Below are positions 1 to 64,000 of a DNA stretch of 64,000 nucleotides, piece after piece. Each line of letters opens with the position of its first letter. Position 1 is the first letter of the stretch. The DNA is from Georgenia yuyongxinii. GTDB lineage: Bacteria; Actinomycetota; Actinomycetes; Actinomycetales; Actinomycetaceae. Position numbers and translations under genes: made by a program. The stretch spans positions 1,240,001 to 1,304,000 of the forward strand of contig NZ_CP040915.1 of the NCBI RefSeq assembly GCF_006352065.1, written 5' to 3'. A model generated the notes under the pieces. It was not told where the DNA came from. It ran no database searches and saw nothing but the letters and a program-made list of their open reading frames with translations.

Positions 1-1
1 C

Positions 2-1324
2 CCGGCGAACACCACCAACGACCCCATCGACCGGGACGCCGCCTGGGACGCCAAGCGCCGCGCGCTGGAGGTGGTCTACCAGGCCGGCCGGAGCCGGTCC
101 CGGCAGCGCTCGCTGGAGCGGTTCCGCGCCGAAGAGGGGCACGGCCTGGAGGACTTCGCCCTGTGGTGCGCCCTGCGGGAGCACTACGAGGGGCAGGAGT
201 GGCCCGCCGAGCTGGGCGACGTCCGCTCCCCGTTCGTGGCCCGTGCTCGCCGCGAGCTGGCGGACCGGGTGGACTTCTACGTCTGGCTGCAGTGGGTGGC
301 CGACGAGCAGCTCGCCCACGCCCAGCGGGTGGCGCGGGAGGCCGGCATGGGCCTGGGCGTCATGCACGACCTCGCGGTGGGCGTGCACCCCGGCGGCGCC
401 GACGCCTGGTCGTTACGGGAGGTGTTCGCCCACGGCATCGGCGTGGGGGCACCACCGGATATGTACAACCAGCAGGGGCAGAACTGGAGCCAGCCGCCGT
501 GGCGGCCCGACGCCCTGGCCCGGACGGCGTACGCGCCGCTGCGCGACATGGCACGCACGGTGCTGCGGCACGCCGGGGCCGTGCGGGTGGACCACATCCT
601 GGGGCTGTTCCGCCTGTGGTGGATCCCGGACGGGATGGGCGCGGGCGAGGGCACCTACGTGCGCTACGACCACGAGGCGATGGTCGGCGTCCTGCTGCTC
701 GAGGCGGCCCGCGCGGGCGCCGTCGTCATCGGCGAGGACCTCGGCACCGTCGAGCCGTGGGTGCGCGACTACCTCGCCGAGCGTGGGGTGCTGGGCACCT
801 CGGTGCTGTGGTTCGAGAAGGACCAGCGCGGTTACCCGCTGCAGCCGCAGGACTACCGACGGCTCGTGCTGGCGACCGTGGACACCCATGACCTGCCGCC
901 GGTGGCGGGCTACCTCGCGGAGGAGCACGTCGACCTGCGCGAACGGCTCGGGCTGCTCACCGAGCCGGTCACGAAGGTCCGGCTGGAGGCCCGCACCGAG
1001 CGGGAGCGGATGTTCGCCCGGCTGCGCGAGCACGGGCTGGTGGGAGCCGACGCGACCGAGCGTGAGCTCGTCGAGGCGCTGCACGCCTACGTGGTCCGCA
1101 CGCCCGCGCTGCTCGTCGGTGTCTCGCTCACCGACGCGGTGGGGGAGCGGCGCGCGCAGAACCAGCCCGGGACCGACACGGAGTACCCGAACTGGAAGCT
1201 GCCGCTGGCCGACGGCGCCGAGCAGGTGGTCCTCGGGGAGGACCTGCCGGGCTCGGCCCGGCTGCTCTCCCTGGTCGCCGCCGTCCGGACGGCGCTGGGC
1301 GAGGACGACCGCCTCGCCCCCTGA
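2..1324 (+). CDS. malQ: 4-alpha-glucanotransferase, 3' part
   Basis: C-terminal part of a GH77 amylomaltase, which moves 4-alpha-glucan segments between maltooligosaccharides in the cytoplasm. The frame is open from the window edge, so the start and N-terminal domain lie outside. Visible GH77 marks are the nucleophile region VRVDHILGLFR, the acid/base region GEDLGTVEP and the THDLPP motif followed by the C-terminal helices. The product ends just before an inverted repeat shared with the convergent PTS gene. Function is secure from the motifs; only the missing 5' end is uncertain. Confidence 0.93.
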   Translation, partial: PANTTNDPIDRDAAWDAKRRALEVVYQAGRSRSRQRSLERFRAEEGHGLEDFALWCALREHYEGQEWPAELGDVRSPFVARARRELADRVDFYVWLQWVADEQLAHAQRVAREAGMGLGVMHDLAVGVHPGGADAWSLREVFAHGIGVGAPPDMYNQQGQNWSQPPWRPDALARTAYAPLRDMARTVLRHAGAVRVDHILGLFRLWWIPDGMGAGEGTYVRYDHEAMVGVLLLEAARAGAVVIGEDLGTVEPWVRDYLAERGVLGTSVLWFEKDQRGYPLQPQDYRRLVLATVDTHDLPPVAGYLAEEHVDLRERLGLLTEPVTKVRLEARTERERMFARLREHGLVGADATERELVEALHAYVVRTPALLVGVSLTDAVGERRAQNQPGTDTEYPNWKLPLADGAEQVVLGEDLPGSARLLSLVAAVRTALGEDDRLAP

Positions 1325-1330
1325 CCCCGC

Positions 1331-1386
1331 GAGATGTCATCTTCTCGACGAGATGTCATGACATGTGGCCGAGAAGATGACATCTA
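1331..1386. terminator. 19-bp repeat cluster forming bidirectional hairpin
   Basis: Two direct copies of GAGATGTCAT start 19 bp apart (1331, 1350) and a third copy is inverted. Positions 1332-1347 and 1370-1385 form a perfect 16-bp inverted repeat around a 22-nt loop. It lies between the convergent malQ and EIIC genes, so a two-way terminator is the simplest role. The same unit recurs at 37295 and 37988. Confidence 0.6.
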
Positions 1387-1404
1387 GCGGGGACTGCCGA
1401 GGGG

Positions 1405-2826
1405 TCAGGCCGGGCCAGGGCCGGGGTCCCCACCCGCCTCACGCGTGCGGCGGCGCTCCTCGGCGGCCGCGTCCCCGCGCCCGGTGGCGTCCCGTTCGGC
1501 GTCGCGCTTGCCGGTGGAGACCGCGGCGGCCTCCTGCGCCTCGTCGAACACCGACGGCGCACCGCCGCCGGGTACGTCGCCCTCCTCCTCGCGGCCCGGG
1601 GTGCGCAGGTTCCACCATCGGATGACGAAGCTGAACAGCAGGTAGTAGATGACGGCGTAGCCGAGCCCGATCGGGATGAGCAGCAACGGGCTCGTCGCGA
1701 TGCCGAAGTTCAGCGCGTAGTCGATCGCTCCGGCGGAGAAGGTGAACCCGTCCTTGATGCCCAACGCGTTGACCAGGGCGAGCGAGGAGCCGGTCAGCAC
1801 GGCGTGCAGGAGGAAGAGCGGGAACGCCACGTAGGCGAAGGCATACTCCAGCGGCTCGGTGATGCCGGTGAGGAACGACGTCAGCGCGACCGAGAGCATG
1901 ATGCCGCCGGTGACCTTCCGGCGGTCCGGCCGGGCGTTGCGCCAGATCGCGACGGCGGCGGCCGGCAGCGCGAACATCATGATCGGGAAGAAGCCCGTCA
2001 TGAAGGTGCCGGCGGTGGGGTCGCCGGCGAAGAAGCGGAACAGGTCGCCCTGCGCGACCTCCCCGGTGGTGGGACTGGTGAACTCGCCGAACTGGAACCA
2101 CGGCAGGTTGTTGAGCAGGTGGTGCAGGCCGAAGGGGATGAGCAGCCGGTTGAGGGTGCCGAACACGAACCCGCCGAGGACGACGTTGCCCTCGTCCGTG
2201 ACCCACTCGCCGAAGCCGCCGATGACGAAGTCGAACGCGGGGTAGATGAGCGCGAACAGCACCGCGACGATCACGGCGACGAACGCCGTGATGATGGGCA
2301 CCAGGCGACGTCCACCGAAGAACGCCAGGTACGGCGGGAGCTTGGTGCGGTAGAACCGTTGCCAGAGCAGGGCGGCGATGATGCCGATGGTGATGCCGCC
2401 GAGCACCCCGTAGTTGATCACCGGCTCGCCGCTGTTGTCCGGGAATCCGAACGTCGGCGCGAGGGCGCCGAGCACCGCGTCGAACGTGAGGTACCCGATC
2501 AGGCCGGCGAGCGCCGTCGAGCCGTCCGACTTGCGGGCGAACCCGATCGCCACACCGAGCGCGAAGATGATCGGCAGGTTGCCGAACACGGCGTTGCCCG
2601 CCGCGGCGAGGACGTCGGCCACGGGCTGCACCCAGCCGAACCCGTTCCAGCTCGCCACGCCCTCCGAGCCGAGCATGTCCGGCTGGCCGAAGCGCAGCAT
2701 CAACCCGGCCGCGGGCAGAACGGCGATCGGCAGCATGAGGGAACGGCCCACCCGCTGGGCCTGCGCGAACCCGGGAATGTGTCGCTTCTGCCGCACGGCC
2801 GGAGCCCCTGCGGTTGTTGACGTCAT
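1405..2826 (-). CDS. PTS EIIC permease, glucose/GlcNAc type
   Basis: Membrane channel subunit of a sugar phosphotransferase system of the glucose/N-acetylglucosamine superfamily, 473 aa with about ten hydrophobic helices. It carries EIIC only: the EIIB and EIIA parts, fused in many homologues, are separate genes on the opposite strand just beyond the shared 294-bp promoter region. The start at 2826 has a GGAG ribosome site at good spacing and gives the usual N-terminus (GFAQAQRVGRSLMLPIAVLPAAG). The frame stays open upstream, but that part has no family similarity. The acidic, Arg-rich C-terminal tail of about 60 residues is low-complexity. The sugar cannot be told from sequence; GlcNAc or glucose is most likely. 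Confidence 0.88.
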   Translation of the reverse strand: MTSTTAGAPAVRQKRHIPGFAQAQRVGRSLMLPIAVLPAAGLMLRFGQPDMLGSEGVASWNGFGWVQPVADVLAAAGNAVFGNLPIIFALGVAIGFARKSDGSTALAGLIGYLTFDAVLGALAPTFGFPDNSGEPVINYGVLGGITIGIIAALLWQRFYRTKLPPYLAFFGGRRLVPIITAFVAVIVAVLFALIYPAFDFVIGGFGEWVTDEGNVVLGGFVFGTLNRLLIPFGLHHLLNNLPWFQFGEFTSPTTGEVAQGDLFRFFAGDPTAGTFMTGFFPIMMFALPAAAVAIWRNARPDRRKVTGGIMLSVALTSFLTGITEPLEYAFAYVAFPLFLLHAVLTGSSLALVNALGIKDGFTFSAGAIDYALNFGIATSPLLLIPIGLGYAVIYYLLFSFVIRWWNLRTPGREEEGDVPGGGAPSVFDEAQEAAAVSTGKRDAERDATGRGDAAAEERRRTREAGGDPGPGPA

Positions 2827-3120
2827 CCGTGCTCCAAGGATCAGGGGGTGCCCATCCTGAGCGGACCACGGGAGTGGCCCGGCGGACGCCCCGTCGCGTC
2901 GGCGGCCAGGGGCACCGATATGCCCGTTTCTCTGGGGCCGATGTCGCACACTGAATCGCCCGGCCGGGGTTGTGTCAAGGTGCCCCGCCGCTGGTCAGGG
3001 CCCCACGCCGGGGTCCTCGGGCCCACGCAGGGCACGAGTGTCGTGGCCCGGACCCGGGACGCCTGCCCACGCACTAAGGTTCGAGCAGCGGGCACAGGAC
3101 ACGACGACGAAGGAGCAGAC
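2827..3120. other. Divergent promoter region of PTS genes
   Basis: This 294-bp gap holds the promoters of EIIC (minus) and EIIB (plus). For EIIB a TAAGGT -10 candidate lies at 3075-3080 and a GGAG ribosome site precedes the ATG. I see no clear DasR-type palindrome and no further gene. Confidence 0.4.
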
Positions 3121-3351
3121 ATGAGCCAGGCGGAGCAGATCCTCGCGGCCCTGGGCGGGGACGCGAACATCCTCGACCTCGAGGCGTGCATCACCCGCCT
3201 GCGGGTCGAGGTCGAGGACCCTTCGAAGGTTGACGAGGCCGGCCTCAAGGCCGCCGGTGCCTTCGGCGTGGTCCAGCAGGGGCAGGCGATCCAGGTGGTC
3301 GTGGGGCCGCAGGCGGACACCATCGCCGAGGACATCGAGGACCTGCGGTGA
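3121..3351 (+). CDS. PTS EIIB component, glucose/GlcNAc type
   Basis: Small stand-alone EIIB domain (76 aa) that carries the phosphoryl group from EIIA to the sugar bound in EIIC. The phospho-cysteine is Cys23 in the EACITRLRVEV motif typical of glucose-family EIIB. GAAGGAG lies upstream of the ATG. The stop overlaps the GTG of the EIIA gene (GTGA), so the two are translationally coupled. With the divergent EIIC gene it makes one complete three-gene enzyme II. Confidence 0.93.
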   Translation: MSQAEQILAALGGDANILDLEACITRLRVEVEDPSKVDEAGLKAAGAFGVVQQGQAIQVVVGPQADTIAEDIEDLR

Positions 3352-3806
3352 CGGTGCGCGTCCTCGCGCCCGTCGCCGGCACCGTCCTCGCGCTCGAGGC
3401 CGTGCCCGACCCCGTCTTCTCCGGCGCCATCGTCGGCCCCGGGATCGCCCTCGACCCCGGCGACGTCGAGACGGCGGAGGTTCTCGCCCCGGTCGCCGGC
3501 ACGATCATGAAGTTCCACCCCCACGCCTTCGTGCTCGTCGCCGACGGCGGCAACGGTGTGCTCGTGCACCTGGGCCTGGACACGGTCCAGCTCGGCGGGG
3601 AGGGCTTCACCCTCCACGCGGCCGAGAAGGACGTGGTCACGCCCGGCCGTCACCTGGTCACCTGGTCGCCGAAGCAGGTCCGGGCCGGCGGCCGCTCGGC
3701 GGTCACCCCGGTCATCGCCCTGGAGGCCAAGGCCGAGCAGCTCACCTTCTCGGTCGCGCCCGGCGACGTCGTCGCCGCCGGGGACGAGCTGTTCACCTGG
3801 TCCTGA
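3348..3806 (+). CDS. PTS EIIA component, glucose type
   Basis: Glucose-type EIIA (Crr-like, 152 aa) that accepts phosphate from HPr and passes it to EIIB. His59 (HPHAF) and His74 (VHLGLDTV) match the two active-site histidines of the family, His74 being the phospho-acceptor. The GTG start overlaps the EIIB stop by four bases. A HAD phosphatase follows 10 bp after its stop and is probably cotranscribed. Confidence 0.93.
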   Translation: MTVRVLAPVAGTVLALEAVPDPVFSGAIVGPGIALDPGDVETAEVLAPVAGTIMKFHPHAFVLVADGGNGVLVHLGLDTVQLGGEGFTLHAAEKDVVTPGRHLVTWSPKQVRAGGRSAVTPVIALEAKAEQLTFSVAPGDVVAAGDELFTWS

Positions 3807-3816
3807 CGGTCGCCTG

Positions 3817-4518
3817 ATGACCCGGGGGTACGACGTTGCGGGCCGGGTCTCGGCCGCGCTCGCCGCGCCCGGGGCGGCCCTGCTCCTGGATCTCGACGGC
3901 ACACTCGTCGACTCTGAGGCCACCCACCGCGCCGCCTTCCACCGCTACTTCCGCAGTCGCGGCTGGCAGGTGGACGACGCCACGGTCCGGGCCTTCGCCG
4001 GCCGCCGGGGCACGGAGGTCTTCGCCGAGCTCGACGGCCCGTGGGCGGGCGAGGACCCGCACCAGCTGACCCTCGCCGTGCTCGACAGCCTCGACGTCAC
4101 CCTCGACCCGCCCGCGCCCGTCCCGGGTGCTGCCCGTGCGGTCGCGGGCTGGCGTGAGGCGGGGGTGCCGGTCGCCGTCGTCACCTCCGCACGCCGCTCC
4201 TGGGCACGCGACGCACTGGCGATGCTCGGGGTTGCCGACCTCGGCGTCGAGCTGGTCACCGCCGAGGACACCGCCGCCGGGAAGCCGGACCCCGCTCCCT
4301 ACCGCCACGCCGCGCACCTGCTCGGGGCCGACCCGGCGGCCTGCGTCGCCGCCGAGGACACCCCCGCCGGGCTGGCCTCCGCCCTTGCCGCGGGCGTCGG
4401 CCTCGTGGTGGGCGTGACCACCTCGCACCCCGGGGAGGTGCTCCGCGCCGCCGGGGCGCACGCCGCCGTCGCGGACCTCGAGCCGCTGGTGCCGCCGGCT
4501 CAGCGGTCGCGCAGGTAG
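3817..4518 (+). CDS. HAD-superfamily sugar-phosphatase-like hydrolase
   Basis: Haloacid-dehalogenase phosphatase of the beta-phosphoglucomutase/GPH subgroup, 233 aa. Motif I is LDLDGTLVD (Asp25 and Asp27), with a helical cap, motif II TSARR, the conserved Lys in GKPDPAPY and motif III AAEDTPAG. The gene directly follows the PTS EIIBA pair, which suggests it acts on a sugar phosphate made by that system, but the substrate is unknown. Its last 19 bp overlap the end of the convergent reductase gene, so there is no room for a terminator between them. Confidence 0.82.
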   Translation: MTRGYDVAGRVSAALAAPGAALLLDLDGTLVDSEATHRAAFHRYFRSRGWQVDDATVRAFAGRRGTEVFAELDGPWAGEDPHQLTLAVLDSLDVTLDPPAPVPGAARAVAGWREAGVPVAVVTSARRSWARDALAMLGVADLGVELVTAEDTAAGKPDPAPYRHAAHLLGADPAACVAAEDTPAGLASALAAGVGLVVGVTTSHPGEVLRAAGAHAAVADLEPLVPPAQRSRR

Positions 4519-5237
4519 CGCAGCATCAGCATGTCGCCGGCGGTCAGCACGTGCGCCAGGCGCATCGCCCGGGTCGCCTGCGCCCCGCCGGCGCTGATCC
4601 GGCCGGCCCGGCCTCCCTCGAGCACCGGGCTCAGGGTCAGGCACAGCTCGTCGACCAGGTCGGCGGCGATGAGGGTGCCCAGCAGGTGCGGGCCGCCCTC
4701 GCACAGCACCTGATGCAGGCCGCGCCGGGTCAGCTCGGCCACCGCACGTGCCGGGTCGACAGCGTCCCGCCCGCACACCACGATGTCGGCGACGGCGGCC
4801 AGCGCCCGCCGTCGCCAGGGCGGTGCGCCGGCGTGGGTGAGGACGAGGGGCCGGGAGGGGGCCTGAGTGAAGACGGGCGACTCCGGGTCCAGGTCGAGGC
4901 GGGCGGAGACGATGGCGAGCGTGGGGTGGGCCGGCAGGCGCCGGGCGGTGCGCCAGGCGACCGCTGCAGGCTCCAAGGTCATCGCGCCGTAGCCCTCCTG
5001 CCGCAGGGTGCCCGCCCCGAGCAGGACGGCGTCGCTCAGCATGCGCAGGGTGTCGAATACCTGCTTGTCGGCGGCGTTGTTCAGCCCGCCGGACAGGCCC
5101 TCGTGGGTGGCCGCGCCGTCCAGGCTCGCGATGAAGTTCACGCGCAGGTGGGGGACGTCCCGGTCGGGGACGGCGTAGCGCAGCACCAGCTCCTCGGTGT
5201 CCAGCACGGGCTGCACCAGCTCCTCGGTGTCCAGCAC
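4500..5237 (-). CDS. RibD C-terminal-domain pyrimidine/pterin reductase
   Basis: Dihydrofolate-reductase-like protein of the RibD C-terminal family (245 aa), expected to use NAD(P)H to reduce a pyrimidine or pterin ring. The family signature is visible as RVNFIASLDGA near the N-terminus, then LLGAGTLRQEGYGA and CEGGPHLLGTLIAADLVDEL. No deaminase domain is present, so it is not a full RibD. It is the last gene of the folE-FAD reductase-folP operon, 15 bp after folP. The GTG start at 5237 has a strong GAGAGGAGGG site. A 30-bp tandem duplication repeats the start, giving a second possible GTG ten codons later. Confidence 0.8.
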   Translation of the reverse strand: MLDTEELVQPVLDTEELVLRYAVPDRDVPHLRVNFIASLDGAATHEGLSGGLNNAADKQVFDTLRMLSDAVLLGAGTLRQEGYGAMTLEPAAVAWRTARRLPAHPTLAIVSARLDLDPESPVFTQAPSRPLVLTHAGAPPWRRRALAAVADIVVCGRDAVDPARAVAELTRRGLHQVLCEGGPHLLGTLIAADLVDELCLTLSPVLEGGRAGRISAGGAQATRAMRLAHVLTAGDMLMLRYLRDR

Positions 5238-5240
5238 GGT
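5181..5240. repeat. 30-bp tandem duplication over a start codon
   Basis: Two 30-bp copies (5181-5210 and 5211-5240) differ at two positions. They span the 5' end of the RibD-C gene and encode LDTEELV twice, each copy bringing its own GTG. Confidence 0.85.
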
Positions 5241-5252
5241 GGGTCCCTCCTC

Positions 5253-6149
5253 TCAGACGTTGTGTCGCAGGTAGGCCGGCTCGCGCAGCCCGAGCACGGC
5301 CTCGGTCATGCGGACGGCGTCGACCGTGGCGGTCACGTCGTGGGCCCGGACGATCCGGGCACCCTGCCGCACGCAGAGCACGGCCGCGGCCAACGAGCCC
5401 TCCACTCGCCGGCCCCGCTCCCGGTCGAGCGTCTCGCCGACGAAGTCCTTGTTGGAGACCGCGACGAGCGTGGGCAGGCCGAGCGCGGTGATCTCGTGCA
5501 GCCGGCGGGTCAGCTCGAGGGAGTGGTACGTGTTCTTGTTGAGATCGTGGCCCGGGTCGATGACGATCTGCCCGGGTGCCACGCCGTACCGCCCGGCACG
5601 CGCCACGCGCTCCCGCAGGAACCGGGCCACCTCGTGGACGACGTCGACGTAGCGCGGGCGCGGGTGGTGGGTGTGGGGCGCGGCGAGGGAGTGGGCGATG
5701 ACCACCGTGGCGCCCGCGGCGGCGACCACCTCGGCCATCGCCGGGTCCCGTAGCCCGGAGGTGTCGTTGACGACGTCGGCACCGGCGGCCAGCGCCCGCC
5801 GGGCCACGCCCGGCCGGGCGGTGTCGACGGAGATGACGACGTCGGAGCGGGCCCGGACCGCCTCCACCACCGGCAGCACCCGGGTGAGCTCTGCCGCCTC
5901 GGTGACCGGAGGGGTGTCGGGGGAGAACGGCACGCCGCCGACGTCGACCCAGTCCGCACCCTCGGCCACGGCCGCCAGCGCCCGTTCGACGGCCCGGTCC
6001 AGGGCGAAGGTCGCGCCGCGGTCGTGGAAGGAGTCCGGCGTGCGGTTGACGATCGCCATCACCGCCACCTGGCGGTCGAAGTCGAACGTCCGCGCGCCGA
6101 TCCGCCGCACCGGGGCGACCAGCGTCGGCAGCACGAGGCCGGGGTCCAT
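5253..6149 (-). CDS. Dihydropteroate synthase-like protein, FolP2 type
   Basis: TIM-barrel protein of the dihydropteroate synthase family (298 aa). The N-terminal NRTPDSF motif is intact. Other active-site loops depart from canonical FolP: DVGGVPFSP in place of the GGESTRPG loop, DPGHDLNKN in place of a DPGIGFGKT-like loop, and SNKDFVGETL in place of SRKSF. These variants resemble the mycobacterial FolP2 paralogue, for which DHPS activity is doubted. It sits 11 bp after an FAD reductase gene and 15 bp before the RibD-C gene, downstream of folE. A pterin-binding role is likely; true folate synthesis is less certain. Confidence 0.82.
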   Translation of the reverse strand: MDPGLVLPTLVAPVRRIGARTFDFDRQVAVMAIVNRTPDSFHDRGATFALDRAVERALAAVAEGADWVDVGGVPFSPDTPPVTEAAELTRVLPVVEAVRARSDVVISVDTARPGVARRALAAGADVVNDTSGLRDPAMAEVVAAAGATVVIAHSLAAPHTHHPRPRYVDVVHEVARFLRERVARAGRYGVAPGQIVIDPGHDLNKNTYHSLELTRRLHEITALGLPTLVAVSNKDFVGETLDRERGRRVEGSLAAAVLCVRQGARIVRAHDVTATVDAVRMTEAVLGLREPAYLRHNV

Positions 6150-6160
6150 CGGAGGTCCTC

Positions 6161-7405
6161 TCAGCTCGCCGGGGCGGCGGCGAGCTCCTCGAGCGGCACC
6201 CCTGCGTCGGTCAGACGCGTCTCGTCCACCGGGGCGCCCGAGCGGATGAGGGCGTCGATGGGCTTGTTGACGTCCCAGACGTTGACGTTCATGCCGGCGA
6301 CCACGCGAGAGTCGCGCACCCAGAACGCCACGAACTCCCGCGTCGCCGGGTCGCCGCGGTAGACCACGCGGGCGTCGGCGGTCAGGTCGCCGAAGCCGGA
6401 GTACTCCATGCCGAGGTCGAACTGGTCGGTGTAGAAGTACGGCACCTGGTCGAAGGTGACGTCCTGCCCGAGCATGGACCGGGCGACCGCTGGGCCGCTG
6501 CGCAGGGCATTGGCCCAGTGCTCGACCCGGTGGTGGTGGCCGAGCCGCGGGTGGAAGGCGCGGGCGACGTCACCCGCGGCCCACACGCCGGGTGCGGAGG
6601 CGCGCAGGGAGGCGTCGACCACCACGCCGTTGTCCACCTCGAGACCGGCCGCGCGGGCCAGCTCGTCGTTGGGGACCGCGCCGATGCCCACGACGACGAC
6701 GTCCGCGGGCACCGCCGCGCCGTCGGCCATGACGCCGGTGACGGCGCCGTCCTGGCCGAGGATCTCCCCGGTGGTGGTGCTCATGCGCAGGTCGACCCCG
6801 TGCTCGCGGTGGACGGCCGCGAAGATCGCGCCGAGCTCAGGGCCGAGCGGGCCCTCGAGCGGGACCGCCTCCCGGCCCAGCACGGTGACGTCGTTGCCGT
6901 AGCTGCGCGCGGCCGCCGCCACCTCCAGACCGATCCAACCGGCGCCGACGATGGCCACCCGCCGGCCGCCGTCGGCCAGGTCTGCGCGCAGGGCGTCGGA
7001 GTCCGCGCGGGTGCGCAGGTAGTGCACGCCGTCGAGGCCCTCCCCGGACCCGGACCCGGTCAGCCGACGCGGCGAGGAGCCGGTGGCGAGCAGGAGCTCG
7101 GTGTACGGCAGCTGCTCACCGCTGTCGAGCGTGACCCGGCGGGCGGCGACGTCGAGGGTCTCGGCGCGGCGCCCGAGCAGCAGCGTGACGTCGTGCTCGG
7201 GGTACCACCGCTGCGGGTGGACGAACCCGGCCTCACGCTCCTCCTTGCCCATCAGGTAGTCCTTGGACAGGGGTGGGCGGATGTAGGGCCGTTCGGGTTC
7301 CTGCCCCACGAGCGTGATCTCGCCGTCGAAGCCTTCCTTGCGCAGCGTCTGCGCCGCCTTGGCACCGGCGAGCCCGGCGCCCACGATGACGATGTGCCTG
7401 TCCAT
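6161..7405 (-). CDS. FAD-dependent ferredoxin-reductase-type oxidoreductase
   Basis: NAD(P)H:FAD oxidoreductase of the ferredoxin/rubredoxin reductase group, 414 aa. An N-terminal FAD-binding Rossmann motif (IVGAGLAGAKAAQTLR), a central NAD(P) motif (IVGAGWIGLEVAAAAR), a GDVA FAD-contact motif near residue 285 and a reductase C-terminal domain are all visible. The start at 7405 is preceded by GAGGAGGAG and removes a low-complexity extension. Lying between folE and the FolP-like gene, it may supply electrons in the same pathway, but no ferredoxin or oxygenase gene is nearby. Confidence 0.85.
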   Translation of the reverse strand: MDRHIVIVGAGLAGAKAAQTLRKEGFDGEITLVGQEPERPYIRPPLSKDYLMGKEEREAGFVHPQRWYPEHDVTLLLGRRAETLDVAARRVTLDSGEQLPYTELLLATGSSPRRLTGSGSGEGLDGVHYLRTRADSDALRADLADGGRRVAIVGAGWIGLEVAAAARSYGNDVTVLGREAVPLEGPLGPELGAIFAAVHREHGVDLRMSTTTGEILGQDGAVTGVMADGAAVPADVVVVGIGAVPNDELARAAGLEVDNGVVVDASLRASAPGVWAAGDVARAFHPRLGHHHRVEHWANALRSGPAVARSMLGQDVTFDQVPYFYTDQFDLGMEYSGFGDLTADARVVYRGDPATREFVAFWVRDSRVVAGMNVNVWDVNKPIDALIRSGAPVDETRLTDAGVPLEELAAAPAS

Positions 7406-7452
7406 TGCTCCTCCTCGGTGGACGCGGGCCACCGGCCCGCGGGATGTGGCGG

Positions 7453-8178
7453 TCACTGCAGGCCCGCGAGGGCGAAGAACTCCTCGCGGGTACGCGCGTC
7501 CTCGCGCAGGGCGCCGTGCAGGGCGCTGGTGACGGTGCGCGAGCCGCTCACCTGCACGCCGCGCAGCGCCATGCACATGTGCTCGGCCTGCAGGACGACG
7601 CCGACGCCGCGCGGTGCGAGCCGGTCCTGGAGGAGGTCGGCGACCTGCTGGGTGAGCCGCTCCTGCACCTGCAGGTCGCGGGCGAAGTGGTGGAGCACCC
7701 GGGCCAGCTTCGACAGGCCGACGATCCGCTCCCCGGGCAGGTAGGCGATGTGGGCGACGCCGTGGAAGGGCAGCAGGTGGTGCTCGCACAATGAGTGGAA
7801 GGGGACGTCGCGCACGAGCACCAGCTGGTCGTAGCCCTCGTCGTTGGGGAAGGTGGTGAGGGTGAACGGCCGGGGGGTCAGCAGCTCGGCCAGCGCGTCC
7901 GCCACCCGGCGCGGCGTCTCGGCAAGGTGCGGGCCGCGCGCGTCGTGGCCGAGCGCGGCCAGCAGGTCGGTGACGGCGCGAGTGGCGGCGGCGTGGTCGA
8001 TACCCCGTGCGTCGGGGTGCGCCTGCGGGAGCGGTGCCCGCGCGACCGGGGTGTCGAGCGGGGCGTTCGGAGCGGGCGGCCGAGCGTCGCGGGTGGACGG
8101 CCGGGCGTCGCGGGTGGACGGCCGCGGGTCGAGGGCCGGTGGCCGCTCTGTCAGCGGCCCGGTGGTGATGGTGGTCAT
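7453..8178 (-). CDS. folE: GTP cyclohydrolase I
   Basis: FolE converts GTP to 7,8-dihydroneopterin triphosphate, the entry step to pterins. The zinc and catalytic residues are present in HSLCEHHLLPFHG and EHMCMALRGV. The core begins near residue 60; before it lies a Pro/Arg/Ala-rich segment partly encoded by two 21-bp repeats (8084-8125), so the protein (241 aa) is longer than most FolE and the true start may be downstream of 8178. It is first in the minus-strand operon, and its promoter overlaps a possible operator shared with the divergent regulator. Confidence 0.92.
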   Translation of the reverse strand: MTTITTGPLTERPPALDPRPSTRDARPSTRDARPPAPNAPLDTPVARAPLPQAHPDARGIDHAAATRAVTDLLAALGHDARGPHLAETPRRVADALAELLTPRPFTLTTFPNDEGYDQLVLVRDVPFHSLCEHHLLPFHGVAHIAYLPGERIVGLSKLARVLHHFARDLQVQERLTQQVADLLQDRLAPRGVGVVLQAEHMCMALRGVQVSGSRTVTSALHGALREDARTREEFFALAGLQ

Positions 8179-8236
8179 CTCGGCCCCCGAAGGTGTGGGC
8201 CGCGGCGTCGGCGCCGCGTGACGAGCCCGTGCATCG

Positions 8237-8265
8237 ACCCTAGGTCGCCGAACTTCTTTAGTCAA
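8237..8265 (-). promoter_or_regulatory. Promoter of folE operon
   Basis: On the minus strand TTGACT (8260-8265) and TAGGGT (8237-8242) are separated by exactly 17 bp, a good housekeeping-type promoter reading into folE. The -35 box overlaps the left half of the candidate operator. Confidence 0.6.
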
Positions 8266-8289
8266 CAGATCTTGTTTTTAGAGTATGAT
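8264..8289 (+). promoter_or_regulatory. Operator-like palindrome and leaderless -10 box
   Basis: AACA (8264-8267) and TGTT (8273-8276) form a short inverted repeat inside an unusually AT-rich patch. TATGAT (8284-8289) lies 6 nt before the regulator ATG with no Shine-Dalgarno sequence, so that mRNA is probably leaderless. The palindrome touches both divergent promoters, which fits autoregulation plus control of folE. Confidence 0.45.
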
Positions 8290-8295
8290 CTCCCC

Positions 8296-8985
8296 ATGGC
8301 ATCGCCGGACCCGCCGTCGCGGGAGTCGCGACTCTCGGCCCTCGCCGCGCTGGAAGACCCCACGCGCAGGGCGCTGTACACCTTCGTCGCAGCCCGGGAG
8401 GCGACGAGCCGAGACGCGGCGGCCGCAGCCCTTGGCCTGAGCCGGAGCACCGCAGCCTTCCACCTCGACCGCCTGGCGCGCGCGGGGCTCCTCGCCGTGG
8501 AGTTCCGGCGGCTGGGGGAGCGGACCGGTCCCGGCTCGGGCCGGCCCGCGAAGATCTACCGTCGGGCGGCGGCGGAGGTGAGCGTGTCCGTGCCGGAGCG
8601 CCAGTACGAGCTCGCCGGGGAGCTGCTCGCGCGTGCCGTGGAGGAGTCCGGGGACGGAGCCGGCCCGGTGCGCGAGGCGCTGCGCCGCGTGGCGCGCGAG
8701 CAGGGCCGGGCCACCGGTGCGGGCGCCACCACCTTCGAGGCCGCGCTCGCGGCAGGCGGGTACGAGCCCCGTCCCGACGCCGCGGGCGGGACCGTGATGG
8801 GCAACTGCCCCTTCCATCGCCTGGCGCAGCAGCACACCGCGCTGGTGTGCGACCTCAACCGGGAGCTGGTCTGCGGGCTGGCCGAGGGGACCGGCGCGGA
8901 GCGGACCGTGCTGACCGACCCGGGCGCCGGCGGCTGCTGCGTTCGGGTGACGTTGCCGGACGAGCCCGGCGCGCCCACCCCCTGA
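8296..8985 (+). CDS. HTH regulator with C-terminal cysteine cluster
   Basis: ArsR/SufR-like transcriptional regulator (229 aa). The N-terminus is a winged helix (DPTRRALYTFVAAREATS, then RSTAAFHLDRLARAGLL). The C-terminal half contains a GNCPFH motif and cysteines spaced C-x13-C-x7-C-x20-CC. That arrangement recalls the COG2345/SufR group, in which such cysteines bind an Fe-S cluster or metal; the exact SufR spacing is not matched, so ligand binding is inferred. It is divergent from the folE operon and is its obvious candidate regulator. Its end faces pepN, 32 bp away. Confidence 0.82.
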   Translation: MASPDPPSRESRLSALAALEDPTRRALYTFVAAREATSRDAAAAALGLSRSTAAFHLDRLARAGLLAVEFRRLGERTGPGSGRPAKIYRRAAAEVSVSVPERQYELAGELLARAVEESGDGAGPVREALRRVAREQGRATGAGATTFEAALAAGGYEPRPDAAGGTVMGNCPFHRLAQQHTALVCDLNRELVCGLAEGTGAERTVLTDPGAGGCCVRVTLPDEPGAPTP

Positions 8986-9017
8986 GGGCACGCACGCCGG
9001 GCCTTGGACGCGCCGGC

Positions 9018-11645
9018 TCAGCGGGCGCGGTCGGCCTGCGGGGCGCGGCGGGCCGCCTCGGCGCGGTCGGCCTCCTGGGCGCGGACGGCGCGGCGGGCGG
9101 CGTCGAGGTTCTCCACCACCAGCCGACGCAGCGCCGGCGCTGCGTCGGGGTGGGCGTCCAGCCACTCCTGGGTCAGCGCGACGACGTCCACCCCGTGCTG
9201 GCGCGCGAGGCCGGCGAGCCGGTGCGGGTACAGGCCGACGACGATGTTCTGCGCCATCTCGCTGGTCTTCTCCGTCCACACCCGGTCAAGCACGTCGAAG
9301 TACGCCCGGGCGAAGGGAGCGAGCAGCGCCCGGTCGTGGACCTGCGGGAACCCGCCGATGACGTTCGACTGCACGGCGTTGGGCAGCGCGTCGGAGTCCA
9401 CGACGTCCGCCCAGGCGCGGGCCTTGTTCGCGGTGGTCGGGATCGCGGCGCGGACCCGGGCAGCGCTCTGGTGCCCGATGGCCGTGGCGTCACGCTCAAG
9501 CTCCGCGTCGATCTCCTGGGCACCGGCGCGCCCGCCGGCGACCAGGCCCTGCAGCAACGTCCAGCGCAGGTCGGTGTCCACGGCCAGGCCGGGTAGCGCC
9601 GTCGTCCCGTCCAGCAGGCCCGCCAGAGCGTCGAGCGCGTCGGCACCAACGGCGTGCGCGGCGAGGGCCCGAACGAGCTGCAGCTGGGTGTCCGAGGCGG
9701 GCGCCGCCGCACGGGCCAGCTCGAGCAGCCGGCCGGCGACCGCCGGCTCGAGCCCGCGGCGTGCCTCAGGTGCGGTGTACGAGCCCAGCGCGGTGGCGAG
9801 CTGGCGGAGCAGCACCTGGACCACCGAGGAGTCGGACTCCGTGGCGACCGCGGTGAGTGCGAGGTCCATGAAGTCCCGGGCCGCCCACTCGCCGTCGCGG
9901 GTCATGTCCCAGGCCGAGGCGAGCACCAGGGCGCGGGGCAGCGACTCCGCGAAGCCGCCCAGGTGCGCGACCGCCGTGGCGAGGGACCGCTCGTCCAGGC
10001 GCACCTTGGCGTAGGCGAGGTCCTCGTCGTTGAGCAGGATGAGGTCCGGGCGGCGCGTGCCGGCGAGCTCGGGCACATCGGTGCGGGCGCCGTCGACGTC
10101 GAGCTCGATGCGCACCGTGCGCTCCAGCCGGGCCTCGGCACCGTCCCCGACGACGTCGTAGCCACCGATGACCAGGCGGTGGGGGCGCAGCTCGGGGTGC
10201 TCGTCCGGCGCCTCCTGGACGACGACGAATGAGGCGATCGTCTCGCCCTCACCCTCGCGGGCCGGCTCCGAGACGATGTCCGGGCGCAGGAGGGTCACGC
10301 CCGCCGCCTCCAGCCAGATCTTCGACCACGAGCCCAGCTCACGCCCGGAGGTGGCCTCGAGCTCGGTGAGCAGGTCGGGCAGCTCGGTGTTGGAGAACGC
10401 GTGCTTCGCGAAGTAGCGCTGGACGCCCGCGAGGAAGGCGTCCCGGCCCACCCAGGCCACGAGCTGCTTGAGGACCGAGGCGCCCTTGGCGTAGGTGATG
10501 CCGTCGAAGTTGACCTCGACGTCCTCCAGGTCGTTGATCGGCGCGACGATCGGGTGAGTGGAGGGCAGCTGGTCCTGGTTGTAGGCCCACGACTTCTCCA
10601 TCGAGGAGAACGTGGTCCACGCGCTGGTCCAGCGGGTGGCCTCGGCGGTGGCGAGGTGAGAGGCGAACTCGGCGAAGGACTCGTTGAGCCAGAGGTCGTT
10701 CCACCAGCGCATCGTCACCAGGTCGCCGAACCACATGTGGGCGAGCTCGTGCAGGATCGTCACCGCACGGCGCTCCACCGTGGCCTCGGGCACCTTCGAG
10801 CGGAAGACGTAGTTCTCCACGATGGTCACCGCGCCCGCGTTCTCCATGGCGCCGGCGTTGAACTCGGGCACGAAGAGCTGGTCGTACTTGGTGAAGGGGT
10901 ACGGCTGGTCGAACGCCTTCTCGTAGAAGGCGAACCCGGCGCGCGTGATGTCCATGATCTCTTCGGCGTCGAGGTGCTCGGCCAAGGAGGCCCGGCAGTA
11001 CACGCCCAGGGGGATGGTCCGCCCGTCGATCGAGGTCAGCTCGCCGGTGACCCGGTGGTAGGGGCCCGCGACGATCGCGGTGAGGTAGGAGGAGATCACC
11101 TCGGTGGGGGCGAAGCGCCATGTCGCGGTGCCCCCGGTGCCCGGTTCGGGGTCGGGCGTGGCGGTGTTGGAGACCACGGTCCAGTGCGCCGGTGCGGTGA
11201 CCGTGAAGGTGAAGGTCGCCTTGAGGTCGGGCTGCTCGAACACTGCGAAGACGCGGCGGGAGTCGGCCACCTCGAACTGCGTGTAGAGGTAGACCTCGCT
11301 GTCCACGGGGTCGACGAAGCGGTGCAGGCCCTCGCCGGTGTTCATGTACCGGCAGGTGGCCATCACCTCGACCACGTTGTGCTCGGCGAGCCCGGTCAGC
11401 GCGAGCCGGGAGTCGGCGAACGCCGCGGTGTCCACCGCGGCGCCGTTGAGGGTGATGCTCTCCACCGACTCGGCGATGAGGTCGAGGAAGGTGCTTGCCC
11501 CGGAGGTGGCGTCGAACCGGAGCGTCGTGGTCGAGCCGAACACCCGCTCGCCCCGGGTGAGGTCGAGCACGACGTCGTAGGTCGACGTGGTGACGGTGCG
11601 AGCCCGCTCCTGGGCTTCGGCGCGGGTGAGGTTCTCTCCGGGCAT
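9018..11645 (-). CDS. pepN: Aminopeptidase N
   Basis: M1-family zinc metallopeptidase (875 aa) that removes N-terminal amino acids from peptides in the cytoplasm. It has the exopeptidase motif GAMEN, the zinc motif HELAHMWFGDLV and the downstream ligand Glu in WLNESFAEF, followed by the long ERAP1-like helical C-terminal domain. Length matches actinobacterial PepN. The ATG at 11645 has a GAAGGAG site; the frame is open a further 47 codons upstream but without family similarity. It is monocistronic and no signal peptide is seen. Confidence 0.96.
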   Translation of the reverse strand: MPGENLTRAEAQERARTVTTSTYDVVLDLTRGERVFGSTTTLRFDATSGASTFLDLIAESVESITLNGAAVDTAAFADSRLALTGLAEHNVVEVMATCRYMNTGEGLHRFVDPVDSEVYLYTQFEVADSRRVFAVFEQPDLKATFTFTVTAPAHWTVVSNTATPDPEPGTGGTATWRFAPTEVISSYLTAIVAGPYHRVTGELTSIDGRTIPLGVYCRASLAEHLDAEEIMDITRAGFAFYEKAFDQPYPFTKYDQLFVPEFNAGAMENAGAVTIVENYVFRSKVPEATVERRAVTILHELAHMWFGDLVTMRWWNDLWLNESFAEFASHLATAEATRWTSAWTTFSSMEKSWAYNQDQLPSTHPIVAPINDLEDVEVNFDGITYAKGASVLKQLVAWVGRDAFLAGVQRYFAKHAFSNTELPDLLTELEATSGRELGSWSKIWLEAAGVTLLRPDIVSEPAREGEGETIASFVVVQEAPDEHPELRPHRLVIGGYDVVGDGAEARLERTVRIELDVDGARTDVPELAGTRRPDLILLNDEDLAYAKVRLDERSLATAVAHLGGFAESLPRALVLASAWDMTRDGEWAARDFMDLALTAVATESDSSVVQVLLRQLATALGSYTAPEARRGLEPAVAGRLLELARAAAPASDTQLQLVRALAAHAVGADALDALAGLLDGTTALPGLAVDTDLRWTLLQGLVAGGRAGAQEIDAELERDATAIGHQSAARVRAAIPTTANKARAWADVVDSDALPNAVQSNVIGGFPQVHDRALLAPFARAYFDVLDRVWTEKTSEMAQNIVVGLYPHRLAGLARQHGVDVVALTQEWLDAHPDAAPALRRLVVENLDAARRAVRAQEADRAEAARRAPQADRAR

Positions 11646-11792
11646 GGGTCTCCTTCGCTCTGCGCCGGCGGGCGCTGGTGGTGCGCGCACGGCACGCACC
11701 CAGCCGATCCTGCCACGCGGCCTGGCGGCGGCCGACCTGATATCCGCGGGCTCGCGGCGCCGCGGGTGCCTGGGGTCCTCGCTCACGACCGA

Positions 11793-12150
11793 TCACGCTG
11801 ACGGGTCCGCCGGCCTTTCGGTCCCCTGTACGGGAGGTGCCCAGGCGGGACGCCGGATCAGGCAGAACGGGTGCCCGGCCGGGTCGGCGTAGTCATGGCT
11901 GGAATCCGGTGCCGTCAGCGGGCGCGCCCCGAGGGTGAGCACCCGGGCGTGTGCGGTCTCGAGGTCGTCGACTTGACGTCGAGGTGGATCTGTTGCGGAT
12001 ACCGAGGGTCCGGCCAGCGCGGTGGCTGGTGGTCGGGAGCACGCTGGAAGGCGATGCCCGGGGCCTGGTCGTGGGACGAGACCACGACCCAGCCGCTGTC
12101 GTAGTGACGGGCAGGCCCACGCCTACGAGGTCGACGATGTGCCCCGCCTC
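11793..12150 (-). pseudogene. VOC/glyoxalase-family protein, frameshifted
   Basis: Minus-strand translation gives a clear vicinal-oxygen-chelate domain, but only by changing frame twice. DSGWVVVSSHDQAPGIAFQR and HLDVK are in one frame. After an apparent one-base loss, VDDLETAHARVLTLGARPLT and then DYADPAGHPFCLIRRP follow in another, ending at a stop at 11793-11795. The N-terminal strand before GVGLPV is also out of frame and shortened. Homologues usually have 110-130 residues in one frame. It is most likely a dead dioxygenase or resistance-type gene; sequencing error at both shifts is the alternative. Confidence 0.75.
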
Positions 12151-12210
12151 ACAGGGCCGAGTAAACGGACACCTGTGTACACGACCCAGCGAGTAACGCA
12201 CCATGAGGGT

Positions 12211-12834
12211 ATGACTGAGACGACCCCCGCCACCGACACCGCCGACTTCTGGTTCGACCCGATGTGCCCCTGGGCCTGGATGACGTCCCGCTGGATCGGC
12301 GAGGTCGAGCAGGTCCGCAACGTCTCCGTGCGCTGGCACGTGATGAGCCTCTCCGTGCTCAACGAGAACCGTGAGCTGCCCGAGGACTACGCCGACCTCA
12401 TGCAGCGTGCCTGGGGCCCGGTCCGCGTGGTCAACGCCGCCCGCGAATTGCACGGCGACGACGTCGTCAAGCCGCTCTACGACGCCCTCGGTACCCGCAT
12501 CCACCTGCAGCAGCGCGGCAACGACCTGCCCGCCGTGATCGACGAGGCGCTCGCCGAGGTCTCGCTGCCCGCCGAGCTCGCGCGGTACGCCGGCACCGAC
12601 GAGCTGGACGAGTCGCTGCGCGCCTCGCACAAGAAGGCCATCGACCTCGTCGGTGAGGACGTCGGCACCCCGGTCGTCGCCGTCAACGGGACCGGCTTCT
12701 TCGGCCCCGTCGTCACGCCCGCCCCCAAGGGCGAGGACGCGGGCAAGCTCTGGGACGGCGCCGTGGCGGTGGCGAGCATCGACGGGTTCTACGAGATCAA
12801 GCGCACACGGACCTCCGGGCCGATCTTCGACTGA
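12211..12834 (+). CDS. DsbA-family mycothiol-dependent nitroreductase-like protein
   Basis: Thioredoxin-fold protein (207 aa) closely resembling Mycobacterium tuberculosis Rv2466c, a mycothiol-dependent nitroreductase/oxidoreductase. Shared blocks include ADFWFDPMCPW, MSLSVLNENR, RAWGPVRV, GEDVGTPVV and the C-terminal KRTRT. The active-site motif is CPWA, not CPWC: Cys19 is kept but the second cysteine is Ala22, so it could work only by a monothiol mechanism with mycothiol. It is apparently monocistronic. The broken VOC gene lies behind its promoter. Confidence 0.85.
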   Translation: MTETTPATDTADFWFDPMCPWAWMTSRWIGEVEQVRNVSVRWHVMSLSVLNENRELPEDYADLMQRAWGPVRVVNAARELHGDDVVKPLYDALGTRIHLQQRGNDLPAVIDEALAEVSLPAELARYAGTDELDESLRASHKKAIDLVGEDVGTPVVAVNGTGFFGPVVTPAPKGEDAGKLWDGAVAVASIDGFYEIKRTRTSGPIFD

Positions 12835-12846
12835 ATGGCGTAGCGT

Positions 12847-12867
12847 GGCCCCGGCCCGAGCGGGGCC
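12847..12867 (+). terminator. Hairpin after DsbA-family gene
   Basis: GGCCCCG (12847-12853) pairs with CGGGGCC (12861-12867) around a 7-nt loop, 12 bp after the stop. There is no T-tract, so termination strength is uncertain. Confidence 0.4.
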
Positions 12868-13020
12868 GTGGCGGGCGCCTTGCGGCGCCGCGCGGCCCGG
12901 CCGTCGCGCCCGCCCAGCCGGCCGGAGCACGCCGGCGCGGAGCCGGGCGCACGGTCGTGCTGCGGGAGCACACCGGCGACTCCCGAGGAGTCAGCACGCC
13001 GGCCCGGGGGAGGAACAGGA

Positions 13021-13596
13021 GTGCGGATGCAGGCAGGAACCCGACGGCTCAGTGGCGCGGAGACCGCGATCGCGGTGGTCGCCGCCGTGCTCGTGCTCGT
13101 CTTCGCCGTGATGGTGGCGATGCGTGTGTCCGGCCCGGGCGGGCAGGCCCCCGCTGCTGCCAGCGGCTCGCAGGAGACCACGGCGACCAGCACCGCTCCC
13201 GAGGAGCCAGCCACCGCGGGTGAGGACCTCTCGGGTGTCTCCTTCGACTTTGCGGCCCCCAGCGGGAACATCGCCTGCAGCATCGACGCCGAACGGGCGC
13301 TGTGCGGGATCGCCGACTTCAGCTACGCCGACTCCATCCCGAGCGCGGTGGTGGCGGCGTGCGAGGGCAGCGTCGGGCACTTCCTCCAGGTGTCCGCCGA
13401 GGGTGCCGAGCTCGTGTGCGACACCTCGGGCCAGCAGCTGCAGATCGACACCTCCGGACTGCCTACCCTCGGCTACGGCCAGGAGCGCACCGCCCAGGGC
13501 TTCACCTGCACCTCGAGCGAGACCGGTATGTCGTGCGCGCACGACGACGCGGGCTACTCCTTCGCCGTACGCCGCGCCGCGTACGACCTGAGCTAG
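13021..13596 (+). CDS. Hypothetical membrane-anchored exported protein
   Basis: No family recognised. The protein (191 aa) has a short basic N-terminus, one hydrophobic helix (about residues 16-36, TAIAVVAAVLVLVFAVMVAM), a Ser/Thr/Ala/Glu-rich linker and a folded part with six cysteines in NIACSI, ALCGIA, AACEG, LVCD, FTCTS and MSCAH, which could form disulfides outside the cell. The GTG at 13021 has GGAGG at 7 nt; the ATG at 13027 is also possible. The MFS gene begins 3 bp after its stop, so the two are probably cotranscribed. Confidence 0.7.
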   Translation: MRMQAGTRRLSGAETAIAVVAAVLVLVFAVMVAMRVSGPGGQAPAAASGSQETTATSTAPEEPATAGEDLSGVSFDFAAPSGNIACSIDAERALCGIADFSYADSIPSAVVAACEGSVGHFLQVSAEGAELVCDTSGQQLQIDTSGLPTLGYGQERTAQGFTCTSSETGMSCAHDDAGYSFAVRRAAYDLS

Positions 13597-13599
13597 CCG

Positions 13600-14838
13600 G
13601 TGAGCGAAGCCGCACCCGCGGGACTGGCCGGCGCCCTTCCCGCACGCAGACTCGGCGCCGCCCTCTTCGCGATGGCGGTCGGCTCCTTCGCGATCGGCAC
13701 CACCGAGTTCGCGACCATGGGTCTGCTGCCCCGGATCGCGGCCGACTTCGGGGCCACCCTGCCGGAGGCCGGCCACCTCGTCTCCGCCTACGCGCTCGGC
13801 GTCGTCGTCGGCGCACCGCTGATCGTGCTGGCCCTGCCACGCACCCCGCGCACCGGCATGCTCGTTGGACTCGCCGTGGCGCTCGCCCTCGGCAACGCCT
13901 TCTCCGCCCTTGCGCCCACCATGCCGACCGTGCTGGTGGCCCGGTTCGTCGCGGGCCTGCCGCACGGGGCGTACTTCGGGATCGCGGCCGTGGTCGCGGC
14001 CGCCATCTCCCCGCCGCAGCGGCGCGGCCGGTCGGTCTCGCTGGTGATGGTGGGCCTGACCGTAGCCACCACCCTGGGCGTGCCGGTCTCCACGGCGCTG
14101 GGTCAGGGCGTCGGGTGGCGCGCCGCGTACTGGCTGGTCACCGTGGTGGCCCTGCTCGCCGCGGTGGCCATCTGGCGGTGGGTGCCGCCGGTCGCGGTCC
14201 GCGCCGGGGCGACGGCCCGGCGAGAGCTCAGCGCGCTGCGATCGCCGCAGCTGTGGCTGGCCGTGGCCACCGGCGCGATCGGATTCGGCGGCATGTTCGC
14301 CGTGTACAGCTACATCACCCCGACGATGACGGACGTAGCCGGTATCGCCGAGAGCCAGGTGCCCTGGGTGCTCGCGCTGTTCGGGGCGGGCATGACGGTG
14401 GGCACGGTGCTCGGCGGACGCCTCGCCGACCGGTCGATCTTCGGGGCGATCTTCACCGGGTTGGCGGCCATGGCCGTGACGCTTGCGCTGTTCGGGGCGG
14501 GTGCGACGGGGCCGGCGCGCGCCGTCCTCCTCGTGGTGTTCGTCGCCGTGGCCAGCCAGTTCATCGGCCCGGCCCTGCAGACCCGGCTGCTGGACGTCTC
14601 GCGCGAGGGGCCCTCGCTGGGGGCGGCCCTGCACCACAGCGCGCTGAACATCGGTAACGCGCTCGGTGCGTGGGTGGGCGGCGTCGTCATCGCTGCCGGT
14701 TACGGCTTGCTTGCCCCGGCCTGGGCCGGGTCCGTGCTCGCCGTGGCGGGCCTGGGCCTCGCCGTGGTCTCGTGGGCGCTCGAGCGCCGTGCGGGCGCCC
14801 CGGCCCGGTTCGGTCAGGCGATCGAGCCGACCGCCTGA
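13600..14838 (+). CDS. MFS transporter, DHA1 drug/sugar efflux type
   Basis: Twelve-helix major facilitator (412 aa). The N-terminal GSFAIGTTEFATMGLLPRIA is typical of the AraJ/Cmx-type DHA1 exporters that pump out arabinose, chloramphenicol or similar compounds. RFVAGLPHGAYFG and the duplicated helix-loop pattern are also present. The GTG start lies 3 bp after the preceding hypothetical gene. Its last 35 bp form the left arm and loop of a very strong hairpin. Substrate unknown. Confidence 0.85.
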   Translation: MSEAAPAGLAGALPARRLGAALFAMAVGSFAIGTTEFATMGLLPRIAADFGATLPEAGHLVSAYALGVVVGAPLIVLALPRTPRTGMLVGLAVALALGNAFSALAPTMPTVLVARFVAGLPHGAYFGIAAVVAAAISPPQRRGRSVSLVMVGLTVATTLGVPVSTALGQGVGWRAAYWLVTVVALLAAVAIWRWVPPVAVRAGATARRELSALRSPQLWLAVATGAIGFGGMFAVYSYITPTMTDVAGIAESQVPWVLALFGAGMTVGTVLGGRLADRSIFGAIFTGLAAMAVTLALFGAGATGPARAVLLVVFVAVASQFIGPALQTRLLDVSREGPSLGAALHHSALNIGNALGAWVGGVVIAAGYGLLAPAWAGSVLAVAGLGLAVVSWALERRAGAPARFGQAIEPTA

Positions 14839-14848
14839 CCGAACCGGG
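14804..14848. terminator. 17-bp perfect hairpin between convergent genes
   Basis: Positions 14804-14820 and 14832-14848 are perfectly complementary around an 11-nt loop. The left arm is coding sequence of the MFS gene and the right arm lies before the stop of the M13 peptidase, so it can terminate both transcripts. Confidence 0.75.
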
Positions 14849-14857
14849 GCGCGCGGG

Positions 14858-16939
14858 TCACCAGATGTGGACGCGCTCCTCGGGCGGGAGGTAGAGCGCG
14901 TCCTCAGGCGTGAGGGCGAAGGCCTCCACGAAGGCGTCCATGTTCCGCACCACCCCGTTGCACCGGAACTCCGCGGGGGAGTGCGGGTCGATCGTCAGCA
15001 GCCGGATGATCTCCGCGTCGCGGCCCTTCTCCCGCCAGATCCGGGCCCAGGAGACGAAGACGCGCTGCAGGCCGGTCAGCCCATCGACCTCCGGGGCGTC
15101 CGCCAACGAGGCGATCCCGTCGGCGCGAAGCGCGATCTCGTAGGCCTTCACCGCGATGGAGAGTCCGCCGAGGTCGCCGATGTTCTCCCCGATGGTCAGG
15201 GCGCCGTTCACATGGTGCGAGCCGTCGAGCTGGGCCGGGGAGTACGCGGCGTACTGCTTGATGAGCACCTTCGTGCGCTGCTCGAACTCCGCGCGGTCCG
15301 CCTCCGTCCACCAGTCCGTCAGGCGCCCGGTGCCGTCGTACTTCGAGCCCTGGTCGTCGAAGCCGTGCCCGATCTCGTGCCCGATGACAGCACCGATGCC
15401 GCCGTAGTTCCACGCGTCGTCGGCCGTAGGGTCGAAGAACGGCGGCTGCAGGATCGCCGCGGGGAAGACGATCTCGTTCATCGTCGGGTTGTAGTAGGCG
15501 TTGACCATCTGCGGCGGCATGAACCACTCGTCGCGATCCATGGGCTTGCCGAGCTTGTCCAGGTCGCGGCGCTCCTCGAACAGGTGCGCCGCGCGCACGT
15601 TGCCGAGCACGTCGGTGGGGTCGATCTCCAGGGCGGAGTAGTCACGCCACTTGTCCGGGTAGCCGATCTTCGGGCGGAACGCGTCGAGCTTGGCCAGTGC
15701 GCGTGCCTTGGTCTCCTCGCCCATCCAGTCCAGGGAGCCGATCGACTCGCGGTAGGCGGCGATGAGGTTGTCGACCAGTCGCTGCATCTGGGCCTTGTGC
15801 TCGGGCGGGAAGTGCCGGGCGACGTACAGCTCGCCGACCGCCTCGCCGAGGCCGCCCTCGACCAGCGCCACCCCGCGCTTCCACCGCTCGCGCAGCTCCT
15901 CGGCGCCGGTGAGGGTGCGGCCGTAGAAGTCGAAGTTCTCGTCCACGAAGGCTTGGGGGAGGTAGGGCGCCCGCGCGTGGACCACGTGCCAGGTGAGCCA
16001 CATCCGCAGCGAGTCCGTGTCCAGGGAGTCCCAGGCCGCCGCGAACGCGGTGAGGTAGGAGGGCATCGCCACGATCGTGTGGTCGAAGGCCCCCTCCGGC
16101 ACGGCCAGGGCGGTGCGCCACAGGTCCCATTCGAACCCCGGCGCGGAGGCGACGAGGTCGGCCCAGTCGGTGGGGTTGTTGATGAGGTCCGCCTCGCGGG
16201 ACTTCACCCGGTCCCAGTGGCCCGCAGCGAGGGTGGTCTCCACCGCCATGACGCGCTCCGCGGCCCCCATCGCCTCGTCCTCGGTGACCAAGCCGGTCAA
16301 TGCGAGCATGGATGCCACGTGCGCGACGTAGGCGGTCCGCACCGCCGCGTGCGCCTCGTCGCGGTAGTAGGACTCGTCCGGCAGGCCGAGGCCGGACTGC
16401 CAGAAGAAGACCGTGTAGCGCTCGGGGTCGTTGAGGTCGGTGTCGACGCCGTAGCCGACGCCGCCGGTGACGCCGGTGGGCTGCAGCGCACCCATGGCCC
16501 GGACGAGCGCGGGCTTGTCGAGCGCGGCCGTGAGCAGCTCCAGGTCGGCGCCCAGCGGGGCGGTGCCGAGCGCCTCGATGCGTTCGGTCGCCATGAACGA
16601 GGCGTAGAGGTCACCGATCTTGCGGGCGTTCTCCGGGCTGCCCAGCCGGGCCGCCGCCTCGGCCGGCGAGGCGTCGCCGGAGGGTGCCGCGGCGTCCCCG
16701 TCAGCTGACTCGCCTTCGGCGCGACGCGCTGCATCCTCGATGATCGCCCGCACCCGCTCCTCGGAGCGGTCGCGCAGCACCAGGAAGGAGCCGTCCCGCG
16801 CCCGGTCGGCCGGGACGACGTGCTCGCGCAGCCACGTGCCGTTGACGTGGCGGAACAGGTCGTCCTGCGGCCGCACAGCGGTGTCCATGGCGTCGAGGTC
16901 GCTCATCGGCGAGGACTCGTTGACATCGGTCGTCGTCAT
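14858..16939 (-). CDS. M13-family zinc metallopeptidase
   Basis: Neprilysin/PepO-type endopeptidase (693 aa) that cuts oligopeptides. The zinc site GHEIGHGFDD, the third ligand region ENIGDLGGL, the substrate-binding NAYYNPTMNEIVFP and the terminal VHIW are all intact. There is no signal peptide or membrane anchor, so it is probably cytoplasmic, as in other actinobacterial M13 enzymes. TAGGGT lies 6 nt before the ATG, with little Shine-Dalgarno sequence, suggesting a leaderless transcript. It is divergent from rpiB. Confidence 0.94.
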   Translation of the reverse strand: MTTTDVNESSPMSDLDAMDTAVRPQDDLFRHVNGTWLREHVVPADRARDGSFLVLRDRSEERVRAIIEDAARRAEGESADGDAAAPSGDASPAEAAARLGSPENARKIGDLYASFMATERIEALGTAPLGADLELLTAALDKPALVRAMGALQPTGVTGGVGYGVDTDLNDPERYTVFFWQSGLGLPDESYYRDEAHAAVRTAYVAHVASMLALTGLVTEDEAMGAAERVMAVETTLAAGHWDRVKSREADLINNPTDWADLVASAPGFEWDLWRTALAVPEGAFDHTIVAMPSYLTAFAAAWDSLDTDSLRMWLTWHVVHARAPYLPQAFVDENFDFYGRTLTGAEELRERWKRGVALVEGGLGEAVGELYVARHFPPEHKAQMQRLVDNLIAAYRESIGSLDWMGEETKARALAKLDAFRPKIGYPDKWRDYSALEIDPTDVLGNVRAAHLFEERRDLDKLGKPMDRDEWFMPPQMVNAYYNPTMNEIVFPAAILQPPFFDPTADDAWNYGGIGAVIGHEIGHGFDDQGSKYDGTGRLTDWWTEADRAEFEQRTKVLIKQYAAYSPAQLDGSHHVNGALTIGENIGDLGGLSIAVKAYEIALRADGIASLADAPEVDGLTGLQRVFVSWARIWREKGRDAEIIRLLTIDPHSPAEFRCNGVVRNMDAFVEAFALTPEDALYLPPEERVHIW

Positions 16940-17046
16940 GCCCCGACCCTACGGCAGGGCACTGACACCGGGCGTGCGGCCGGAGCGCCGGCACCGGTCG
17001 CGGCGAATGGCACGGCCCGCCGTGCCGGCTTGGCACAATGACCCCC

Positions 17047-17502
17047 ATGCGTATCCACATCGCCGCCGATCATGCGGGATTCGAGCTCAAGGCCACGCTC
17101 GTCGAGCACCTCACGGCCGCCGGTCACGACGTCGTCGACCACGGCGCCGAGACCTACGACGCCCAGGACGACTACCCGCCCGTGTGCTTCGCCGCCGGTG
17201 CCGCCGTCGTGGCGGAGCCCGGCTCGCTCGGCATCGTCCTGGGCGGCTCGGGCAACGGTGAGCAGATCGCGGCGAACAAGGTGCCCGGTGTGCGGGCGGC
17301 GCTCGCCTGGAACGTGGAGATCGCGGCCCTCGCCCGTGCGCACAACGACGCCAACGTCGTTGCCCTGGGGGCGCGGCAGCACTCCGTGGACGAGGCGACG
17401 GCGATCGTCGAGGCCTTCCTGGCGGAGCCGTTCTCCGGGGATGCCCGGCACCAGCGCCGGATCGACCTCGTCGCCGCGTACGAGGGCGCCCGCGCCCGCT
17501 GA
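17047..17502 (+). CDS. rpiB: Ribose-5-phosphate isomerase B
   Basis: RpiB (151 aa) interconverts ribose 5-phosphate and ribulose 5-phosphate in the pentose phosphate pathway. The family start MRIHIAADHAGFELK and the motif GGSGNGEQIAANKV are clear; the latter has Glu where E. coli RpiB uses a catalytic Cys, as in the mycobacterial type. I chose the ATG at 17047 over 17038 because homologues start there. CACAAT stands 7 nt before that ATG, which would fit leaderless expression. Confidence 0.93.
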   Translation: MRIHIAADHAGFELKATLVEHLTAAGHDVVDHGAETYDAQDDYPPVCFAAGAAVVAEPGSLGIVLGGSGNGEQIAANKVPGVRAALAWNVEIAALARAHNDANVVALGARQHSVDEATAIVEAFLAEPFSGDARHQRRIDLVAAYEGARAR

Positions 17503-17534
17503 CGGACCGCGGGCCGGGGACGTTGCGAGGGCCT

Positions 17535-18350
17535 GTGGACAAGCCGCCACCGCGCGCGGTGCTCGACGCGTTCGGCGTGTCCGCGGACCCTCTCCCGCTG
17601 GCGGGCGGGCAGGAGAAGGCCTGGCAGGTGCAGGGTCTCGTGCTCAAGCCCCTCGACATGTCGGTCGCGGAGCTGCGGTGGCAGGAGGGTGTCCTGGCGG
17701 CGCTCGACGGCGCCCTCGACGTCCGCGTCGCGCCGCCTGTCCGCTCGGCACACGGCAGACTGGTCGTCGCCGGCTGGACCGCCTGGCGCTACGAGGGCGG
17801 CTCGCCGGCGACCCCGGACCGGTACGGCGACGTGGTAGCTGCTGGGCGCGCGTTCCACGAGCACCTTCGACGGTGTCCTCGGCCGGCTCTGCTGGACAGC
17901 CGCGACCACCCGTGGGCGCGGGCGGACCGGGTCGCCTGGGGGGAGGCGTCGCTCGACGACGGCGCTCGCCTCCCGCACGTGGCGGCGCTGCTCGAGCTCC
18001 GCCGGCCGGTCGATGCCCCGGCCCAGCTCGTCCACGGGGACCTCACCGACAATGTCCACCTGCACCCGGACCTGCCGCCGTTGGTGCTGGACTTCTCGCC
18101 GTACTGGCGGCCGCCGTCGTACGCCACGGCGATCGTGGTTGCCGACGCCGTCGTCTTCCGTGGCGCTCCATTCGATCTCGTCGCGGAGGTGCGCGCCCAG
18201 GAGACCACCGAGTTCCCCCAGATGCTGGTCCGGGCGCTCCTCTTCCGGGCGGTCGCCGACCACCTGCTGGCGCCCGACAAGAGCGAGGAGTGGGCCCGCT
18301 GGTTCGCCCCGGCGGTCCGGGTGGTCGCCGAGCTCGCCGGCGGCGGTTGA
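17535..18350 (+). CDS. Actinobacterial phosphotransferase-fold protein
   Basis: Protein of about 271 aa with an aminoglycoside-phosphotransferase/choline-kinase fold, similar to the actinobacterial TIGR02569 family of unknown function. A glycine-rich LAGGQEKAW, the catalytic loop VHGDLTDNV and the metal motif LDFSPYW are recognisable. Starts at TTG 17523 and GTG 17535 are both possible; the second gives the usual N-terminus. It follows rpiB by about 30 bp. Its 3' end carries a 27-bp tandem repeat that crosses the stop codon. Kinase activity is inferred from the motifs and the substrate is unknown. Confidence 0.72.
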   Translation: MDKPPPRAVLDAFGVSADPLPLAGGQEKAWQVQGLVLKPLDMSVAELRWQEGVLAALDGALDVRVAPPVRSAHGRLVVAGWTAWRYEGGSPATPDRYGDVVAAGRAFHEHLRRCPRPALLDSRDHPWARADRVAWGEASLDDGARLPHVAALLELRRPVDAPAQLVHGDLTDNVHLHPDLPPLVLDFSPYWRPPSYATAIVVADAVVFRGAPFDLVAEVRAQETTEFPQMLVRALLFRAVADHLLAPDKSEEWARWFAPAVRVVAELAGGG

Positions 18351-18389
18351 GGAGGCGAGCTCGCCGGCGGCGGTTGAGGAGGCGAGCTC
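18330..18389 (+). repeat. 27-bp tandem repeat across a stop codon
   Basis: Two identical 27-bp units (18330-18356, 18357-18383) plus a 6-bp partial third. The stop of the kinase-like gene is inside unit one, so the second copy is a non-coding duplicate of the gene end. Confidence 0.85.
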
Positions 18390-18414
18390 AGCCCGCTCGG
18401 ATGGTCGAGGCGAG

Positions 18415-18435
18415 CTAGCGACTCAGGTTCGCTAG
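18415..18435. terminator. Short convergent hairpin
   Basis: CTAGCGA (18415-18421) and TCGCTAG (18429-18435) pair around 7 nt, overlapping the stop codon of the acetyltransferase gene, between two convergent genes. Confidence 0.45.
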
Positions 18436-19736
18436 AAGCCCCAGCTCATCGCCGGCGCCACCGGCCACCCGAAGGCGGCCGACGCCGCAGCCAGCGTGCC
18501 GGGGGTGATCTCACGCGCACGGCCGGCCAGCGCCAGCGCCCCCAGCGAGGTGCCGCCCAGGTAGACGGCGGCCAGGTCGGCGACGTCCAGTGCGACGTCC
18601 GCGCCACGGGTCGCGGGGACCACGGTCGCGACGTCCGGGCCGCCCCGCAGGTGCCAGCGCCCGGAGTTGCCGGGGAGCACCGTGTCCCGGACCTCGAGCA
18701 CGACGTCGACCGGTGCCTGGTAGTGCCGGGCCGACAGGGCGGCGGGCACGTCGAGCAGGCGCAGCCACACGCCGTCGTGCTCCACGGCCCGTGCGGCACG
18801 GTGGTCGACCACGAGGCCACGCAGGGCGTCGTCGGTCGCCAGCTCGCCGGTCTCGACCGAGCTCATAAGGTCCAGATCCGCGAGCGTGCCCCACAGCGCC
18901 CGGGCGGCTGCGGCATCGAGCGCAACCGCCTCGCGGACCTTGACCACGCCCAGGGGATCATGAGCGGCGGACCAGGACGAGTGACGGCGGAAGATCGCGT
19001 ACCCGCGCGGCTCGCCGGCCGCGGTGCAGACCACGGCGATCCGCAGCGCCTCAGCCCCGCGCCGCTCGGAGGGGCGGTCGAGCAGCGGGCGACGGCGGAG
19101 CACCGGGGTGTCCCGGGTGATCCAGCCGGGCCGGTCGACCGCGGCGTGCACCTCCTGCAGGAGCGTGGTGTGCCGGTCCGGATCGGCGCTCTCCAGCTCC
19201 ACTACGAGGTCGTCGCTGCCCGGCACCTCGCGCAGGTCCGCACGCCGCGGCAGCGTCATGTGCACGTGGTGGGTGGCGATGCCGTAGCCGTAGCGGCCGT
19301 AGATGCCGGCCTCCGCGGCGTTGAGGGCCGAGACGATCTCCCCGCGCGCGATCGAGCGATGCAGGTGCGCGACGACCATGGCTCGCGCCAGGCCGCGACG
19401 ACGGTGGCCCGGGTGCACGCTGACCCACGTCAGCCCGGCCGTGGGGACCCGCTGGCCGCCCGGCACGGGCAGGGTGAAGGCGTAGGACGAATGAGCGGCG
19501 ACCAGCCGCGGCACGTCGCCGCGTCCGTCCCAGATGCCGACCGAGCGTCCCGGCTCGAGGGGCCAGCGCCACACGGCCTCATCCTCCGGCTCGGTGAAGT
19601 CGGCGAAGGCCCAGCGGTCGATGTCGAGCAGTGCCTCGCGGTCGCCGGTGTCATCGAGCTCAGCGAGCCGGTACCCGGCGGGCAGCGTGACGCCGAGCGC
19701 GTCGAGATCAGGAAGCGTGGTGGTGGGGAAGGTCAC
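18432..19736 (-). CDS. Eis-type GNAT acetyltransferase
   Basis: Multidomain acetyltransferase (434 aa) of the Eis family: an N-terminal GNAT domain with the acetyl-CoA motif SVHPGHRRRGLARAM, a second degenerate GNAT domain, and a C-terminal SCP2-like domain. The C-terminus ends in free aromatic residues (SWGF), as in Eis, where the terminal carboxylate acts in catalysis. Eis proteins acetylate amines including aminoglycosides and lysines; the natural substrate here is unknown. The start is a GTG without a clear ribosome site. Confidence 0.87.
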   Translation of the reverse strand: MTFPTTTLPDLDALGVTLPAGYRLAELDDTGDREALLDIDRWAFADFTEPEDEAVWRWPLEPGRSVGIWDGRGDVPRLVAAHSSYAFTLPVPGGQRVPTAGLTWVSVHPGHRRRGLARAMVVAHLHRSIARGEIVSALNAAEAGIYGRYGYGIATHHVHMTLPRRADLREVPGSDDLVVELESADPDRHTTLLQEVHAAVDRPGWITRDTPVLRRRPLLDRPSERRGAEALRIAVVCTAAGEPRGYAIFRRHSSWSAAHDPLGVVKVREAVALDAAAARALWGTLADLDLMSSVETGELATDDALRGLVVDHRAARAVEHDGVWLRLLDVPAALSARHYQAPVDVVLEVRDTVLPGNSGRWHLRGGPDVATVVPATRGADVALDVADLAAVYLGGTSLGALALAGRAREITPGTLAAASAAFGWPVAPAMSWGF

Positions 19737-19797
19737 GCGGACGAGGATGCCAGGCCCGGTGGACCTGGGGCGAGCGGAATCTCCTCGGGCGGCGCGT

Positions 19798-20502
19798 CTA
19801 GCGTCCGGTACGTGGCCGGGCGGCCGCCACCGCGAGGACGACGGCGAGCGGCACCAGCACCACCACCAGGACCGGCAGCAGTGTCAAGAGCCAGGCGCTG
19901 ACACCGACCAGGACACCCTGCGAGAGCCAGCGGACGACGTCGGCCCGACCGGCCTGAGCGCGCTTGGCCACCGCACCCGCTCGGGCGCGCTCGCCGGCGT
20001 CGCCCTCGGTGAGGAGAAGGGCACGCAGGGTCCGGGCGCGGGCGAGGGTCGCCACCGCCCCGCACAGCAACCAGCCGCCGCCCGCGACGAGCGCGCCGGC
20101 CCAACCGGCCCGGGCGAGCACGGCGACAGCGAGCGCGACCACGGGGGCGAGGGCCGCCGTCGTCAGGGCGCCGACGATCAGGGCGCCAGAGCTGGAACGA
20201 CCGCGTACGGCGCCGACGACGGCGACACCGATGGCGGTGGCCACCGCCCAGCCCACCATCGTGATCGTCAGCGCGGACACCGCGGCGCCCGTGCCGGCGG
20301 CGCCGACAGCCACGACCATTGCCACCGCGATCACCACCACCGCTGTGGCGATCATGGTGACGGCGCGGACCAGGGCGCTGCGGCGGGCCGCTCCCACGAT
20401 CGCCGCGACGTCGAGGTGCTCGTGGGGCACGGAGTCGTCGCAGTGCTCGCAGCGGTAGGACGCTGGAGCGGGGGAAGGGGCGGTAGTGGTGTGCTCGCTC
20501 AT
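19798..20502 (-). CDS. Small multi-pass membrane protein
   Basis: No named family recognised. The product (234 aa) starts with a hydrophilic segment containing a CEHC pair and several histidines (YRCEHCDDSVPHEH), which could bind a metal, followed by about six hydrophobic helices rich in Ala/Val. A TATGAT -10 candidate lies just upstream on the minus strand, overlapping the start region of the divergent ATL gene. An alternative ATG lies at 20517. Confidence 0.6.
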   Translation of the reverse strand: MSEHTTTAPSPAPASYRCEHCDDSVPHEHLDVAAIVGAARRSALVRAVTMIATAVVVIAVAMVVAVGAAGTGAAVSALTITMVGWAVATAIGVAVVGAVRGRSSSGALIVGALTTAALAPVVALAVAVLARAGWAGALVAGGGWLLCGAVATLARARTLRALLLTEGDAGERARAGAVAKRAQAGRADVVRWLSQGVLVGVSAWLLTLLPVLVVVLVPLAVVLAVAAARPRTGR

Positions 20503-20523
20503 CGTGCTTGCGATCATAAGGGC

Positions 20524-20895
20524 GTGCACCCAGACCGGACCGAGCTGACCGAGCTCGTGCTCGACGTCGTCGACCAGATCCCGGCCGGCCGCGTGACCAC
20601 CTATGGGCTGGTCGCCGAGGCCGTCCGGGCCGTGTCCGGGCGCGGCCACGCCCGGCATGTGGGGACGATCATGGCGACCTACGGTGCGGAGGTGCCGTGG
20701 TGGCGGGTGGTGCGCGCCGACGGCAGCCTGCCGCGGCAGCTGCGCGAGCGGGCGGTGGCGCACTACCGCGAGGAGGGCACGCCGATGAGCGGGTTCGTGG
20801 CGGGCCGGGTGGAGCTGCACCGGGCCCTGTGGGACGCGCCGCAGGCGTGGCAGGCGCCGGCGGCGGCGTCCGGCGCGGGGAGCTCCGATGCCTGA
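20524..20895 (+). CDS. Alkyltransferase-like DNA-repair protein (ATL)
   Basis: Protein of the O6-alkylguanine methyltransferase family (123 aa). The catalytic PCHRV is replaced by PWWRVV, with Trp at the cysteine position, so it cannot transfer alkyl groups. ATL proteins bind O6-alkylguanine and hand the lesion to nucleotide excision repair. The N-terminal winged helix (IPAGRVTTYGLVAEAV) and the Arg-finger region are intact. The GTG at 20524 is used. Its last codons overlap the start of the nei gene by 8 bp, so the two repair genes are coupled. Confidence 0.88.
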   Translation: MHPDRTELTELVLDVVDQIPAGRVTTYGLVAEAVRAVSGRGHARHVGTIMATYGAEVPWWRVVRADGSLPRQLRERAVAHYREEGTPMSGFVAGRVELHRALWDAPQAWQAPAAASGAGSSDA

Positions 20896-21991
20896 GGGGC
20901 ACACCGTCCACCGGCTCGCGCACGCGTTCCGCGAGCTCTTCGGCGGGCAGCGCCTCGAGGTCAGCTCGCCGCAGGGACGCTTCGCGGACGGTGCCGCGCT
21001 GCTGGACGGTCAGGTGCTCGTGGCCACGGAGGCACACGGCAAGCACCTGTTCCTCGCCTTCGCACCCGAGGGGCGGGACGACGTCGCCGTCCTCGCGGAG
21101 ACCGCCGCGGCCGCGCCTGAGTCGCCGGACGCGGCCCTGCATGGCGACGGCGTGCGCTGGCTGCGCGTCCACCTGGGCCTGTACGGCTCCTGGCGCTTCG
21201 CGGGCGACGAGACGTTCCACGCCCCGCACGCGATCGGCGCGCCACGGCGCCGGGTGGGGGAGGAGGAGACCGCCGTCGCGCTGTCCCCGGACGAGGCGTT
21301 CGAGGATGTCGAGGAGGTCGGCGCGGACGACGGCGCCGGCTCTGCGGCCGCTCGGTCCGGGGCCGAGGGGGAGGTGGTCGACGCCGGCCGGCGCTCGGTC
21401 CGACCCGGAGCGGCGACCGCCACTGCGACGGCGGCGTGGCGGGTGCCGGCACCGCGCGGTGCGGTGCGGGTTCGGCTCCTCGGTGAGCACGGAGTCGCCG
21501 ACCTCACCGGACCGACCGCCTGCGAGGTGGTCACTGCCGACGAGAAGCAGGCGGTCCACGACCGGCTCGGCCCTGACCCCCTGCGCGCCGACGGCGACCG
21601 CGAGGCGTTCGTGCGAGGCGTGCGCAAGCGTCGCCGCACGGTCGGTGAGCTGCTCATGGACCAGTCGGTGATCGCGGGCGTGGGCAATATCTACCGGGCC
21701 GAGGCCCTCAACCGGTCACGGGTGCATCCGCTCCGCCTCGGCCAGGACGTGTCCGTCGCCAAGCTGCGCGCCATCTGGGACGACCTCGCCGTGCTCATGG
21801 CCGACGGCGTCACCACCGGCCGGATCGTCACCACCCGTCCCGAGGACCGCCACGACCCCGAGGACCGCTGGTACGTCTACCACCGCTCCGGTCGGCCGTG
21901 CCTGGTGTGCGGGACGAAGGTGGCCGAGGCGCCCATGGCCGGTCGCCGGCTGTTCTGGTGCCCGCGGTGCCAGCGGGCGCCGCGGCCCTGA
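20888..21991 (+). CDS. nei: Fpg/Nei-family DNA glycosylase, Nei-like
   Basis: Bifunctional DNA glycosylase/AP lyase for oxidised bases (367 aa). The N-terminal MPEGHTVHRLA has the catalytic Pro-Glu of the Nei group. The helix-two-turn-helix (DQSVIAGVGNIYRAEAL) and a C-terminal zinc finger with two CxxC pairs (CLVC, CPRC) are present. Family members are usually 260-290 aa; the excess is an acidic Ala/Glu/Asp-rich insertion at about residues 115-190 between the N-terminal strands, probably a disordered loop. It is coupled to the ATL gene upstream. No terminator is seen after it. Confidence 0.92.
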   Translation: MPEGHTVHRLAHAFRELFGGQRLEVSSPQGRFADGAALLDGQVLVATEAHGKHLFLAFAPEGRDDVAVLAETAAAAPESPDAALHGDGVRWLRVHLGLYGSWRFAGDETFHAPHAIGAPRRRVGEEETAVALSPDEAFEDVEEVGADDGAGSAAARSGAEGEVVDAGRRSVRPGAATATATAAWRVPAPRGAVRVRLLGEHGVADLTGPTACEVVTADEKQAVHDRLGPDPLRADGDREAFVRGVRKRRRTVGELLMDQSVIAGVGNIYRAEALNRSRVHPLRLGQDVSVAKLRAIWDDLAVLMADGVTTGRIVTTRPEDRHDPEDRWYVYHRSGRPCLVCGTKVAEAPMAGRRLFWCPRCQRAPRP

Positions 21992-22411
21992 CGCCTACCG
22001 TCGATTCCTGCTCTCCGCTGTGCCCGCCACGTGACGCGGCGAGTGCTCCTGGACGCCTGAGAATTGTCGCAATACTCGATGATTAGCAATCTGTGCGACA
22101 TATGAAGCCGATTGCCGTGAGTCGCAAATTCGGATTCTTCCTTCTCTTGCGTTGATTGCCGCGGATAGCCGCGCTGTGCTTGCGAGAATCGCCGCACTCT
22201 TGGGATAACCCCCTTCTCACCCCGCGGGTGAGGGGTGGGAGAGGTCCTTTCACCTTGCTACTCACCCCAAGGGTGGGCCACTCTTGGGCGACTGGGTTAA
22301 TTAACGGGTGAACGATCCCCGAAATGTTCTCAAACCTAGTTTCAGGTATTTGTAGGTAATTATGTTTCTGCATGAGACGCAATATTCCGACTCTCATGTG
22401 CAGGAGCATTC
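21992..22411 (+). other. AT-richer structured leader before LPETG gene
   Basis: No gene is seen in these 420 bp. Base composition from about 22060 is clearly lower in GC than the flanks. Two similar hairpins occur: CTCACCC/GGGTGAG (22216-22232) and CACCC/GGGTG (22263-22275). TAATTA near 22357 is a -10 candidate, and AGGAG lies just before the ATG. I could not match it to a known riboswitch class. Confidence 0.5.
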
Positions 22412-24262
22412 ATGTCATTCATCAGCGACAAGGCGTCGCGGACCATCCCAACTGCCTTCGGCGTGCTGGCCCTCGCCGGAGGAATGCTGATCGCGGTGAC
22501 GCCCGCCGGGGCCCACGAGGCGGCGGTGTGTGTCCCGCGCGCCGAGGTCCCGGCCGTCGAGGCGGTCTACTCCAACGAGACGGAGACCACTGGCTGGCTG
22601 ACCAGCCCGCCAGCCGGCTCGGGATGGAAGGTGCTCGAGTCGAAGAGCGTCACGGACACGCCGGCCGTCCCCGGCAAGCCCGCCGTGACGCACAAGGAGT
22701 ACGACATCGCGCGTTACCAGCGCACCGGCTGGGTCAGCGCGGACGAGGCCCCGAAGGGGTGGAAGCAGGTCGCCGAGCGGGTCTCGGTGGAGGAGCAGTC
22801 GCACTACGTGTACGACATCGCTCGCTATAGGCAGACCGACTGGGTCCGGGAGTCGCCGGGCGAAGGTTGGAAGCAGATCGGCAAGCGCAAGGTCGTCGAT
22901 GTCGAGCACAAGGATGCAATCACCGAGGAACAGCGCGAGTGGTACCGCTACACCAAGACTGGCGACGCCGTCCTCCCGGAAACTCACGACGAATACGTCT
23001 TTGAGCGTCAGGTCCCGGTCTACACGTACGAGAAGGAGACCACGGGCTGGCTTCTGGACGCCCCAGGTGGTGCGGGCTGGACGGTCGCCGGAACCAAGAC
23101 AGTCGTGGAAGTGGAGGCTCACCCCGGTACGCCGCCGACCTACACGCACAAGTGGTCCGAGACCAGCCCGGGGCACGGCTGGGCCCAGACGGACGAGAAG
23201 CGGCAGAACGGCACTCGAACGATCGAGACAGACAACTCCTCACTCGGCACGGTCACGCACGAACTGTGGAAGAAGCGCGACCGAGGGACCTGGGATTACG
23301 ACTGGAAGAAGACCCCCTTCAACCCGGGCCATCACTCCGACTGGGTGTTCGCGGGCGAGTACAAGGTCGTCGTCCCCGTCTACGAGTACAAGTGGACGAA
23401 GGTGACCGACGCGGGCACGGCACCCGTCACCGAGGTCAGCCACGACGAGTACATCTTCGAGCGCACTATCAAGAAGCAGACCGGGACCGAGGCCGAGCGC
23501 ACCGACTGGGTCCCCTCCGCCCCAGAGGGTGAGGGCTGGACGCAGGTCGAGAAGCGCACCGTGACCGACAAGGAGGGGTACCCCGAGCAGGGCACCCAGG
23601 AGGTCGTCTGGTCCGCCGATCGCCCCGAAGGTCAAGGGTGGGTGCACACCGGCAAGACCCGCGTCCACGAGCTCGAGGCCGAGGTCCAGGAGGAGTCGCA
23701 CTACGAGTACAAGTTCGCGAAGTACGAGCGTCGTGACGGTGTGAAGGAGGTCCCGGACGGCTGGGTCGTCAAGGACAAGCGCAAGGTCGTCACCGTCGAG
23801 GAGGAGCGCGAGTACCAGTACGCGCAGTACGAGTGGAAGTCCGGTGTCACGGACGTTCCCGAGGACTGGAAGATCAAGAACACCAGGACCGTGGTGGACC
23901 ACGAGGCGGTGCCAGGAAAGCCGGCCGTTACCCACGACGAGCACCGCTACTCGAGAACAGAACGGGTGCTGGTCACGCCCGGCCGGGACGCCATCCCCGC
24001 GACGGATTGCCCGGTACCTGGCAAACCAGGAGACGGTACGCCGACTACCCCACCGGTGATTCAGCCAATCATCCCGGTCCAGCCGGTAGTCCAGCCGGTC
24101 GCTCAGTCCGTGACCAAGCCCGCGGCCGTGGCCAAGCCGGCGGCCGAGCGGCTGCCGGAGACGGGAGCTGAGGTTGGCCTCCTCGCCACCCTTGCGGTTG
24201 GGCTGGGTGGCCTGGGCGCCGTGCTGACCCGTAGGAGTCGCAGAGCGAGCGACGAGAGCTAA
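22412..24262 (+). CDS. LPETG-anchored cell-wall repeat protein
   Basis: Surface protein of 616 aa: a signal peptide (about residues 1-35), some ten imperfect 35-60-residue repeats, a Pro-rich spacer, then a sortase signal LPETG (581-585), a hydrophobic helix and an RRSRR tail. Each repeat centres on a Trp-rich core of the form TxWxxxxPxGxGWxxxxxRxV, followed by a Tyr/Glu-rich strand. The first and last repeats share AVPGKPAVTH. Two cysteines flank the repeats. An adhesin or wall-structural role is plausible but unproven. Codon use is less GC-biased than its neighbours and the gene is isolated, which hints at transfer. A strong hairpin follows. Confidence 0.85.
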   Translation: MSFISDKASRTIPTAFGVLALAGGMLIAVTPAGAHEAAVCVPRAEVPAVEAVYSNETETTGWLTSPPAGSGWKVLESKSVTDTPAVPGKPAVTHKEYDIARYQRTGWVSADEAPKGWKQVAERVSVEEQSHYVYDIARYRQTDWVRESPGEGWKQIGKRKVVDVEHKDAITEEQREWYRYTKTGDAVLPETHDEYVFERQVPVYTYEKETTGWLLDAPGGAGWTVAGTKTVVEVEAHPGTPPTYTHKWSETSPGHGWAQTDEKRQNGTRTIETDNSSLGTVTHELWKKRDRGTWDYDWKKTPFNPGHHSDWVFAGEYKVVVPVYEYKWTKVTDAGTAPVTEVSHDEYIFERTIKKQTGTEAERTDWVPSAPEGEGWTQVEKRTVTDKEGYPEQGTQEVVWSADRPEGQGWVHTGKTRVHELEAEVQEESHYEYKFAKYERRDGVKEVPDGWVVKDKRKVVTVEEEREYQYAQYEWKSGVTDVPEDWKIKNTRTVVDHEAVPGKPAVTHDEHRYSRTERVLVTPGRDAIPATDCPVPGKPGDGTPTTPPVIQPIIPVQPVVQPVAQSVTKPAAVAKPAAERLPETGAEVGLLATLAVGLGGLGAVLTRRSRRASDES

Positions 24263-24272
24263 CCGCGCTCAA

Positions 24273-24308
24273 TCGGCGGCCGCAGCGCTTGGGCGCTGCG
24301 GCCGCCGA
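24273..24308 (+). terminator. 16-bp hairpin after LPETG gene
   Basis: Positions 24273-24288 and 24293-24308 pair perfectly around a TTGG tetraloop, 10 bp past the stop. No T-tract follows. The remaining 170 bp before the end of cysE show nothing convincing. Confidence 0.8.
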
Positions 24309-24482
24309 CCATGTCTGGGTCCAGCCGTCTGTCATCAGCCGACCCTGGCCTACCGCGCTCAACCTGGAGCAGAAGGACGTGGGACGGAACGTCGCGGCCG
24401 GTGCCCTGGCGACCTTCGCGGCCTGGCAGCTGGTCTCCGTGCAGCGCTCGCCGCGGCGGTCGCGAACCGAGGCCCACGCGGT

Positions 24483-25073
24483 TCAGATGTAGAGCGCCGG
24501 GTCCGCGTAAGGGTCCAGCACCAGGGCGGCCGGCGGCGCCGGCCGCGCCCGGGCGGGCACGCCCACGGCGACTGCGCCGGGCGGCACGTCCTTGACCACG
24601 ACGGCGTTGGCACCCACCTTCGCGTCGGAACCGACGCGAACGGGGCCCAGCACTTTCGCGCCCGCGCCGATCATCACGCGGTCGCCCACCGTGGGGTGCC
24701 GCTTGCCGCGGCTCATGGTGGTGCCGCCCAGGGTGGCGCCGTGGAACATCACGACGTCGTGACCCACCTCGGCCGTCTCGCCGATGACCACGCCCATGCC
24801 GTGGTCGATGAACAGCCGCCGGCCCAGCCGCGCCCCCGGGTGGATCTCGATGCCCGTGCGGGCCCGGGTGAACTGGGAGAGGAGCCGGGCCGGCAGCCGC
24901 AGCAACGGGCTCGCGTGCCACATCCGGTGCGCAACCCGGTGGACCCACAGTGCGTGCACGCCGGGATAGGCCAGCGCCACCTCGAGCCGGCTGCGCGCCG
25001 CCGGGTCACGGCGGCGCGCAGTCTCGAGGTCCTCCACCAGCAGCTGGCGGAACGTCACATGCGGGTCGGGCAC
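24483..25073 (-). CDS. cysE: Serine O-acetyltransferase
   Basis: CysE/EpsC-type enzyme (196 aa) that acetylates serine with acetyl-CoA, the first step of cysteine synthesis. The left-handed beta-helix repeats are visible, with the active-site segment IDHGMGVVIGETAEVG and HPTVGDRVMIGAGAKVLG. The GTG at 25073 begins one base after the cysK stop, so the pair is cotranscribed. Starting here gives the short actinobacterial form; the upstream in-frame residues overlap cysK and are discarded. Confidence 0.93.
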   Translation of the reverse strand: MPDPHVTFRQLLVEDLETARRRDPAARSRLEVALAYPGVHALWVHRVAHRMWHASPLLRLPARLLSQFTRARTGIEIHPGARLGRRLFIDHGMGVVIGETAEVGHDVVMFHGATLGGTTMSRGKRHPTVGDRVMIGAGAKVLGPVRVGSDAKVGANAVVVKDVPPGAVAVGVPARARPAPPAALVLDPYADPALYI

Positions 25074-25074
25074 G

Positions 25075-26010
25075 TCAGTCGACCAGGCCCTCGAACAGGA
25101 TCGTGGAGAGGTAGCGCTCACCGAAGGACGGGATGATGACGACGATCGTCTTGCCCGCCATCTCCGGGCGCTTGGCGACCTGCACGGCCGCCGAGAGCGC
25201 GGCGCCGGAGGACAGCCCCACGAGCAGGCCCTCCTCGGTGGCTGCGCGGCGGGCCCACTGCACCGAGGTCTCGGCGTCGACGTCGATGACCTCGTCGTAG
25301 ATGTTTGTGTCGAGGATCTCGGGGACGAAGTTCGCGCCGATGCCCTGGATCTTGTGCGGGCCGGGCTTGCCGCCGTTGAGGATCGGGGACTCGGCGGGCT
25401 CGACGGCGAACATCTTCACCTCGGGCTTGCGCTCCTTGAGCACCTGGCCGACGCCGGTGATGGTCCCGCCGGTGCCGATCCCCGCGACGACGGCGTCGAC
25501 GGCGCCGTCCGTGTCCGCCCAGATCTCCTCGGCGGTGGTCTTACGGTGGATCTCCACGTTGGCGGGGTTGGCAAACTGGCGTGCGAGGACGGAGCCCGGG
25601 CGCTCCTTGGCGATCTCCTCGGCCTTCTCGACGGCGCCGCGCATACCGTCGGCGGGCTCGGTGAGGATCAGCTCGGCGCCGTAGGCCCGCAGCAGGGCCT
25701 TCCGCTCCTTGCTCATCGAGGAGGGCATGGCCAGCACGACGTCGTAGCCGCGGGCCGCGCCCACCATCGCCAGGGCGATGCCGGTGTTGCCGGACGTCGC
25801 CTCCACGATCGTGCCGCCCGGCTTTAGCGCGCCGGCAGCCTCGGCGGCGTCGACGATCGAGACGCCGATACGGTCCTTGACGGAGTTGGCGGGGTTGTAG
25901 AACTCGAGCTTGGCGAGGACGGTGGCGCCCGCGCCGTCGGTGATCTTGTTCAGCCGCACGAGCGGGGTGCGCCCGATGAGCTCGGTGACGTCGTTGTAGA
26001 CCTTGGCCAT
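25075..26010 (-). CDS. cysK: Cysteine synthase A (O-acetylserine sulfhydrylase)
   Basis: PLP enzyme (311 aa) that makes cysteine from O-acetylserine and sulfide. The PLP lysine is in [11 protein letters not shown], the substrate loop is [12 protein letters not shown] and the phosphate-binding loop is [10 protein letters not shown]. The start has a strong AAAGAGGAG site. It is followed directly by cysE. The 130-bp leader contains hairpins and, before them, a tiny ORF with cysteine codons that probably controls it. Confidence 0.96.
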
Positions 26011-26080
26011 GGTTCTCCTCTTTCGGGGGTGCGTCTGACCCACCCGCGAGGGGCGGGGGCTTGGGGAACTTCACGGGTCG

Positions 26081-26166
26081 CGCGGCCCGGGGCCGCGGGA
26101 GCGCCTGGCATGCGGGTGGTCCCGCACGCTAGAGCCGGGCGCTCTACAGACAGCTGCCCGGGCAGC
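26081..26166 (-). promoter_or_regulatory. Putative cysteine-responsive attenuator of cysK-cysE
   Basis: Three self-complementary elements lie between the leader ORF and cysK. A 14-bp palindrome (26153-26166) includes the leader's Cys codons. A nested stem-loop pairs 26099-26105 with 26138-26144 and has an inner stem TGCGGG/CCCGCA (26111-26126). A GC hairpin lies at 26081-26097. Ribosome stalling in the leader would change which of these can form. Confidence 0.55.
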
Positions 26167-26212
26167 AGCACGCCAGGACGATGACGGGGAGGGCGGCGAG
26201 CGTGGTGCTCAT
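26144..26212 (-). CDS. Cys-rich leader peptide upstream of cysK
   Basis: A 22-codon ORF with GAGAGGA upstream of its ATG. It encodes a hydrophobic stretch, then ACCCPGSCL and stop, with three consecutive TGC codons and a further TGT. It reads toward cysK, ending 134 bp before it. Mycobacteria use short poly-cysteine ORFs as cysteine-responsive attenuators of sulfur genes. Position, codon content and downstream hairpins all fit that role; the peptide itself probably has no function. Confidence 0.7.
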   Translation of the reverse strand: MSTTLAALPVIVLACCCPGSCL

Positions 26213-26339
26213 TGCGGCGTCCTCTCGGTCGGGGCGGGCAGGCCGGTTTGATGCCGGTCTTGAAACCTCAATCACCCTAGCGCGTGATCCATCTCATGCG
26301 CACGTACGTCCGCGCCGCGAACGAGCCGGGGGCGAGCCC

Positions 26340-27410
26340 CTACGCCGTTGCCGCGCCGGCGCCCGTCGCTGTCGCCCCGTCGTCGTCCGGCGTACCGGGT
26401 GCGTTCCCGCGTGCGCGTTCGGCGTAGGTGTTGAGCAGCGCCGCCCCGGTGGCGGCGTCGTCGACCGTGACGACGAGCCGGCGCCTACCGGTGCGTTCGA
26501 CGACGATCGCTTCGCCGCGCCGCACCACCACTCCGACGGTCTCGTCCATGGCCGAGCGCAGTCCCCAGCCCCCGAACTCGCGGATCGGGGAGACGTCCCG
26601 CACATAGGCGCGCACGACCTCGGCCGCCGGGACGTGCTGGCGCGGCCAGCCGAAGGAACCACGCGCGGTGAGGCCGCCTGCGTCCACCCGCACGTCCCAC
26701 ACGAACATGGTCAGGGCCACGGGGACGATGACCAGCATGATGACGGCGACGAACCAGCTCTGCGTCACCACGGCGAAGCCCAGGGAGGCGGCCGCGTAGA
26801 CCAGTACCGCGTACCAGATCCACCGGCGGGACCGGGCGCTGGGGCCGGCCTGGCGCGTCCAGACGGCCCGCTCGTGCGTACCCAGGGCGGTGCGGGGGGC
26901 GTCGCCGGGCACCGCCTCGACCGCGGGGAGGTCCGGGTCGGCGCCTGCCAACGCACCGGCCAGGGCACCTGCAGCGAGCGCGGCCACCACGGTAAGGAGG
27001 AACCCGCCGTCGGGGGAGCCGGCCTGGAACGGGTCGTCGAGCCCGACGTGGAGGAGCACCTGTGTGAGCAGGATGCCGGCGAAGAACACCGCGCATCCCG
27101 TGGCCAGCCCCAGCACGAGGCGTCGCACCAGCGCGGTGCGCCCGGTGGCGAGCGACAGGACTGCCAGCACCACCAGGCTGACGCCGCCGATCACCCCGGC
27201 CTCCCGCAGCAGCTCGGCGTGGGTGCCCACCCGATCCACCCCGTCGACCCCCCAGTGCAGCGCCACCTGCGCCGGCAGCCGGGGAAGCAGGCGCAGCACC
27301 ACGATCCAGGCGGCCGCCGTGACGAGCACGGGTACGACGACGCCGAAGAGCCATGCGCGACCCCGGTGCGGCAGGGCCCGGCGCCCGGTCGGTGATCCGC
27401 TGGTGGTCAT
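26340..27410 (-). CDS. DUF1648-domain membrane protein
   Basis: Membrane protein of 356 aa. An N-terminal DUF1648 segment (QVALHWGVDGVDRVGT) follows the first helix, with further helices at about residues 60-135 and 185-235 and a C-terminal soluble PH-like domain of about 110 residues (WDVRVDAGGLTARGSFGWP). DUF1648 proteins often pair with small GntR regulators; here the ATG overlaps the stop of the YtrA-type gene (TGATG). Function unknown; a role in envelope stress or transport is only a guess from the pairing. Confidence 0.75.
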   Translation of the reverse strand: MTTSGSPTGRRALPHRGRAWLFGVVVPVLVTAAAWIVVLRLLPRLPAQVALHWGVDGVDRVGTHAELLREAGVIGGVSLVVLAVLSLATGRTALVRRLVLGLATGCAVFFAGILLTQVLLHVGLDDPFQAGSPDGGFLLTVVAALAAGALAGALAGADPDLPAVEAVPGDAPRTALGTHERAVWTRQAGPSARSRRWIWYAVLVYAAASLGFAVVTQSWFVAVIMLVIVPVALTMFVWDVRVDAGGLTARGSFGWPRQHVPAAEVVRAYVRDVSPIREFGGWGLRSAMDETVGVVVRRGEAIVVERTGRRRLVVTVDDAATGAALLNTYAERARGNAPGTPDDDGATATGAGAATA

Positions 27411-27763
27411 CACTTCTCCTCGGTGGCGATCATGGCGGCGACGGCGGAGAGCGGCAGCCCCAGCGCGTGCGCCTCTCGGCGCACCACCTCGAGGGCCTGC
27501 CCCAACCGCTCGTACTGCTCGGCGGCGTGCGCGGTGACGACGGCGCCCCGTCCGCGCCTGAGCTCGAGCAGCCCCTCGTCGCGCAGCTGTTGGTAGGCGC
27601 GCAGCACGGTGTGCTGGTTGATGTCCAGCGACTCCGCGAGGTCTCGGGCGGCCGGGAGCCTCTCGCCGGAGCGCACCGTGCCGGCCACGACCGCGGCGCG
27701 GACCTGCGCCGCGAGCTGCTCGAAGAGCAGCGCGGTTGAGGTCGGGTCGATGCGGAGCAACAC
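27410..27763 (-). CDS. GntR-family regulator, YtrA subfamily
   Basis: Short GntR regulator of 117 aa: a winged helix (LFEQLAAQVRAAVVAGTV, SGERLPAARDLAESLDINQHTVLRAYQQLRDEGLL) with only a short helical dimerisation tail, as in YtrA proteins, which lack a large effector domain. It starts at a GTG and is coupled to the DUF1648 membrane gene. A perfect palindrome at 27777-27799 overlaps its promoter, so negative autoregulation is likely. Confidence 0.88.
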   Translation of the reverse strand: MLLRIDPTSTALLFEQLAAQVRAAVVAGTVRSGERLPAARDLAESLDINQHTVLRAYQQLRDEGLLELRRGRGAVVTAHAAEQYERLGQALEVVRREAHALGLPLSAVAAMIATEEK

Positions 27764-27769
27764 GCTTCC

Positions 27770-27799
27770 AACTTAGTTGTTCTAGTGCAACTAGAGCAA
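27770..27799 (-). promoter_or_regulatory. YtrA-type operator overlapping promoter
   Basis: The site at 27777-27799 reads TTG-N-TCTAG, five bases, CTAGA-N-CAA, a perfect dyad. On the minus strand the -35 TTGCTC (27794-27799) and -10 TAAGTT (27770-27775), 18 bp apart, bracket it, so bound protein would block transcription of the regulator operon. Confidence 0.7.
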
Positions 27800-27936
27800 C
27801 TGTTCCTGCTCGGCGGGTCGAGGGGTTGGTGGCGGGGTGTCGGCACGTCGAGGTCGATGGCGGGTTGTCGGCCGGTCGAGGTCGGTGGCGAGACGTCGAG
27901 GTGCCGGTGTTGTGCCGAGGCACCGGTGGCGTGCGG

Positions 27937-28572
27937 TCAGACCCGGTGCTCGACCACGGTGGTGCCGACCGCGCGCGGGAGGGCCGCGCCCGACGTGAGG
28001 GAGGCGAGCAACGACGCGAGGGCTGCGCCGTCGCCGCTGGCCAGGGTCAGGCGCACCCCGGCGGCCGCGTACGCCACGTCCTTCACCTGCACGCCGCGGC
28101 CGTGGAGCTCGGCCTCCACCCGGCCGGCGTCGGCGTGCGGCAGGTCCACCTCCCACAGGCCGAGGCGCTCGAGCCGGACCCGGGCTGCGCCGTCGAGCGC
28201 GGCCTGCACCGCTTCGGAGTAGGCCCGGACCAGGCCGCCGGTGCCGAGCTTGATGCCGCCGAAGTACCGCACCACCACGGCGGCGACGTCCGTGAGCCCG
28301 GAACCGCGCAGCACCTCGAGCATCGGCATGCCCGCGGTGCCGGCGGGCTCGCCGTCGTCGGAGGAGCGCTCGACGCGATTGGCGCCGGGGATGTCGACGA
28401 TGAACGCGGAGCAGTGATGCCGGGCGTCGGGGTAGCGGTGCCGGGCGTCGGTGACGAGGGCGCGTGCGGCGTCCTCGTCGCCCACGCGGCGCAGCAAGGT
28501 GATGAAGCGTGAGCGGCGCACCTCGGTCTCGGCGTGGACGTCGGCGCCGCCCACCAGCTTGAGGTCGCTCAC
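27937..28572 (-). CDS. YigZ/IMPACT-family protein (UPF0029)
   Basis: Protein of 211 aa with the UPF0029/IMPACT N-terminal domain ([48 protein letters not shown]) and a C-terminal EF-G-like DUF1949 domain. Bacterial members are conserved, but their role in translation or stress is not settled. The start is a GTG. Between it and the GntR operator lie about 130 bp of loose GGTCGAGGT-type direct repeats with no gene. Confidence 0.85.
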
Positions 28573-28756
28573 CCGCCGAGTATCCCCCGAGCCGCGAGCC
28601 GGGCCTGAAGCGGCGGTGCGTCACGCCAGGGCTCGCGGGAATGATCGGCCGCCGTCATCGTTGTACCGACCGAGCGCGAGCATCCGACGCACCGACGTGG
28701 TCGGGCGACGTCGGCGTACCGGACGGCACGCCGCGGGATGCCGGAGAGGAGCCATC

Positions 28757-29002
28757 ATGAAGAAGGACATCCACCCCACATACCGGCAGATCGTCTTCCG
28801 CGACACCGCCTCGGACTTCTCGTTCCTCACGAGGTCCACGCTGGACTCGTCCAAGACGATCGAGTGGGAGGACGGGAACACCTACCCGGTGATCGAGGTG
28901 GACATCTCGTCGGCGTCCCACCCGTTCTACACAGGGAAATCGCGGGTCGTCGACACCGCCGGCCGCGTGGAGAAGTTCAAGCGCCGCTACGGCCAGAAGT
29001 AG
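28757..29002 (+). CDS. rpmE2: Ribosomal protein L31 type B
   Basis: 81-aa L31 of the type-B, zinc-free form: the CxxC ligands of type A are absent, while [16 protein letters not shown] and [18 protein letters not shown] are typical. Type-B paralogues often replace the zinc form when zinc is scarce, under Zur control, but I see no convincing Zur box here. GAGAGGAG precedes the ATG. rpmF follows after 142 bp. Confidence 0.95.
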
Positions 29003-29144
29003 CCCCTGCCGCGCGGGTGTGACGTGGGCCGGAGCGGGCAATCTCACAGCCGATGTAGGATGCTCAGGTTGGCCACACGCCCCCTCCTCGTGGGAGGGTA
29101 GGCGTCGGCAATTACCCCCTACTTACGGAAGGAGCGGCAAGGGC

Positions 29145-29312
29145 ATGGCAGTTCCCAAGCGCAAGATGTCCCGCAGCAACACCCGCTCTCGCCGGTCCCA
29201 GTGGAAGGCCGAGCTCACCGAGCTCGTCGTCATCCGCGTCCAGGGCCGCGAGGTGAAGGTGCCCCGGCGACTGGCCAAGGCTTACCAGAAGGGTCTGGTG
29301 GTCGAGGCCTGA
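29145..29312 (+). CDS. rpmF: Ribosomal protein L32
   Basis: 55-aa L32 starting [20 protein letters not shown], rich in Lys and Arg and without zinc-binding cysteines, like the mycobacterial form. It is preceded by GGAAGGAG and followed by a strong terminator. It shares orientation with rpmE2 but has its own 142-bp upstream region with a TAGGAT -10 candidate near 29057. Confidence 0.96.
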
Positions 29313-29332
29313 CCTCGACTCCAACCCTGCGA

Positions 29333-29363
29333 AAGGCCCCTGCACCGATGGTGCGGGGGCCTT
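29333..29363 (+). terminator. Terminator of rpmF
   Basis: A 14-bp stem with one G-T pair (29333-29346 with 29350-29363) and a GAT loop, 20 bp after rpmF and followed by a short T-rich stretch. Confidence 0.85.
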
Positions 29364-29560
29364 CGTCATTCCCGACGGCGGCGCGTGTGTGGCATGTCTG
29401 AAGTCCGTGGGGAATGCGACGCGCGAGCCGGCGCCGGGAGCGCGGAGCGCCATGCGCCGGAGGTGGGGTGCTGCTGCTCGAGCAGCCACGCCGTCGGCGG
29501 GGAAACCCGGCTACAGCCCCTGCGGCCGGCCCTCGCCGGCCTGCCAGAAGAGAGGTGTGG

Positions 29561-29631
29561 AGCGGGTGACCAGAATCGAACTGGCACCATCTGCTTGGAA
29601 GGCAGAGGCTCTACCATTGAGCTACACCCGC
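29561..29631 (-). tRNA. tRNA-Gly (UCC)
   Basis: Acceptor stem GCGGGTG/CACCCGC, anticodon loop CTTCCAA giving anticodon UCC, and a T-loop TTCGATT. The CCA end is encoded (29558-29560). It is read on the minus strand. Confidence 0.92.
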
Positions 29632-29752
29632 GCGGGAAGGTCCGCGGGGTCGATTGTAACCAGAACTCTCGGCGCCGTCCGCAACGCGCGCCGTGGACGG
29701 GCCGCGGTCCCGTGGGACGTAGAATCTGCGGCGACGCCGGTAGCCGGCGTGA

Positions 29753-29826
29753 CGGGATGTGGCGCAGGTTGGTAGCGCGTCCGCTTTGGGAGCGGAAGGT
29801 CGTGGGTTCAAATCCCGCCATCCCGA
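29753..29826 (+). tRNA. tRNA-Pro (UGG)
   Basis: Acceptor stem CGGGATG/CATCCCG, anticodon loop TTTGGGA giving anticodon UGG, and a T-arm with GTTCAAATC. CCA is not encoded. A terminator hairpin follows 30 bp downstream. Confidence 0.93.
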
Positions 29827-29856
29827 CAGGTGTGATGTCGCAAGACATCGGCGACA

Positions 29857-29888
29857 GCCCGAACCCTCAGTTCGAGGGTTCGGGCTTT
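29857..29888 (+). terminator. Terminator of tRNA-Pro
   Basis: A 12-bp perfect stem (29857-29868 with 29874-29885), 5-nt loop, then TTT and a T-rich stretch. A smaller hairpin GATGTC/GACATC lies between it and the tRNA. Confidence 0.88.
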
Positions 29889-29896
29889 GTCGTGTT

Positions 29897-30350
29897 CCTG
29901 GGGTTTGGTAGGTGCGGCTGGTGTCCAGGGTGAGCTGGCGGAGGATCTCGCCTGGCGGAGGATCTCGCCGGTGGGGACTGCGGCGATGGTGATGGCAGGT
30001 CCTGGATGAGCCTCACGACGGGGTTGGGGCGTGGGTTCGTCCGACGCCGATCTTGTACAGGTGGCCGCTGTAGCGCAGGGTGACCTTGCCCTGGCCGTCG
30101 ATCCTGTCGGTGCGGACGCGGTGGTCCCGACCGGCGGGTGAGCCGATCGGGACGGCCTTGGGCCGGCCAGCGTAGGCCGCCCGCGGGGTGCGTCTGCCGA
30201 GGGAGCGGTGCGGGCGGATGTTGTTGTCGTAGGTGACGAAGGCGTCGAGCTGGGCCTGGAGCCCGGCCAGGGTGGTCGCTGCCTCCCGGGTGGCGAGGTG
30301 CTTCTTTAGCGCGCCCAACCGGTGCGGCACCGTTGCGTCCGGTTTCCGGT
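29897..30350 (-). mobile_element. IS481-type transposase remnant
   Basis: The minus strand encodes the C-terminal part of an IS481-family integrase-fold transposase: LKKHLATRE, LDAFVTYDNNIRPHRSLGRR, GKVTLRYSGHLYKIGVGR. The catalytic core upstream is missing. The open frame stops at 30013; the rest of the C-terminus continues in other frames, where a 17-bp tandem duplication (29935-29968) adds a further shift. No terminal inverted repeats are seen. It is a dead fragment between tRNA-Pro and whiB. Confidence 0.82.
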
Positions 30351-30396
30351 ATCCGCGCAGGCGAGGTCCATATTGCGCATTTTCGATGCAACGCTT

Positions 30397-30414
30397 CCGT
30401 GAGATAGGTCACGG
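30397..30414 (+). promoter_or_regulatory. CRP/GlxR-like site upstream of whiB
   Basis: CCGTGA, six bases (GATAGG), TCACGG is a perfect dyad matching the actinobacterial CRP/GlxR consensus TGTGA-N6-TCACA except at the outer base of each arm. It lies 73 bp before the whiB start. Confidence 0.65.
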
Positions 30415-30486
30415 CGTTAGCGTCATGTGTCGATAAGAAAGATGGCCGCGCGCGTCCCCGCTGGGCCCGGAGCAGAAAGGCCTGGG

Positions 30487-30816
30487 ATGACTGACGCCGG
30501 CGAGAACTGGGCGGCCCGAGCCGCCTGCGCCCAGATGGACCCTGAGGATCTGTTCGTGCGGGGAGCCCGTCAGCGACCGGCTCGCGAGATCTGCTTCGGC
30601 TGCCCGGTCCGCCGGGAGTGCCTGGCGGATGCGCTGGACTCGCGGACCGAGTTCGGTGTGTGGGGTGGGATGACGGAACGGGAGCGGCGCGCGCTGCTCC
30701 GGCGCCACCCCGCCGTTACGGACTGGCGTGCCTGGCTCGAGTCGCGAGACGAGGAGATCGTCACCATCTGGGGGCGCCGGCAACGGATGAGTAGCGTGTC
30801 CTTTGACTTGGCCTGA
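30487..30816 (+). CDS. WhiB-family iron-sulfur regulator
   Basis: Wbl protein (109 aa) with the four [4Fe-4S] ligands Cys14, Cys36, Cys39 and Cys45 and the FGVWGGMTERERR turn, followed by a basic helical region. In size and architecture it resembles WhiB1/WhiB2-type members, though the C-terminus (DWRAWLESRDEEIVTIWGRR) is not one I can assign to a subclass. These proteins bind the primary sigma factor and respond to NO or redox state. A CRP/GlxR-like site upstream recalls mycobacterial whiB1, which is CRP-controlled. Confidence 0.9.
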   Translation: MTDAGENWAARAACAQMDPEDLFVRGARQRPAREICFGCPVRRECLADALDSRTEFGVWGGMTERERRALLRRHPAVTDWRAWLESRDEEIVTIWGRRQRMSSVSFDLA

Positions 30817-31021
30817 CCGCACTTCCTGCTCGGGTGCGCTCGGCGAGGGACGTGCTGTCACTGTCACGGCTAGAGGGCCGGGAGGTGCCACCCGCGGCCC
30901 GCGTGCCCTAGGATTGGTCGGTCCGTGCCCCGACCGTCGCCGCGGCTCCTGGCACGCACGGAGTTTCCCGCCGTCAGCAGGCGGGCCCTGACCGACCATC
31001 CGATGAGTGGAGAGCACCGCA

Positions 31022-32695
31022 GTGAAGAGCGCCGTCGAGAACCTGGAGCCCACCCGGGTCAAGCTGACCGTGGAGGTGTCGTACGACGAGCTCAAGCCGA
31101 GCCTCGACCACGCCTACTCCCACATCGGGGAGCAGGTCAACGTCCCCGGCTTCCGTAAGGGCAAGGTGCCGCCCCGCATCCTCGACCAGCGCGTCGGTCG
31201 CGCGGCCGTGATCGAGCACGCCGTCAACGACTCCCTGTCCGAGTTCTACGGCCAGGCCGTCGCGGAGACGGAGATCAAGCCGCTCGGCCAGCCCAGCATC
31301 AACGTCACCGAGATCCCCGCCGTCACCGGCACGCCGGGTGGCCAGCTCGTCTTCGAGGCCGAGGTCGATGTGCGCCCGGAGATCACCCTCCCGGCGCTGG
31401 ACACCCTCGAGATCACCATCGACGACGTCGACGTCGCCGACGAGGACGTCGAGGAGCGGCTGACCACGCTGCGCGAGCGCTTCGGCTCGCTGGTGGGCGT
31501 GGACCGCCCGATCCAGGACGGCGACTTCGTGGTCATCGACCTGAGCGCGAAGGTCGGCGACGAGGAGGTCGACTCGGTCTCCGGCGTCTCCTACCAGATC
31601 GGCGCGGGCAACATGCTCGACGGTCTCGATGAGGCGCTCACCGGCGCCAGCGCCAACGAGACCAAGACGTTCACCGCGGCCCTGGCCGGCGGCGAGCACG
31701 CGGGTGCGGACGCGGACGTCACCGTCACCGCCACCGCCGTCAAGGAGCGCGACCTGCCGGCCGCGGACGACGAGTTCGCCCAGCTCGCCTCCGAGTTCGA
31801 CACCATCGAGGAGCTCCGCGCGGACCTGCGCGCCCAGGTCGGCAAGGACAAGGACGCCAACCGCGCCGTCCAGGCTCGCGACCTGCTGCTCGAGAAGCTG
31901 CGCGAGGCCACGGACTTCCCGGTGCCCACCGGCGCCGTCGACGCCGAGATCAAGCGTCACCTCGAGGCCGAGGGCAAGGGTGAGGACGACCCCCACGGTG
32001 AGGAGGTGCGCGAGGAGATCACCCAGCTCCTGCGCGAGCAGCTGCTGCTGGACACCCTCTCCGAGCAGCTCCAGGTGGCCGTGACCCAGAACGAGCTCCT
32101 GGAGTTCCTCGTCTCCAACGCCCGCCAGTACGGCATGGAGCCCAACCAGTTCATCCAGGCGGCTGCCCAGACCGGGCAGATCCAGGCCTTCACCGGCGAG
32201 ATCGCCCGCAACAAGGCGCTCGCCATCGCGCTGCGTCAGGTCACCGTCAAGGACGGCGCCGGCAACGAGGTCGACCTGAGTGACTTCATCGGCTCGGACG
32301 AGCTCGACGCCGCCGGCCCCGACGCCGTCGCGTCGCCCGCCTCGGCGAAGTCGCCCGAGTCGGGTGAGTCGGCCGAGTCCGCCGACTCCCCGGAGTCCGC
32401 TGACTCCCCGGAGTCCGCTGACTCCCCGGAGTCCGCCGACTCGCCTGACGAGGCCGGCGAGGAGAAGGCAGCCGAGGCCAAGGCCGAGAAGGCCCCCGCC
32501 AAGAAGCCCGCCGCCAAGAAGGCACCGGCCAAGAAGGCCACCGCGGAGGACGCCGAGGCGCCGGCCGAGAAGGCGCCCGCCAAGAAGGCGCCGGCCAAGA
32601 AGACCGCCACCAAGGACGCCGAGGCGCCGGCCGAGGAGGCCCCCGCCAAGAAGGCACCCGCGAAGAAGGCTGCCGCCAAGGCCGCCGAGGAGTAG
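31022..32695 (+). CDS. tig: Trigger factor with long repetitive C-terminal tail
   Basis: Ribosome-bound chaperone of 557 aa: an N-terminal ribosome-binding domain containing GFRKGKVP, a PPIase FKBP-like domain (about 150-240) and a C-terminal chaperone domain to about residue 425. Typical trigger factors end near 430-470. The extra 130 residues are an acidic Ser-Pro-Glu repeat ([12 protein letters not shown]) followed by Lys/Ala/Pro repeats ([10 protein letters not shown]) like histone-H1 tails. The GTG at 31022 has a GGAG site. A 13-bp hairpin follows, then clpP1-clpP2 and clpX, the usual order. Confidence 0.95.
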
Positions 32696-32710
32696 CAAGC
32701 ACTTCCGCCA

Positions 32711-32740
32711 CGGGCCCGGCACCACCAGGTGCCGGGCCCG
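32711..32740 (+). terminator. Hairpin after tig
   Basis: A 13-bp perfect stem (32711-32723 with 32728-32740) with an ACCA loop, 16 bp after the tig stop, without a T-tract. Confidence 0.75.
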
Positions 32741-32889
32741 CGGCGTACCCCGGCGACCGACTCAGGGTGCGCCGTGAGCGAAACGGCGGGCCCCGTGAAA
32801 GGTTCGGTCGCCGGGCGGCGTTAGTGTCCTAGGACCGACCAGACCGGCCGTGACGGCTGGGCGCCACCCGGGCGAGAAGGAGCGTGGAC

Positions 32890-33510
32890 GTGAGCGAGCA
32901 GATGCCGCAGCTGAGGACCGAGACCGCAGGCATGGGCCTGACCGACAACATCTACAACCGGCTGCTCAAGGAGCGGATCATCTGGCTGGGGACGGAGGTC
33001 CGTGACGACAACGCCAACGCCATCTGCGCCCAGATGATGCTGCTCGCCGCCGAGGACCCTGACAAGGACATCTACCTGTACATCAACTCCCCGGGTGGCT
33101 CGATCACCGCCGGGATGGCGATCTACGACACGATGCAGTTCATCCAGCCGGACGTCTCGACCGTGGCGATGGGCATGGCGGCGTCGATGGGGCAGTTCCT
33201 CCTCTCCTCCGGCACGAAGGGCAAGCGGTTCGCCACCCCGCACGCCCGCGTGATGATGCATCAGCCCTCCGGCGGCATCGGCGGTACGGCGACCGACATC
33301 CGCATCAACGCCGAGCTGATCCTGCACATGAAGCGGGTCCTCGCCGAGCTGATCGCCTCCCAGACCGGCAAGAGCGTCGAGCAGATCAACAAGGACTCCG
33401 ACCGCGACCGCTGGTTCACCGCCCCAGAGGCACTCGAGTATGGCTTCATCGACCACGTGGTCGAGCACTCCGCCTCTGTGCCCGGCGGTGGCGGCACCAA
33501 CGCGAAGTAA
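32890..33510 (+). CDS. clpP1: ClpP protease subunit 1
   Basis: Serine protease subunit (206 aa) of the Clp machine. The catalytic Ser99 (GMAASMGQF), His124 (MMHQPSGG) and the Asp in DSDRDRW are present. I chose the GTG at 32890 because AAGGAG lies 7 nt upstream; the GTG at 32884 would be too close. Upstream (32803-32821) a TTCG...GGCGTTA element loosely resembles ClgR sites, but this is weak. clpP2 follows by 42 bp; in actinobacteria the two form one mixed tetradecamer. Confidence 0.95.
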
Positions 33511-33552
33511 CGCCGCCCCCTCTCGCCGACCCCACCATCACAGGAGCCCAAG

Positions 33553-34233
33553 TTGACCGCACAATTCCTCGGCCAGGCCGGCCTGCTGCCGACGTCCGCC
33601 GCCCCCGCCATGCCGTCCGCCCGCTACGTGCTGCCCCAGTTCGAGGAGCGCACCGCGTACGGCTACAAGCGTTCGGACCCGTACACCAAGCTCTTCGAGG
33701 ACCGCATCATCTTCCTCGGTGTGCAGATCGACGACGCCTCCGCCGACGACGTCATGGCCCAGCTGCTCGTGCTGGAGAGCCAGGACCCCGACGGTCTGAT
33801 CACCATGTACATCAACTCGCCAGGCGGATCCTTCACGGCGCTGACGGCGATCTACGACACGATGCTGTACATCAAGCCGCAGATCCAGACCGTCTGCCTG
33901 GGCCAGGCGGCCTCCGCCGCGGCGGTGCTGCTCGCGGCCGGCTCGCCCGGCAAGCGGCTGGCCCTGCCCAACGCCCGCGTGATGATCCACCAGCCGTCCT
34001 TGGAGGGTGGGGGCTACGCACAGGCCTCGGACATCGAGATCCACGCCAACGAGGTGCTGCGCATGCGTGCGTGGCTCGAGGAGACCATCGCCGAGCACAC
34101 TGGCAACGCCGTGGAGCAGGTCCGCAACGACATCGAGCGCGACAAGATCCTCACCGCCGCCCAGGCGAAGGACTACGGGATCGTCGACCAGGTGCTGGAG
34201 TCCCGCAAGGCCCCGCAGCTGACCAAGGCCTGA
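33553..34233 (+). CDS. clpP2: ClpP protease subunit 2
   Basis: Second ClpP subunit (226 aa), with the catalytic Ser in [10 protein letters not shown], His in MIHQPS and Asp in IERDKILTA. It has an N-terminal extension (about 30 residues) before the conserved YKLFEDRI-like block, as usual for actinobacterial ClpP2. The start is TTG at 33553, preceded by AGGAG. It shares an operon with clpP1 and ends before a strong hairpin. Confidence 0.95.
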
Positions 34234-34246
34234 CCGCCGTCGTCGT

Positions 34247-34280
34247 CCTGGGCGCCGGGCACCTTTGCCCGGCGCCCAGG
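34247..34280 (+). terminator. Hairpin after clpP2
   Basis: A 15-bp perfect stem (34247-34261 with 34266-34280) with a CCTT loop, just after clpP2. clpX therefore probably has its own promoter in the next 150 bp. Confidence 0.8.
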
Positions 34281-34436
34281 ATGGGTGACCCCTGCCCGAC
34301 GCCGTGCCCGCCCAGATCCGTTGTCCACCGATCGTGGCGCGCAGGACAGGAGGGTGCGTCGTGGTGTGGAATGGACGGGTGCGGCCGGTAGCGTCAGGCA
34401 TGCACGGAACGAGAGACGAGAGGGTGGTGGAGCCCG

Positions 34437-35711
34437 GTGGTTCGCACGGGTGAGGGAGCGGACCTGCTCAAGTGCTCGTTCTGCGGAAAGAGCCAGAAGC
34501 AGGTCAAGAAGCTCATCGCAGGTCCTGGGGTCTATATCTGCGACGAGTGCATCGACCTGTGCAACGAGATCATCGACGAGGAGCTCGCGGAGTCAAGCGA
34601 GCTCGGCCTGGTGGACCTGCCCAAGCCGCGGGAGATCTTCGAGTTCCTCGAGGACTACATCATCGGCCAGGATCCCGCCAAGCGGTCCCTCGCCGTCGCC
34701 GTCTACAACCACTACAAGCGCGTCCAGGCGAAGGAGACCTCCTCCCAGGACGACTCGGGCGTGGAGATCTCCAAGTCGAACATCCTCCTCGTCGGCCCCA
34801 CGGGCACCGGCAAGACCTACCTGGCGCAGACGCTCGCGAAGATGCTCAACGTGCCGTTCGCCATCGCCGACGCCACGGCCCTGACCGAGGCGGGCTACGT
34901 GGGCGAGGACGTCGAGAACATCCTGCTCAAGCTCATCCAGGCCGCCGACTTCGACGTCAAGAAGGCCGAGAAGGGCATCATCTACATCGACGAGATCGAC
35001 AAGATCGCCCGCAAGAGCGAGAACCCGTCGATCACCCGGGACGTCTCCGGGGAGGGCGTGCAGCAGGCCCTGCTGAAGATCATCGAGGGCACTCAGGCGT
35101 CGGTGCCCCCGCAGGGCGGGCGCAAGCACCCCCACCAGGAGTTCCTGCAGATCGACACCACCAACGTGCTCTTCATCGTGGCCGGCGCCTTCGCCGGGCT
35201 CGAGGAGATCATCTCCGCCCGCACCGGCCGCCGCGGCATCGGCTTCGGGGCCCCGCTCCGCTCGGCGGACGCCGAGGACGACCTGTTCGGCGAGGTCCGC
35301 CCGGAGGACCTGCACAAGTTCGGCCTCATCCCCGAGTTCGTCGGCCGTCTGCCGATCGTGGCGACGGTGAGCAAGCTCGACCAGTCGGCCCTGGTGCGCA
35401 TCCTCACCGAGCCCCGAAACGCGCTCGTCAAGCAATACCAGCGCATGTTCGAGATCGACGGCGTCGAGCTGGAGTTCACCGACGATGCCCTCGAGGCCAT
35501 CGCGGACCAGGCGCTGCTGCGCGGCACCGGTGCCCGCGGCCTGCGGGCGATCATGGAGGAGGTGCTGCGCGAGGTGATGTTCGAGGTGCCCTCCCGCGAC
35601 GACGTCGCCCGCGTGGTCGTCAGCCGCGAGGTGGTCCTAGAGAACGTCAACCCCACGCTCGTGCCGCGCGAGGCCCCCAAGCGCCGCACGCCGCGCGAGA
35701 AGACGGCCTGA
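34437..35711 (+). CDS. clpX: ClpX ATPase unfoldase
   Basis: Substrate-recognising AAA+ partner of ClpP (424 aa). The N-terminal zinc domain has Cys13, Cys16, Cys35 and Cys38. Walker A is GPTGTGKT and Walker [11 protein letters not shown]; the pore loop (GYVGEDVE), an IGF ClpP-docking loop (GIGFGAP) and RGTGARGLR sensor 2 are present. The start is GTG at 34437 with GGAG upstream. No clear terminator follows. Confidence 0.97.
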
Positions 35712-35979
35712 CCCGCCAGACCCGCGCACCGACTTGACGTCGACGGGGTCGGCGTCATCCCTCCCGGGATGGCGCCGGCCCCGCCGTCGTTCCGGCCCGC
35801 AGGCTCTCGGACCTGGGCCCATCGGCTCGTCGCCAGGGCACGTTGCAAGGGAGCCGGCGAATCGGGCCATCGGGTCCATTTCGCCGGCCCCCGGATCCGG
35901 TGCCGGCGGGGGGTGGCATGGCCCACCTGAGTCGTGCACAGTTGGTGGGACCACCGTCCCCGCGACAATGAGGTGCTCG

Positions 35980-37209
35980 ATGCGACTTGACCGGATCACC
36001 GCCGACCTTCCTGCAGACACCCCAATCGCCACGGTCGTGCTGGATGCGACCCGGGAGAGCGAGACGGGCGACCAGGCGGTGCTCACACGGTGGAAGGACC
36101 TCAGGCGCGGACTCGAGAGCCAGCAGGCCGACGAGCCCACCCTCGCGGCGCTCGACGAGCGCATTCGCACCATCAGCAAGGCCGCGGGCAAGCACGGGCG
36201 CGTCCTGGTGGCGGGCCGCGGGTCCGTGCTCCTGGACTGCGCGCTGGCGGAGCCGCCGGCCGCCGACGAGGCGATCTACGATCACGGCCCGAACGTGTTC
36301 GCGCTGGCCCGCGCCGCGGACGAGCACGTGCGCTACCTCCTCGTCTCCGTGGACCGTTCCGGCGCGGACCTGACGCTGCACGAGTCGGCCGCCGCGCACA
36401 ACGCGGGCGTCGGCGCCACCCTCGAGGGCGGCCACGACGAGCTGTCCAAGGCCAACACAGGTGGCCGGTCCCAGCGGCGTTACGAGACCCGCGTGGAGGA
36501 CTCCTGGGACCGCAACGCCGAGGCCGTCGCGGCCGAGCTGGACCGCGTGGTCAGCGAGCGACGCCCGGAGCTGGTGGTCCTCACCGGCGACATCCGTGCC
36601 CGCTCGCTCGTCGCCGACTCGGTCGGCCAGCACGCGCGTGAGCTGCTCGTTCTCGTCGAGGGCGGCTCCCGCGCGGAAGGGGTCAAGCCCGAGGTCTTCA
36701 ACGCACGTGTGGCCGCGGCACTGGAGCAGTGCCGGCTGCGCCGTCGCGAGTCCGTGCTGGACCGGTTCCGGCAGCTGCAGGGCCAGGACGGGGCGGCGGT
36801 GACAGGCCGGGAGGACGTTCTCGCCGTGCTTCGCCGCGGGCAGGTCTCCGAGCTCGTGATCACCGAGGCGGTCGCAGGTACGCCGTCGTCCCTGGCCGCC
36901 AAGCAGCTCTGGGTGGGCAACGGGCCGTTGGAGATCGGGCTGACCCAGCAGGACGTCGTCGACCTCGGGGCGACGGCGCCGCACCAGGTCCGCGCCGACC
37001 TCGCCCTCGGTCGCGCCGCACTGGCCCAGGGAGCCGGCATCACGGTGGCCGACGACGCCGCCCTCACCCTGGCGAACGGCGTCGGCGCGCTGCTGCGGTG
37101 GGACGACGCGGCTACCCCCAACGAGCACGTCTTCACCCAGAGCGCCGACCAGCACCGCGAGGGCGGCAACCGTCAGGGGCGGCGCCAGGCGCTCACCGAG
37201 CCGCGGTAG
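35980..37209 (+). CDS. baeRF/Rv2629-like release-factor-related protein
   Basis: Protein of 409 aa similar to the mycobacterial Rv2629 group, the bacterial relatives of archaeal/eukaryotic release factor 1 (baeRF2). The order is an N-terminal alpha/beta domain, a central RNase-H-like eRF1 domain 2 (LVVLTGDIRARSLVADSVG) and a C-terminal L7Ae-like domain ending in a pelota-type fold. eRF1-like relatives such as Vms1 cut peptidyl-tRNA on stalled ribosomes; whether this one does is unknown. Its place after clpX suits protein or ribosome quality control. The ATG at 35980 follows GAGGTG; -35 TTGGTG and -10 GACAAT lie just upstream. Confidence 0.78.
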   Translation: MRLDRITADLPADTPIATVVLDATRESETGDQAVLTRWKDLRRGLESQQADEPTLAALDERIRTISKAAGKHGRVLVAGRGSVLLDCALAEPPAADEAIYDHGPNVFALARAADEHVRYLLVSVDRSGADLTLHESAAAHNAGVGATLEGGHDELSKANTGGRSQRRYETRVEDSWDRNAEAVAAELDRVVSERRPELVVLTGDIRARSLVADSVGQHARELLVLVEGGSRAEGVKPEVFNARVAAALEQCRLRRRESVLDRFRQLQGQDGAAVTGREDVLAVLRRGQVSELVITEAVAGTPSSLAAKQLWVGNGPLEIGLTQQDVVDLGATAPHQVRADLALGRAALAQGAGITVADDAALTLANGVGALLRWDDAATPNEHVFTQSADQHREGGNRQGRRQALTEPR

Positions 37210-37226
37210 GGCGTACGCGGACGGTT

Positions 37227-37433
37227 CCCCGCCCCCGCCCGCCCCGCCCGCCCCGCCCGCCCCGCCCGCGCCCAGCCCCCGCCCGTCCGTCCGCGAGATG
37301 TCATCTTCTCGGTGAGATGTCATCTCCGGCGGGCGGGGCGGTGGCCGCCCGGCGCCGGGTCGCGCCGCGTCACCGGGCCGCACTGCGTCACCGGGTCGCG
37401 CCGCGTCACCGGGCTGCACTGCGTCACCGGGCC
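37227..37433. repeat. Three stacked intergenic repeats
   Basis: The gap between the baeRF gene and chorismate mutase holds a run of CCCGCCCGCC decamers (about 37227-37270), two 19-bp-spaced GAGATGTCATC units (37295-37326), and four 18-bp units (37362-37433) alternating GCGCCGCGTCACCGGG and GCACTGCGTCACCGGG. There are no spacers and no gene. Confidence 0.75.
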
Positions 37434-37484
37434 GCGCCGGGTCCGCCGTCGCGGACGTCCCGACACCCGCCCGAGCGGGAACCG

Positions 37485-37496
37485 TAGGATCGCGCC
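37485..37496 (+). promoter_or_regulatory. Leaderless promoter of chorismate mutase
   Basis: TAGGAT at 37485-37490 stands exactly 6 nt before the ATG, with no ribosome site, so transcription should begin at or next to the start codon. Confidence 0.5.
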
Positions 37497-37856
37497 ATGA
37501 CCACCCCGGGGATCCACCGCAGCAACGAGCCCGCCGACGTGCCCGACGAGCTTCGCGAGGCCCGGGCCACCATCGACAACATCGACGCCGCGCTGGTGCA
37601 TCTGCTCGCGGAACGGTTCCGTTGCACCAAGAGGGTCGGGGTGCTCAAGGCGCGGCTGGACCTGCCGCCCTCGGACCCCAGCCGTGAGGAGCGTCAGGTG
37701 GCGCGGCTGCGCGCCCTGGCGGAGGACGCCGGGTTGGACCCGGTCTTCGCAGAGAAATTCCTCAAGTTCATCGTCGAAGAGGTCATCCGCCACCACGAGG
37801 ACATCGCCGGCTCACTGGCGAACGGGGGCGACGTGGGCGCGCGGGCGGAGGCCTGA
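37497..37856 (+). CDS. Chorismate mutase, AroQ class
   Basis: Small all-helical chorismate mutase (119 aa) that turns chorismate into prephenate for Phe and Tyr. The helix-1 pattern IDNIDAALVHLLAERF, the catalytic KRVGVLKA and the C-terminal KFLKFIVEEVIRHH fit the AroQ fold. No signal peptide, so it is a cytoplasmic enzyme. In many actinobacteria such short enzymes work with DAHP synthase. A 19-bp repeat array separates it from the convergent fadD. Confidence 0.88.
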   Translation: MTTPGIHRSNEPADVPDELREARATIDNIDAALVHLLAERFRCTKRVGVLKARLDLPPSDPSREERQVARLRALAEDAGLDPVFAEKFLKFIVEEVIRHHEDIAGSLANGGDVGARAEA

Positions 37857-37987
37857 CGGCACTCCGCCCGGCACCCCGCCTCCCGCGCTGTTCTCCCGCG
37901 CACGTCCTCACGCATGAGGTGCCGCGTTCTCGGCGACTGCCATGACATGGCGCTGCGGCGACGGCGGCGATGGCCTCTCACCGCGCC

Positions 37988-38055
37988 GATGACATTTCGT
38001 CGAGGAGATGACATCTCACTGAGGAGATGACATCTCGCCGAGAAGATGACATCTC
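37988..38055. repeat. 19-bp-period array, four units
   Basis: GATGACAT begins at 37988, 38007, 38026 and 38045, exactly 19 bp apart. Units 2-4 extend to GATGACATCTC, and the last includes GAGAAGATGACATCTC, identical to the reverse complement of the 37295 unit. It lies between convergent chorismate mutase and fadD. Confidence 0.85.
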
Positions 38056-38069
38056 ACGGGGAGGGGGAG

Positions 38070-39911
38070 TCAGGAGTAGATCCGCTCCACCGCGTCCGCG
38101 AAGTCCGTCATCACCAGAGCCCTCTTCACCTTCTGCGAGGGTGTCAGGTACCCGTTCTCCATCGTGAAGTCCGTGGTCAGTACGGAGATCTTCCGGATCG
38201 ACTCCGCCCGGGAGACCGCCTCGTTCGCGCGGGTCACCGCCCGGTCCAGCGCCGCCAGGACCCGCTCGTCCGCGGCCGCCTCCTCCACGGTCATGTCCGG
38301 CAGGCGGTGGTTGGCCAGCCAGCCCGGCAGCATGTCGGCGTCGAGGGTGACCAGCGCCCCGATGAAGGGCTTGCCCTCACCGACCACCACCACCTGGGAG
38401 ACCAGCGGGTGGCCACGCAGCCGGTCCTCGAGCACCGCGGGGGCGACGTTCTTGCCGCCGGCGGTCACGATGATCTCCTTCTTGCGGCCCGTGATGCGCA
38501 GGTAGCCGTCGGCGTCGAGAGTGCCCAGGTCACCCGTGACGAACCAGCCGTCGGCATCGAACGCCGCCGCCGTCGCCTCGGGGTTGTCGCGGTAGCCGCG
38601 GAAGACGTGGTTGCCCTTGATGAGCACCTGCCCGTCGTCGGCGATCCGGATCTGCGTGCCCGGGTAGGGCGGGCCGACGGTGCCGATCTTGACCAGCCCT
38701 GGCCGGTTGACCGTGGTGGGCGCGCCCACCTCCGTCAGGCCGTAGCCCTCGAGCACCTGGACCCCGATGCCGCGAAAGTAGTGGCCCAGCCGTTCACCCA
38801 GGGGCCCGCCGCCGGAGACGGCGTAGACCAGCTCGCCGCCCATGGCGGCCTTGATCTTGCCGTAGACGAGGCGGTCGGCCAGTGTGCGCTGGGCCTTCAG
38901 TGCCGGGGACGGCCCCTCGGCGGAGTCCAGCGCCCGAGAGTAGGTGATGGCCACCTTGGCCGCCCAGCGGAAGATCCGCTGCTTGGCCCCGGAACCGGCC
39001 TTGGCGTCGGCGGAGTTGTAGACCTTCTCGAACACCCGCGGCACGGCGAGCAGGAAGGTGGGCTTGAAGACGCCGAGGTCGGCCACGAGGTTCCGGGCGT
39101 CGGGCACGTGCCCCATGACGGCGCCCGAGTAGACGCACAGCACCTGGACGAACCGGGCGAAGACGTGCGCCATCGGCATGAACAGCAGGGTGCGCTTGTC
39201 CGCGCCCCGGACCACCTCGCTGAAGTTCGGGTCGTCGGTCCCGTTGACCACCAGCGTCACGAAGTTGCCGTGCGTCAGCTCGACACCCTTCGGCCGGCCC
39301 GTGGTGCCCGAGGTGTAGATGATCGTGGCGAGGCTGGTCATGTCGACCGTGGTGGTCCGCCGGGTGACCTCCTCCTCCGGCGTGGCGGCTCCGGCGGTGG
39401 TCACCTGCTCCAAGGCGCCGGCGTCGATGACGTAGACCTTCTCCAGGCTCGGCGCCTTCCCGATGAGGCTCTCCACGGCCGCCGCCTGGGCGTGCGTCTC
39501 GGCGAAGACGAACTTCGCGGCGGAGTCGGTGACGATCCACTCGATCTGCTCCGCCGAGGAGGTCTCGTAGATCGGGACCGGCACCGCGGCGACGGACCAG
39601 CTCGCGAAGTCCAGCACCGACCACTCGTAGCTGGTGTGGCTCAGGATCGCCACCCGGTCCCCAGGATGGACGCCCAGGGCGACCAGGCCCTTCGCCACCC
39701 CCATGACGTCGGTCGCGAACGTCCGCGTGGTCACCGGGACGAACTCCGTGCCCAGGGCTGACTTGCGCTCGAAGATCACGCTCTCGGGCTGACGGGCCAG
39801 CCGGTCGGTCAGGATGCCCGGGATGGACATGTCGGGCGTGAGCCGCCCGACGCCGGGGGTGCTCGCCTCCCGCGGGGCGCCCGTCTGCTGGGTTCCTACC
39901 GTCTCGGCCAT
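38070..39911 (-). CDS. fadD: Long-chain acyl-CoA ligase (FadD/AMP-binding)
   Basis: AMP-forming acyl-CoA synthetase (613 aa) that activates fatty acids for degradation or lipid synthesis. The P-loop-like IIYTSGTTGRPKGVELTH, the GYGLTEVGAPTT adenine motif, the hinge ITGRKKEIIVTAGGKN and the terminal LTPSQKVKRA lysine are present. Length and order match long-chain FadD15-type enzymes. The start at 39911 has a GAAGGGA site. It lies downstream of valS in the same direction, separated by a GC hairpin. Confidence 0.94.
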   Translation of the reverse strand: MAETVGTQQTGAPREASTPGVGRLTPDMSIPGILTDRLARQPESVIFERKSALGTEFVPVTTRTFATDVMGVAKGLVALGVHPGDRVAILSHTSYEWSVLDFASWSVAAVPVPIYETSSAEQIEWIVTDSAAKFVFAETHAQAAAVESLIGKAPSLEKVYVIDAGALEQVTTAGAATPEEEVTRRTTTVDMTSLATIIYTSGTTGRPKGVELTHGNFVTLVVNGTDDPNFSEVVRGADKRTLLFMPMAHVFARFVQVLCVYSGAVMGHVPDARNLVADLGVFKPTFLLAVPRVFEKVYNSADAKAGSGAKQRIFRWAAKVAITYSRALDSAEGPSPALKAQRTLADRLVYGKIKAAMGGELVYAVSGGGPLGERLGHYFRGIGVQVLEGYGLTEVGAPTTVNRPGLVKIGTVGPPYPGTQIRIADDGQVLIKGNHVFRGYRDNPEATAAAFDADGWFVTGDLGTLDADGYLRITGRKKEIIVTAGGKNVAPAVLEDRLRGHPLVSQVVVVGEGKPFIGALVTLDADMLPGWLANHRLPDMTVEEAAADERVLAALDRAVTRANEAVSRAESIRKISVLTTDFTMENGYLTPSQKVKRALVMTDFADAVERIYS

Positions 39912-39928
39912 GTGCTCGTCCCTTCTCT

Positions 39929-39965
39929 GGCCGCCGCGGCGGCCGGGTGGGCCGCGCGGCGGCCC
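39929..39965 (-). terminator. GC-rich hairpins between valS and fadD
   Basis: A 16-bp perfect palindrome (39929-39944) is followed by a 7-bp stem (39949-39955 with 39959-39965), in the 100-bp gap after valS. Confidence 0.5.
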
Positions 39966-40012
39966 GTGTGGCACCGCGGCCGGGCACGAGGCCCGACGGC
40001 GGTGGTGGTCGG

Positions 40013-42691
40013 TCAGCGACGCGGTTCGGGCTCGTCGAGCTCGTGGTCCGTCACGGTGGCCTGCTCGGCGCCGTCGACGCCCACGAGCTGCAGCTCACCG
40101 CGCACGCGGCCCGCGGCGCGCAGGTCACCCAGGGCCTGCTCCACCAGGGCGACGGCGGAGCTCGGGACCTCCAGCCGTACCCGCGCGTAGGTGGTGCGCT
40201 GGGAGACCTTGGCCTCGGACTTGACCTTGCGCAGGGCAGCGAGGGCCTGGCCGGTCGCGTCGATCAAGGTGGGGTCGCCGTCGGCCGCGGCCGTACGCAG
40301 GGGGGCGGCGGTGGGCCAGGAGGCCTGGTGCACCGAGCCGGTGCGGTACCAGTGCCAGACCTCCTCGGTGGCGAAGGGCAGCACCGGGGCGAACAGCCGC
40401 AGGAAGGTGTCCACCGCGATGGCCAAGGCGGCACGGGCCGAGGCGGCGTCGGCCTCGGGCAGGTCGCCGTCGCGGTTGTAGGCGCGGTCCTTGACCAGCT
40501 CGAGGTAGTCGTCGCAGAAGGTCCAGAAGAACGTCTCGGCGACCTCGAGGGCCTTGGTGTGGTCGTACGCCTCGAACGCGGCGGTGGCCGCCGCCACCAC
40601 GTCGGCCAGGCCGGCGAGCATCGCCCGGTCGATCGGGGCGGTGACGGCGGCCGGGTCGAGCACGAGCGGCTGGTCCCCGCCCATGGTCAGGGCGAACTTC
40701 GAGGCGTTGAGGATCTTGATGGCGAGGCGGCGGCCGATCTTCATCTGCCCCACCTCGAACGCGGCGTCCGTGCCCAGCCGGGCCGAGGCGGCCCAGTAGC
40801 GCACGGCGTCGGAGCCGTGCTCCTCGAGCAGCCCCATCGGGGTGACGACGTTGCCCTTGGACTTCGACATCTTCTTGCGGTCGGGGTCCAGGATCCAGCC
40901 GCTGATCGCGGCGTGCTTCCACGGCAGGGCGCCGAACTCCAGGTGGGCGCGGACGACGGTGGAGAAGAGCCAGGTGCGGATGATGTCCTGACCCTGCGGG
41001 CGCAGGTCCATCGGGTAGACCCGCTCGAACAGGTCCTGGTCGCGCAGCCAGCCGCCGACGATCTGGGGGGTGAGCGACGACGTCGCCCACGTGTCCATGA
41101 TGTCGACCTCGCCGACGAAGCCACCGGGCTTGCCGCGCTGGTCCTCGGTGTAGCCCGGCGGCACGTCGGTGCTCGGGTCGACCGGCAGGGCCGACTCGTC
41201 CGGGGTGAGCACACGGTCGTAGTCCGGCTCGCCGTCGGCGCCCACGGCGTACCACACCGGGATCGCGACACCGAAGAAGCGCTGACGGGAGATCAGCCAG
41301 TCGCTGTTGAGGCCGTTGACCCAGTTGTCGTACCGCACCCGCATGAAGTCGGGGTGGAAGTCGAGCTCCTTGCCGCGGGCGATGAGGTTCTCGCGCAGCT
41401 CGTTGCCGTCGGCCTCGGGGTAGGGGCGGCCACCGTTGCGGATGTACCACTGCCGCGAGGTGACGATCTCCAGCGGCTTGTCGCCCTTCTCGAAGAAGTT
41501 CGTCTTCCGCTGGGTGGGGGTGGGCTCGCCATCGAGGTCGCCGCTGGCGCGCAGGGCGTCGACCACGGCCTTGCGGGCGGAGAAGGTGGTCTTGCCGGCC
41601 ATCTCCTCGTAGGCGGCGCGGCCGCCGTCGGTGGTCAGCCAGTCCGGGGTCTCGCGCAGGATGCGACCGTCGCGGCCGAGCACCGGGCGGGTGGGCAGGT
41701 CGAGCCCGCGCCACCACTGCACGTCGGTGAGGTCACCGAAGGTGCAGCACATCGCGATGCCGGCGCCCTTGTCCATCTCCGCGGCCGGGTGGGCCAGCAC
41801 GGGCAGCTCGACACCGAAGACCGGGGACGTGACCGTGGTGCCGAAGAGCGGCTGGTAGCGCTCGTCGTCGGGGTGGGCGATGAGGGCCACGCACGCGGGG
41901 AGCAGCTCGGGGCGGGTGGTCTCGATGTGGACCGGGCTGCCATCCGGCTGGTGGAAGGCGACCTTGTGGTAGAAGCCCGGGTAGTCGCGGGCCTCGAGCT
42001 CGGCCTGGGCGACGGCGGTCTGGAACGTCACGTCCCACAGTCCCGGCGCGGCCGCCTGGTAGGCCTCGCCGCGGGCGAGGTTGCGCAGGAAGCCGGCCTG
42101 GGCGACGAGCCGGGCGTCGTGCCCGATGGTCTGGTAGTGGTGGTTCCAGTCCACGCTCAGCCCGAGGTGGCGCCACAGCGACTCGAACTGCTGCTCGTCC
42201 TCGGCGGTCAGGCGCAGGCACAGCTCGACGAAGTTCCTCCGGCTGATCGGGATCTGGTCGGCGGCCTTGATGGACTTGCCCTCGCCGCCCTCGTGGGGCG
42301 GGGTGAAGTCCGGGTCGTAGGGCAGGGAGGGGTCGCAGCGGACCCCGTAGTAGTTCTGCACGCGCCGCTCGGTGGGCAGGCCGTTGTCGTCCCAGCCCAT
42401 CGGGTAGAACACGGCCTTGCCCCGCATGCGCTGGTAGCGGGCGACGACGTCGGTGTGGGTGAAGCTGAACACGTGGCCCACGTGCAGCGAGCCGGAGACG
42501 GTCGGGGGCGGGGTGTCGATCGAGTAGACCTGCTCGCGCGTGGCGCTCCGGTCGAACGCGTAGGTGCCCGCCTCGGTCCAGGCGGAGTTCCAGCGGTCCT
42601 CGAGCCCGTCGAGGCTGACCTTGTCCGGTGCCTGCGGGGCCGGGAGGGTCTCGGTCTCGGGCACGGTACCGGCCAGGGGTGCGTCGCTCAT
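40013..42691 (-). CDS. valS: Valyl-tRNA synthetase
   Basis: Class I synthetase (892 aa) that charges tRNA-Val. The HIGH-type motif is LHVGHVFSFTHTD and the KMSKS loop is KKMSKSKGNVV; the CP1 editing domain, an anticodon-binding domain and a C-terminal region with coiled-coil character are in the expected order. The start at 42691 excludes 17 in-frame upstream residues that lack similarity. No T-box leader is visible in the 180 bp upstream. Confidence 0.97.
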   Translation of the reverse strand: MSDAPLAGTVPETETLPAPQAPDKVSLDGLEDRWNSAWTEAGTYAFDRSATREQVYSIDTPPPTVSGSLHVGHVFSFTHTDVVARYQRMRGKAVFYPMGWDDNGLPTERRVQNYYGVRCDPSLPYDPDFTPPHEGGEGKSIKAADQIPISRRNFVELCLRLTAEDEQQFESLWRHLGLSVDWNHHYQTIGHDARLVAQAGFLRNLARGEAYQAAAPGLWDVTFQTAVAQAELEARDYPGFYHKVAFHQPDGSPVHIETTRPELLPACVALIAHPDDERYQPLFGTTVTSPVFGVELPVLAHPAAEMDKGAGIAMCCTFGDLTDVQWWRGLDLPTRPVLGRDGRILRETPDWLTTDGGRAAYEEMAGKTTFSARKAVVDALRASGDLDGEPTPTQRKTNFFEKGDKPLEIVTSRQWYIRNGGRPYPEADGNELRENLIARGKELDFHPDFMRVRYDNWVNGLNSDWLISRQRFFGVAIPVWYAVGADGEPDYDRVLTPDESALPVDPSTDVPPGYTEDQRGKPGGFVGEVDIMDTWATSSLTPQIVGGWLRDQDLFERVYPMDLRPQGQDIIRTWLFSTVVRAHLEFGALPWKHAAISGWILDPDRKKMSKSKGNVVTPMGLLEEHGSDAVRYWAASARLGTDAAFEVGQMKIGRRLAIKILNASKFALTMGGDQPLVLDPAAVTAPIDRAMLAGLADVVAAATAAFEAYDHTKALEVAETFFWTFCDDYLELVKDRAYNRDGDLPEADAASARAALAIAVDTFLRLFAPVLPFATEEVWHWYRTGSVHQASWPTAAPLRTAAADGDPTLIDATGQALAALRKVKSEAKVSQRTTYARVRLEVPSSAVALVEQALGDLRAAGRVRGELQLVGVDGAEQATVTDHELDEPEPRR

Positions 42692-42872
42692 GGTGACCGA
42701 TTCTTTCACGACGGCGGTAGTGCGCGGCATCACGGTCATCACGGCCCCGGAACGCCCGGCTCAGTCGGCCGAAGCCGGCCGCTCTGGTCGGTGTGAGCGC
42801 GTCTTTCGCCCGGCGTTGGGGCTGACGCCCGGCGTGGAAGCTCGCCACCGCCGCACGCCCCCGCCGTCGCAC

Positions 42873-44174
42873 TCAGCTGCGGGCGAGCGTGATGAGCCGG
42901 TCGAGGATGTGCTCGCCGTCGACCCGGATGCCGTCGTGGTGGTACTCGTTGGTGATCCACGGCCGCAGGTTCTGCACCGCTCGGGCGGTCTCCTGGGACA
43001 GCTCCACCGGGACGAACATGTCGTCCGTGTACACCGCCGCCGCCACCGGCACCGTGTTCTCGGCGAGGACCTGCGGGTCGTAGAGCGCGGGGAAGTCCTC
43101 CTTCGCCGCGAGCAGGTCCGCCGCGGCGGCGAGCGGGGCGAGCGCTGGGTCCTCACGCAGCTGCCAAGGGTAGATGTGCTCACCGGTGAGGTGGTAGGGG
43201 GTGGCGTGCCAGGCGGGGTCGGCGTCCTCGGCCATGGTGGCGAACTCGCCGCGCACGCGGTGTGCCGCCCAGTGGGTGGCCGCGCGCTGGGCGTAGATCG
43301 TCTCGTGCAGCACCGCGTACAGCTCGCGGCCGGCGTAGCTGAGCAGGGCGCCGGCGTCGGCGAGGAAGCCGCGCGAGAGCCGGCGGGCGCCGGCCACGGT
43401 CACGAAGGGGTCCTCGAGGAGGTAGTGCAGGGCGTCGAAACCCAGACCGGCGCCGAGCCGGGTGCCCACCTGCCGCAGCCGTCGGGCGCTGAGCCGTTCC
43501 CCGGTGGGCAGCAGCTCCTCGGTTTCCGCCAGGTGCCGGGCAACCTCACGCAGGGTCGCCTGGTCGTCGGGGTAGCGGGCGAAGTACTGGGCGTTGCGGC
43601 GGGCGGTCTTGGCGTAGGTGAGCCGGTAGACCTGCTCGGCCGGCGTGGTCAGACCCGGCAGCCCACCGGTGACGAAGGCCTCGCGGAGCCCGCCGGGGGC
43701 CGTCGAGAGGTAGCTGATGATGACGAACCCGCCGTAGGACTGGCCGAGCACCGACCAGGGTCGGTCGCCGGCCAGGTGCCGGCGCAGGGCCTCGGCGTCG
43801 GCGACGATGGCGTCCGCCCGGAAGTGGCTCAGATAGGCGGCCTGCGCGGCGGCGTCCCCGCGTGCGGTGATGGTCAGCGCGTCGCCCGGGGTGGACAGCC
43901 CGGTGCCGCGCTGGTCGAGGAGCACCACCCGGTAGTCCCGCAGGGCCCTGTCGATCCACCCGGAGATCCGCGCCGGCCGGTCGCCCCGCCCGCCGGGCCC
44001 ACCCTGGAACCAGACGAGGTGCGGCTTCTCGGCACCGCCGTCGCGCACGATCTCACGGGCGAAGATCTCGATGGTCTCCCCGCCCGGCGCGGCGTGGTCC
44101 AGGGGCACGGTGAGACGGTGCGCGAGGACGTCGTGGCCGTCGAGGCGGTACCGGGTGGTGTCCATGCCGGCCAT
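42873..44174 (-). CDS. S33 alpha/beta-hydrolase, proline iminopeptidase type
   Basis: Serine peptidase of the proline iminopeptidase family (433 aa). The oxyanion loop is WFQGGPGGRG, the nucleophile elbow GQSYGGF, and the acid/base are likely Asp in YTDDMF and His in YHHDG near the C-terminus. The length with a large cap fits the actinobacterial long PIP/tripeptidyl group. There is no signal peptide. ATG 44174 (AGGGAA upstream) or ATG 44165 may be used. The 180-bp gap to valS holds nothing clear. Confidence 0.85.
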   Translation of the reverse strand: MAGMDTTRYRLDGHDVLAHRLTVPLDHAAPGGETIEIFAREIVRDGGAEKPHLVWFQGGPGGRGDRPARISGWIDRALRDYRVVLLDQRGTGLSTPGDALTITARGDAAAQAAYLSHFRADAIVADAEALRRHLAGDRPWSVLGQSYGGFVIISYLSTAPGGLREAFVTGGLPGLTTPAEQVYRLTYAKTARRNAQYFARYPDDQATLREVARHLAETEELLPTGERLSARRLRQVGTRLGAGLGFDALHYLLEDPFVTVAGARRLSRGFLADAGALLSYAGRELYAVLHETIYAQRAATHWAAHRVRGEFATMAEDADPAWHATPYHLTGEHIYPWQLREDPALAPLAAAADLLAAKEDFPALYDPQVLAENTVPVAAAVYTDDMFVPVELSQETARAVQNLRPWITNEYHHDGIRVDGEHILDRLITLARS

Positions 44175-44243
44175 TGTTCCCTGCCCGCGTTCGCGCCCGC
44201 GGTGGAGCGCCGGCGCCTGTGGAGCCTTGGCCCGCGTGGAGGG

Positions 44244-45356
44244 TCAGCGCTCGCGGAGCGTCGGTGCCGGTCGGGTGGCGTTGGCACCTTCGGCGTCGGA
44301 CAGCCGCGCCATCGTGGCCTCCGCCCGGCGCACCCGCGCCAGGGCGTGCCCGGGCAGGGCGTCGGTGAGGAACTCGTAGTGGTCCGCCGTCGCCCGGGCG
44401 GCCCGGTCGCCGGTGCGGGCGGCCGCGACCGTGGCGGCCCACCAGTCGGCGATGTCGCCCCAGCCGGGTGCGGCGAGCGAACCGCCGAAGTGCTGGACGG
44501 CGAGGGACGCGCAGAGGGTGGCGAACCGCAGCCGCTGCTCCAGCGCCCAGCCCTGCAGCGTGCCTGTGACCAGGGCGGCGGCGAACACGTCCCCGGCGCC
44601 GGTGGCGTCGATGGCGTCCACCTGCAGCGCCTCCACCTGCGCCTCCTCGCCGGATGCGGCGTCGACGGCGAGCGCGCCCTCCGCGCCCAGGGTGACCACG
44701 ACCAGCGGCACGTGCGCGGACAACGCCCGGGCGGCCTGGAGCGGGGTGTCGGCGCGGGTGTACGCCAGCGCCTCCACGACGTTGGGCGTGAAGGCGTGGC
44801 AGCCGTTGAGGAGCTCCAGGTGGCCCGGGTCCCACGTCTCCGACGGGTCCCACGCGGCGTCGGCGAAGACCAGGGTCCCGGCCTCGGCGGCGGCGCGCCA
44901 CCACGGCTCCGTACCCCGGGCGGTGCCGGAGAGCTCGGCGACGACGGCGCGGGCCGGCGGGGCGCCGGCGAGCAGCTCCGCAGGTGGTTCCGGGTCCTGA
45001 TGACCGTGGGTGACCATCGCCCGGTCGCCGTTCAGCGCCATCGAGACCGTCACCGACGTGTGCCAGCGGCGGTAGCGCCGGGAGGGTGTCAGGTCCACGC
45101 CCTCCTGCTCGCCGAGCACCGTCCACAGCCAGTCGGCGTAGGCGTCGTCGCCGAACCCCGCGGCGAGGCCGGTGCGGAGGCCGAGCCGGGCCGCGGCGAC
45201 CGCCAGGTTCGCGATGCCGCCTGGCGCCGACCCCATGCCCGTGGCCCACACCTCCGTGCCCGCGCGCGGCGCGGTCGGCAGGCCGGTGAAGACGATGTCG
45301 AAGAAGACGGGCCCGGAGACCAGCAGGTCCAGGGAGTCGGCGGAAGAGGCGCTCAC
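44244..45356 (-). CDS. PfkB-family carbohydrate kinase
   Basis: Ribokinase-like sugar or nucleoside kinase (370 aa). Signature 1 is GGIANLAVAAARLG and signature 2 DAIDATGAGDVFAAAL, with the anion hole and catalytic Asp (GAGD). The C-terminal 60 residues are an Ala/Arg-rich extension. It is divergent from a GH4 glycosidase with 36 bp between the starts, so the pair may act on one imported sugar; the substrate is unknown. The start is GTG at 45356. Confidence 0.85.
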   Translation of the reverse strand: MSASSADSLDLLVSGPVFFDIVFTGLPTAPRAGTEVWATGMGSAPGGIANLAVAAARLGLRTGLAAGFGDDAYADWLWTVLGEQEGVDLTPSRRYRRWHTSVTVSMALNGDRAMVTHGHQDPEPPAELLAGAPPARAVVAELSGTARGTEPWWRAAAEAGTLVFADAAWDPSETWDPGHLELLNGCHAFTPNVVEALAYTRADTPLQAARALSAHVPLVVVTLGAEGALAVDAASGEEAQVEALQVDAIDATGAGDVFAAALVTGTLQGWALEQRLRFATLCASLAVQHFGGSLAAPGWGDIADWWAATVAAARTGDRAARATADHYEFLTDALPGHALARVRRAEATMARLSDAEGANATRPAPTLRER

Positions 45357-45392
45357 GCTGGCCGATCCTGCCACCGCAGTACGGTGAACAGC

Positions 45393-46739
45393 GTGAAGCT
45401 CACGATTCTCGGCGGGGGCGGCTTCCGCGTCCCGCTCGTGTACCAGGCCGTCGCCGCCGCCCGCGGACGGGTGGACGTCACCGACGTCGTGCTCCTCGAC
45501 GATGACGCCGCCCGCCTCGCCGTCATGACGGACGTGCTCGCCCAGCTTGCCGCCGAGACCGGTGGTGCCCCCGGCGTGCGCGCCGCTACGGACGTGGACG
45601 ACGCCGTCGCCGGGGCCGACGTCATCTTCTCGGCGATCCGCGTAGGCGGGACGGCGGGGCGCACCCATGACGAGCGGACGGCGCTGGCCGCGGGGGTGCT
45701 CGGGCAGGAGACGGTCGGGCCGGGCGGCCTAGCCTATGCCCTGCGGACCGTCCCGGTGGTCGACGCGCTCGCGGCCCGCATCGCCGAGCTCGCCCCGCAT
45801 GCCTGGACGATCAGCTTCACCAACCCCGCCTCGATCGTCACCGAGGCGATGCGCACCCACCTGGGCGACCGGGTGGTCGGCATCTGCGACACGCCCATCG
45901 CGCTCGTGCGCCGCACGCTGCGCGCCTGCGGGCTGGATCCGCGTGCGTTCGACCGCGGCGAGGTGGAGGTGGACTACGCCGGCCTCAACCACCTCGGGTG
46001 GCTGCGCGGGGTCCGCGCGGAAGGGACGGAGCTGCTACCGGCGCTGCTGGCGGACGACGCCGCGCTCGCGGGCCTCGAGGAGGTCCGGCTCATGGGCGCC
46101 GGCTGGGTGCGCGCGCAGCGGGCGCTGCCCAACGAGTACCTGTACTACTACGACTTCACACGCGAGGCCTTGGCGGCGATCACCGCGGAGGAGCGGACCC
46201 GTGGTGAGTTCCTCGCGCGCCAGCAGGGCGATTTCTACGCCGCGGCCGCCGCAGCACCCGGGAACGCCCTGGCGCTGTGGCGCGCGGCGCTCGCCGAGCG
46301 GGAGGCCACGTACATGGCCACCGAGCGGGAAGGAGCCGCCGCGGGGGAGCGGGAGGCGGAGGACCTCGGCGGGGGCTACCACGAGGTGGCGGTGGACCTC
46401 ATGGCGGCGCTGCTCGGCGGTGAGGAGCACCGCATGATCCTGGACGTCGCCAACATCGGCGACGACGGCGCATCGCTCGTGCCGGGCCTGCCGGCGGACG
46501 CCGTCGTCGAGGTGCCTGTACGAGTCGACGGCGCCGGGGTGCACCCGCTCGCCCCGCAGACCCCGCTGACACCGGCCATGCTCGCCCGGGTGGCCGCGGT
46601 CAAGGCCTGCGAGCGGCTCATCATCGAGGCCGCCCGAACCGGCTCGCGCGAGGCGGCCTGGCAGGCGTTCGCGATGCATCCGCTGGTCGACTCTGCCGCC
46701 GTCGCGCGCGGGCTCGTGGAGGCGTACCTGCCCGGCTGA
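45393..46739 (+). CDS. GH4 6-phospho-beta-glucosidase-type glycosidase
   Basis: NAD+- and Mn2+-dependent glycosidase (448 aa) of family GH4, which cleaves phospho-sugars by a redox-elimination mechanism. The N-terminal Rossmann loop LGGGGFRVP, SFTNPASIVTEA, the metal-site GICDTPIAL and the GLNHLGWLRG histidine are intact. 6-phospho-substrates imply PTS uptake, such as the system at 1.4-3.8 kb, but linkage is untested. TACGGT lies 7 nt before the GTG start, again suggesting a leaderless mRNA. Confidence 0.9.
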   Translation: MKLTILGGGGFRVPLVYQAVAAARGRVDVTDVVLLDDDAARLAVMTDVLAQLAAETGGAPGVRAATDVDDAVAGADVIFSAIRVGGTAGRTHDERTALAAGVLGQETVGPGGLAYALRTVPVVDALAARIAELAPHAWTISFTNPASIVTEAMRTHLGDRVVGICDTPIALVRRTLRACGLDPRAFDRGEVEVDYAGLNHLGWLRGVRAEGTELLPALLADDAALAGLEEVRLMGAGWVRAQRALPNEYLYYYDFTREALAAITAEERTRGEFLARQQGDFYAAAAAAPGNALALWRAALAEREATYMATEREGAAAGEREAEDLGGGYHEVAVDLMAALLGGEEHRMILDVANIGDDGASLVPGLPADAVVEVPVRVDGAGVHPLAPQTPLTPAMLARVAAVKACERLIIEAARTGSREAAWQAFAMHPLVDSAAVARGLVEAYLPG

Positions 46740-47156
46740 GCTCTGGGCACCTCACGTTCACGAGGTCTCGTCGTGGCACCGCGGCTTCTCAGCGCGGCGC
46801 GCGCCGCGGCGAGTTGTCTTGTGGTGCGCCGTTGGATGGTGACCGGCGGCGCGCCTCCTGCGACCGGCGCGGACATAGCAGGCTCGAGACGCCGCCGCAC
46901 CGCCCGTGGCGGCCGCTGGCCGCTGCCGCTGGCTGGCCGCTGGCCGCTGGCCGCTTCCGCTGGCTGGCCGCTGCCGCTGGGCGCTTCCGCTGGCCGCTTC
47001 CTTTCCAACTCGCCTCAATATGCCCAGGCATGTGTCGGCATCGAGCCCGCCGGGCGACGCTTTTGTGCACAGGCAGCCGTCCGTGTCGGAGTGATGTCGG
47101 TGGCGCGTCGTAGTGTTCGAACATCAGTTCGATGATGTGCTGAGGGGGTGGGACCG
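46740..47156. other. Repeat-rich intergenic region
   Basis: No gene seen. Positions 46910-47002 are a degenerate tandem repeat built from CTGGCCG and CTTCCG blocks. From 47100 on lies the promoter region of the HNH gene with its SOS box. Confidence 0.6.
47117..47132 (+). promoter_or_regulatory. LexA (SOS) box
   Basis: TCGAAC, four bases (ATCA), GTTCGA is a perfect match to the actinobacterial LexA operator TCGAAC-N4-GTTCGA. It lies 24 bp before the HNH gene start. Confidence 0.85.
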
Positions 47157-49124
47157 GTGCCGGAAGTCGATGCGGATGTGGTGGTGCCGCCGCCTGGTGG
47201 GTCGGCGCCGTCGGAGCTGCTGAGTGCCGTCCGTGTGGCGGTGGCCGGATTGACGGCGGGGGCGCCGGTGTCGGGGCCGGGCTGGGGCCACGCGGAGCGG
47301 GAGGGTGTGATCGCCGGCCTTGATGGGGTGATCTCGTCGTTGACGTTGTATCGGGGGCAGTTGCTGGTCGCGCACAAGGAGGACGGGCGGTGGGGCACCG
47401 CGCTGGACCGGGACTTCGCGGACTGGCGGGGCCGGGCGAGCGGGACGGGCCGGGGCCCGGCGGTAGGTGAGTTGCAGGTCGCGGAGGGGTTGGCGGCGAT
47501 GCCCGAGGTCGCGGACGCGGTCGCGGGTGGGGAGCTGACGCTGGAGCATGCGCGGGCGTTGACGCGGTTGCGGGCCACGGGGTCGGCGGAGGTCAAGGCC
47601 GCTCTGGAGGGCGGAGCGGCGGCGGACCTGGTGGCCAAGGGCAAGAGCCTGAGTGCGCCGGAGCTGGCGCGGGAGGCGAAGAAGGTCGCCGCGGCGATCG
47701 ATGCGCAGGCCGCGCAGGACAGTTTCGCGGCGGTGTGGCGGCGTCGGTCGGTGGCCACCCGCCGGGGTGCGGGCGGGCGGGTAGGTGAGTGGTTCCTCGA
47801 TGATGTGGGCGGCACGATCGTGGAGACCGCGTTGGACGCGATCGTGGGCAAGCCGGGCACCGATGATGACCGGACCCGCGAGCAGCGCCGCGCGGACGCG
47901 TTGGTGACGATGGCCTCGCGGGTGTTGCAGGTCGGCGCGGACCGGGTCGGGGCCCAGATCCGCCCGCATCTGGCGTTGATCGTGGAGGAGCAGACCTGGG
48001 CGGCGCTGCTGGCGCGCCGGGCCGCGATCGAGGCCGCCGACCAAGCCGCGGTCGATGCCGCGGCCGGGTTCACCGGTGCCGCGTTCGGTCTGGGTCCGGA
48101 CGGGCTGCCCCGCGCCCTGGGCACCCTGGACACCGCCGGCACCGACGGCCGCGACACCGCCGGCACCGACACCTCCGGCACCGACTGTGGCGGCGCTGGT
48201 GGTGGGCGGGACGGGTGTGTGCCGGCGCGGCGGGTGGTGCTGCCGGGTCTGCCGCCGTTGCCGAACGTGGCGCCGGCGGTGCTGGAGGACGGGTCGCTGG
48301 TCCCGGGTGGGGAGCTGGACCGGATCGTGTGCGACTGTCAGGTCACCCGGATCGTGATGGACGCGGCGTCGATGCCGTTGGACGTGGGGCAGACCCAGCG
48401 GTTGTACAACCGGGAGCTGCGCCGGGCGGTGACCACCCGGGACCGGCACTGTCAGTGGCCGGGGTGCTCGATCCGGGCGGCGTGGTGCGAGGTCCACCAC
48501 GTGTGGTTCTGGGCCAACGGTGGGCCGACGGCGTTGTGCAACGGGTGCACGTTGTGCATCTATCACCATCACCGCGTCCACGACGAGCACATCCGCATCA
48601 CGATCCTGGCCGACGGGTTCGACTTCCACTACCGCGACGGCCGGCACCTGGGCACCACGCATCGACCACCCCGGCCCTCAGGGGCCCGCCGCGCGACCAC
48701 CGGTAATGTGGTTCCGGACGCGTTGACGCCGGCGCGGACGACCTGCCACGACCCGCTGATCGAGTCCTGGCCTCCGACGCTGGACCAGACCCCGCGCGCG
48801 GGGGCGAGTACCGGACCGGCAACCACCGGAACACGCAAAGCCCAGCCCACCGCGACGACGCTGACATCGGCGACGTCAGGCGCCGACGGGACCGGCACAC
48901 CCCGTCCGGGCGCCCCGCCAGGGAGCCAGCCCAGCGCCCCACCCGGTGGCCAGCCCGGGGCGCCGCCAGGAGGCCAGCCCGGAGCGCCGCCAGGAGGCCA
49001 GCCTGGGGCACCGCCAGGGAGCCAGCGAGGTGCCCCGCCCGGGAAGTCTGCAGGCGCTCACCCTCAACCATTGCTGTGGGTCGACGGCATCCCAGCCGGA
49101 CAGGCTACGGAACCGCCCTTCTGA
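47157..49124 (+). CDS. DUF222/13E12-family HNH endonuclease
   Basis: Protein of the 13E12 repeat family (655 aa): an N-terminal DUF222 helical domain (about 50-310), then a C-terminal HNH nuclease (about 400-490) with CQWPGC, CEVHHVWFWANGG, CNGCTLC and HHHRVHD, which combines zinc cysteines and the HNH histidines. The C-terminal 90 residues contain GGQPGAPP-type repeats. These genes occur in many copies in actinobacteria; the biological role is unknown. The GTG at 47157 has GAGGGG upstream. An SOS box shows it is DNA-damage regulated. Confidence 0.9.
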   Translation: MPEVDADVVVPPPGGSAPSELLSAVRVAVAGLTAGAPVSGPGWGHAEREGVIAGLDGVISSLTLYRGQLLVAHKEDGRWGTALDRDFADWRGRASGTGRGPAVGELQVAEGLAAMPEVADAVAGGELTLEHARALTRLRATGSAEVKAALEGGAAADLVAKGKSLSAPELAREAKKVAAAIDAQAAQDSFAAVWRRRSVATRRGAGGRVGEWFLDDVGGTIVETALDAIVGKPGTDDDRTREQRRADALVTMASRVLQVGADRVGAQIRPHLALIVEEQTWAALLARRAAIEAADQAAVDAAAGFTGAAFGLGPDGLPRALGTLDTAGTDGRDTAGTDTSGTDCGGAGGGRDGCVPARRVVLPGLPPLPNVAPAVLEDGSLVPGGELDRIVCDCQVTRIVMDAASMPLDVGQTQRLYNRELRRAVTTRDRHCQWPGCSIRAAWCEVHHVWFWANGGPTALCNGCTLCIYHHHRVHDEHIRITILADGFDFHYRDGRHLGTTHRPPRPSGARRATTGNVVPDALTPARTTCHDPLIESWPPTLDQTPRAGASTGPATTGTRKAQPTATTLTSATSGADGTGTPRPGAPPGSQPSAPPGGQPGAPPGGQPGAPPGGQPGAPPGSQRGAPPGKSAGAHPQPLLWVDGIPAGQATEPPF

Positions 49125-49165
49125 CCAGACAGGTCATGCGGGGGCCGCGCCACGCAGTCACTCTC

Positions 49166-49200
49166 CACGGTCCCGTCCGGAACGTCCGGACGGGACCGTG
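49166..49200 (+). terminator. 15-bp hairpin after HNH gene
   Basis: Perfect stem 49166-49180 with 49186-49200 and a 5-nt loop (AACGT). The 220 bp from here to the cupin gene hold no gene I can support. Confidence 0.8.
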
Positions 49201-49421
49201 CCGCGTGTGCTGGTCGGTCCCGACGCGCGGTGTGCCGGTGAATCCGAACGCTCAGGTGTGGACCCAGGTTCATCCCCCTCGATGCCCGCGGGCGACAGGG
49301 GCCGACGTAGGCGTCCCGAGGACACGACCGCCCGTTCCGCCTGCACGTCATCGCCCCCTGCGAGACGCTAGGGGCCTCGAGCACCGGCGGCGCCCCTGGC
49401 TGCCGGAGATGGGGAGTGACG

Positions 49422-49820
49422 ATGACCATCCGACTGTGGTCGCGCGAAGGCGAACCCGAGCAGAGCGCCGATTTCCGCCGCGTGCTGTGGACCGGCGAGC
49501 ACAGCCAGCTGGTCGTCATGACCATCCCGGTCGGCGGCGAGATCGGTGAGGAGACGCACTGGGAGTCGGACCAGATCCTCAGCTTCGTCGCCGGCGCCGG
49601 CAAGGCGGTCATCGAGGACGAGGAACAGTTCGTGGCACCAGGCGACATCGTCGCGGTTCCGGCAGGTACACGGCACAACTTCGTCAACGTCGGCCCCAAC
49701 CCTTTGGTGCTCTACACGATCTACGGCCCGCCCGAACACGCGGACGGCGCGGTGCACCACACCAAGGAGGACGCCGACACCGCTGAGGAATCGGGCGAGG
49801 ACGAACCGCCACAGCAGTGA
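49422..49820 (+). CDS. Cupin-domain protein
   Basis: Single-domain cupin (132 aa). Cupin motif 1 (THWESDQILSFVAGAGKAVIE) and motif 2 (PGDIVAVPAGTRHNFVN) carry the metal-ligand His/Glu pattern. It ends in an acidic tail. It resembles the YhhW/mannose-6-phosphate-isomerase-like small cupins whose substrates are unknown. GGGGAG lies before the ATG. The F420 oxidoreductase gene follows after 89 bp. Confidence 0.82.
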   Translation: MTIRLWSREGEPEQSADFRRVLWTGEHSQLVVMTIPVGGEIGEETHWESDQILSFVAGAGKAVIEDEEQFVAPGDIVAVPAGTRHNFVNVGPNPLVLYTIYGPPEHADGAVHHTKEDADTAEESGEDEPPQQ

Positions 49821-49909
49821 GGAGTGGTGACCGTGATGCGCGGATCCGGCAGCGAGCCGTGCGTCGGTCTCCGACGCCGCGCGCGCAGTGACCTGCCAGG
49901 ATGACGGTC

Positions 49910-50908
49910 ATGAGCCTGACGATCGGTTATGCAGCGGCGCTGGAGCAGTTCGCGCCTATGGAGGCGGTGGAGTACTCCGCCATCGCTGAGCAGCACGGCT
50001 TCTCCGGGGTGATGGCGGCGGACCACTTCCAGCCCTGGACGCCTACGCAGGGGCAGGCGGGGTTCGTGTGGAACGTGCTCACCGCCGTCGCCGAGCGCAC
50101 GCGCGGCGACCTCGGTCCCGGGGTGACCGCGCCGACGTTCCGCTGGCACCCCGCGATGGTGGCGCAGGCCTCGGCGACGCTGGCGGCGATGTACCCGGGC
50201 CGGCACTGGCTTGGGCTGGGCTCGGGAGAGGCGCTCAACGAGCACATTCTCGGGCAGTACTGGCCCGAGGCACCTGAGCGGATCAACCGGATGTTCGAGG
50301 CCATCGAGATCATCCGCAAGCTCTTCACCAACTCCGCGGCGGGCAAGGACACGAAGCATGCCGGGACGTTCTACAAGCTTGAGTCCACCCGGTTGTGGAC
50401 GATGCCGGACCAGGCGCCGCCGATCCTGGTAGCGACCGGCGGGCCGGTGACCGCCAAGCGGGCCGGCAAGCACGCCGACGGCCTGATCACGGTGGGGGCG
50501 CCCCTGGAGAAGATCGGGAACCTCTTCGAGAAGTTCGCTGCAGGTGCGAAGGAAGCCGGCAAGGACCCCGAGGCGATGCCCAAGGTGCTTCAGCTGCACC
50601 TGTCCTGGGCGCCGACCGATGAGGAGGCACTGGCCAACGCGCTCGACCAGTGGCCCAACGGCGGGATGAAGTTCCCCAAGGCGGACATCCGCTCCCCGTT
50701 CGATTTCGCGGCGATGGCCAAGTTGGTGCGGGAGGAGGACTTCGCCGGCCGCATGGTGATCTCGGCGGACCCGGACGCGCACCGGGCGGAGATCCAGCGC
50801 TACGTCGACCTCGGGTTCGACCGGATCTACCTGCACAACGTTGGCCGCAACCAGGCCGAGTGGCTCGAGGTCTTCGGACGCGACGTCCTCCCGAACCTCG
50901 CCCGATGA
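49910..50908 (+). CDS. LLM-class F420-dependent oxidoreductase
   Basis: TIM-barrel luciferase-like enzyme (332 aa) close to the F420-dependent glucose-6-phosphate dehydrogenase/TIGR03557 group. The F420-type marks are [11 protein letters not shown], the ADHFQPW segment, the [10 protein letters not shown] phosphate/F420 loop and [16 protein letters not shown]. It overlaps the cofE start by 4 bp (ATGA), which directly ties it to F420 metabolism. The substrate is not determined. ATG 49901 is an alternative start. Confidence 0.88.
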
Positions 50909-51768
50909 GCGCGCAGGAACCGATCGAGCGCGGGAACCCCGACGCACCGACCGAGCGCGGGAACCCCGACGCACCGACCGAGCACGAGCCCTCCGACGCC
51001 ACCGCGCCGGCAGCGATGGTGCTCGCTCAGGCGCCCGACGGCGTGCCCACGATCACCAACGGGGACGACCTCGCCGCTCGCCTCACACCCGTCCTTGCCG
51101 CGCTCACCTGGCCGGACGGCACGACCGGCGTCGCCGAGGGCGACGTCGTGGTGGTGGCCTCCAAGGTCGTCGCCAAGGCGGAGGGGCGGCTGGTCGCCGC
51201 GCGTGACGCCACCGAGCGCGACCAGGTGATCGCGGGGGAGACCGTCCGGGTGGTCGCCACGCGCGAGCGGCCTGATGGGTCCGTGCTGCGCATAGTCGAG
51301 AACAGGCAGGGCCTCGTGATGGCGGCCGCCGGCGTCGACCTCTCCGACGTGCCCGCCGGCACTGCTCTGCTGCTCCCCGAGGACCCGGACGCCTCCGCTC
51401 GACGCCTGCGCCGCGGGCTGCATGCACGTCTGGGAGTGCGGCCCGGCGTCCTGATCACGGACACAGCCGGCCGTCCGTGGCGCCGGGGGGTGGTCGACAT
51501 GGCCATCGGCGCCGCCGGGGTGCGGGTGCTGGCCGACCACCGCGGACGCCATGACGCCTACGGACGCGAGCTGCAGGTCACCGTCGTCAACCTGGCCGAC
51601 GAGATCGCCGCCGCCGCCGAGCTGGTCAAGGGGAAGGCCGCCGGGCGGCCGGTCGCCGTCGTGCGGGGCATGGCCCACGCCGTCACCGTCGAGGACGGCG
51701 ACGGCGCCGCGACCCTGATCAGGCCCCCTGCCGAGGACATGTTCCGCAAGGGCGTCAGCGAGGAGTGA
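50905..51768 (+). CDS. cofE: Coenzyme F420-0:L-glutamate ligase
   Basis: CofE (287 aa) adds gamma-linked glutamates to F420-0, the last step of F420 synthesis. Conserved blocks are [69 protein letters not shown] and the C-terminal EDMFRKG. It is a single CofE domain without the nitroreductase domain of mycobacterial FbiB. The N-terminus holds a duplicated ERGNPDAPT encoded by two 27-bp repeats (50926-50979). It is coupled to the LLM gene and convergent with the F420-0-type ABC importer. Confidence 0.93.
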
Positions 51769-51840
51769 GCCCGCCGCGACCGCGTTGGGCGCGTGTCAGG
51801 CGGCGCCGGGACGGTGGTCACCCCGCAGTCGGCCGACCGA

Positions 51841-52848
51841 TCAGGCGGGGTCGAAGACGAGCAGGTCTCGCCCGCCGGCGACCACGCGGTGCGCCCGAAC
51901 ACCGTAGACCGCACTGACCAGCTCGGCGGTGAGCACCTCGCCCGGGTGACCCGCGGCGACCACACGGCCGGCGTCCAGGACCAGCACGTGGTCGCAGGAT
52001 CGCAGCGCGTGGTTGAGGTCGTGCAGGGCGGCGAGCACCGTCACGCCGTCGTCGGCTAGCTCGCGCGCCAGGCCGAGCACGGCGAGCTGGGCGGCGACGT
52101 CGAGGTGGTTCGTAGGCTCGTCGAGCAGCAGCACCTGAGGTTCCTGCGCCAGCGCCCTGGCAAGGTGCACGCGTTGACGTTCCCCGCCCGACAGGGTCGC
52201 GAAGTCACGGCCGGCGGTGGCCCCCGCGCCCGTGCGGGCCATCGCCCGATGAGCGACGTCAACATCGGCGACCGAGTCCCCGCCCCAGCGCGGACGGTGC
52301 GGGGTGCGGCCCAGGAGGACGACGTCGAGCACGTCGTGGGCGACGTCGGAGGCGGCGTCCTGCTCGACCAGGGCGAGCGCGCGGGCGCGCTGGCGGCGGG
52401 TCAGACGGGTCAGCTCCGCCCCCGAGAGCAGGAGGGTGCCCTGGGCCCGGGGGAGGGCACCGACCAGTAGGCGCAGGAGCGTGGACTTCCCGGCGCCGTT
52501 GGGGCCGACGACGGCGCACACCGCGCCGGCCGGGACGGTCGCGTCGACGCCGTCGAGGATGGTGACCGGGCCGGCCGCGTAGGTCAGGGCGGCGATGTTG
52601 AGGGCCGGGACACGGTCAGCTGCGTCCGCCGTCGAGCTGGAGTAGGCGCCGGTGGGCCCGAGCGTGGCGGCTGCATGGTCGAGGCTGGCCGCTGTCTGGT
52701 CGCGGGTGGTGGCCGGCTGGTCGAGGTCAGCGGCCTGCTGGTCGACGGCGGCGGCCGCATGGTCGAGGCTGGCGTCTGACCGATGATGTGCGGCGTACGC
52801 GCCGTCGAGCGCGACGGACCCACGGGCGGCGTCTGGTTGTGTGCTCAT
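51841..52848 (-). CDS. ABC ATPase of putative F420-0 importer
   Basis: FecE/BtuD-like ATPase (335 aa): Walker A VVGPNGAGKST, signature LSGGERQR, Walker B LLLDEPTNHLD, and the switch His in LHDLNHA. It belongs to the three-gene cassette that TIGRFAMs names as a putative F420-0 transporter, here facing cofE. The first 80 residues are a degenerate Asp/Ala/Gln repeat (DHAAA, DQQAADLDQ) not found in the family. The start is nevertheless supported by the ATGA overlap with the permease stop. Confidence 0.85.
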   Translation of the reverse strand: MSTQPDAARGSVALDGAYAAHHRSDASLDHAAAAVDQQAADLDQPATTRDQTAASLDHAAATLGPTGAYSSSTADAADRVPALNIAALTYAAGPVTILDGVDATVPAGAVCAVVGPNGAGKSTLLRLLVGALPRAQGTLLLSGAELTRLTRRQRARALALVEQDAASDVAHDVLDVVLLGRTPHRPRWGGDSVADVDVAHRAMARTGAGATAGRDFATLSGGERQRVHLARALAQEPQVLLLDEPTNHLDVAAQLAVLGLARELADDGVTVLAALHDLNHALRSCDHVLVLDAGRVVAAGHPGEVLTAELVSAVYGVRAHRVVAGGRDLLVFDPA

Positions 52849-54164
52849 TCCCGGCCCCTTCGGCGCAGCAGCACCGCGAACACCGGCGCACCGATCGCAG
52901 CAGTGAGGATGCCGACGGGCAGCTCACGCGGCTCGAACATGCTCCGAGCCACGGTGTCTGCGAGCAGAAGGAAGATCGCCCCGCCCAACGCGGCGACCGG
53001 CAGCAAGCGGTGGTGCCGCCCACCCACCAGGAGCCGGACGGCGTGCGGCACGACCAGCCCCACGAACCCGATCGACCCGGCAACCGAGACCAGCAGGGCC
53101 GTCAGCAGCGCGCCCGCCCCCAGCAGCACCCACCGCGTCCGGGTCACGGCTATGCCCAGCGAGGCGGCCGAGACGTCCCCGAACGTGAAGGCGTCGAGCG
53201 TGCGGCCCTGGGCTGCGAGGAACGTGCCCACCACGGCGGTCGCGCCCACGGCGAGCCACGCCTCGGACCAGGTGGCCCCGCCGAGCGAGCCCATGAGCCA
53301 GGAGAGGATCTCGCGGTAGGAGTCGCCGGTGGCGGACCAGAAGATGACGAAGCTGACGATGGCGGAGCCCAGCTGGGCGACGGCCACCCCGGCCAGGACC
53401 GTGCGCACCGGGGAGAGTCCGCCGTCCCGCCGGGCGGCCAGCGCCAGGGTCACGACGAGGGCGGCCAAGGCGCCGACGAACGCGGCGACCGGCAGCGCCG
53501 CGGACAGGCCCAGCACCAGCACCAGCACCGCGCCGACCGAGGCACCCGACGAGACGCCCAGCAGGTAGGGGTCCGCCAACGGGTTTCGGGTGAGCGCCTG
53601 CATCACCGCGCCCACCACGGCCAGACCGGCACCGACAGCGGCCGCGGCGAGCACCCGCGGGGCACGCCCCTGCCAGATGATCGCGTCCTGGATGACCGTG
53701 AGCGGATCCGCCGGGCAGGTGACCCCGGGCCCGGCCGCGGTGCACACGTGGTGCCAGGCCGAGGCCCACACCTCGCCGACGGTGATGTCCGCCTGTCCCA
53801 GCGTGACGGCCCAGCCGGCCGTCGCGGCGAGCACCACGGCCAGGCCGAGCAGGACGGCGCCCGGCAGCAGGCCCCGGCGGGACACCCCGGCCGCGCCTGC
53901 TGGCGGTCGCGTGTCTGCCTGTGGCCGAGCGTCCACGGGCGGTCGCGTGTCTGCCTGTGGCCGAGCGTCCACGGGCGGTCGCGTGTCTGCCTGTGGCCGA
54001 GCGTCCACGGGCGGTCGCGTGTCTGCCTGTGGCCGAGCGTCCACGGGCGGTCGCGTGTCAGTCGGCGGCCGCGGGTCTGCCGGAGGTCGGACTACGGCGC
54101 CGCTCTCGGCGACCACGTCTGAGGCAGCTGCGGCATCCGGTCCGCTCCGCGACGCCGACCTCAC
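52845..54164 (-). CDS. FecCD-type permease of putative F420-0 importer
   Basis: BtuC/FecCD-family permease (439 aa) with about ten helices and the typical WQGRAPRVLAA, MQALTRNPLADPYLLGVSSG and GFVGLVVPHAVRLLVG blocks. Before the first helix lies a Pro/Arg/Asp-rich cytoplasmic extension of about 85 residues, which contains four copies of a 12-residue unit, RPPVDARPQADT. The GTG at 54164 overlaps the stop of the binding-protein gene (GTGA). Confidence 0.87.
   Translation of the reverse strand: MRSASRSGPDAAAASDVVAESGAVVRPPADPRPPTDTRPPVDARPQADTRPPVDARPQADTRPPVDARPQADTRPPVDARPQADTRPPAGAAGVSRRGLLPGAVLLGLAVVLAATAGWAVTLGQADITVGEVWASAWHHVCTAAGPGVTCPADPLTVIQDAIIWQGRAPRVLAAAAVGAGLAVVGAVMQALTRNPLADPYLLGVSSGASVGAVLVLVLGLSAALPVAAFVGALAALVVTLALAARRDGGLSPVRTVLAGVAVAQLGSAIVSFVIFWSATGDSYREILSWLMGSLGGATWSEAWLAVGATAVVGTFLAAQGRTLDAFTFGDVSAASLGIAVTRTRWVLLGAGALLTALLVSVAGSIGFVGLVVPHAVRLLVGGRHHRLLPVAALGGAIFLLLADTVARSMFEPRELPVGILTAAIGAPVFAVLLRRRGRE
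53902..54059 (-). repeat. 36-bp in-frame minisatellite
   Basis: Four 36-bp units start at 53902, 53938, 53974 and 54010, with a 14-bp partial fifth at 54046. They appear identical and encode the 12-residue repeat at the N-terminus of the FecCD permease. The near identity means recent expansion. Confidence 0.92.
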
Positions 54165-55231
54165 GTCCCCGCCTCGAGCTCCGTTAGCTGGGCGGCCAGG
54201 TCCGTGACGGCCCCGACGTTGCGGACCCCCGCCTCGGTGGCCGGGAACGGCACGGTGAGGTAGCGGCCTTCCTGCACGGCGGGGAGCGCCGCCGTCACCG
54301 GGTTGGACTCGAGCACCTCGATCTTGTTCGCCGCGGTGTTCCACGCCGAGTCCACGAGCACGATGACGTCCGGCTCACGTTCGGCGACGGCCTCCCAGGC
54401 CAGCGACGTCCACGTGTCCGCCACGTCACCGGCCACGTTGTCCAGCCCTACTGCGTCCATGATCATCTGCGGCGCCCCGATGCCGGCACCGACGAACGGC
54501 GTGTCGGACCCGGAGGAGTACCACAGCGCGCTCAGGCCGGTGTCGGAGGGAACGACCGCCTCGAGCTCCGCGCGCTGCTCGGCGACCAGGGCGGCGGCGG
54601 CCTCCGGCTCGCCGAGCACCGCGCCCATCTCCTCGATCTCCGCGAACACGAGGTCGAACGTCAGCCGCTCCGGCTGGTACTCACCCTTGCAGGCCGACGG
54701 CGCGACATAGGTGGCGATGCCCAGATCGGCGTACATCGCGCGCTCGCCGGCTCCGTCTGCGGAGAGGTTGGACTCCCATCCGGCGTACACCAGGTCCGGC
54801 TCCAGGTCGAGCACCGCCTCGGCGGAGGGGTTCTTCTCGGCAAGCACCGGGGGCTCGGCCGCACCGGCGAGCTCGGTCGGGATCGCGCCGTCGGAAAATG
54901 CGGTGCCTGCGAGCCGGTCACCGGCCCCGAGCGCGAGGACCATCTCTGTCGCGGAGGACTTGATCGTCACGATGCGCTGCGGCGGGGCATTCACGGTGGT
55001 CTCCACGCCGCAGGTCGTCACCGAGAGCGGGAACCCTCCCGCGTCCGGTTTCGCGGACGGTTCGGCGGAGGTGCCCCCGGCAGGGCCCTCCGGCACGGCA
55101 GACGCACTCCCACCGGGCCCGTTCGGCGCGGCGGTGCCCGCGCCGCAAGCCGCCAGAACCAGGGCGGCGCCGGCGAGGACGGCGACGACGGCGGGGGTGG
55201 TGCGGCGGCGGACGTGGACGTGACCGGGCAC
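54161..55231 (-). CDS. Binding lipoprotein of putative F420-0 importer
   Basis: BtuF/FepB-type substrate-binding lipoprotein (356 aa). The signal peptide ends in LVLAAC with lipid Cys29. A Gly/Ser/Pro linker leads to a periplasmic-binding fold (PPQRIVTIKSSATEMVLALGAGDRLAGTAF). The GTG at 55231 has TGGAG upstream; the in-frame ATG at 55306 would bury the signal. It is first in the operon with permease and ATPase. Vitamin B12 or a siderophore are alternative ligands by fold, but the cofE neighbourhood favours F420-0. Confidence 0.85.
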   Translation of the reverse strand: MPGHVHVRRRTTPAVVAVLAGAALVLAACGAGTAAPNGPGGSASAVPEGPAGGTSAEPSAKPDAGGFPLSVTTCGVETTVNAPPQRIVTIKSSATEMVLALGAGDRLAGTAFSDGAIPTELAGAAEPPVLAEKNPSAEAVLDLEPDLVYAGWESNLSADGAGERAMYADLGIATYVAPSACKGEYQPERLTFDLVFAEIEEMGAVLGEPEAAAALVAEQRAELEAVVPSDTGLSALWYSSGSDTPFVGAGIGAPQMIMDAVGLDNVAGDVADTWTSLAWEAVAEREPDVIVLVDSAWNTAANKIEVLESNPVTAALPAVQEGRYLTVPFPATEAGVRNVGAVTDLAAQLTELEAGT

Positions 55232-55707
55232 GGGGACTCCAGGTGGTGGAGGAGGGCCGGTCGCGAGGGTCACAGCGCCCACACGCCGGTGGCGGGAACG
55301 GGCCATAGGCCCACGTCCAGGCCCACTCGCCGGGCCATGCCCGGCCCGGGGTCCGTGGCGATCCTACTCACTGGTGCCCGGCCGGGACCCGCTTGTCCGT
55401 AACGCCCCGGAAGGTCTGGGCGCTCTGGTACGTTCCGAGACCACCGACGCGTGGAAGCGTCGGCAGAACGCCGCGTATCGCGCCGCCGGGGCTGCTTTCG
55501 CACCGTGCCGACGGCGCACCTGAGGTCCTTGTGGCCGCCGACACCTGCGGTGCGGTGCCGGCCCGGCCCCCGATGCGACTGCGCCCGGCTGGCCCGGGAC
55601 AGCCAGACCCAACCGTGCCGGCTGGTCCGGCACGGCCCCCACCGGTTGACGCGGGCTGGTCGGGGCCGATCTGTCGACGCGTCTCAGAGCCACGCGGAGG
55701 AATCTCG
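55232..55707. other. Divergent control region between two importers
   Basis: This 476-bp gap separates the F420-0-type importer (minus) and the dihydropyrimidinase operon (plus). TAGGAT on the minus strand near 55360 is a -10 candidate. For the plus operon TTGACG (55646-55651) and ATCTGT (55669-55674) are 17 bp apart. A 9-bp perfect hairpin (55613-55621 with 55627-55635) lies just upstream of that promoter. No B12 riboswitch motifs are seen and no gene. Confidence 0.5.
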
Positions 55708-56556
55708 ATGACAACCGTCAAGGTCGCCCTGACCCAGACGCCCTGGACCGGCGACCGGGAGTCGATGACCCGGCTGCACGAGGACTTCGCGCGGCAGGCT
55801 GCCGCGCAGGGTGCTCAGATCATCTGCTTCCAGGAGCTCTTCTACGGGCCCTACTTCGGCATCACGCAGGACACGAAGTACTACGACTTCGCCGAGGGTG
55901 TCGAGGGGCCGACCACACGGCGGTTCGCCGCGCTTGCCAAGGAGCTCGGCATGGTGATCGTCCTGCCGGTCTACGAGGAGGAGCAGCCCGGCATCCTGTA
56001 CAACACCGCGGCCGTCATCGACGCGGACGGGACCTACCTGGGCAAGTACCGCAAGCACCACATCCCGAACCTGCCGAAGTTCTGGGAGAAGTTCTACTTC
56101 CGCCCCGGCAACCTCGGCTACCCGGTGTTCGACACCGCCGTCGGGCGCATCGGCGTCAACATCTGCTACGACCGGCACTTCCCCGAGGGCTGGCGCGCGC
56201 TGGGCCTGGCCGGCGCACAGATCGTCTTCAACCCCAACGCCACCGCCCCGGGCATCTCCAACCACCTGTGGGAGATCGAGCAGCCCGCCGCGGCCATCGC
56301 CAACGGGTACTTCGTCGCGGCCTCCAACCGGGTCGGCGCCGAGACCAACGAGTACGGCGACGACGCCGTCACCTTCTACGGCAGCTCCTACGTCGTGGGC
56401 CCGGACGGGCACTTCGTGGGCGACTGGGCCTCGAAGACGGACGCGGAGGTCAAGGTCTGGGACGTCGACCTGGACCAGATCCGTGAGGTCCGCGAACGCT
56501 GGCAGTTCTTCCGCGACCGCCGCCCCGACGCCTACGACGCCATCGTCGAGCCCTGA
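55708..56556 (+). CDS. Nitrilase-family N-carbamoyl hydrolase
   Basis: C-N hydrolase (282 aa) of the beta-ureidopropionase/N-carbamoyl-amino-acid amidase branch, with catalytic Glu43 (FQELFYGPYF), Lys116 (KYRKHHIP) and Cys153 (NICYDRHFPEG). It would release ammonia and CO2 from a carbamoyl amino acid such as N-carbamoyl-beta-alanine. GAGGA precedes the ATG. It is first in an operon whose second gene, dihydropyrimidinase, makes exactly such substrates. Confidence 0.9.
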   Translation: MTTVKVALTQTPWTGDRESMTRLHEDFARQAAAQGAQIICFQELFYGPYFGITQDTKYYDFAEGVEGPTTRRFAALAKELGMVIVLPVYEEEQPGILYNTAAVIDADGTYLGKYRKHHIPNLPKFWEKFYFRPGNLGYPVFDTAVGRIGVNICYDRHFPEGWRALGLAGAQIVFNPNATAPGISNHLWEIEQPAAAIANGYFVAASNRVGAETNEYGDDAVTFYGSSYVVGPDGHFVGDWASKTDAEVKVWDVDLDQIREVRERWQFFRDRRPDAYDAIVEP

Positions 56557-56570
56557 GGAGGGGACAGTCG

Positions 56571-57989
56571 ATGAAGACGCTCATCACCGGGGGCACGGTC
56601 GTCAACGCCACCGGCGCCACGCCCGCCGACGTGCTCATCGACGGCGAGACCATCGCCGCCGTCGTCGCCCCCGGCTCGACCCTGCTCGGGTTCGACCTGG
56701 CCGCCAACGTGGACACCGTCGTCGACGCCTCCGGCAAGTACGTCATCCCCGGCGGCATCGACGCGCACACCCACATGGAGATGCCCTTCGGGGGCACCTT
56801 CGCCTCCGACACCTTCGCCACGGGAACGACGGCGGCCGCCTGGGGTGGCACGACGACCATCGTGGACTTCGTGGTCCAGTACGCCGGCGAGAACCCGCTC
56901 GAGCAGTACGCCGCGTGGCACGAGAAGGCCGCCGGGAACTGCGCCATCGACTACGGCTTCCACCAGATCCTCTCCGACGTGCAGGACTCCTCGCTCACCG
57001 CGATGGACGAGCTCGTCGCCGAGGGCGTCACGAGCTTCAAGCTCTTCATGGCCTACAAGGGGGTGTTCCTCTCCGACGACGGCCAGATCGTCAAGGCCAT
57101 GCAGAAGGCCGCGGACAACGGCTCGCTGGTGATGATGCACGCCGAGAACGGCTCGGTGATCGACCTGCTCGTCCAGCAGGCTGTCGCCCGCGGCGACACC
57201 GCGCCCTATTTCCACGGCCTGACCCGGCCCTGGCAGGCGGAGGAGGAGGCCACGCACCGGGCGATCATGCTGGCCAACCTGACCGGGGCCCCGCTGTACG
57301 TGGTCCACGTCTCCGCCAAGCAGGCCGCCGAGCAGATCGCGCAGGCCCGCGACCGGGGCCAGAACGTCTTCGGGGAGACCTGCCCGCAGTACCTCTACCT
57401 CTCCCTCGAGGAGCATCTCGGGGCACCTGGCTTCGAGGGGGCGAAGTGGGTGTGCTCCACGCCGCTGCGCGCCCGTGCCGAGCACCACCAGGACCACATG
57501 TGGCGCTCGCTGCGCACCAACGACCTGCAGATCGTCTCCACCGACCACTGCCCATTCTGCATGAAGGGCCAGAAGGACATGGGGGTGGGGGACTTCTCCA
57601 AGATCCCCAACGGCATCGGCGGCGTCGAGCACCGCATGGACCTGATCTACCAGGGCGTGGTGACCGGCGAGATCTCCCTGGAGCGGTGGGTGGAGCTGTG
57701 CTGCACGACGCCGGCCCGCATGTTCGGTATGTACGGCCGCAAGGGGGTCATCGCCCCTGGCGCCGACGCCGACATCGTCGTCTACGACCCCAACGGGCAC
57801 ACCAGCATCGGGCTGGGCAAGACCCACCACATGAACATGGACTACTCCGCCTACGAGGGCTTCGAGATCGACGGGCACGTCGACACGGTCATCTCCCGCG
57901 GCAACGTCCTGGTCGACGACGGCGAGTTCCGCGGTCGGGTCGGCCACGGCCGGTACGTCAAGCGCGAGCTCTCCCAATACCTGATCTAG
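56571..57989 (+). CDS. hydA: Dihydropyrimidinase/hydantoinase
   Basis: Cyclic amidohydrolase (472 aa) opening dihydrouracil, dihydrothymine or hydantoin rings. The metal centre is visible: His66 and His68 (GGIDAHTHME), the carboxylated Lys157 (SFKLFMAYKG), His190 (MMHAENG), the His in VVHVS and Asp in STDHCPF. Its product is the substrate of the preceding hydrolase, 14 bp upstream. An LLM oxidoreductase follows by 32 bp. Confidence 0.94.
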   Translation: MKTLITGGTVVNATGATPADVLIDGETIAAVVAPGSTLLGFDLAANVDTVVDASGKYVIPGGIDAHTHMEMPFGGTFASDTFATGTTAAAWGGTTTIVDFVVQYAGENPLEQYAAWHEKAAGNCAIDYGFHQILSDVQDSSLTAMDELVAEGVTSFKLFMAYKGVFLSDDGQIVKAMQKAADNGSLVMMHAENGSVIDLLVQQAVARGDTAPYFHGLTRPWQAEEEATHRAIMLANLTGAPLYVVHVSAKQAAEQIAQARDRGQNVFGETCPQYLYLSLEEHLGAPGFEGAKWVCSTPLRARAEHHQDHMWRSLRTNDLQIVSTDHCPFCMKGQKDMGVGDFSKIPNGIGGVEHRMDLIYQGVVTGEISLERWVELCCTTPARMFGMYGRKGVIAPGADADIVVYDPNGHTSIGLGKTHHMNMDYSAYEGFEIDGHVDTVISRGNVLVDDGEFRGRVGHGRYVKRELSQYLI

Positions 57990-58021
57990 CCGCCCCTCCC
58001 GAACCTCATCGAGGAGTACGC

Positions 58022-59038
58022 ATGGACTTCGGCGTCGTCCTGCAGACCAACCCGCCATCCTCCCGCGTGGTCGAGCTCGCCCGCCAGGCCGAGACGCACG
58101 GCTTCAGCCACGTGTGGACGTTCGACTCGCACCTGCTGTGGCAGGAGCCCTACGTCATCTACAGCCAGATCCTCGCCGCCACCCGCAAGGTGATGGTCGG
58201 GCCCATGGTCACCAACCCGATCACCCGGGACGTGACGGTGACGGCGTCGACGTTCGCCACCCTGAACGAGATGTTCGGCAACCGCACCGTCTGCGGACTC
58301 GGTCGCGGGGACTCGGCCGTGCGGGTGCTCAACGGCCGCCCCGCGTCGCTGGCCCAGCTGCGGGAGTCCGTGCACGTCATCCGTGAGCTCGCGAACTCCC
58401 GGCCGGTGGAGATCAACGGCTCGACCGTGCGCTTCCCGTGGGCGCACGACTCGCGCCTGGAGGTGTGGGTGGCCGGGTACGGGCCCAAGACCCTGGCGCT
58501 GACGGGCGACGTCGCCGACGGGTTCATCCTCCAGCTCGCCGACCCCGACGTGACGGCGTGGACGATCCAGGTGGTGCGCGAGGCGGCCGAGAAGGCCGGG
58601 CGCGACCCCGACGCGCTGCAGTTCTGCGTGGCCGCGCCGATGTACATCGGCCAGGACCGTGCGCACATGCACGACCAGTCCCGGTGGTTCGGCGGCATGG
58701 TCGGCAACCACGTGGCCGAGCTGGTCGCACGGTACGGGCAGGACTCGGACTTGCCCAGGTCTCTGACCGACTACGTCGCGGGGCGCACCGACTACGACTA
58801 CAACGAGCACGGGCGGGCCGGCAACACCCACACCGAGTTCGTGCCGGACGACATCGTCGAGCGGTTCTGTGTCCTGGGCACCTGGCAGGAGCACGTCGCC
58901 AAGCTCACCGAGCTGCGCGGGCTCGGCGTGACCCAGTTCGCCGGCTACCTCATGCATGACAACAAGGAGGAAACCCTGCGCCAGTACGGCGAGCACGTCA
59001 TCCCCGCGATGCGCGACCTGGTCCTCGCGAAGGTATGA
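58022..59038 (+). CDS. LLM oxidoreductase of dihydropyrimidinase operon
   Basis: Luciferase-like TIM-barrel enzyme (338 aa) of the TIGR03842-like group annotated as F420-dependent. It begins MDFGVVLQTNPPSS and shows GPMVTNPITRDV, CGLGRGDSAV and VWVAGYGPKTLALTGDVADG. Flavin instead of F420 cannot be excluded by sequence alone. GAGGAG precedes the ATG. It lies between hydA and the importer genes and overlaps the permease start (ATGA), so it is part of the same pathway; it could reduce or oxidise the pyrimidine or hydantoin ring. Confidence 0.85.
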   Translation: MDFGVVLQTNPPSSRVVELARQAETHGFSHVWTFDSHLLWQEPYVIYSQILAATRKVMVGPMVTNPITRDVTVTASTFATLNEMFGNRTVCGLGRGDSAVRVLNGRPASLAQLRESVHVIRELANSRPVEINGSTVRFPWAHDSRLEVWVAGYGPKTLALTGDVADGFILQLADPDVTAWTIQVVREAAEKAGRDPDALQFCVAAPMYIGQDRAHMHDQSRWFGGMVGNHVAELVARYGQDSDLPRSLTDYVAGRTDYDYNEHGRAGNTHTEFVPDDIVERFCVLGTWQEHVAKLTELRGLGVTQFAGYLMHDNKEETLRQYGEHVIPAMRDLVLAKV

Positions 59039-60060
59039 GCACACCGCCGGCCCGCGCCGCCCGGTCCGCGCCGGACGGCCTGGTCCCCGACGTCGCGGCG
59101 GCGGTCTCGGCCGAGCCGGGCGTCCCAGGCGCCACCCCGGTGCCCGGGGGCTCGCGGTCACCCAACCGGTGGCCCTGGGCGGGCGGGTCGTGGCCCCGCT
59201 GGGTGCGGACGGCGGTGCTCGGGATCGCCGGTGTGCTGATGCTGGCCCTGGTCTGGGAGCTGTACAAGCTCCTCGGCCCGGTGGAGGGCGTCAGCGTCGG
59301 CGAGACGCGGGTGCTGCCCCGCACGGACGAGCGGTCCATGCCGCACGTGTGGGAGATGGTGTCGCGGCTGTTCCAGCCGGCGACCGGGGCGCCCGGGGCG
59401 CCGCCGCTGCTCGTGCCGCTGCTGAGCGCATCGGTGTTCACCCTGGCGGTCGCGATGCTCGGCTGGTTCGTGGGCGTCGTCGTCGGGGCGGCCCTCGCCG
59501 TCCTCATGCTGCGCTGGCGGCTCGCGGAGTCCGCCGTCCTGCCGTGGGTGATCCTCAGCCAGACGGTGCCGCTTGTCGCCCTCGCACCGCTGGTGGTCGG
59601 CTGGGGCGGGCGCATCCACATCGGTTCCCTGGAGTGGGAGCGGTGGATGTCGGTGGCGGCCATCTCCGCCTACCTGTCGTTCTTCATGGTGGCGGTCGGG
59701 ACGCTGCGGGGGTTGAAGGCGCCCGACGCGGTGCACGTAGACCTGTTCCGCAGCTACGCCGTTGGCTGGTGGCGCACCCTCGTGCGGTTGCGGCTGCCGG
59801 CGGCGGTCCCCTTCCTGCTGCCCGCCCTGCGCCTGGCGGCCGCTACCTCCATCGTGGGGGCGATCGTGGCCGAGGTCTCCACCGGCACCGCCGGCGGGAT
59901 CGGCCGCCTCATCATCAGCTACGCCCAGTCCGCCAGCGGCGACCCGCCCAAGCCCTGGACCGCGATCTTCGCTGCCGCCGCCCTCGGGCTGGTTGCCGCC
60001 GGGCTTGTCTCCCTCGTCGGGACGGGCCTGCGTCGCTACCGCTTCTCGGAGGTCTCATGA
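59035..60060 (+). CDS. ABC permease, SsuC/ThiX type (first)
   Basis: Inner-membrane permease (341 aa) of the nitrate/sulfonate/taurine/pyrimidine class. A 50-residue Pro-rich N-terminus precedes the helices. The EAA-like coupling segment is seen in FRSYAVGWWRTLVRLRLPAAVPFLLPALR. It overlaps its neighbours on both sides by ATGA, so the operon is tightly coupled. With the second permease it would form a heterodimeric channel. Confidence 0.88.
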   Translation: MSTPPARAARSAPDGLVPDVAAAVSAEPGVPGATPVPGGSRSPNRWPWAGGSWPRWVRTAVLGIAGVLMLALVWELYKLLGPVEGVSVGETRVLPRTDERSMPHVWEMVSRLFQPATGAPGAPPLLVPLLSASVFTLAVAMLGWFVGVVVGAALAVLMLRWRLAESAVLPWVILSQTVPLVALAPLVVGWGGRIHIGSLEWERWMSVAAISAYLSFFMVAVGTLRGLKAPDAVHVDLFRSYAVGWWRTLVRLRLPAAVPFLLPALRLAAATSIVGAIVAEVSTGTAGGIGRLIISYAQSASGDPPKPWTAIFAAAALGLVAAGLVSLVGTGLRRYRFSEVS

Positions 60061-61145
60061 GCACCGCCACACCCGCCGCCGGGCACCGTCACGCCGCCAA
60101 GGTCGCCGGCGCCGTCGCCGTCCGTGCCGAGCAGGTGGGCAAGGTCTTCCCCGGCAGGGGCGGCGACGTCGTCGCCCTCCAGGACGTCTCGATGAGCGTG
60201 GCACCGGGCGAGTTCGTCTCCCTCATCGGTCCCTCCGGGTGCGGGAAGTCCACTCTGCTGCGGCTCGTCGCCGACCTGGACGCGCCCACGTCTGGCTCCC
60301 TCGAGGTCTTCGGGCGCACGGCGGACGCGGCGCGCCGCGCCCAGGACTACGGGATCGCCTTCCAAAGCGCCGGCCTGCTGCCGTGGCGCACGGTCCGGGG
60401 CAACGTCGAGCTGCCGCTCGAGCTGCACGGCGCCAACCGGCGGGTGCGGCGGGCGCGGGCCGACGAGCTGCTGGCCCTGGTCGGGCTCACCGACTTCGCC
60501 CAGGCCTACCCCCACCAGCTCTCTGGCGGGATGCAGCAGCGCGTCGCGATCGCGCGGGCGCTGGCCGAGTCGCCCAGCCTGCTGCTGATGGACGAGCCGT
60601 TCGGCGCGCTGGACGAGATGACCCGCGAGCACATGCAGACCGAGCTGCTGCGCATCTGCGCAGAGACCCGAGCCGCCGTCATCTTCGTGACCCACTCCGT
60701 CCCGGAGGCCGCCTACCTCTCCGACCGGGTGGTCGTCATGTCACCGCGGCCGGGCCGGGTGCAGGAGATCGTCGACGTCGGACTGGGGGAGGCGTTCCGT
60801 CGGGAGGCGGCGCTGCGGGAGGACGAGGCGTTCTTCCGGGCCGTCACCCGCGTGCGTGAGGCGCTCCACGGCGTCGAGCCCGCGAGCAGGGCGGCCGCGG
60901 CCAACGCAGACGAACCCACGACCGGCTGGAACGACGACGGGCCCGCTGCGGACCCGAGCGCCGACGAGCCCACCGCGCAGCGGAACGGCGAGCGCACCGC
61001 CGGGCCGAACGGCGAGCGGACCGCCGGACCGAACGACGAGCGCACCGCCGGGCCGAACGGCGAGCGCACCGCCGGGCCGAACGGCGCGCCCGCCGCCGGG
61101 CGAAGCCCTGGTACGCCCGCCGCCGCACCGGGAGCGGACCGGTGA
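60057..61145 (+). CDS. ABC ATPase, SsuB/ThiZ type, with repeat tail
   Basis: ATPase (362 aa) of the same importer: Walker A GPSGCGKST, Q-loop FQSAGLLPWRT, signature LSGGMQQR, Walker B LLMDEPFGALD and switch VTHSVPEA. The catalytic part ends near residue 275. The remaining 85 residues are a disordered tail with four GERTAGPN-type octapeptides encoded by 24-bp repeats (60987-61082). It overlaps the next permease start by 4 bp. Confidence 0.9.
   Translation: MSTATPAAGHRHAAKVAGAVAVRAEQVGKVFPGRGGDVVALQDVSMSVAPGEFVSLIGPSGCGKSTLLRLVADLDAPTSGSLEVFGRTADAARRAQDYGIAFQSAGLLPWRTVRGNVELPLELHGANRRVRRARADELLALVGLTDFAQAYPHQLSGGMQQRVAIARALAESPSLLLMDEPFGALDEMTREHMQTELLRICAETRAAVIFVTHSVPEAAYLSDRVVVMSPRPGRVQEIVDVGLGEAFRREAALREDEAFFRAVTRVREALHGVEPASRAAAANADEPTTGWNDDGPAADPSADEPTAQRNGERTAGPNGERTAGPNDERTAGPNGERTAGPNGAPAAGRSPGTPAAAPGADR
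60987..61082 (+). repeat. 24-bp in-frame tandem repeat
   Basis: Four 24-bp units (60987, 61011, 61035, 61059) encode the octapeptide repeats in the tail of the ABC ATPase, with a few substitutions. Confidence 0.88.
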
Positions 61146-61915
61146 GGGCGGCGCGTGCCGTCTCGCACGTCGCGGCCCCGCTGCTGCTCGGGGTCCTCGG
61201 GCTCGCGGCGTGGGAGTGGCTGGTGCTCGCCGCGGACCTCAAGCCGTACCTGCTGCCAAGTCCGACCGCGATCGGCGCCGAGCTCGTCGCCTCCGGCCGG
61301 CTGGTGCTGGACGACACCCTTTCCACCGGGTGGAACGTGCTGGTCGGGCTCGTCGCCGGGGCCGTGGCCGGTGTCGTCGTCGCCCTGGCGGCCGCGCGTT
61401 CACGCCTGCTCGACGGGGTGGTGTCCCCGCTGGCCGCTGCCGCGGCCGTCATGCCGATCGTCGCGCTGGCACCGGTGCTCAACAACATGTTCGGGTCCAC
61501 CACGGAGGTCTCCCGGCAGATCATCGTCTCCGTCGTGGCGTTCGCACCGGTCTTCTTCAACACCCTCAAGGGCCTGCGCCAGGTGCGACCGGTGCACCGG
61601 GACCTCATGCGCGCCTACGCGGCGAGCGGCTGGCAGGTGGCGCGGACCGTCACCCTCCCCGGAGCGGTGCCATACGTGTTCACCGGGCTGCGGCTCGCAT
61701 CGGCCGTGGCCGTGATCGCCGCGGTGGTCGCCGAGTACTTCGGCGGCCGCCAGAACGGTCTCGGTTCCGCGATCACCTCGGCCGCAGCAGCCAGTGCCTA
61801 CCCACGTGCGTGGGCGTACGTGGTCGGGGCGATCGTGCTCGGCCTGGTGTTCTACTGCGTGACCCTCCTGCTCGAACGACTCGTCGCGCGCCGCATGGGC
61901 GGTGCCGTGGCCTGA
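61142..61915 (+). CDS. ABC permease, SsuC/ThiX type (second)
   Basis: Second permease (257 aa), with six helices and the coupling segment YAASGWQVARTVTLPGAVPYVFTGLRLA. The start is a GTG overlapping the ATPase stop (GTGA). Having two different permeases is unusual for the SsuABC type but common in THI5/pyrimidine-like importers of actinobacteria. The binding-protein gene follows after 47 bp. Confidence 0.88.
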   Translation: MRAARAVSHVAAPLLLGVLGLAAWEWLVLAADLKPYLLPSPTAIGAELVASGRLVLDDTLSTGWNVLVGLVAGAVAGVVVALAAARSRLLDGVVSPLAAAAAVMPIVALAPVLNNMFGSTTEVSRQIIVSVVAFAPVFFNTLKGLRQVRPVHRDLMRAYAASGWQVARTVTLPGAVPYVFTGLRLASAVAVIAAVVAEYFGGRQNGLGSAITSAAAASAYPRAWAYVVGAIVLGLVFYCVTLLLERLVARRMGGAVA

Positions 61916-61962
61916 TCGCTCAATTTTGTCCCCCGTCCCCCGTACGACCGAGAGGATCCACG

Positions 61963-63123
61963 ATGAGGCTCACGAAACTGTCCGCCGGGGTGGCCGCAGC
62001 CGCCGCGGCCTCGCTTCTGCTGGCCGCCTGCGGTGACTCGGGCGACCCGGCGGCACCGGGCGATGATGCGACGAGCGAAGCGGGCGGAGAGCTCACCCCG
62101 GTCTCACTCCAGCTGCAATGGTTCATTCAAGGGCAGTTCGCCGGCTATCTCGCCGCTGACGCCCTCGGCTACTACGAGGACGCCGGGCTCGACGTCGAGA
62201 TCGTCGAGGGCGGCGTGGACATCGTGCCGCAGGCCGTGCTGGCGGACGGGACGGTCGACTACGCGATCGCCTGGGTCCCCAAGGCGCTCGCCTCCCGGGA
62301 GCAGGGGGCCGGGATCACCAACGTCGCGCAGATTTTCGAGCGGTCCGGCACCTTGCAGGTCGCCTGGGCGGACTCGGGCATCTCCGCCTCGGCGGACCTC
62401 GCCGGCAAGAAGGTGGGCAACTGGGGCTTCGGCAACGAGTTCGAGCTCTTCGCGGGCATGACCGGTGCCGGCCTCGACCCCGCCACCGACGTCACCCTCG
62501 TGCAGCAGCAGTTCGACATGAACGCGCTCCTCGCACGCGAGATCGACGCCGCCCAGGCGATGACGTACAACGAGTACGCGATGCTGCTCGAGGCGGAGAA
62601 CCCCGACACCGGTGAGCTCTACACTGCCGACGACTTCACCGCCATCGACTGGAACGACGAGGGCGTCGCCATGCTCCAGGACGCGGTGTGGGCCAACACC
62701 GAGCGGCTCGAGGGCGACGCCGACTACCAGGCCACCACGGTGGCATTCCTGACCGCGTCGTTGCGCGGGTGGATCCACTGCCGCGACAACGTCGAGGAGT
62801 GCCGCGACATCACCGTGGCCGCCGGCTCCCAGCTGGGCAACAGCCACCAGGCGTGGATGGTCAACGAGATCAACAAGCTCATCTGGCCCTCGACGAACGG
62901 CATCGGCACGATCGACAAGGCCATGTGGGACCAGACCGTTGAGATCGCCATGACGGCGCAGAACGACCAGGGCGCCACGGTGCTCACCCGTGAGCCCGAG
63001 GGCCTGGCCTACACCAACGACTACGTCGAGCAGGCCCTCGAGGCGCTCAAGGCCGACGGTGAGGACGTCATGGGCGAGGGCTACAAGCCGATCGAGGTCG
63101 AGCTCGCCGCAGGCGGGAACTAG
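61963..63123 (+). CDS. SsuA/THI5-like substrate-binding lipoprotein
   Basis: Lipoprotein (386 aa) with signal peptide and lipobox LLAAC (lipid Cys23). The mature part starts with VSLQLQWFIQGQFAGYLAADALGYYEDAGLDV, the NMT1/THI5-type fold that binds pyrimidines, riboflavin precursors or sulfonates. Given hydA and the carbamoyl hydrolase in the same operon, a pyrimidine or hydantoin ligand is likely. GAGAGGA precedes the ATG. A very strong palindrome follows and ends the operon. Confidence 0.9.
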   Translation: MRLTKLSAGVAAAAAASLLLAACGDSGDPAAPGDDATSEAGGELTPVSLQLQWFIQGQFAGYLAADALGYYEDAGLDVEIVEGGVDIVPQAVLADGTVDYAIAWVPKALASREQGAGITNVAQIFERSGTLQVAWADSGISASADLAGKKVGNWGFGNEFELFAGMTGAGLDPATDVTLVQQQFDMNALLAREIDAAQAMTYNEYAMLLEAENPDTGELYTADDFTAIDWNDEGVAMLQDAVWANTERLEGDADYQATTVAFLTASLRGWIHCRDNVEECRDITVAAGSQLGNSHQAWMVNEINKLIWPSTNGIGTIDKAMWDQTVEIAMTAQNDQGATVLTREPEGLAYTNDYVEQALEALKADGEDVMGEGYKPIEVELAAGGN

Positions 63124-63133
63124 AACCGATCGC

Positions 63134-63171
63134 CGCGGTCCGGGACCGGCACGTGCCGGTCCCGGACCGCG
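63134..63171 (+). terminator. 38-bp perfect palindrome ending the operon
   Basis: Positions 63134-63152 and 63153-63171 are exact reverse complements with no spacer, 11 bp after the last stop. As RNA it gives a stem of about 17 bp. No T-tract follows. Confidence 0.85.
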
Positions 63172-63209
63172 CGGCTCACGGCGCGCGGCTCAGGACGCGC
63201 GGCTCAGAA
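63168..63209. repeat. 14-bp tandem repeat, three units
   Basis: CGCGCGGCTCA begins at 63168, 63182 and 63196. The first unit overlaps the end of the operon palindrome. Confidence 0.8.
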
Positions 63210-63236
63210 CGGAGTGGACGCGGGGACAACCCGCGG

Positions 63237-63620
63237 TCAGGTCTGTGCGCGGGTGACCCACGCCGCGCGCCACTCGGGCGCCTCGAACGGTTCGGCCCAG
63301 TACGCCGTCTCGCGGGCGATCCTGCCCTCGCGCATCTCGAAGACGAACACGCTGTTGTAGGCCGGCCCGCCGTAGTCCAGCGTCGCCTCGAGCACGACGA
63401 GGTCGCCGGCACTGAGCACCCGCCTCGGCGTGACGGTGGGCAGGCCGGGGAACGCGCCGTACACGGCGCGCCGGTTGTCGCCCCCGATCACCTGCTCGCC
63501 GGACTGCGGCCAGTCCATCACGGCGTCCTCGTGGAACAGCTCGTCCATGACCTCGACCCGTTTGTCGTTGAGGCACTGGACCAGGCGCTCGACGACGGCA
63601 CGGTTCTCGTTCTCGCCCAT
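63237..63620 (-). CDS. SnoaL/NTF2-like protein
   Basis: Small NTF2-fold protein (127 aa) of the SnoaL group: VVERLVQCLNDKRVEVMDELFHEDAVMDWPQSG and VFVFEMREGRIARETAYWAEPF are typical. Such proteins are isomerases, hydratases or ligand-binding proteins; no function can be assigned. The ATG at 63620 has AAGGTGG upstream; a GTG at 63629 is possible. It is convergent with the dihydropyrimidinase operon. Confidence 0.8.
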   Translation of the reverse strand: MGENENRAVVERLVQCLNDKRVEVMDELFHEDAVMDWPQSGEQVIGGDNRRAVYGAFPGLPTVTPRRVLSAGDLVVLEATLDYGGPAYNSVFVFEMREGRIARETAYWAEPFEAPEWRAAWVTRAQT

Positions 63621-63668
63621 GGCGTCCACCTTCCGGCGGGGTCCGCACCCGTCCGGGTGCGGACGAGG

Positions 63669-64000
63669 TCAGCGTAGCCCCGGGACGCGGACGTCGACCC
63701 AGACGAGACGATGGTCGGAGCTGGGGGACGGGAACTGGCCGGTCAGCTCCGAGCCGGGCTCGTCCGCCATCGGCCAGAACACCCCGGCCCCACGCACCGG
63801 CAGGTTCCTCGAGGGCAGGACGTAGTCGACCCGCAGGTTCCCCGGCGCGGTGTCGTCGAAGTCGGCCGTGTCCCGGGCCGGGTCGCCGCGGTGGGCCACG
63901 TTCGCGCCGCGCTGGGTGGCAGCGGCCTCGACCGCCCCGCCGGAGGTCGGTCGCGGGTCCCGCACGCGACGGTGGTCCAGGAGCTGGTCGATCGCGCCCG
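63669..64000 (-). CDS. Endonuclease/exonuclease/phosphatase-family protein, 3' part
   Basis: C-terminal 110 residues of an EEP-fold enzyme, cut by the window edge. The end of the domain is clear: NLRVDYVLPSRNL, then FPSPSSDHRLVWVDVRVPG, containing the catalytic Asp-His pair. The in-frame GTG at 63965 is internal, because the frame continues to the edge. Related long actinobacterial proteins are often secreted, but the N-terminus is not available to check. Confidence 0.82.
   Translation of the reverse strand, partial: GAIDQLLDHRRVRDPRPTSGGAVEAAATQRGANVAHRGDPARDTADFDDTAPGNLRVDYVLPSRNLPVRGAGVFWPMADEPGSELTGQFPSPSSDHRLVWVDVRVPGLR

Follow-up and report, generated by a model that had tools for sequence, protein, structure and literature searches.

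A putative FO/deazaflavin importer encoded opposite cofE in Georgenia yuyongxinii, a genome with cofC and cofD and no recognisable FO synthase

The Georgenia yuyongxinii genome encodes, face to face with cofE, a three-gene ABC transporter cassette which we read, with a modest preference over all other readings together, as an importer for the core of the cofactor F420, most often FO, that would stand in for the FO synthase. Judged by gene content, the FO step alone is missing from the F420 pathway of this organism.

The window, i.e. the whole stretch of 64,000 nucleotides that was analysed, corresponds to C1:1,240,001-1,304,000 of a genome consisting of a single contig. On its forward strand a gene for an LLM-class oxidoreductase resembling F420 glucose-6-phosphate dehydrogenase (TIGR03557; 49901..50908) is followed by cofE (50905..51768), and an ATGA is common to both genes. 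Convergent to these, on the reverse strand, are the genes for a substrate-binding lipoprotein with a class III fold and a GTG start (54161..~55231), a FecCD/BtuC-type permease (52845..54164) and an ATPase (51841..52848); both junctions within the cassette are 4 bp overlaps (GTGA and ATGA, respectively), and 72 bp separate the stop codons of cofE and the ATPase gene. The layout given in the original prediction, with overlapping LLM and cofE genes and a joined, convergent importer, thus stands in full. Many relatives possess the same LLM/cofE/importer arrangement, and since it recurs in this manner it is not attributable to chance. In their loci cofE is usually located on the strand opposite the importer, with L157 as an exception.

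The LLM protein scores 296.1 bits against TIGR03557 (cut-off 210.4), and the FMN-type family TIGR03885 gives 314.6 bits and a lower E-value, yet lies under its cut-off of 398.7. Its relatives of solved structure are 9hav [3.4e-125], on which we found no literature among open-licence papers, the F420-dependent glucose-6-phosphate dehydrogenase 5lxe [3e-63] and FGD1 [3b4y; 4.4e-61]. The 287-amino acid CofE, a predicted F420-0:glutamate ligase, exceeds the TIGR01916 cut-off (227.6 against 180.65 bits). Unlike FbiB it is not fused to a C-terminal nitroreductase domain: it matches only positions 16-248 of the 449 in profile NF009810, and the protein ends there. A second F420-type LLM enzyme encoded in the window (58022..59038, forward strand; TIGR03842, 583.9 bits, cut-off 295.45) is likely, from its family, to be a user of the F420 cofactor, and a relative of it is found close to the importer in many loci.

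The cassette had been assigned to the "putative F420-0 transporter" families, and in NCBIfam profile searches this holds for the binding protein (TIGR03868, 436.6 bits, cut-off 392.4) and the permease (TIGR03869, 455 bits, cut-off 437.35); for the ATPase TIGR03873 is the best family at 336.3 bits, which falls short of the cut-off (372.4). The combination of a BtuF-like binding-protein fold with a FecCD-type permease defines a type II (BtuCDF-like) ABC importer. The binding protein, in which we take LVLAAC to be the lipobox, is only 17% identical to BtuF (1n2z) of the BtuCDF B12 importer, and the cassette differs from that system and from haem and siderophore importers by its linkage to F420 genes. 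A further relative is the periplasmic binding protein of Jonesia denitrificans (4mlz), compared here by sequence and fold alone; to our knowledge no ligand has been described for it, nor for any member of the three importer families. These families are reported to originate from a paper by Selengut and Haft and to have been founded on genomes that kept cofE and had no other F420 biosynthesis genes. The present locus likewise has cofE and an F420-type LLM gene beside the cassette; it differs from the founding genomes in that cofC and cofD are present elsewhere, and therefore F420-0 need not be the cargo.

Profile searches for cofG and cofH produced no match in the whole single-contig genome. 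The eight radical-SAM matches that it does contain (two MoaA, MiaB, PflA, HemW, LipA, RlmN and an Rv2578c-family protein) include no candidate FO synthase. Against this, cofD is found at C1:266.8 kb, about 1 Mb from the window, as the only TIGR01819 match over the cut-off in the genome (327.8 bits, cut-off 257.45). Adjoining it are cofC (TIGR03552, 145.9 bits, cut-off 105) and a nitroreductase gene for which TIGR03553 is the best family, at 52.1 bits and below the cut-off of 249.55. The genome-wide searches agree with the earlier remark that cofD, cofG and cofH are missing from the window, cofC being beside cofD and likewise outside it; they also covered the possibility, named by the original prediction as contrary to it, of a complete F420 pathway elsewhere, and no FO synthase was found. 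What finds no support is the proposal that the organism merely adds glutamate to imported F420-0, with cofC and cofD both over curated cut-offs and a nitroreductase gene next to them. Since these three genes are present, the missing piece would be FO rather than F420-0. It is quite improbable that FO is instead made inside the cells by an enzyme unrelated to FbiC/CofGH, the importer recovering leaked FO or F420-0. The retention of cofC and cofD here, and of cofD in many other importer genomes, alongside no recognisable FO synthase would fit such an enzyme; none of the eight radical-SAM matches does, and the strict exclusion of cofH described below would then not be expected.

The CofD protein aligns with its homolog from Methanosarcina mazei over 296 residues [3c3d; 6.2e-70] and with FbiA [6uvx; 3.8e-52]. 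In the cofD tree it belongs to a separate, long-branched clade of eight rows (support 100/100), apart from both the importer-coupled and the other cofD rows. A second CofD-family match was rejected as a cofD, being YvcK-like with only 19.6 bits against TIGR01819; the ORFs flanking it are presumably RapZ and WhiA. Among the CofC/FbiD guanylyltransferases of solved structure the nearest to CofC is the 3PG-type enzyme 7p97 [3.5e-20], which raised the possibility of a 3PG-F420 route; this was provisionally set aside, the protein having kept the RFGPxS stretch of FbiD [6bwg; 6.3e-11]. At the position presumed to correspond to Ser162 it carries glycine rather than serine, with an ambiguous gap placement relative to 7p97. 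PMC8764529 gives Ser162 of Mrhiz-CofC as diagnostic of the 3PG-F420 type.

The distribution of the importer was surveyed in a sample of 422 genomes, an importer genome being one with a binding protein above the TIGR03868 cut-off and the cofH model serving as proxy for FO synthase (cofG was searched in the G. yuyongxinii genome). Fifty-nine genomes from 26 genera qualified. The importer and cofH are mutually exclusive in this sample: none of the 59 has cofH above the cut-off, while 29.4 would be expected by chance from the 210 cofH genomes among the 422, with p-values computed ignoring kinship. Partial cofH matches of ca. 20 bits occur in two of the 59 (G088 and G091). The exclusion is visible even within a genus (g102), in which two genomes have the importer without cofH, eleven have cofH without an importer above the cut-off, and one (G276) has neither. 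As to the later steps, cofE is above the cut-off in every one of the 36 importer genomes that belong to the order sample, and cofD is over the cut-off in 41 of the 59, below it or split in two, and lacking in 16, where there are weak YvcK-like matches at most. 

In ten loci, all from other genomes, the start of cofD overlaps the stop of the importer ATPase gene by 4 bp, making cofD the fourth gene of the importer operon. Seven of these come from the 41 cofD-bearing importer genomes and three from 80 named loci (the best 80 of 187), for which the cofD status covers the vicinity of the importer only. The rate of coupling is thus 7/41; the figure of ten is not a rate, since most of the additional stretches were chosen because cofD was already known there. 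FO is the substrate of CofD, and the inclusion of its gene in the importer operon therefore points to FO as the cargo. It is very unlikely that the importer serves a corrinoid, haem or siderophore and that its place next to the F420 genes is accidental or has some other cause: the fold is indeed shared with B12, haem and siderophore binding proteins, and such a cargo would leave the complete absence of cofH, the constant presence of cofE and the ten cofD overlaps hard to explain.

On the reading that we prefer, the lipoprotein would capture external deazaflavin, most often FO, which the BtuCD-like permease and the ATPase would carry into the cell. CofC and CofD would join FO to an activated C3 acid and, if this acid is phosphoenolpyruvate, the nitroreductase encoded beside them would probably reduce the product. 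CofE, encoded opposite the importer, would add the polyglutamate, and the F420-type LLM enzymes near the cassette may use the finished cofactor. Extracellular FO has been reported for producers, namely in the supernatant of M. rhizoxinica (PMC11104420) and possibly in S. venezuelae spent medium (PMC12282290). Among the papers listed in our search of the open-licence literature, none dealt with F420 or FO uptake, and for FbiC with Micromonospora the review PMC8498797 alone was listed.

Several observations go against FO as the cargo. With cofD absent, FO would be useless by known enzymes to 16 of the 59 importer genomes, where nothing earlier than F420-0 could be used. The family to which the window belongs has two further importer genomes (G067 and G137), and both are among the cofD-less ones; the window's importer falls in a clade of 12 (starred in the importer tree) of which nine come from cofD-less genomes. 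Coupling of cofD is restricted to the minority given above, and in G. yuyongxinii cofD is unlinked to the importer and of another clade. In addition, PMC12282290 describes FO as a neutral molecule that leaves cells by diffusion, so that it may need no importer, and reports that the fluorescence of a Streptomyces fbiC mutant increases in wild-type spent medium. One could accordingly picture an importer that carries F420-0 or polyglutamylated F420 everywhere, with cofD handling FO that diffuses in as a second salvage route. The near-uniformity of the binding proteins would also suit this: only three positions (156, 308 and 320) separate those of cofD-less genomes from those of group A, defined by a cofD of the actinobacterial type, coupled or not (G054 and G415 included, as well as G088 in the importer tree). 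We nevertheless regard it as rather unlikely, since it is cofD and not cofE that overlaps the importer ATPase gene in the ten loci, cofE lying mostly on the opposite strand, and since 41 of the 59 genomes keep a cofD over the cut-off with no recognisable cofH. A switch of cargo between the cofD-less and group A importers was considered and not borne out, these three positions being the only difference. Under the preferred FO reading the importer probably also accepts F420-0, because the 16 genomes without cofD have nearly the same binding protein.

F420 is usually viewed as a cofactor made by each of its users. We put at only slightly less than an even chance a wider proposal, in which FO is a vitamin held in common: numerous lineages of actinomycetes, among them 19 of the 21 listed genomes of one family of large genomes (f38), would have lost FO synthase, kept cofD and cofE and come to import the FO of their neighbours, and the three families would be FO/deazaflavin importers. 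If the importer indeed replaces FO synthase in the 59 sampled genomes, with cofD drawn into its operon in ten loci, FO, and perhaps F420-0, would be a traded microbial vitamin, the genome-based counting of F420 users would change and the cargo named in three annotation families would be corrected.

Two minor features of the cassette may be added. The N-terminal extension of the permease is a proline-rich tandem repeat with a 36 bp repeat unit in the DNA. Near the cassette, among the matches listed, the main recurring extras are ORFs which we take to be SDR-like and glycosylase-like.

The genome of Georgenia yuyongxinii is contained in one contig (C1) of 4,171,640 bases with a completeness of 98.01%. 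Profile searches of the whole genome gave zero matches to the FO synthase genes cofG and cofH; among 14 control genomes, each of the two models passed its cut-off in three. Since all eight PF04055 radical-SAM matches are other enzymes (MoaA (2), MiaB, PflA, HemW, LipA, RlmN, and an Rv2578c-family protein) no FO synthase is hidden among them. A cofD (C1:266,707-267,711) and a cofC (C1:267,704-268,369), both above their family cut-offs, are convergent to a nitroreductase gene (C1:268,360-268,965), the best family of which is the FbiB C-terminal domain (52.1 bits, far under the cut-off of 249.55). With cofD and cofC present and cofG and cofH absent, the conversion of FO to F420 seems to be within the capacity of this organism, and FO synthesis not. 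The module observed in the window, in which LLM and cofE genes face a binding protein-permease-ATPase cassette, was confirmed. Our verdict is that it probably serves salvage, as originally predicted, but that the missing piece would be FO and not F420-0.

As to the side chain of F420, the RFGPxS stretch of FbiD is retained in CofC by sequence comparison, so that the Ser called diagnostic for 3-phosphoglycerate in PMC8764529 seems to be missing. PEP or 2-phospholactate is more likely than 3-phosphoglycerate; with PEP, the adjoining nitroreductase would serve as the needed reductase.

Among 149 genomes sampled from the order, the binding protein was over its cut-off in 36, cofH in 24, cofD in 68 and cofE in 81. 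Counting genes over cut-off, all 36 importer genomes carry cofE, 20 carry cofD and none cofH (p = 0.0012 for the exclusion, kinship ignored), with partial cofH matches of ca. 20 bits each in two of them (G088, G091); the 16 without cofD gave at most weak YvcK-like matches to the cofD model. In the class sample of 296 genomes the importer was found in 30 and cofH in 189; a cofH match of any strength occurred in 212 genomes, none of them among the 30. Of the 23 importer genomes new in this sample none had cofH at E 0.001, and 21 had cofD above cut-off, the exceptions being G320 (202 bits) and G341 (cofD split in two pieces). The samples have 23 genomes in common, and their union of 422 contains 59 importer genomes, spread over 26 genera by our own reading of the listings, and 210 with cofH, after allowing for 3 present in both samples. 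Co-occurrence was 0 against 29.4 expected (Fisher p = 3e-20, kinship ignored).

The exclusion is also seen among close relatives. Genus g102 has two importer genomes lacking cofH (G320, G236), one genome with neither (G276), and 11 others listed in which cofH is present but no importer passes the cut-off. In genus g33, the importer genome G097 lacks cofH; G069, G083 and G369 have cofH-like matches (ca. 250 bits, below cut-off, in the first two) and no importer above cut-off. Family f38 (members include G310, G274, L106 and L125), which we suspect to be the Micromonosporaceae, has the importer without cofH in 19 of 21 listed genomes. The other two are G166, in which cofH passes its cut-off and the best binding-protein match, at 328 bits, does not, and the 75% complete G382, with a cofH match of 1.3e-59 and a merely weak binding-protein match. 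A cofD-cofE pair was present in 17/17 f38 importer genomes with an intact fetched cofD region, the importer sitting elsewhere in the genome.

The operon survey covered 156 loci (L023-L178), 80 from named records (the best 80 of 187) and the rest from sampled genomes, several of the latter chosen for an already known cofD; cofD and a good ATPase match occurred together in 22. In ten of these cofD overlaps the end of the ATPase gene by 4 bp, its start codon merging with the stop in ATGA or GTGA, and its reading frame is open over 319-355 residues: Cellulomonas denverensis (L085), a Cellulomonas MAG (L093), Compostimonas suwonensis (L099) and sampled genomes G130, G060, G084, G145, G028, G077 and G125. 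As the closest pair reaches 0.85 on a simple alignment score, they are not copies of one another. The other 12 have cofD close by, nine on the same strand and three on the opposite one (L054, L081, L149). The coupling rate is 7/41 for cofD-bearing importer genomes and 3/80 for the loci of the best 80 of 187 records, where cofD is in the neighbourhood of the importer in 10; the closest binding proteins in this set belong to species of Georgenia, at 69-78% over the best segment. Where found, cofE is mostly opposite the importer, L157 being an exception. Genes coupled to importers often act on the imported cargo. The molecule on which CofD acts is FO, according to a review (PMC8498797). Against FO, however, cofD is unlinked to the importer in the G. 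yuyongxinii genome.

In the cofD tree (split row L141 dropped; cofD of G234 and G415 not included) the G. yuyongxinii gene (C1:266707-268965 = L002:1414-3672, with its neighbours) falls with L081 and six sampled genomes in a clade of 8 rows (support 100/100, stem 1.74), set apart from the remaining rows. The importer-coupled cofD genes fall in a separate clade of 22 (99/99). In the clade of 8, cofC adjoins cofD in 8/8 and a nitroreductase was seen in four; the seven genomes searched genome-wide gave no cofH match. It is as if this cofD, with cofC and nitroreductase, had been acquired to use FO. The 66-row binding-protein tree places the window in a starred 12-row clade (99/99), nine rows of which come from cofD-less genomes, the window, G013 and G063 having the separate cofD type. 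This grouping with the cofD-less minority also speaks against FO, as does the importer ATPase, which is under its family cut-off. The window's family has two further importer genomes (G067, G137), both without cofD, and cofD absence requires seven changes on the tree, at least five forced by starred branches.

A comparison of 58 binding proteins, predating the last 8 tree rows, gave 81 near-invariant positions. Since just three positions (156, 308, 320), outside the near-invariant set, consistently differ between 12 cofD-less rows and 23 from importer genomes with the actinobacterial cofD type, some with cofD away from the importer, the same binding site seems to serve genomes needing F420-0 and those needing only FO. 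The two simplest readings are that the importer would recognise the shared deazaflavin part, or that it would import F420-0 with FO entering by diffusion. FO outside producer cells is reported in PMC11104420 and PMC12282290; according to the latter, FO, being neutral, diffuses, and an fbiC mutant becomes more fluorescent in spent medium, which favours both readings.

Adjoining the importer (window 55700-60060) are genes for a dihydropyrimidinase (TIGR02033), a second F420-type LLM (TIGR03842), an ABC permease-like ORF and what we take to be a nitrilase-like protein, which suggests a catabolic pathway for pyrimidines or hydantoins that would depend on F420; a relative of the TIGR03842 LLM stays close to the importer in many loci. 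The LLM of the module (49901-50908) has a close solved relative, 9hav-9hay (3.4e-125), named no more precisely than "luciferase family protein", to which it is nearer than to any F420-dependent glucose-6-phosphate dehydrogenase; a literature search for 9hav found no paper. Lastly, the permease, cofE and ATPase each carry tandem repeats, so that three of the module's genes have N-termini with repeats. The N-terminal extension of the permease (window 53902-54117, - strand coding) contains 4.4 copies of a 36-bp repeat (100% match) encoding DTRPPVDARPQA units ahead of the first membrane helix; near the N-terminus, cofE has 27-bp units (window 50919-51004) and the ATPase 21/42-bp units (window 52659-52778).
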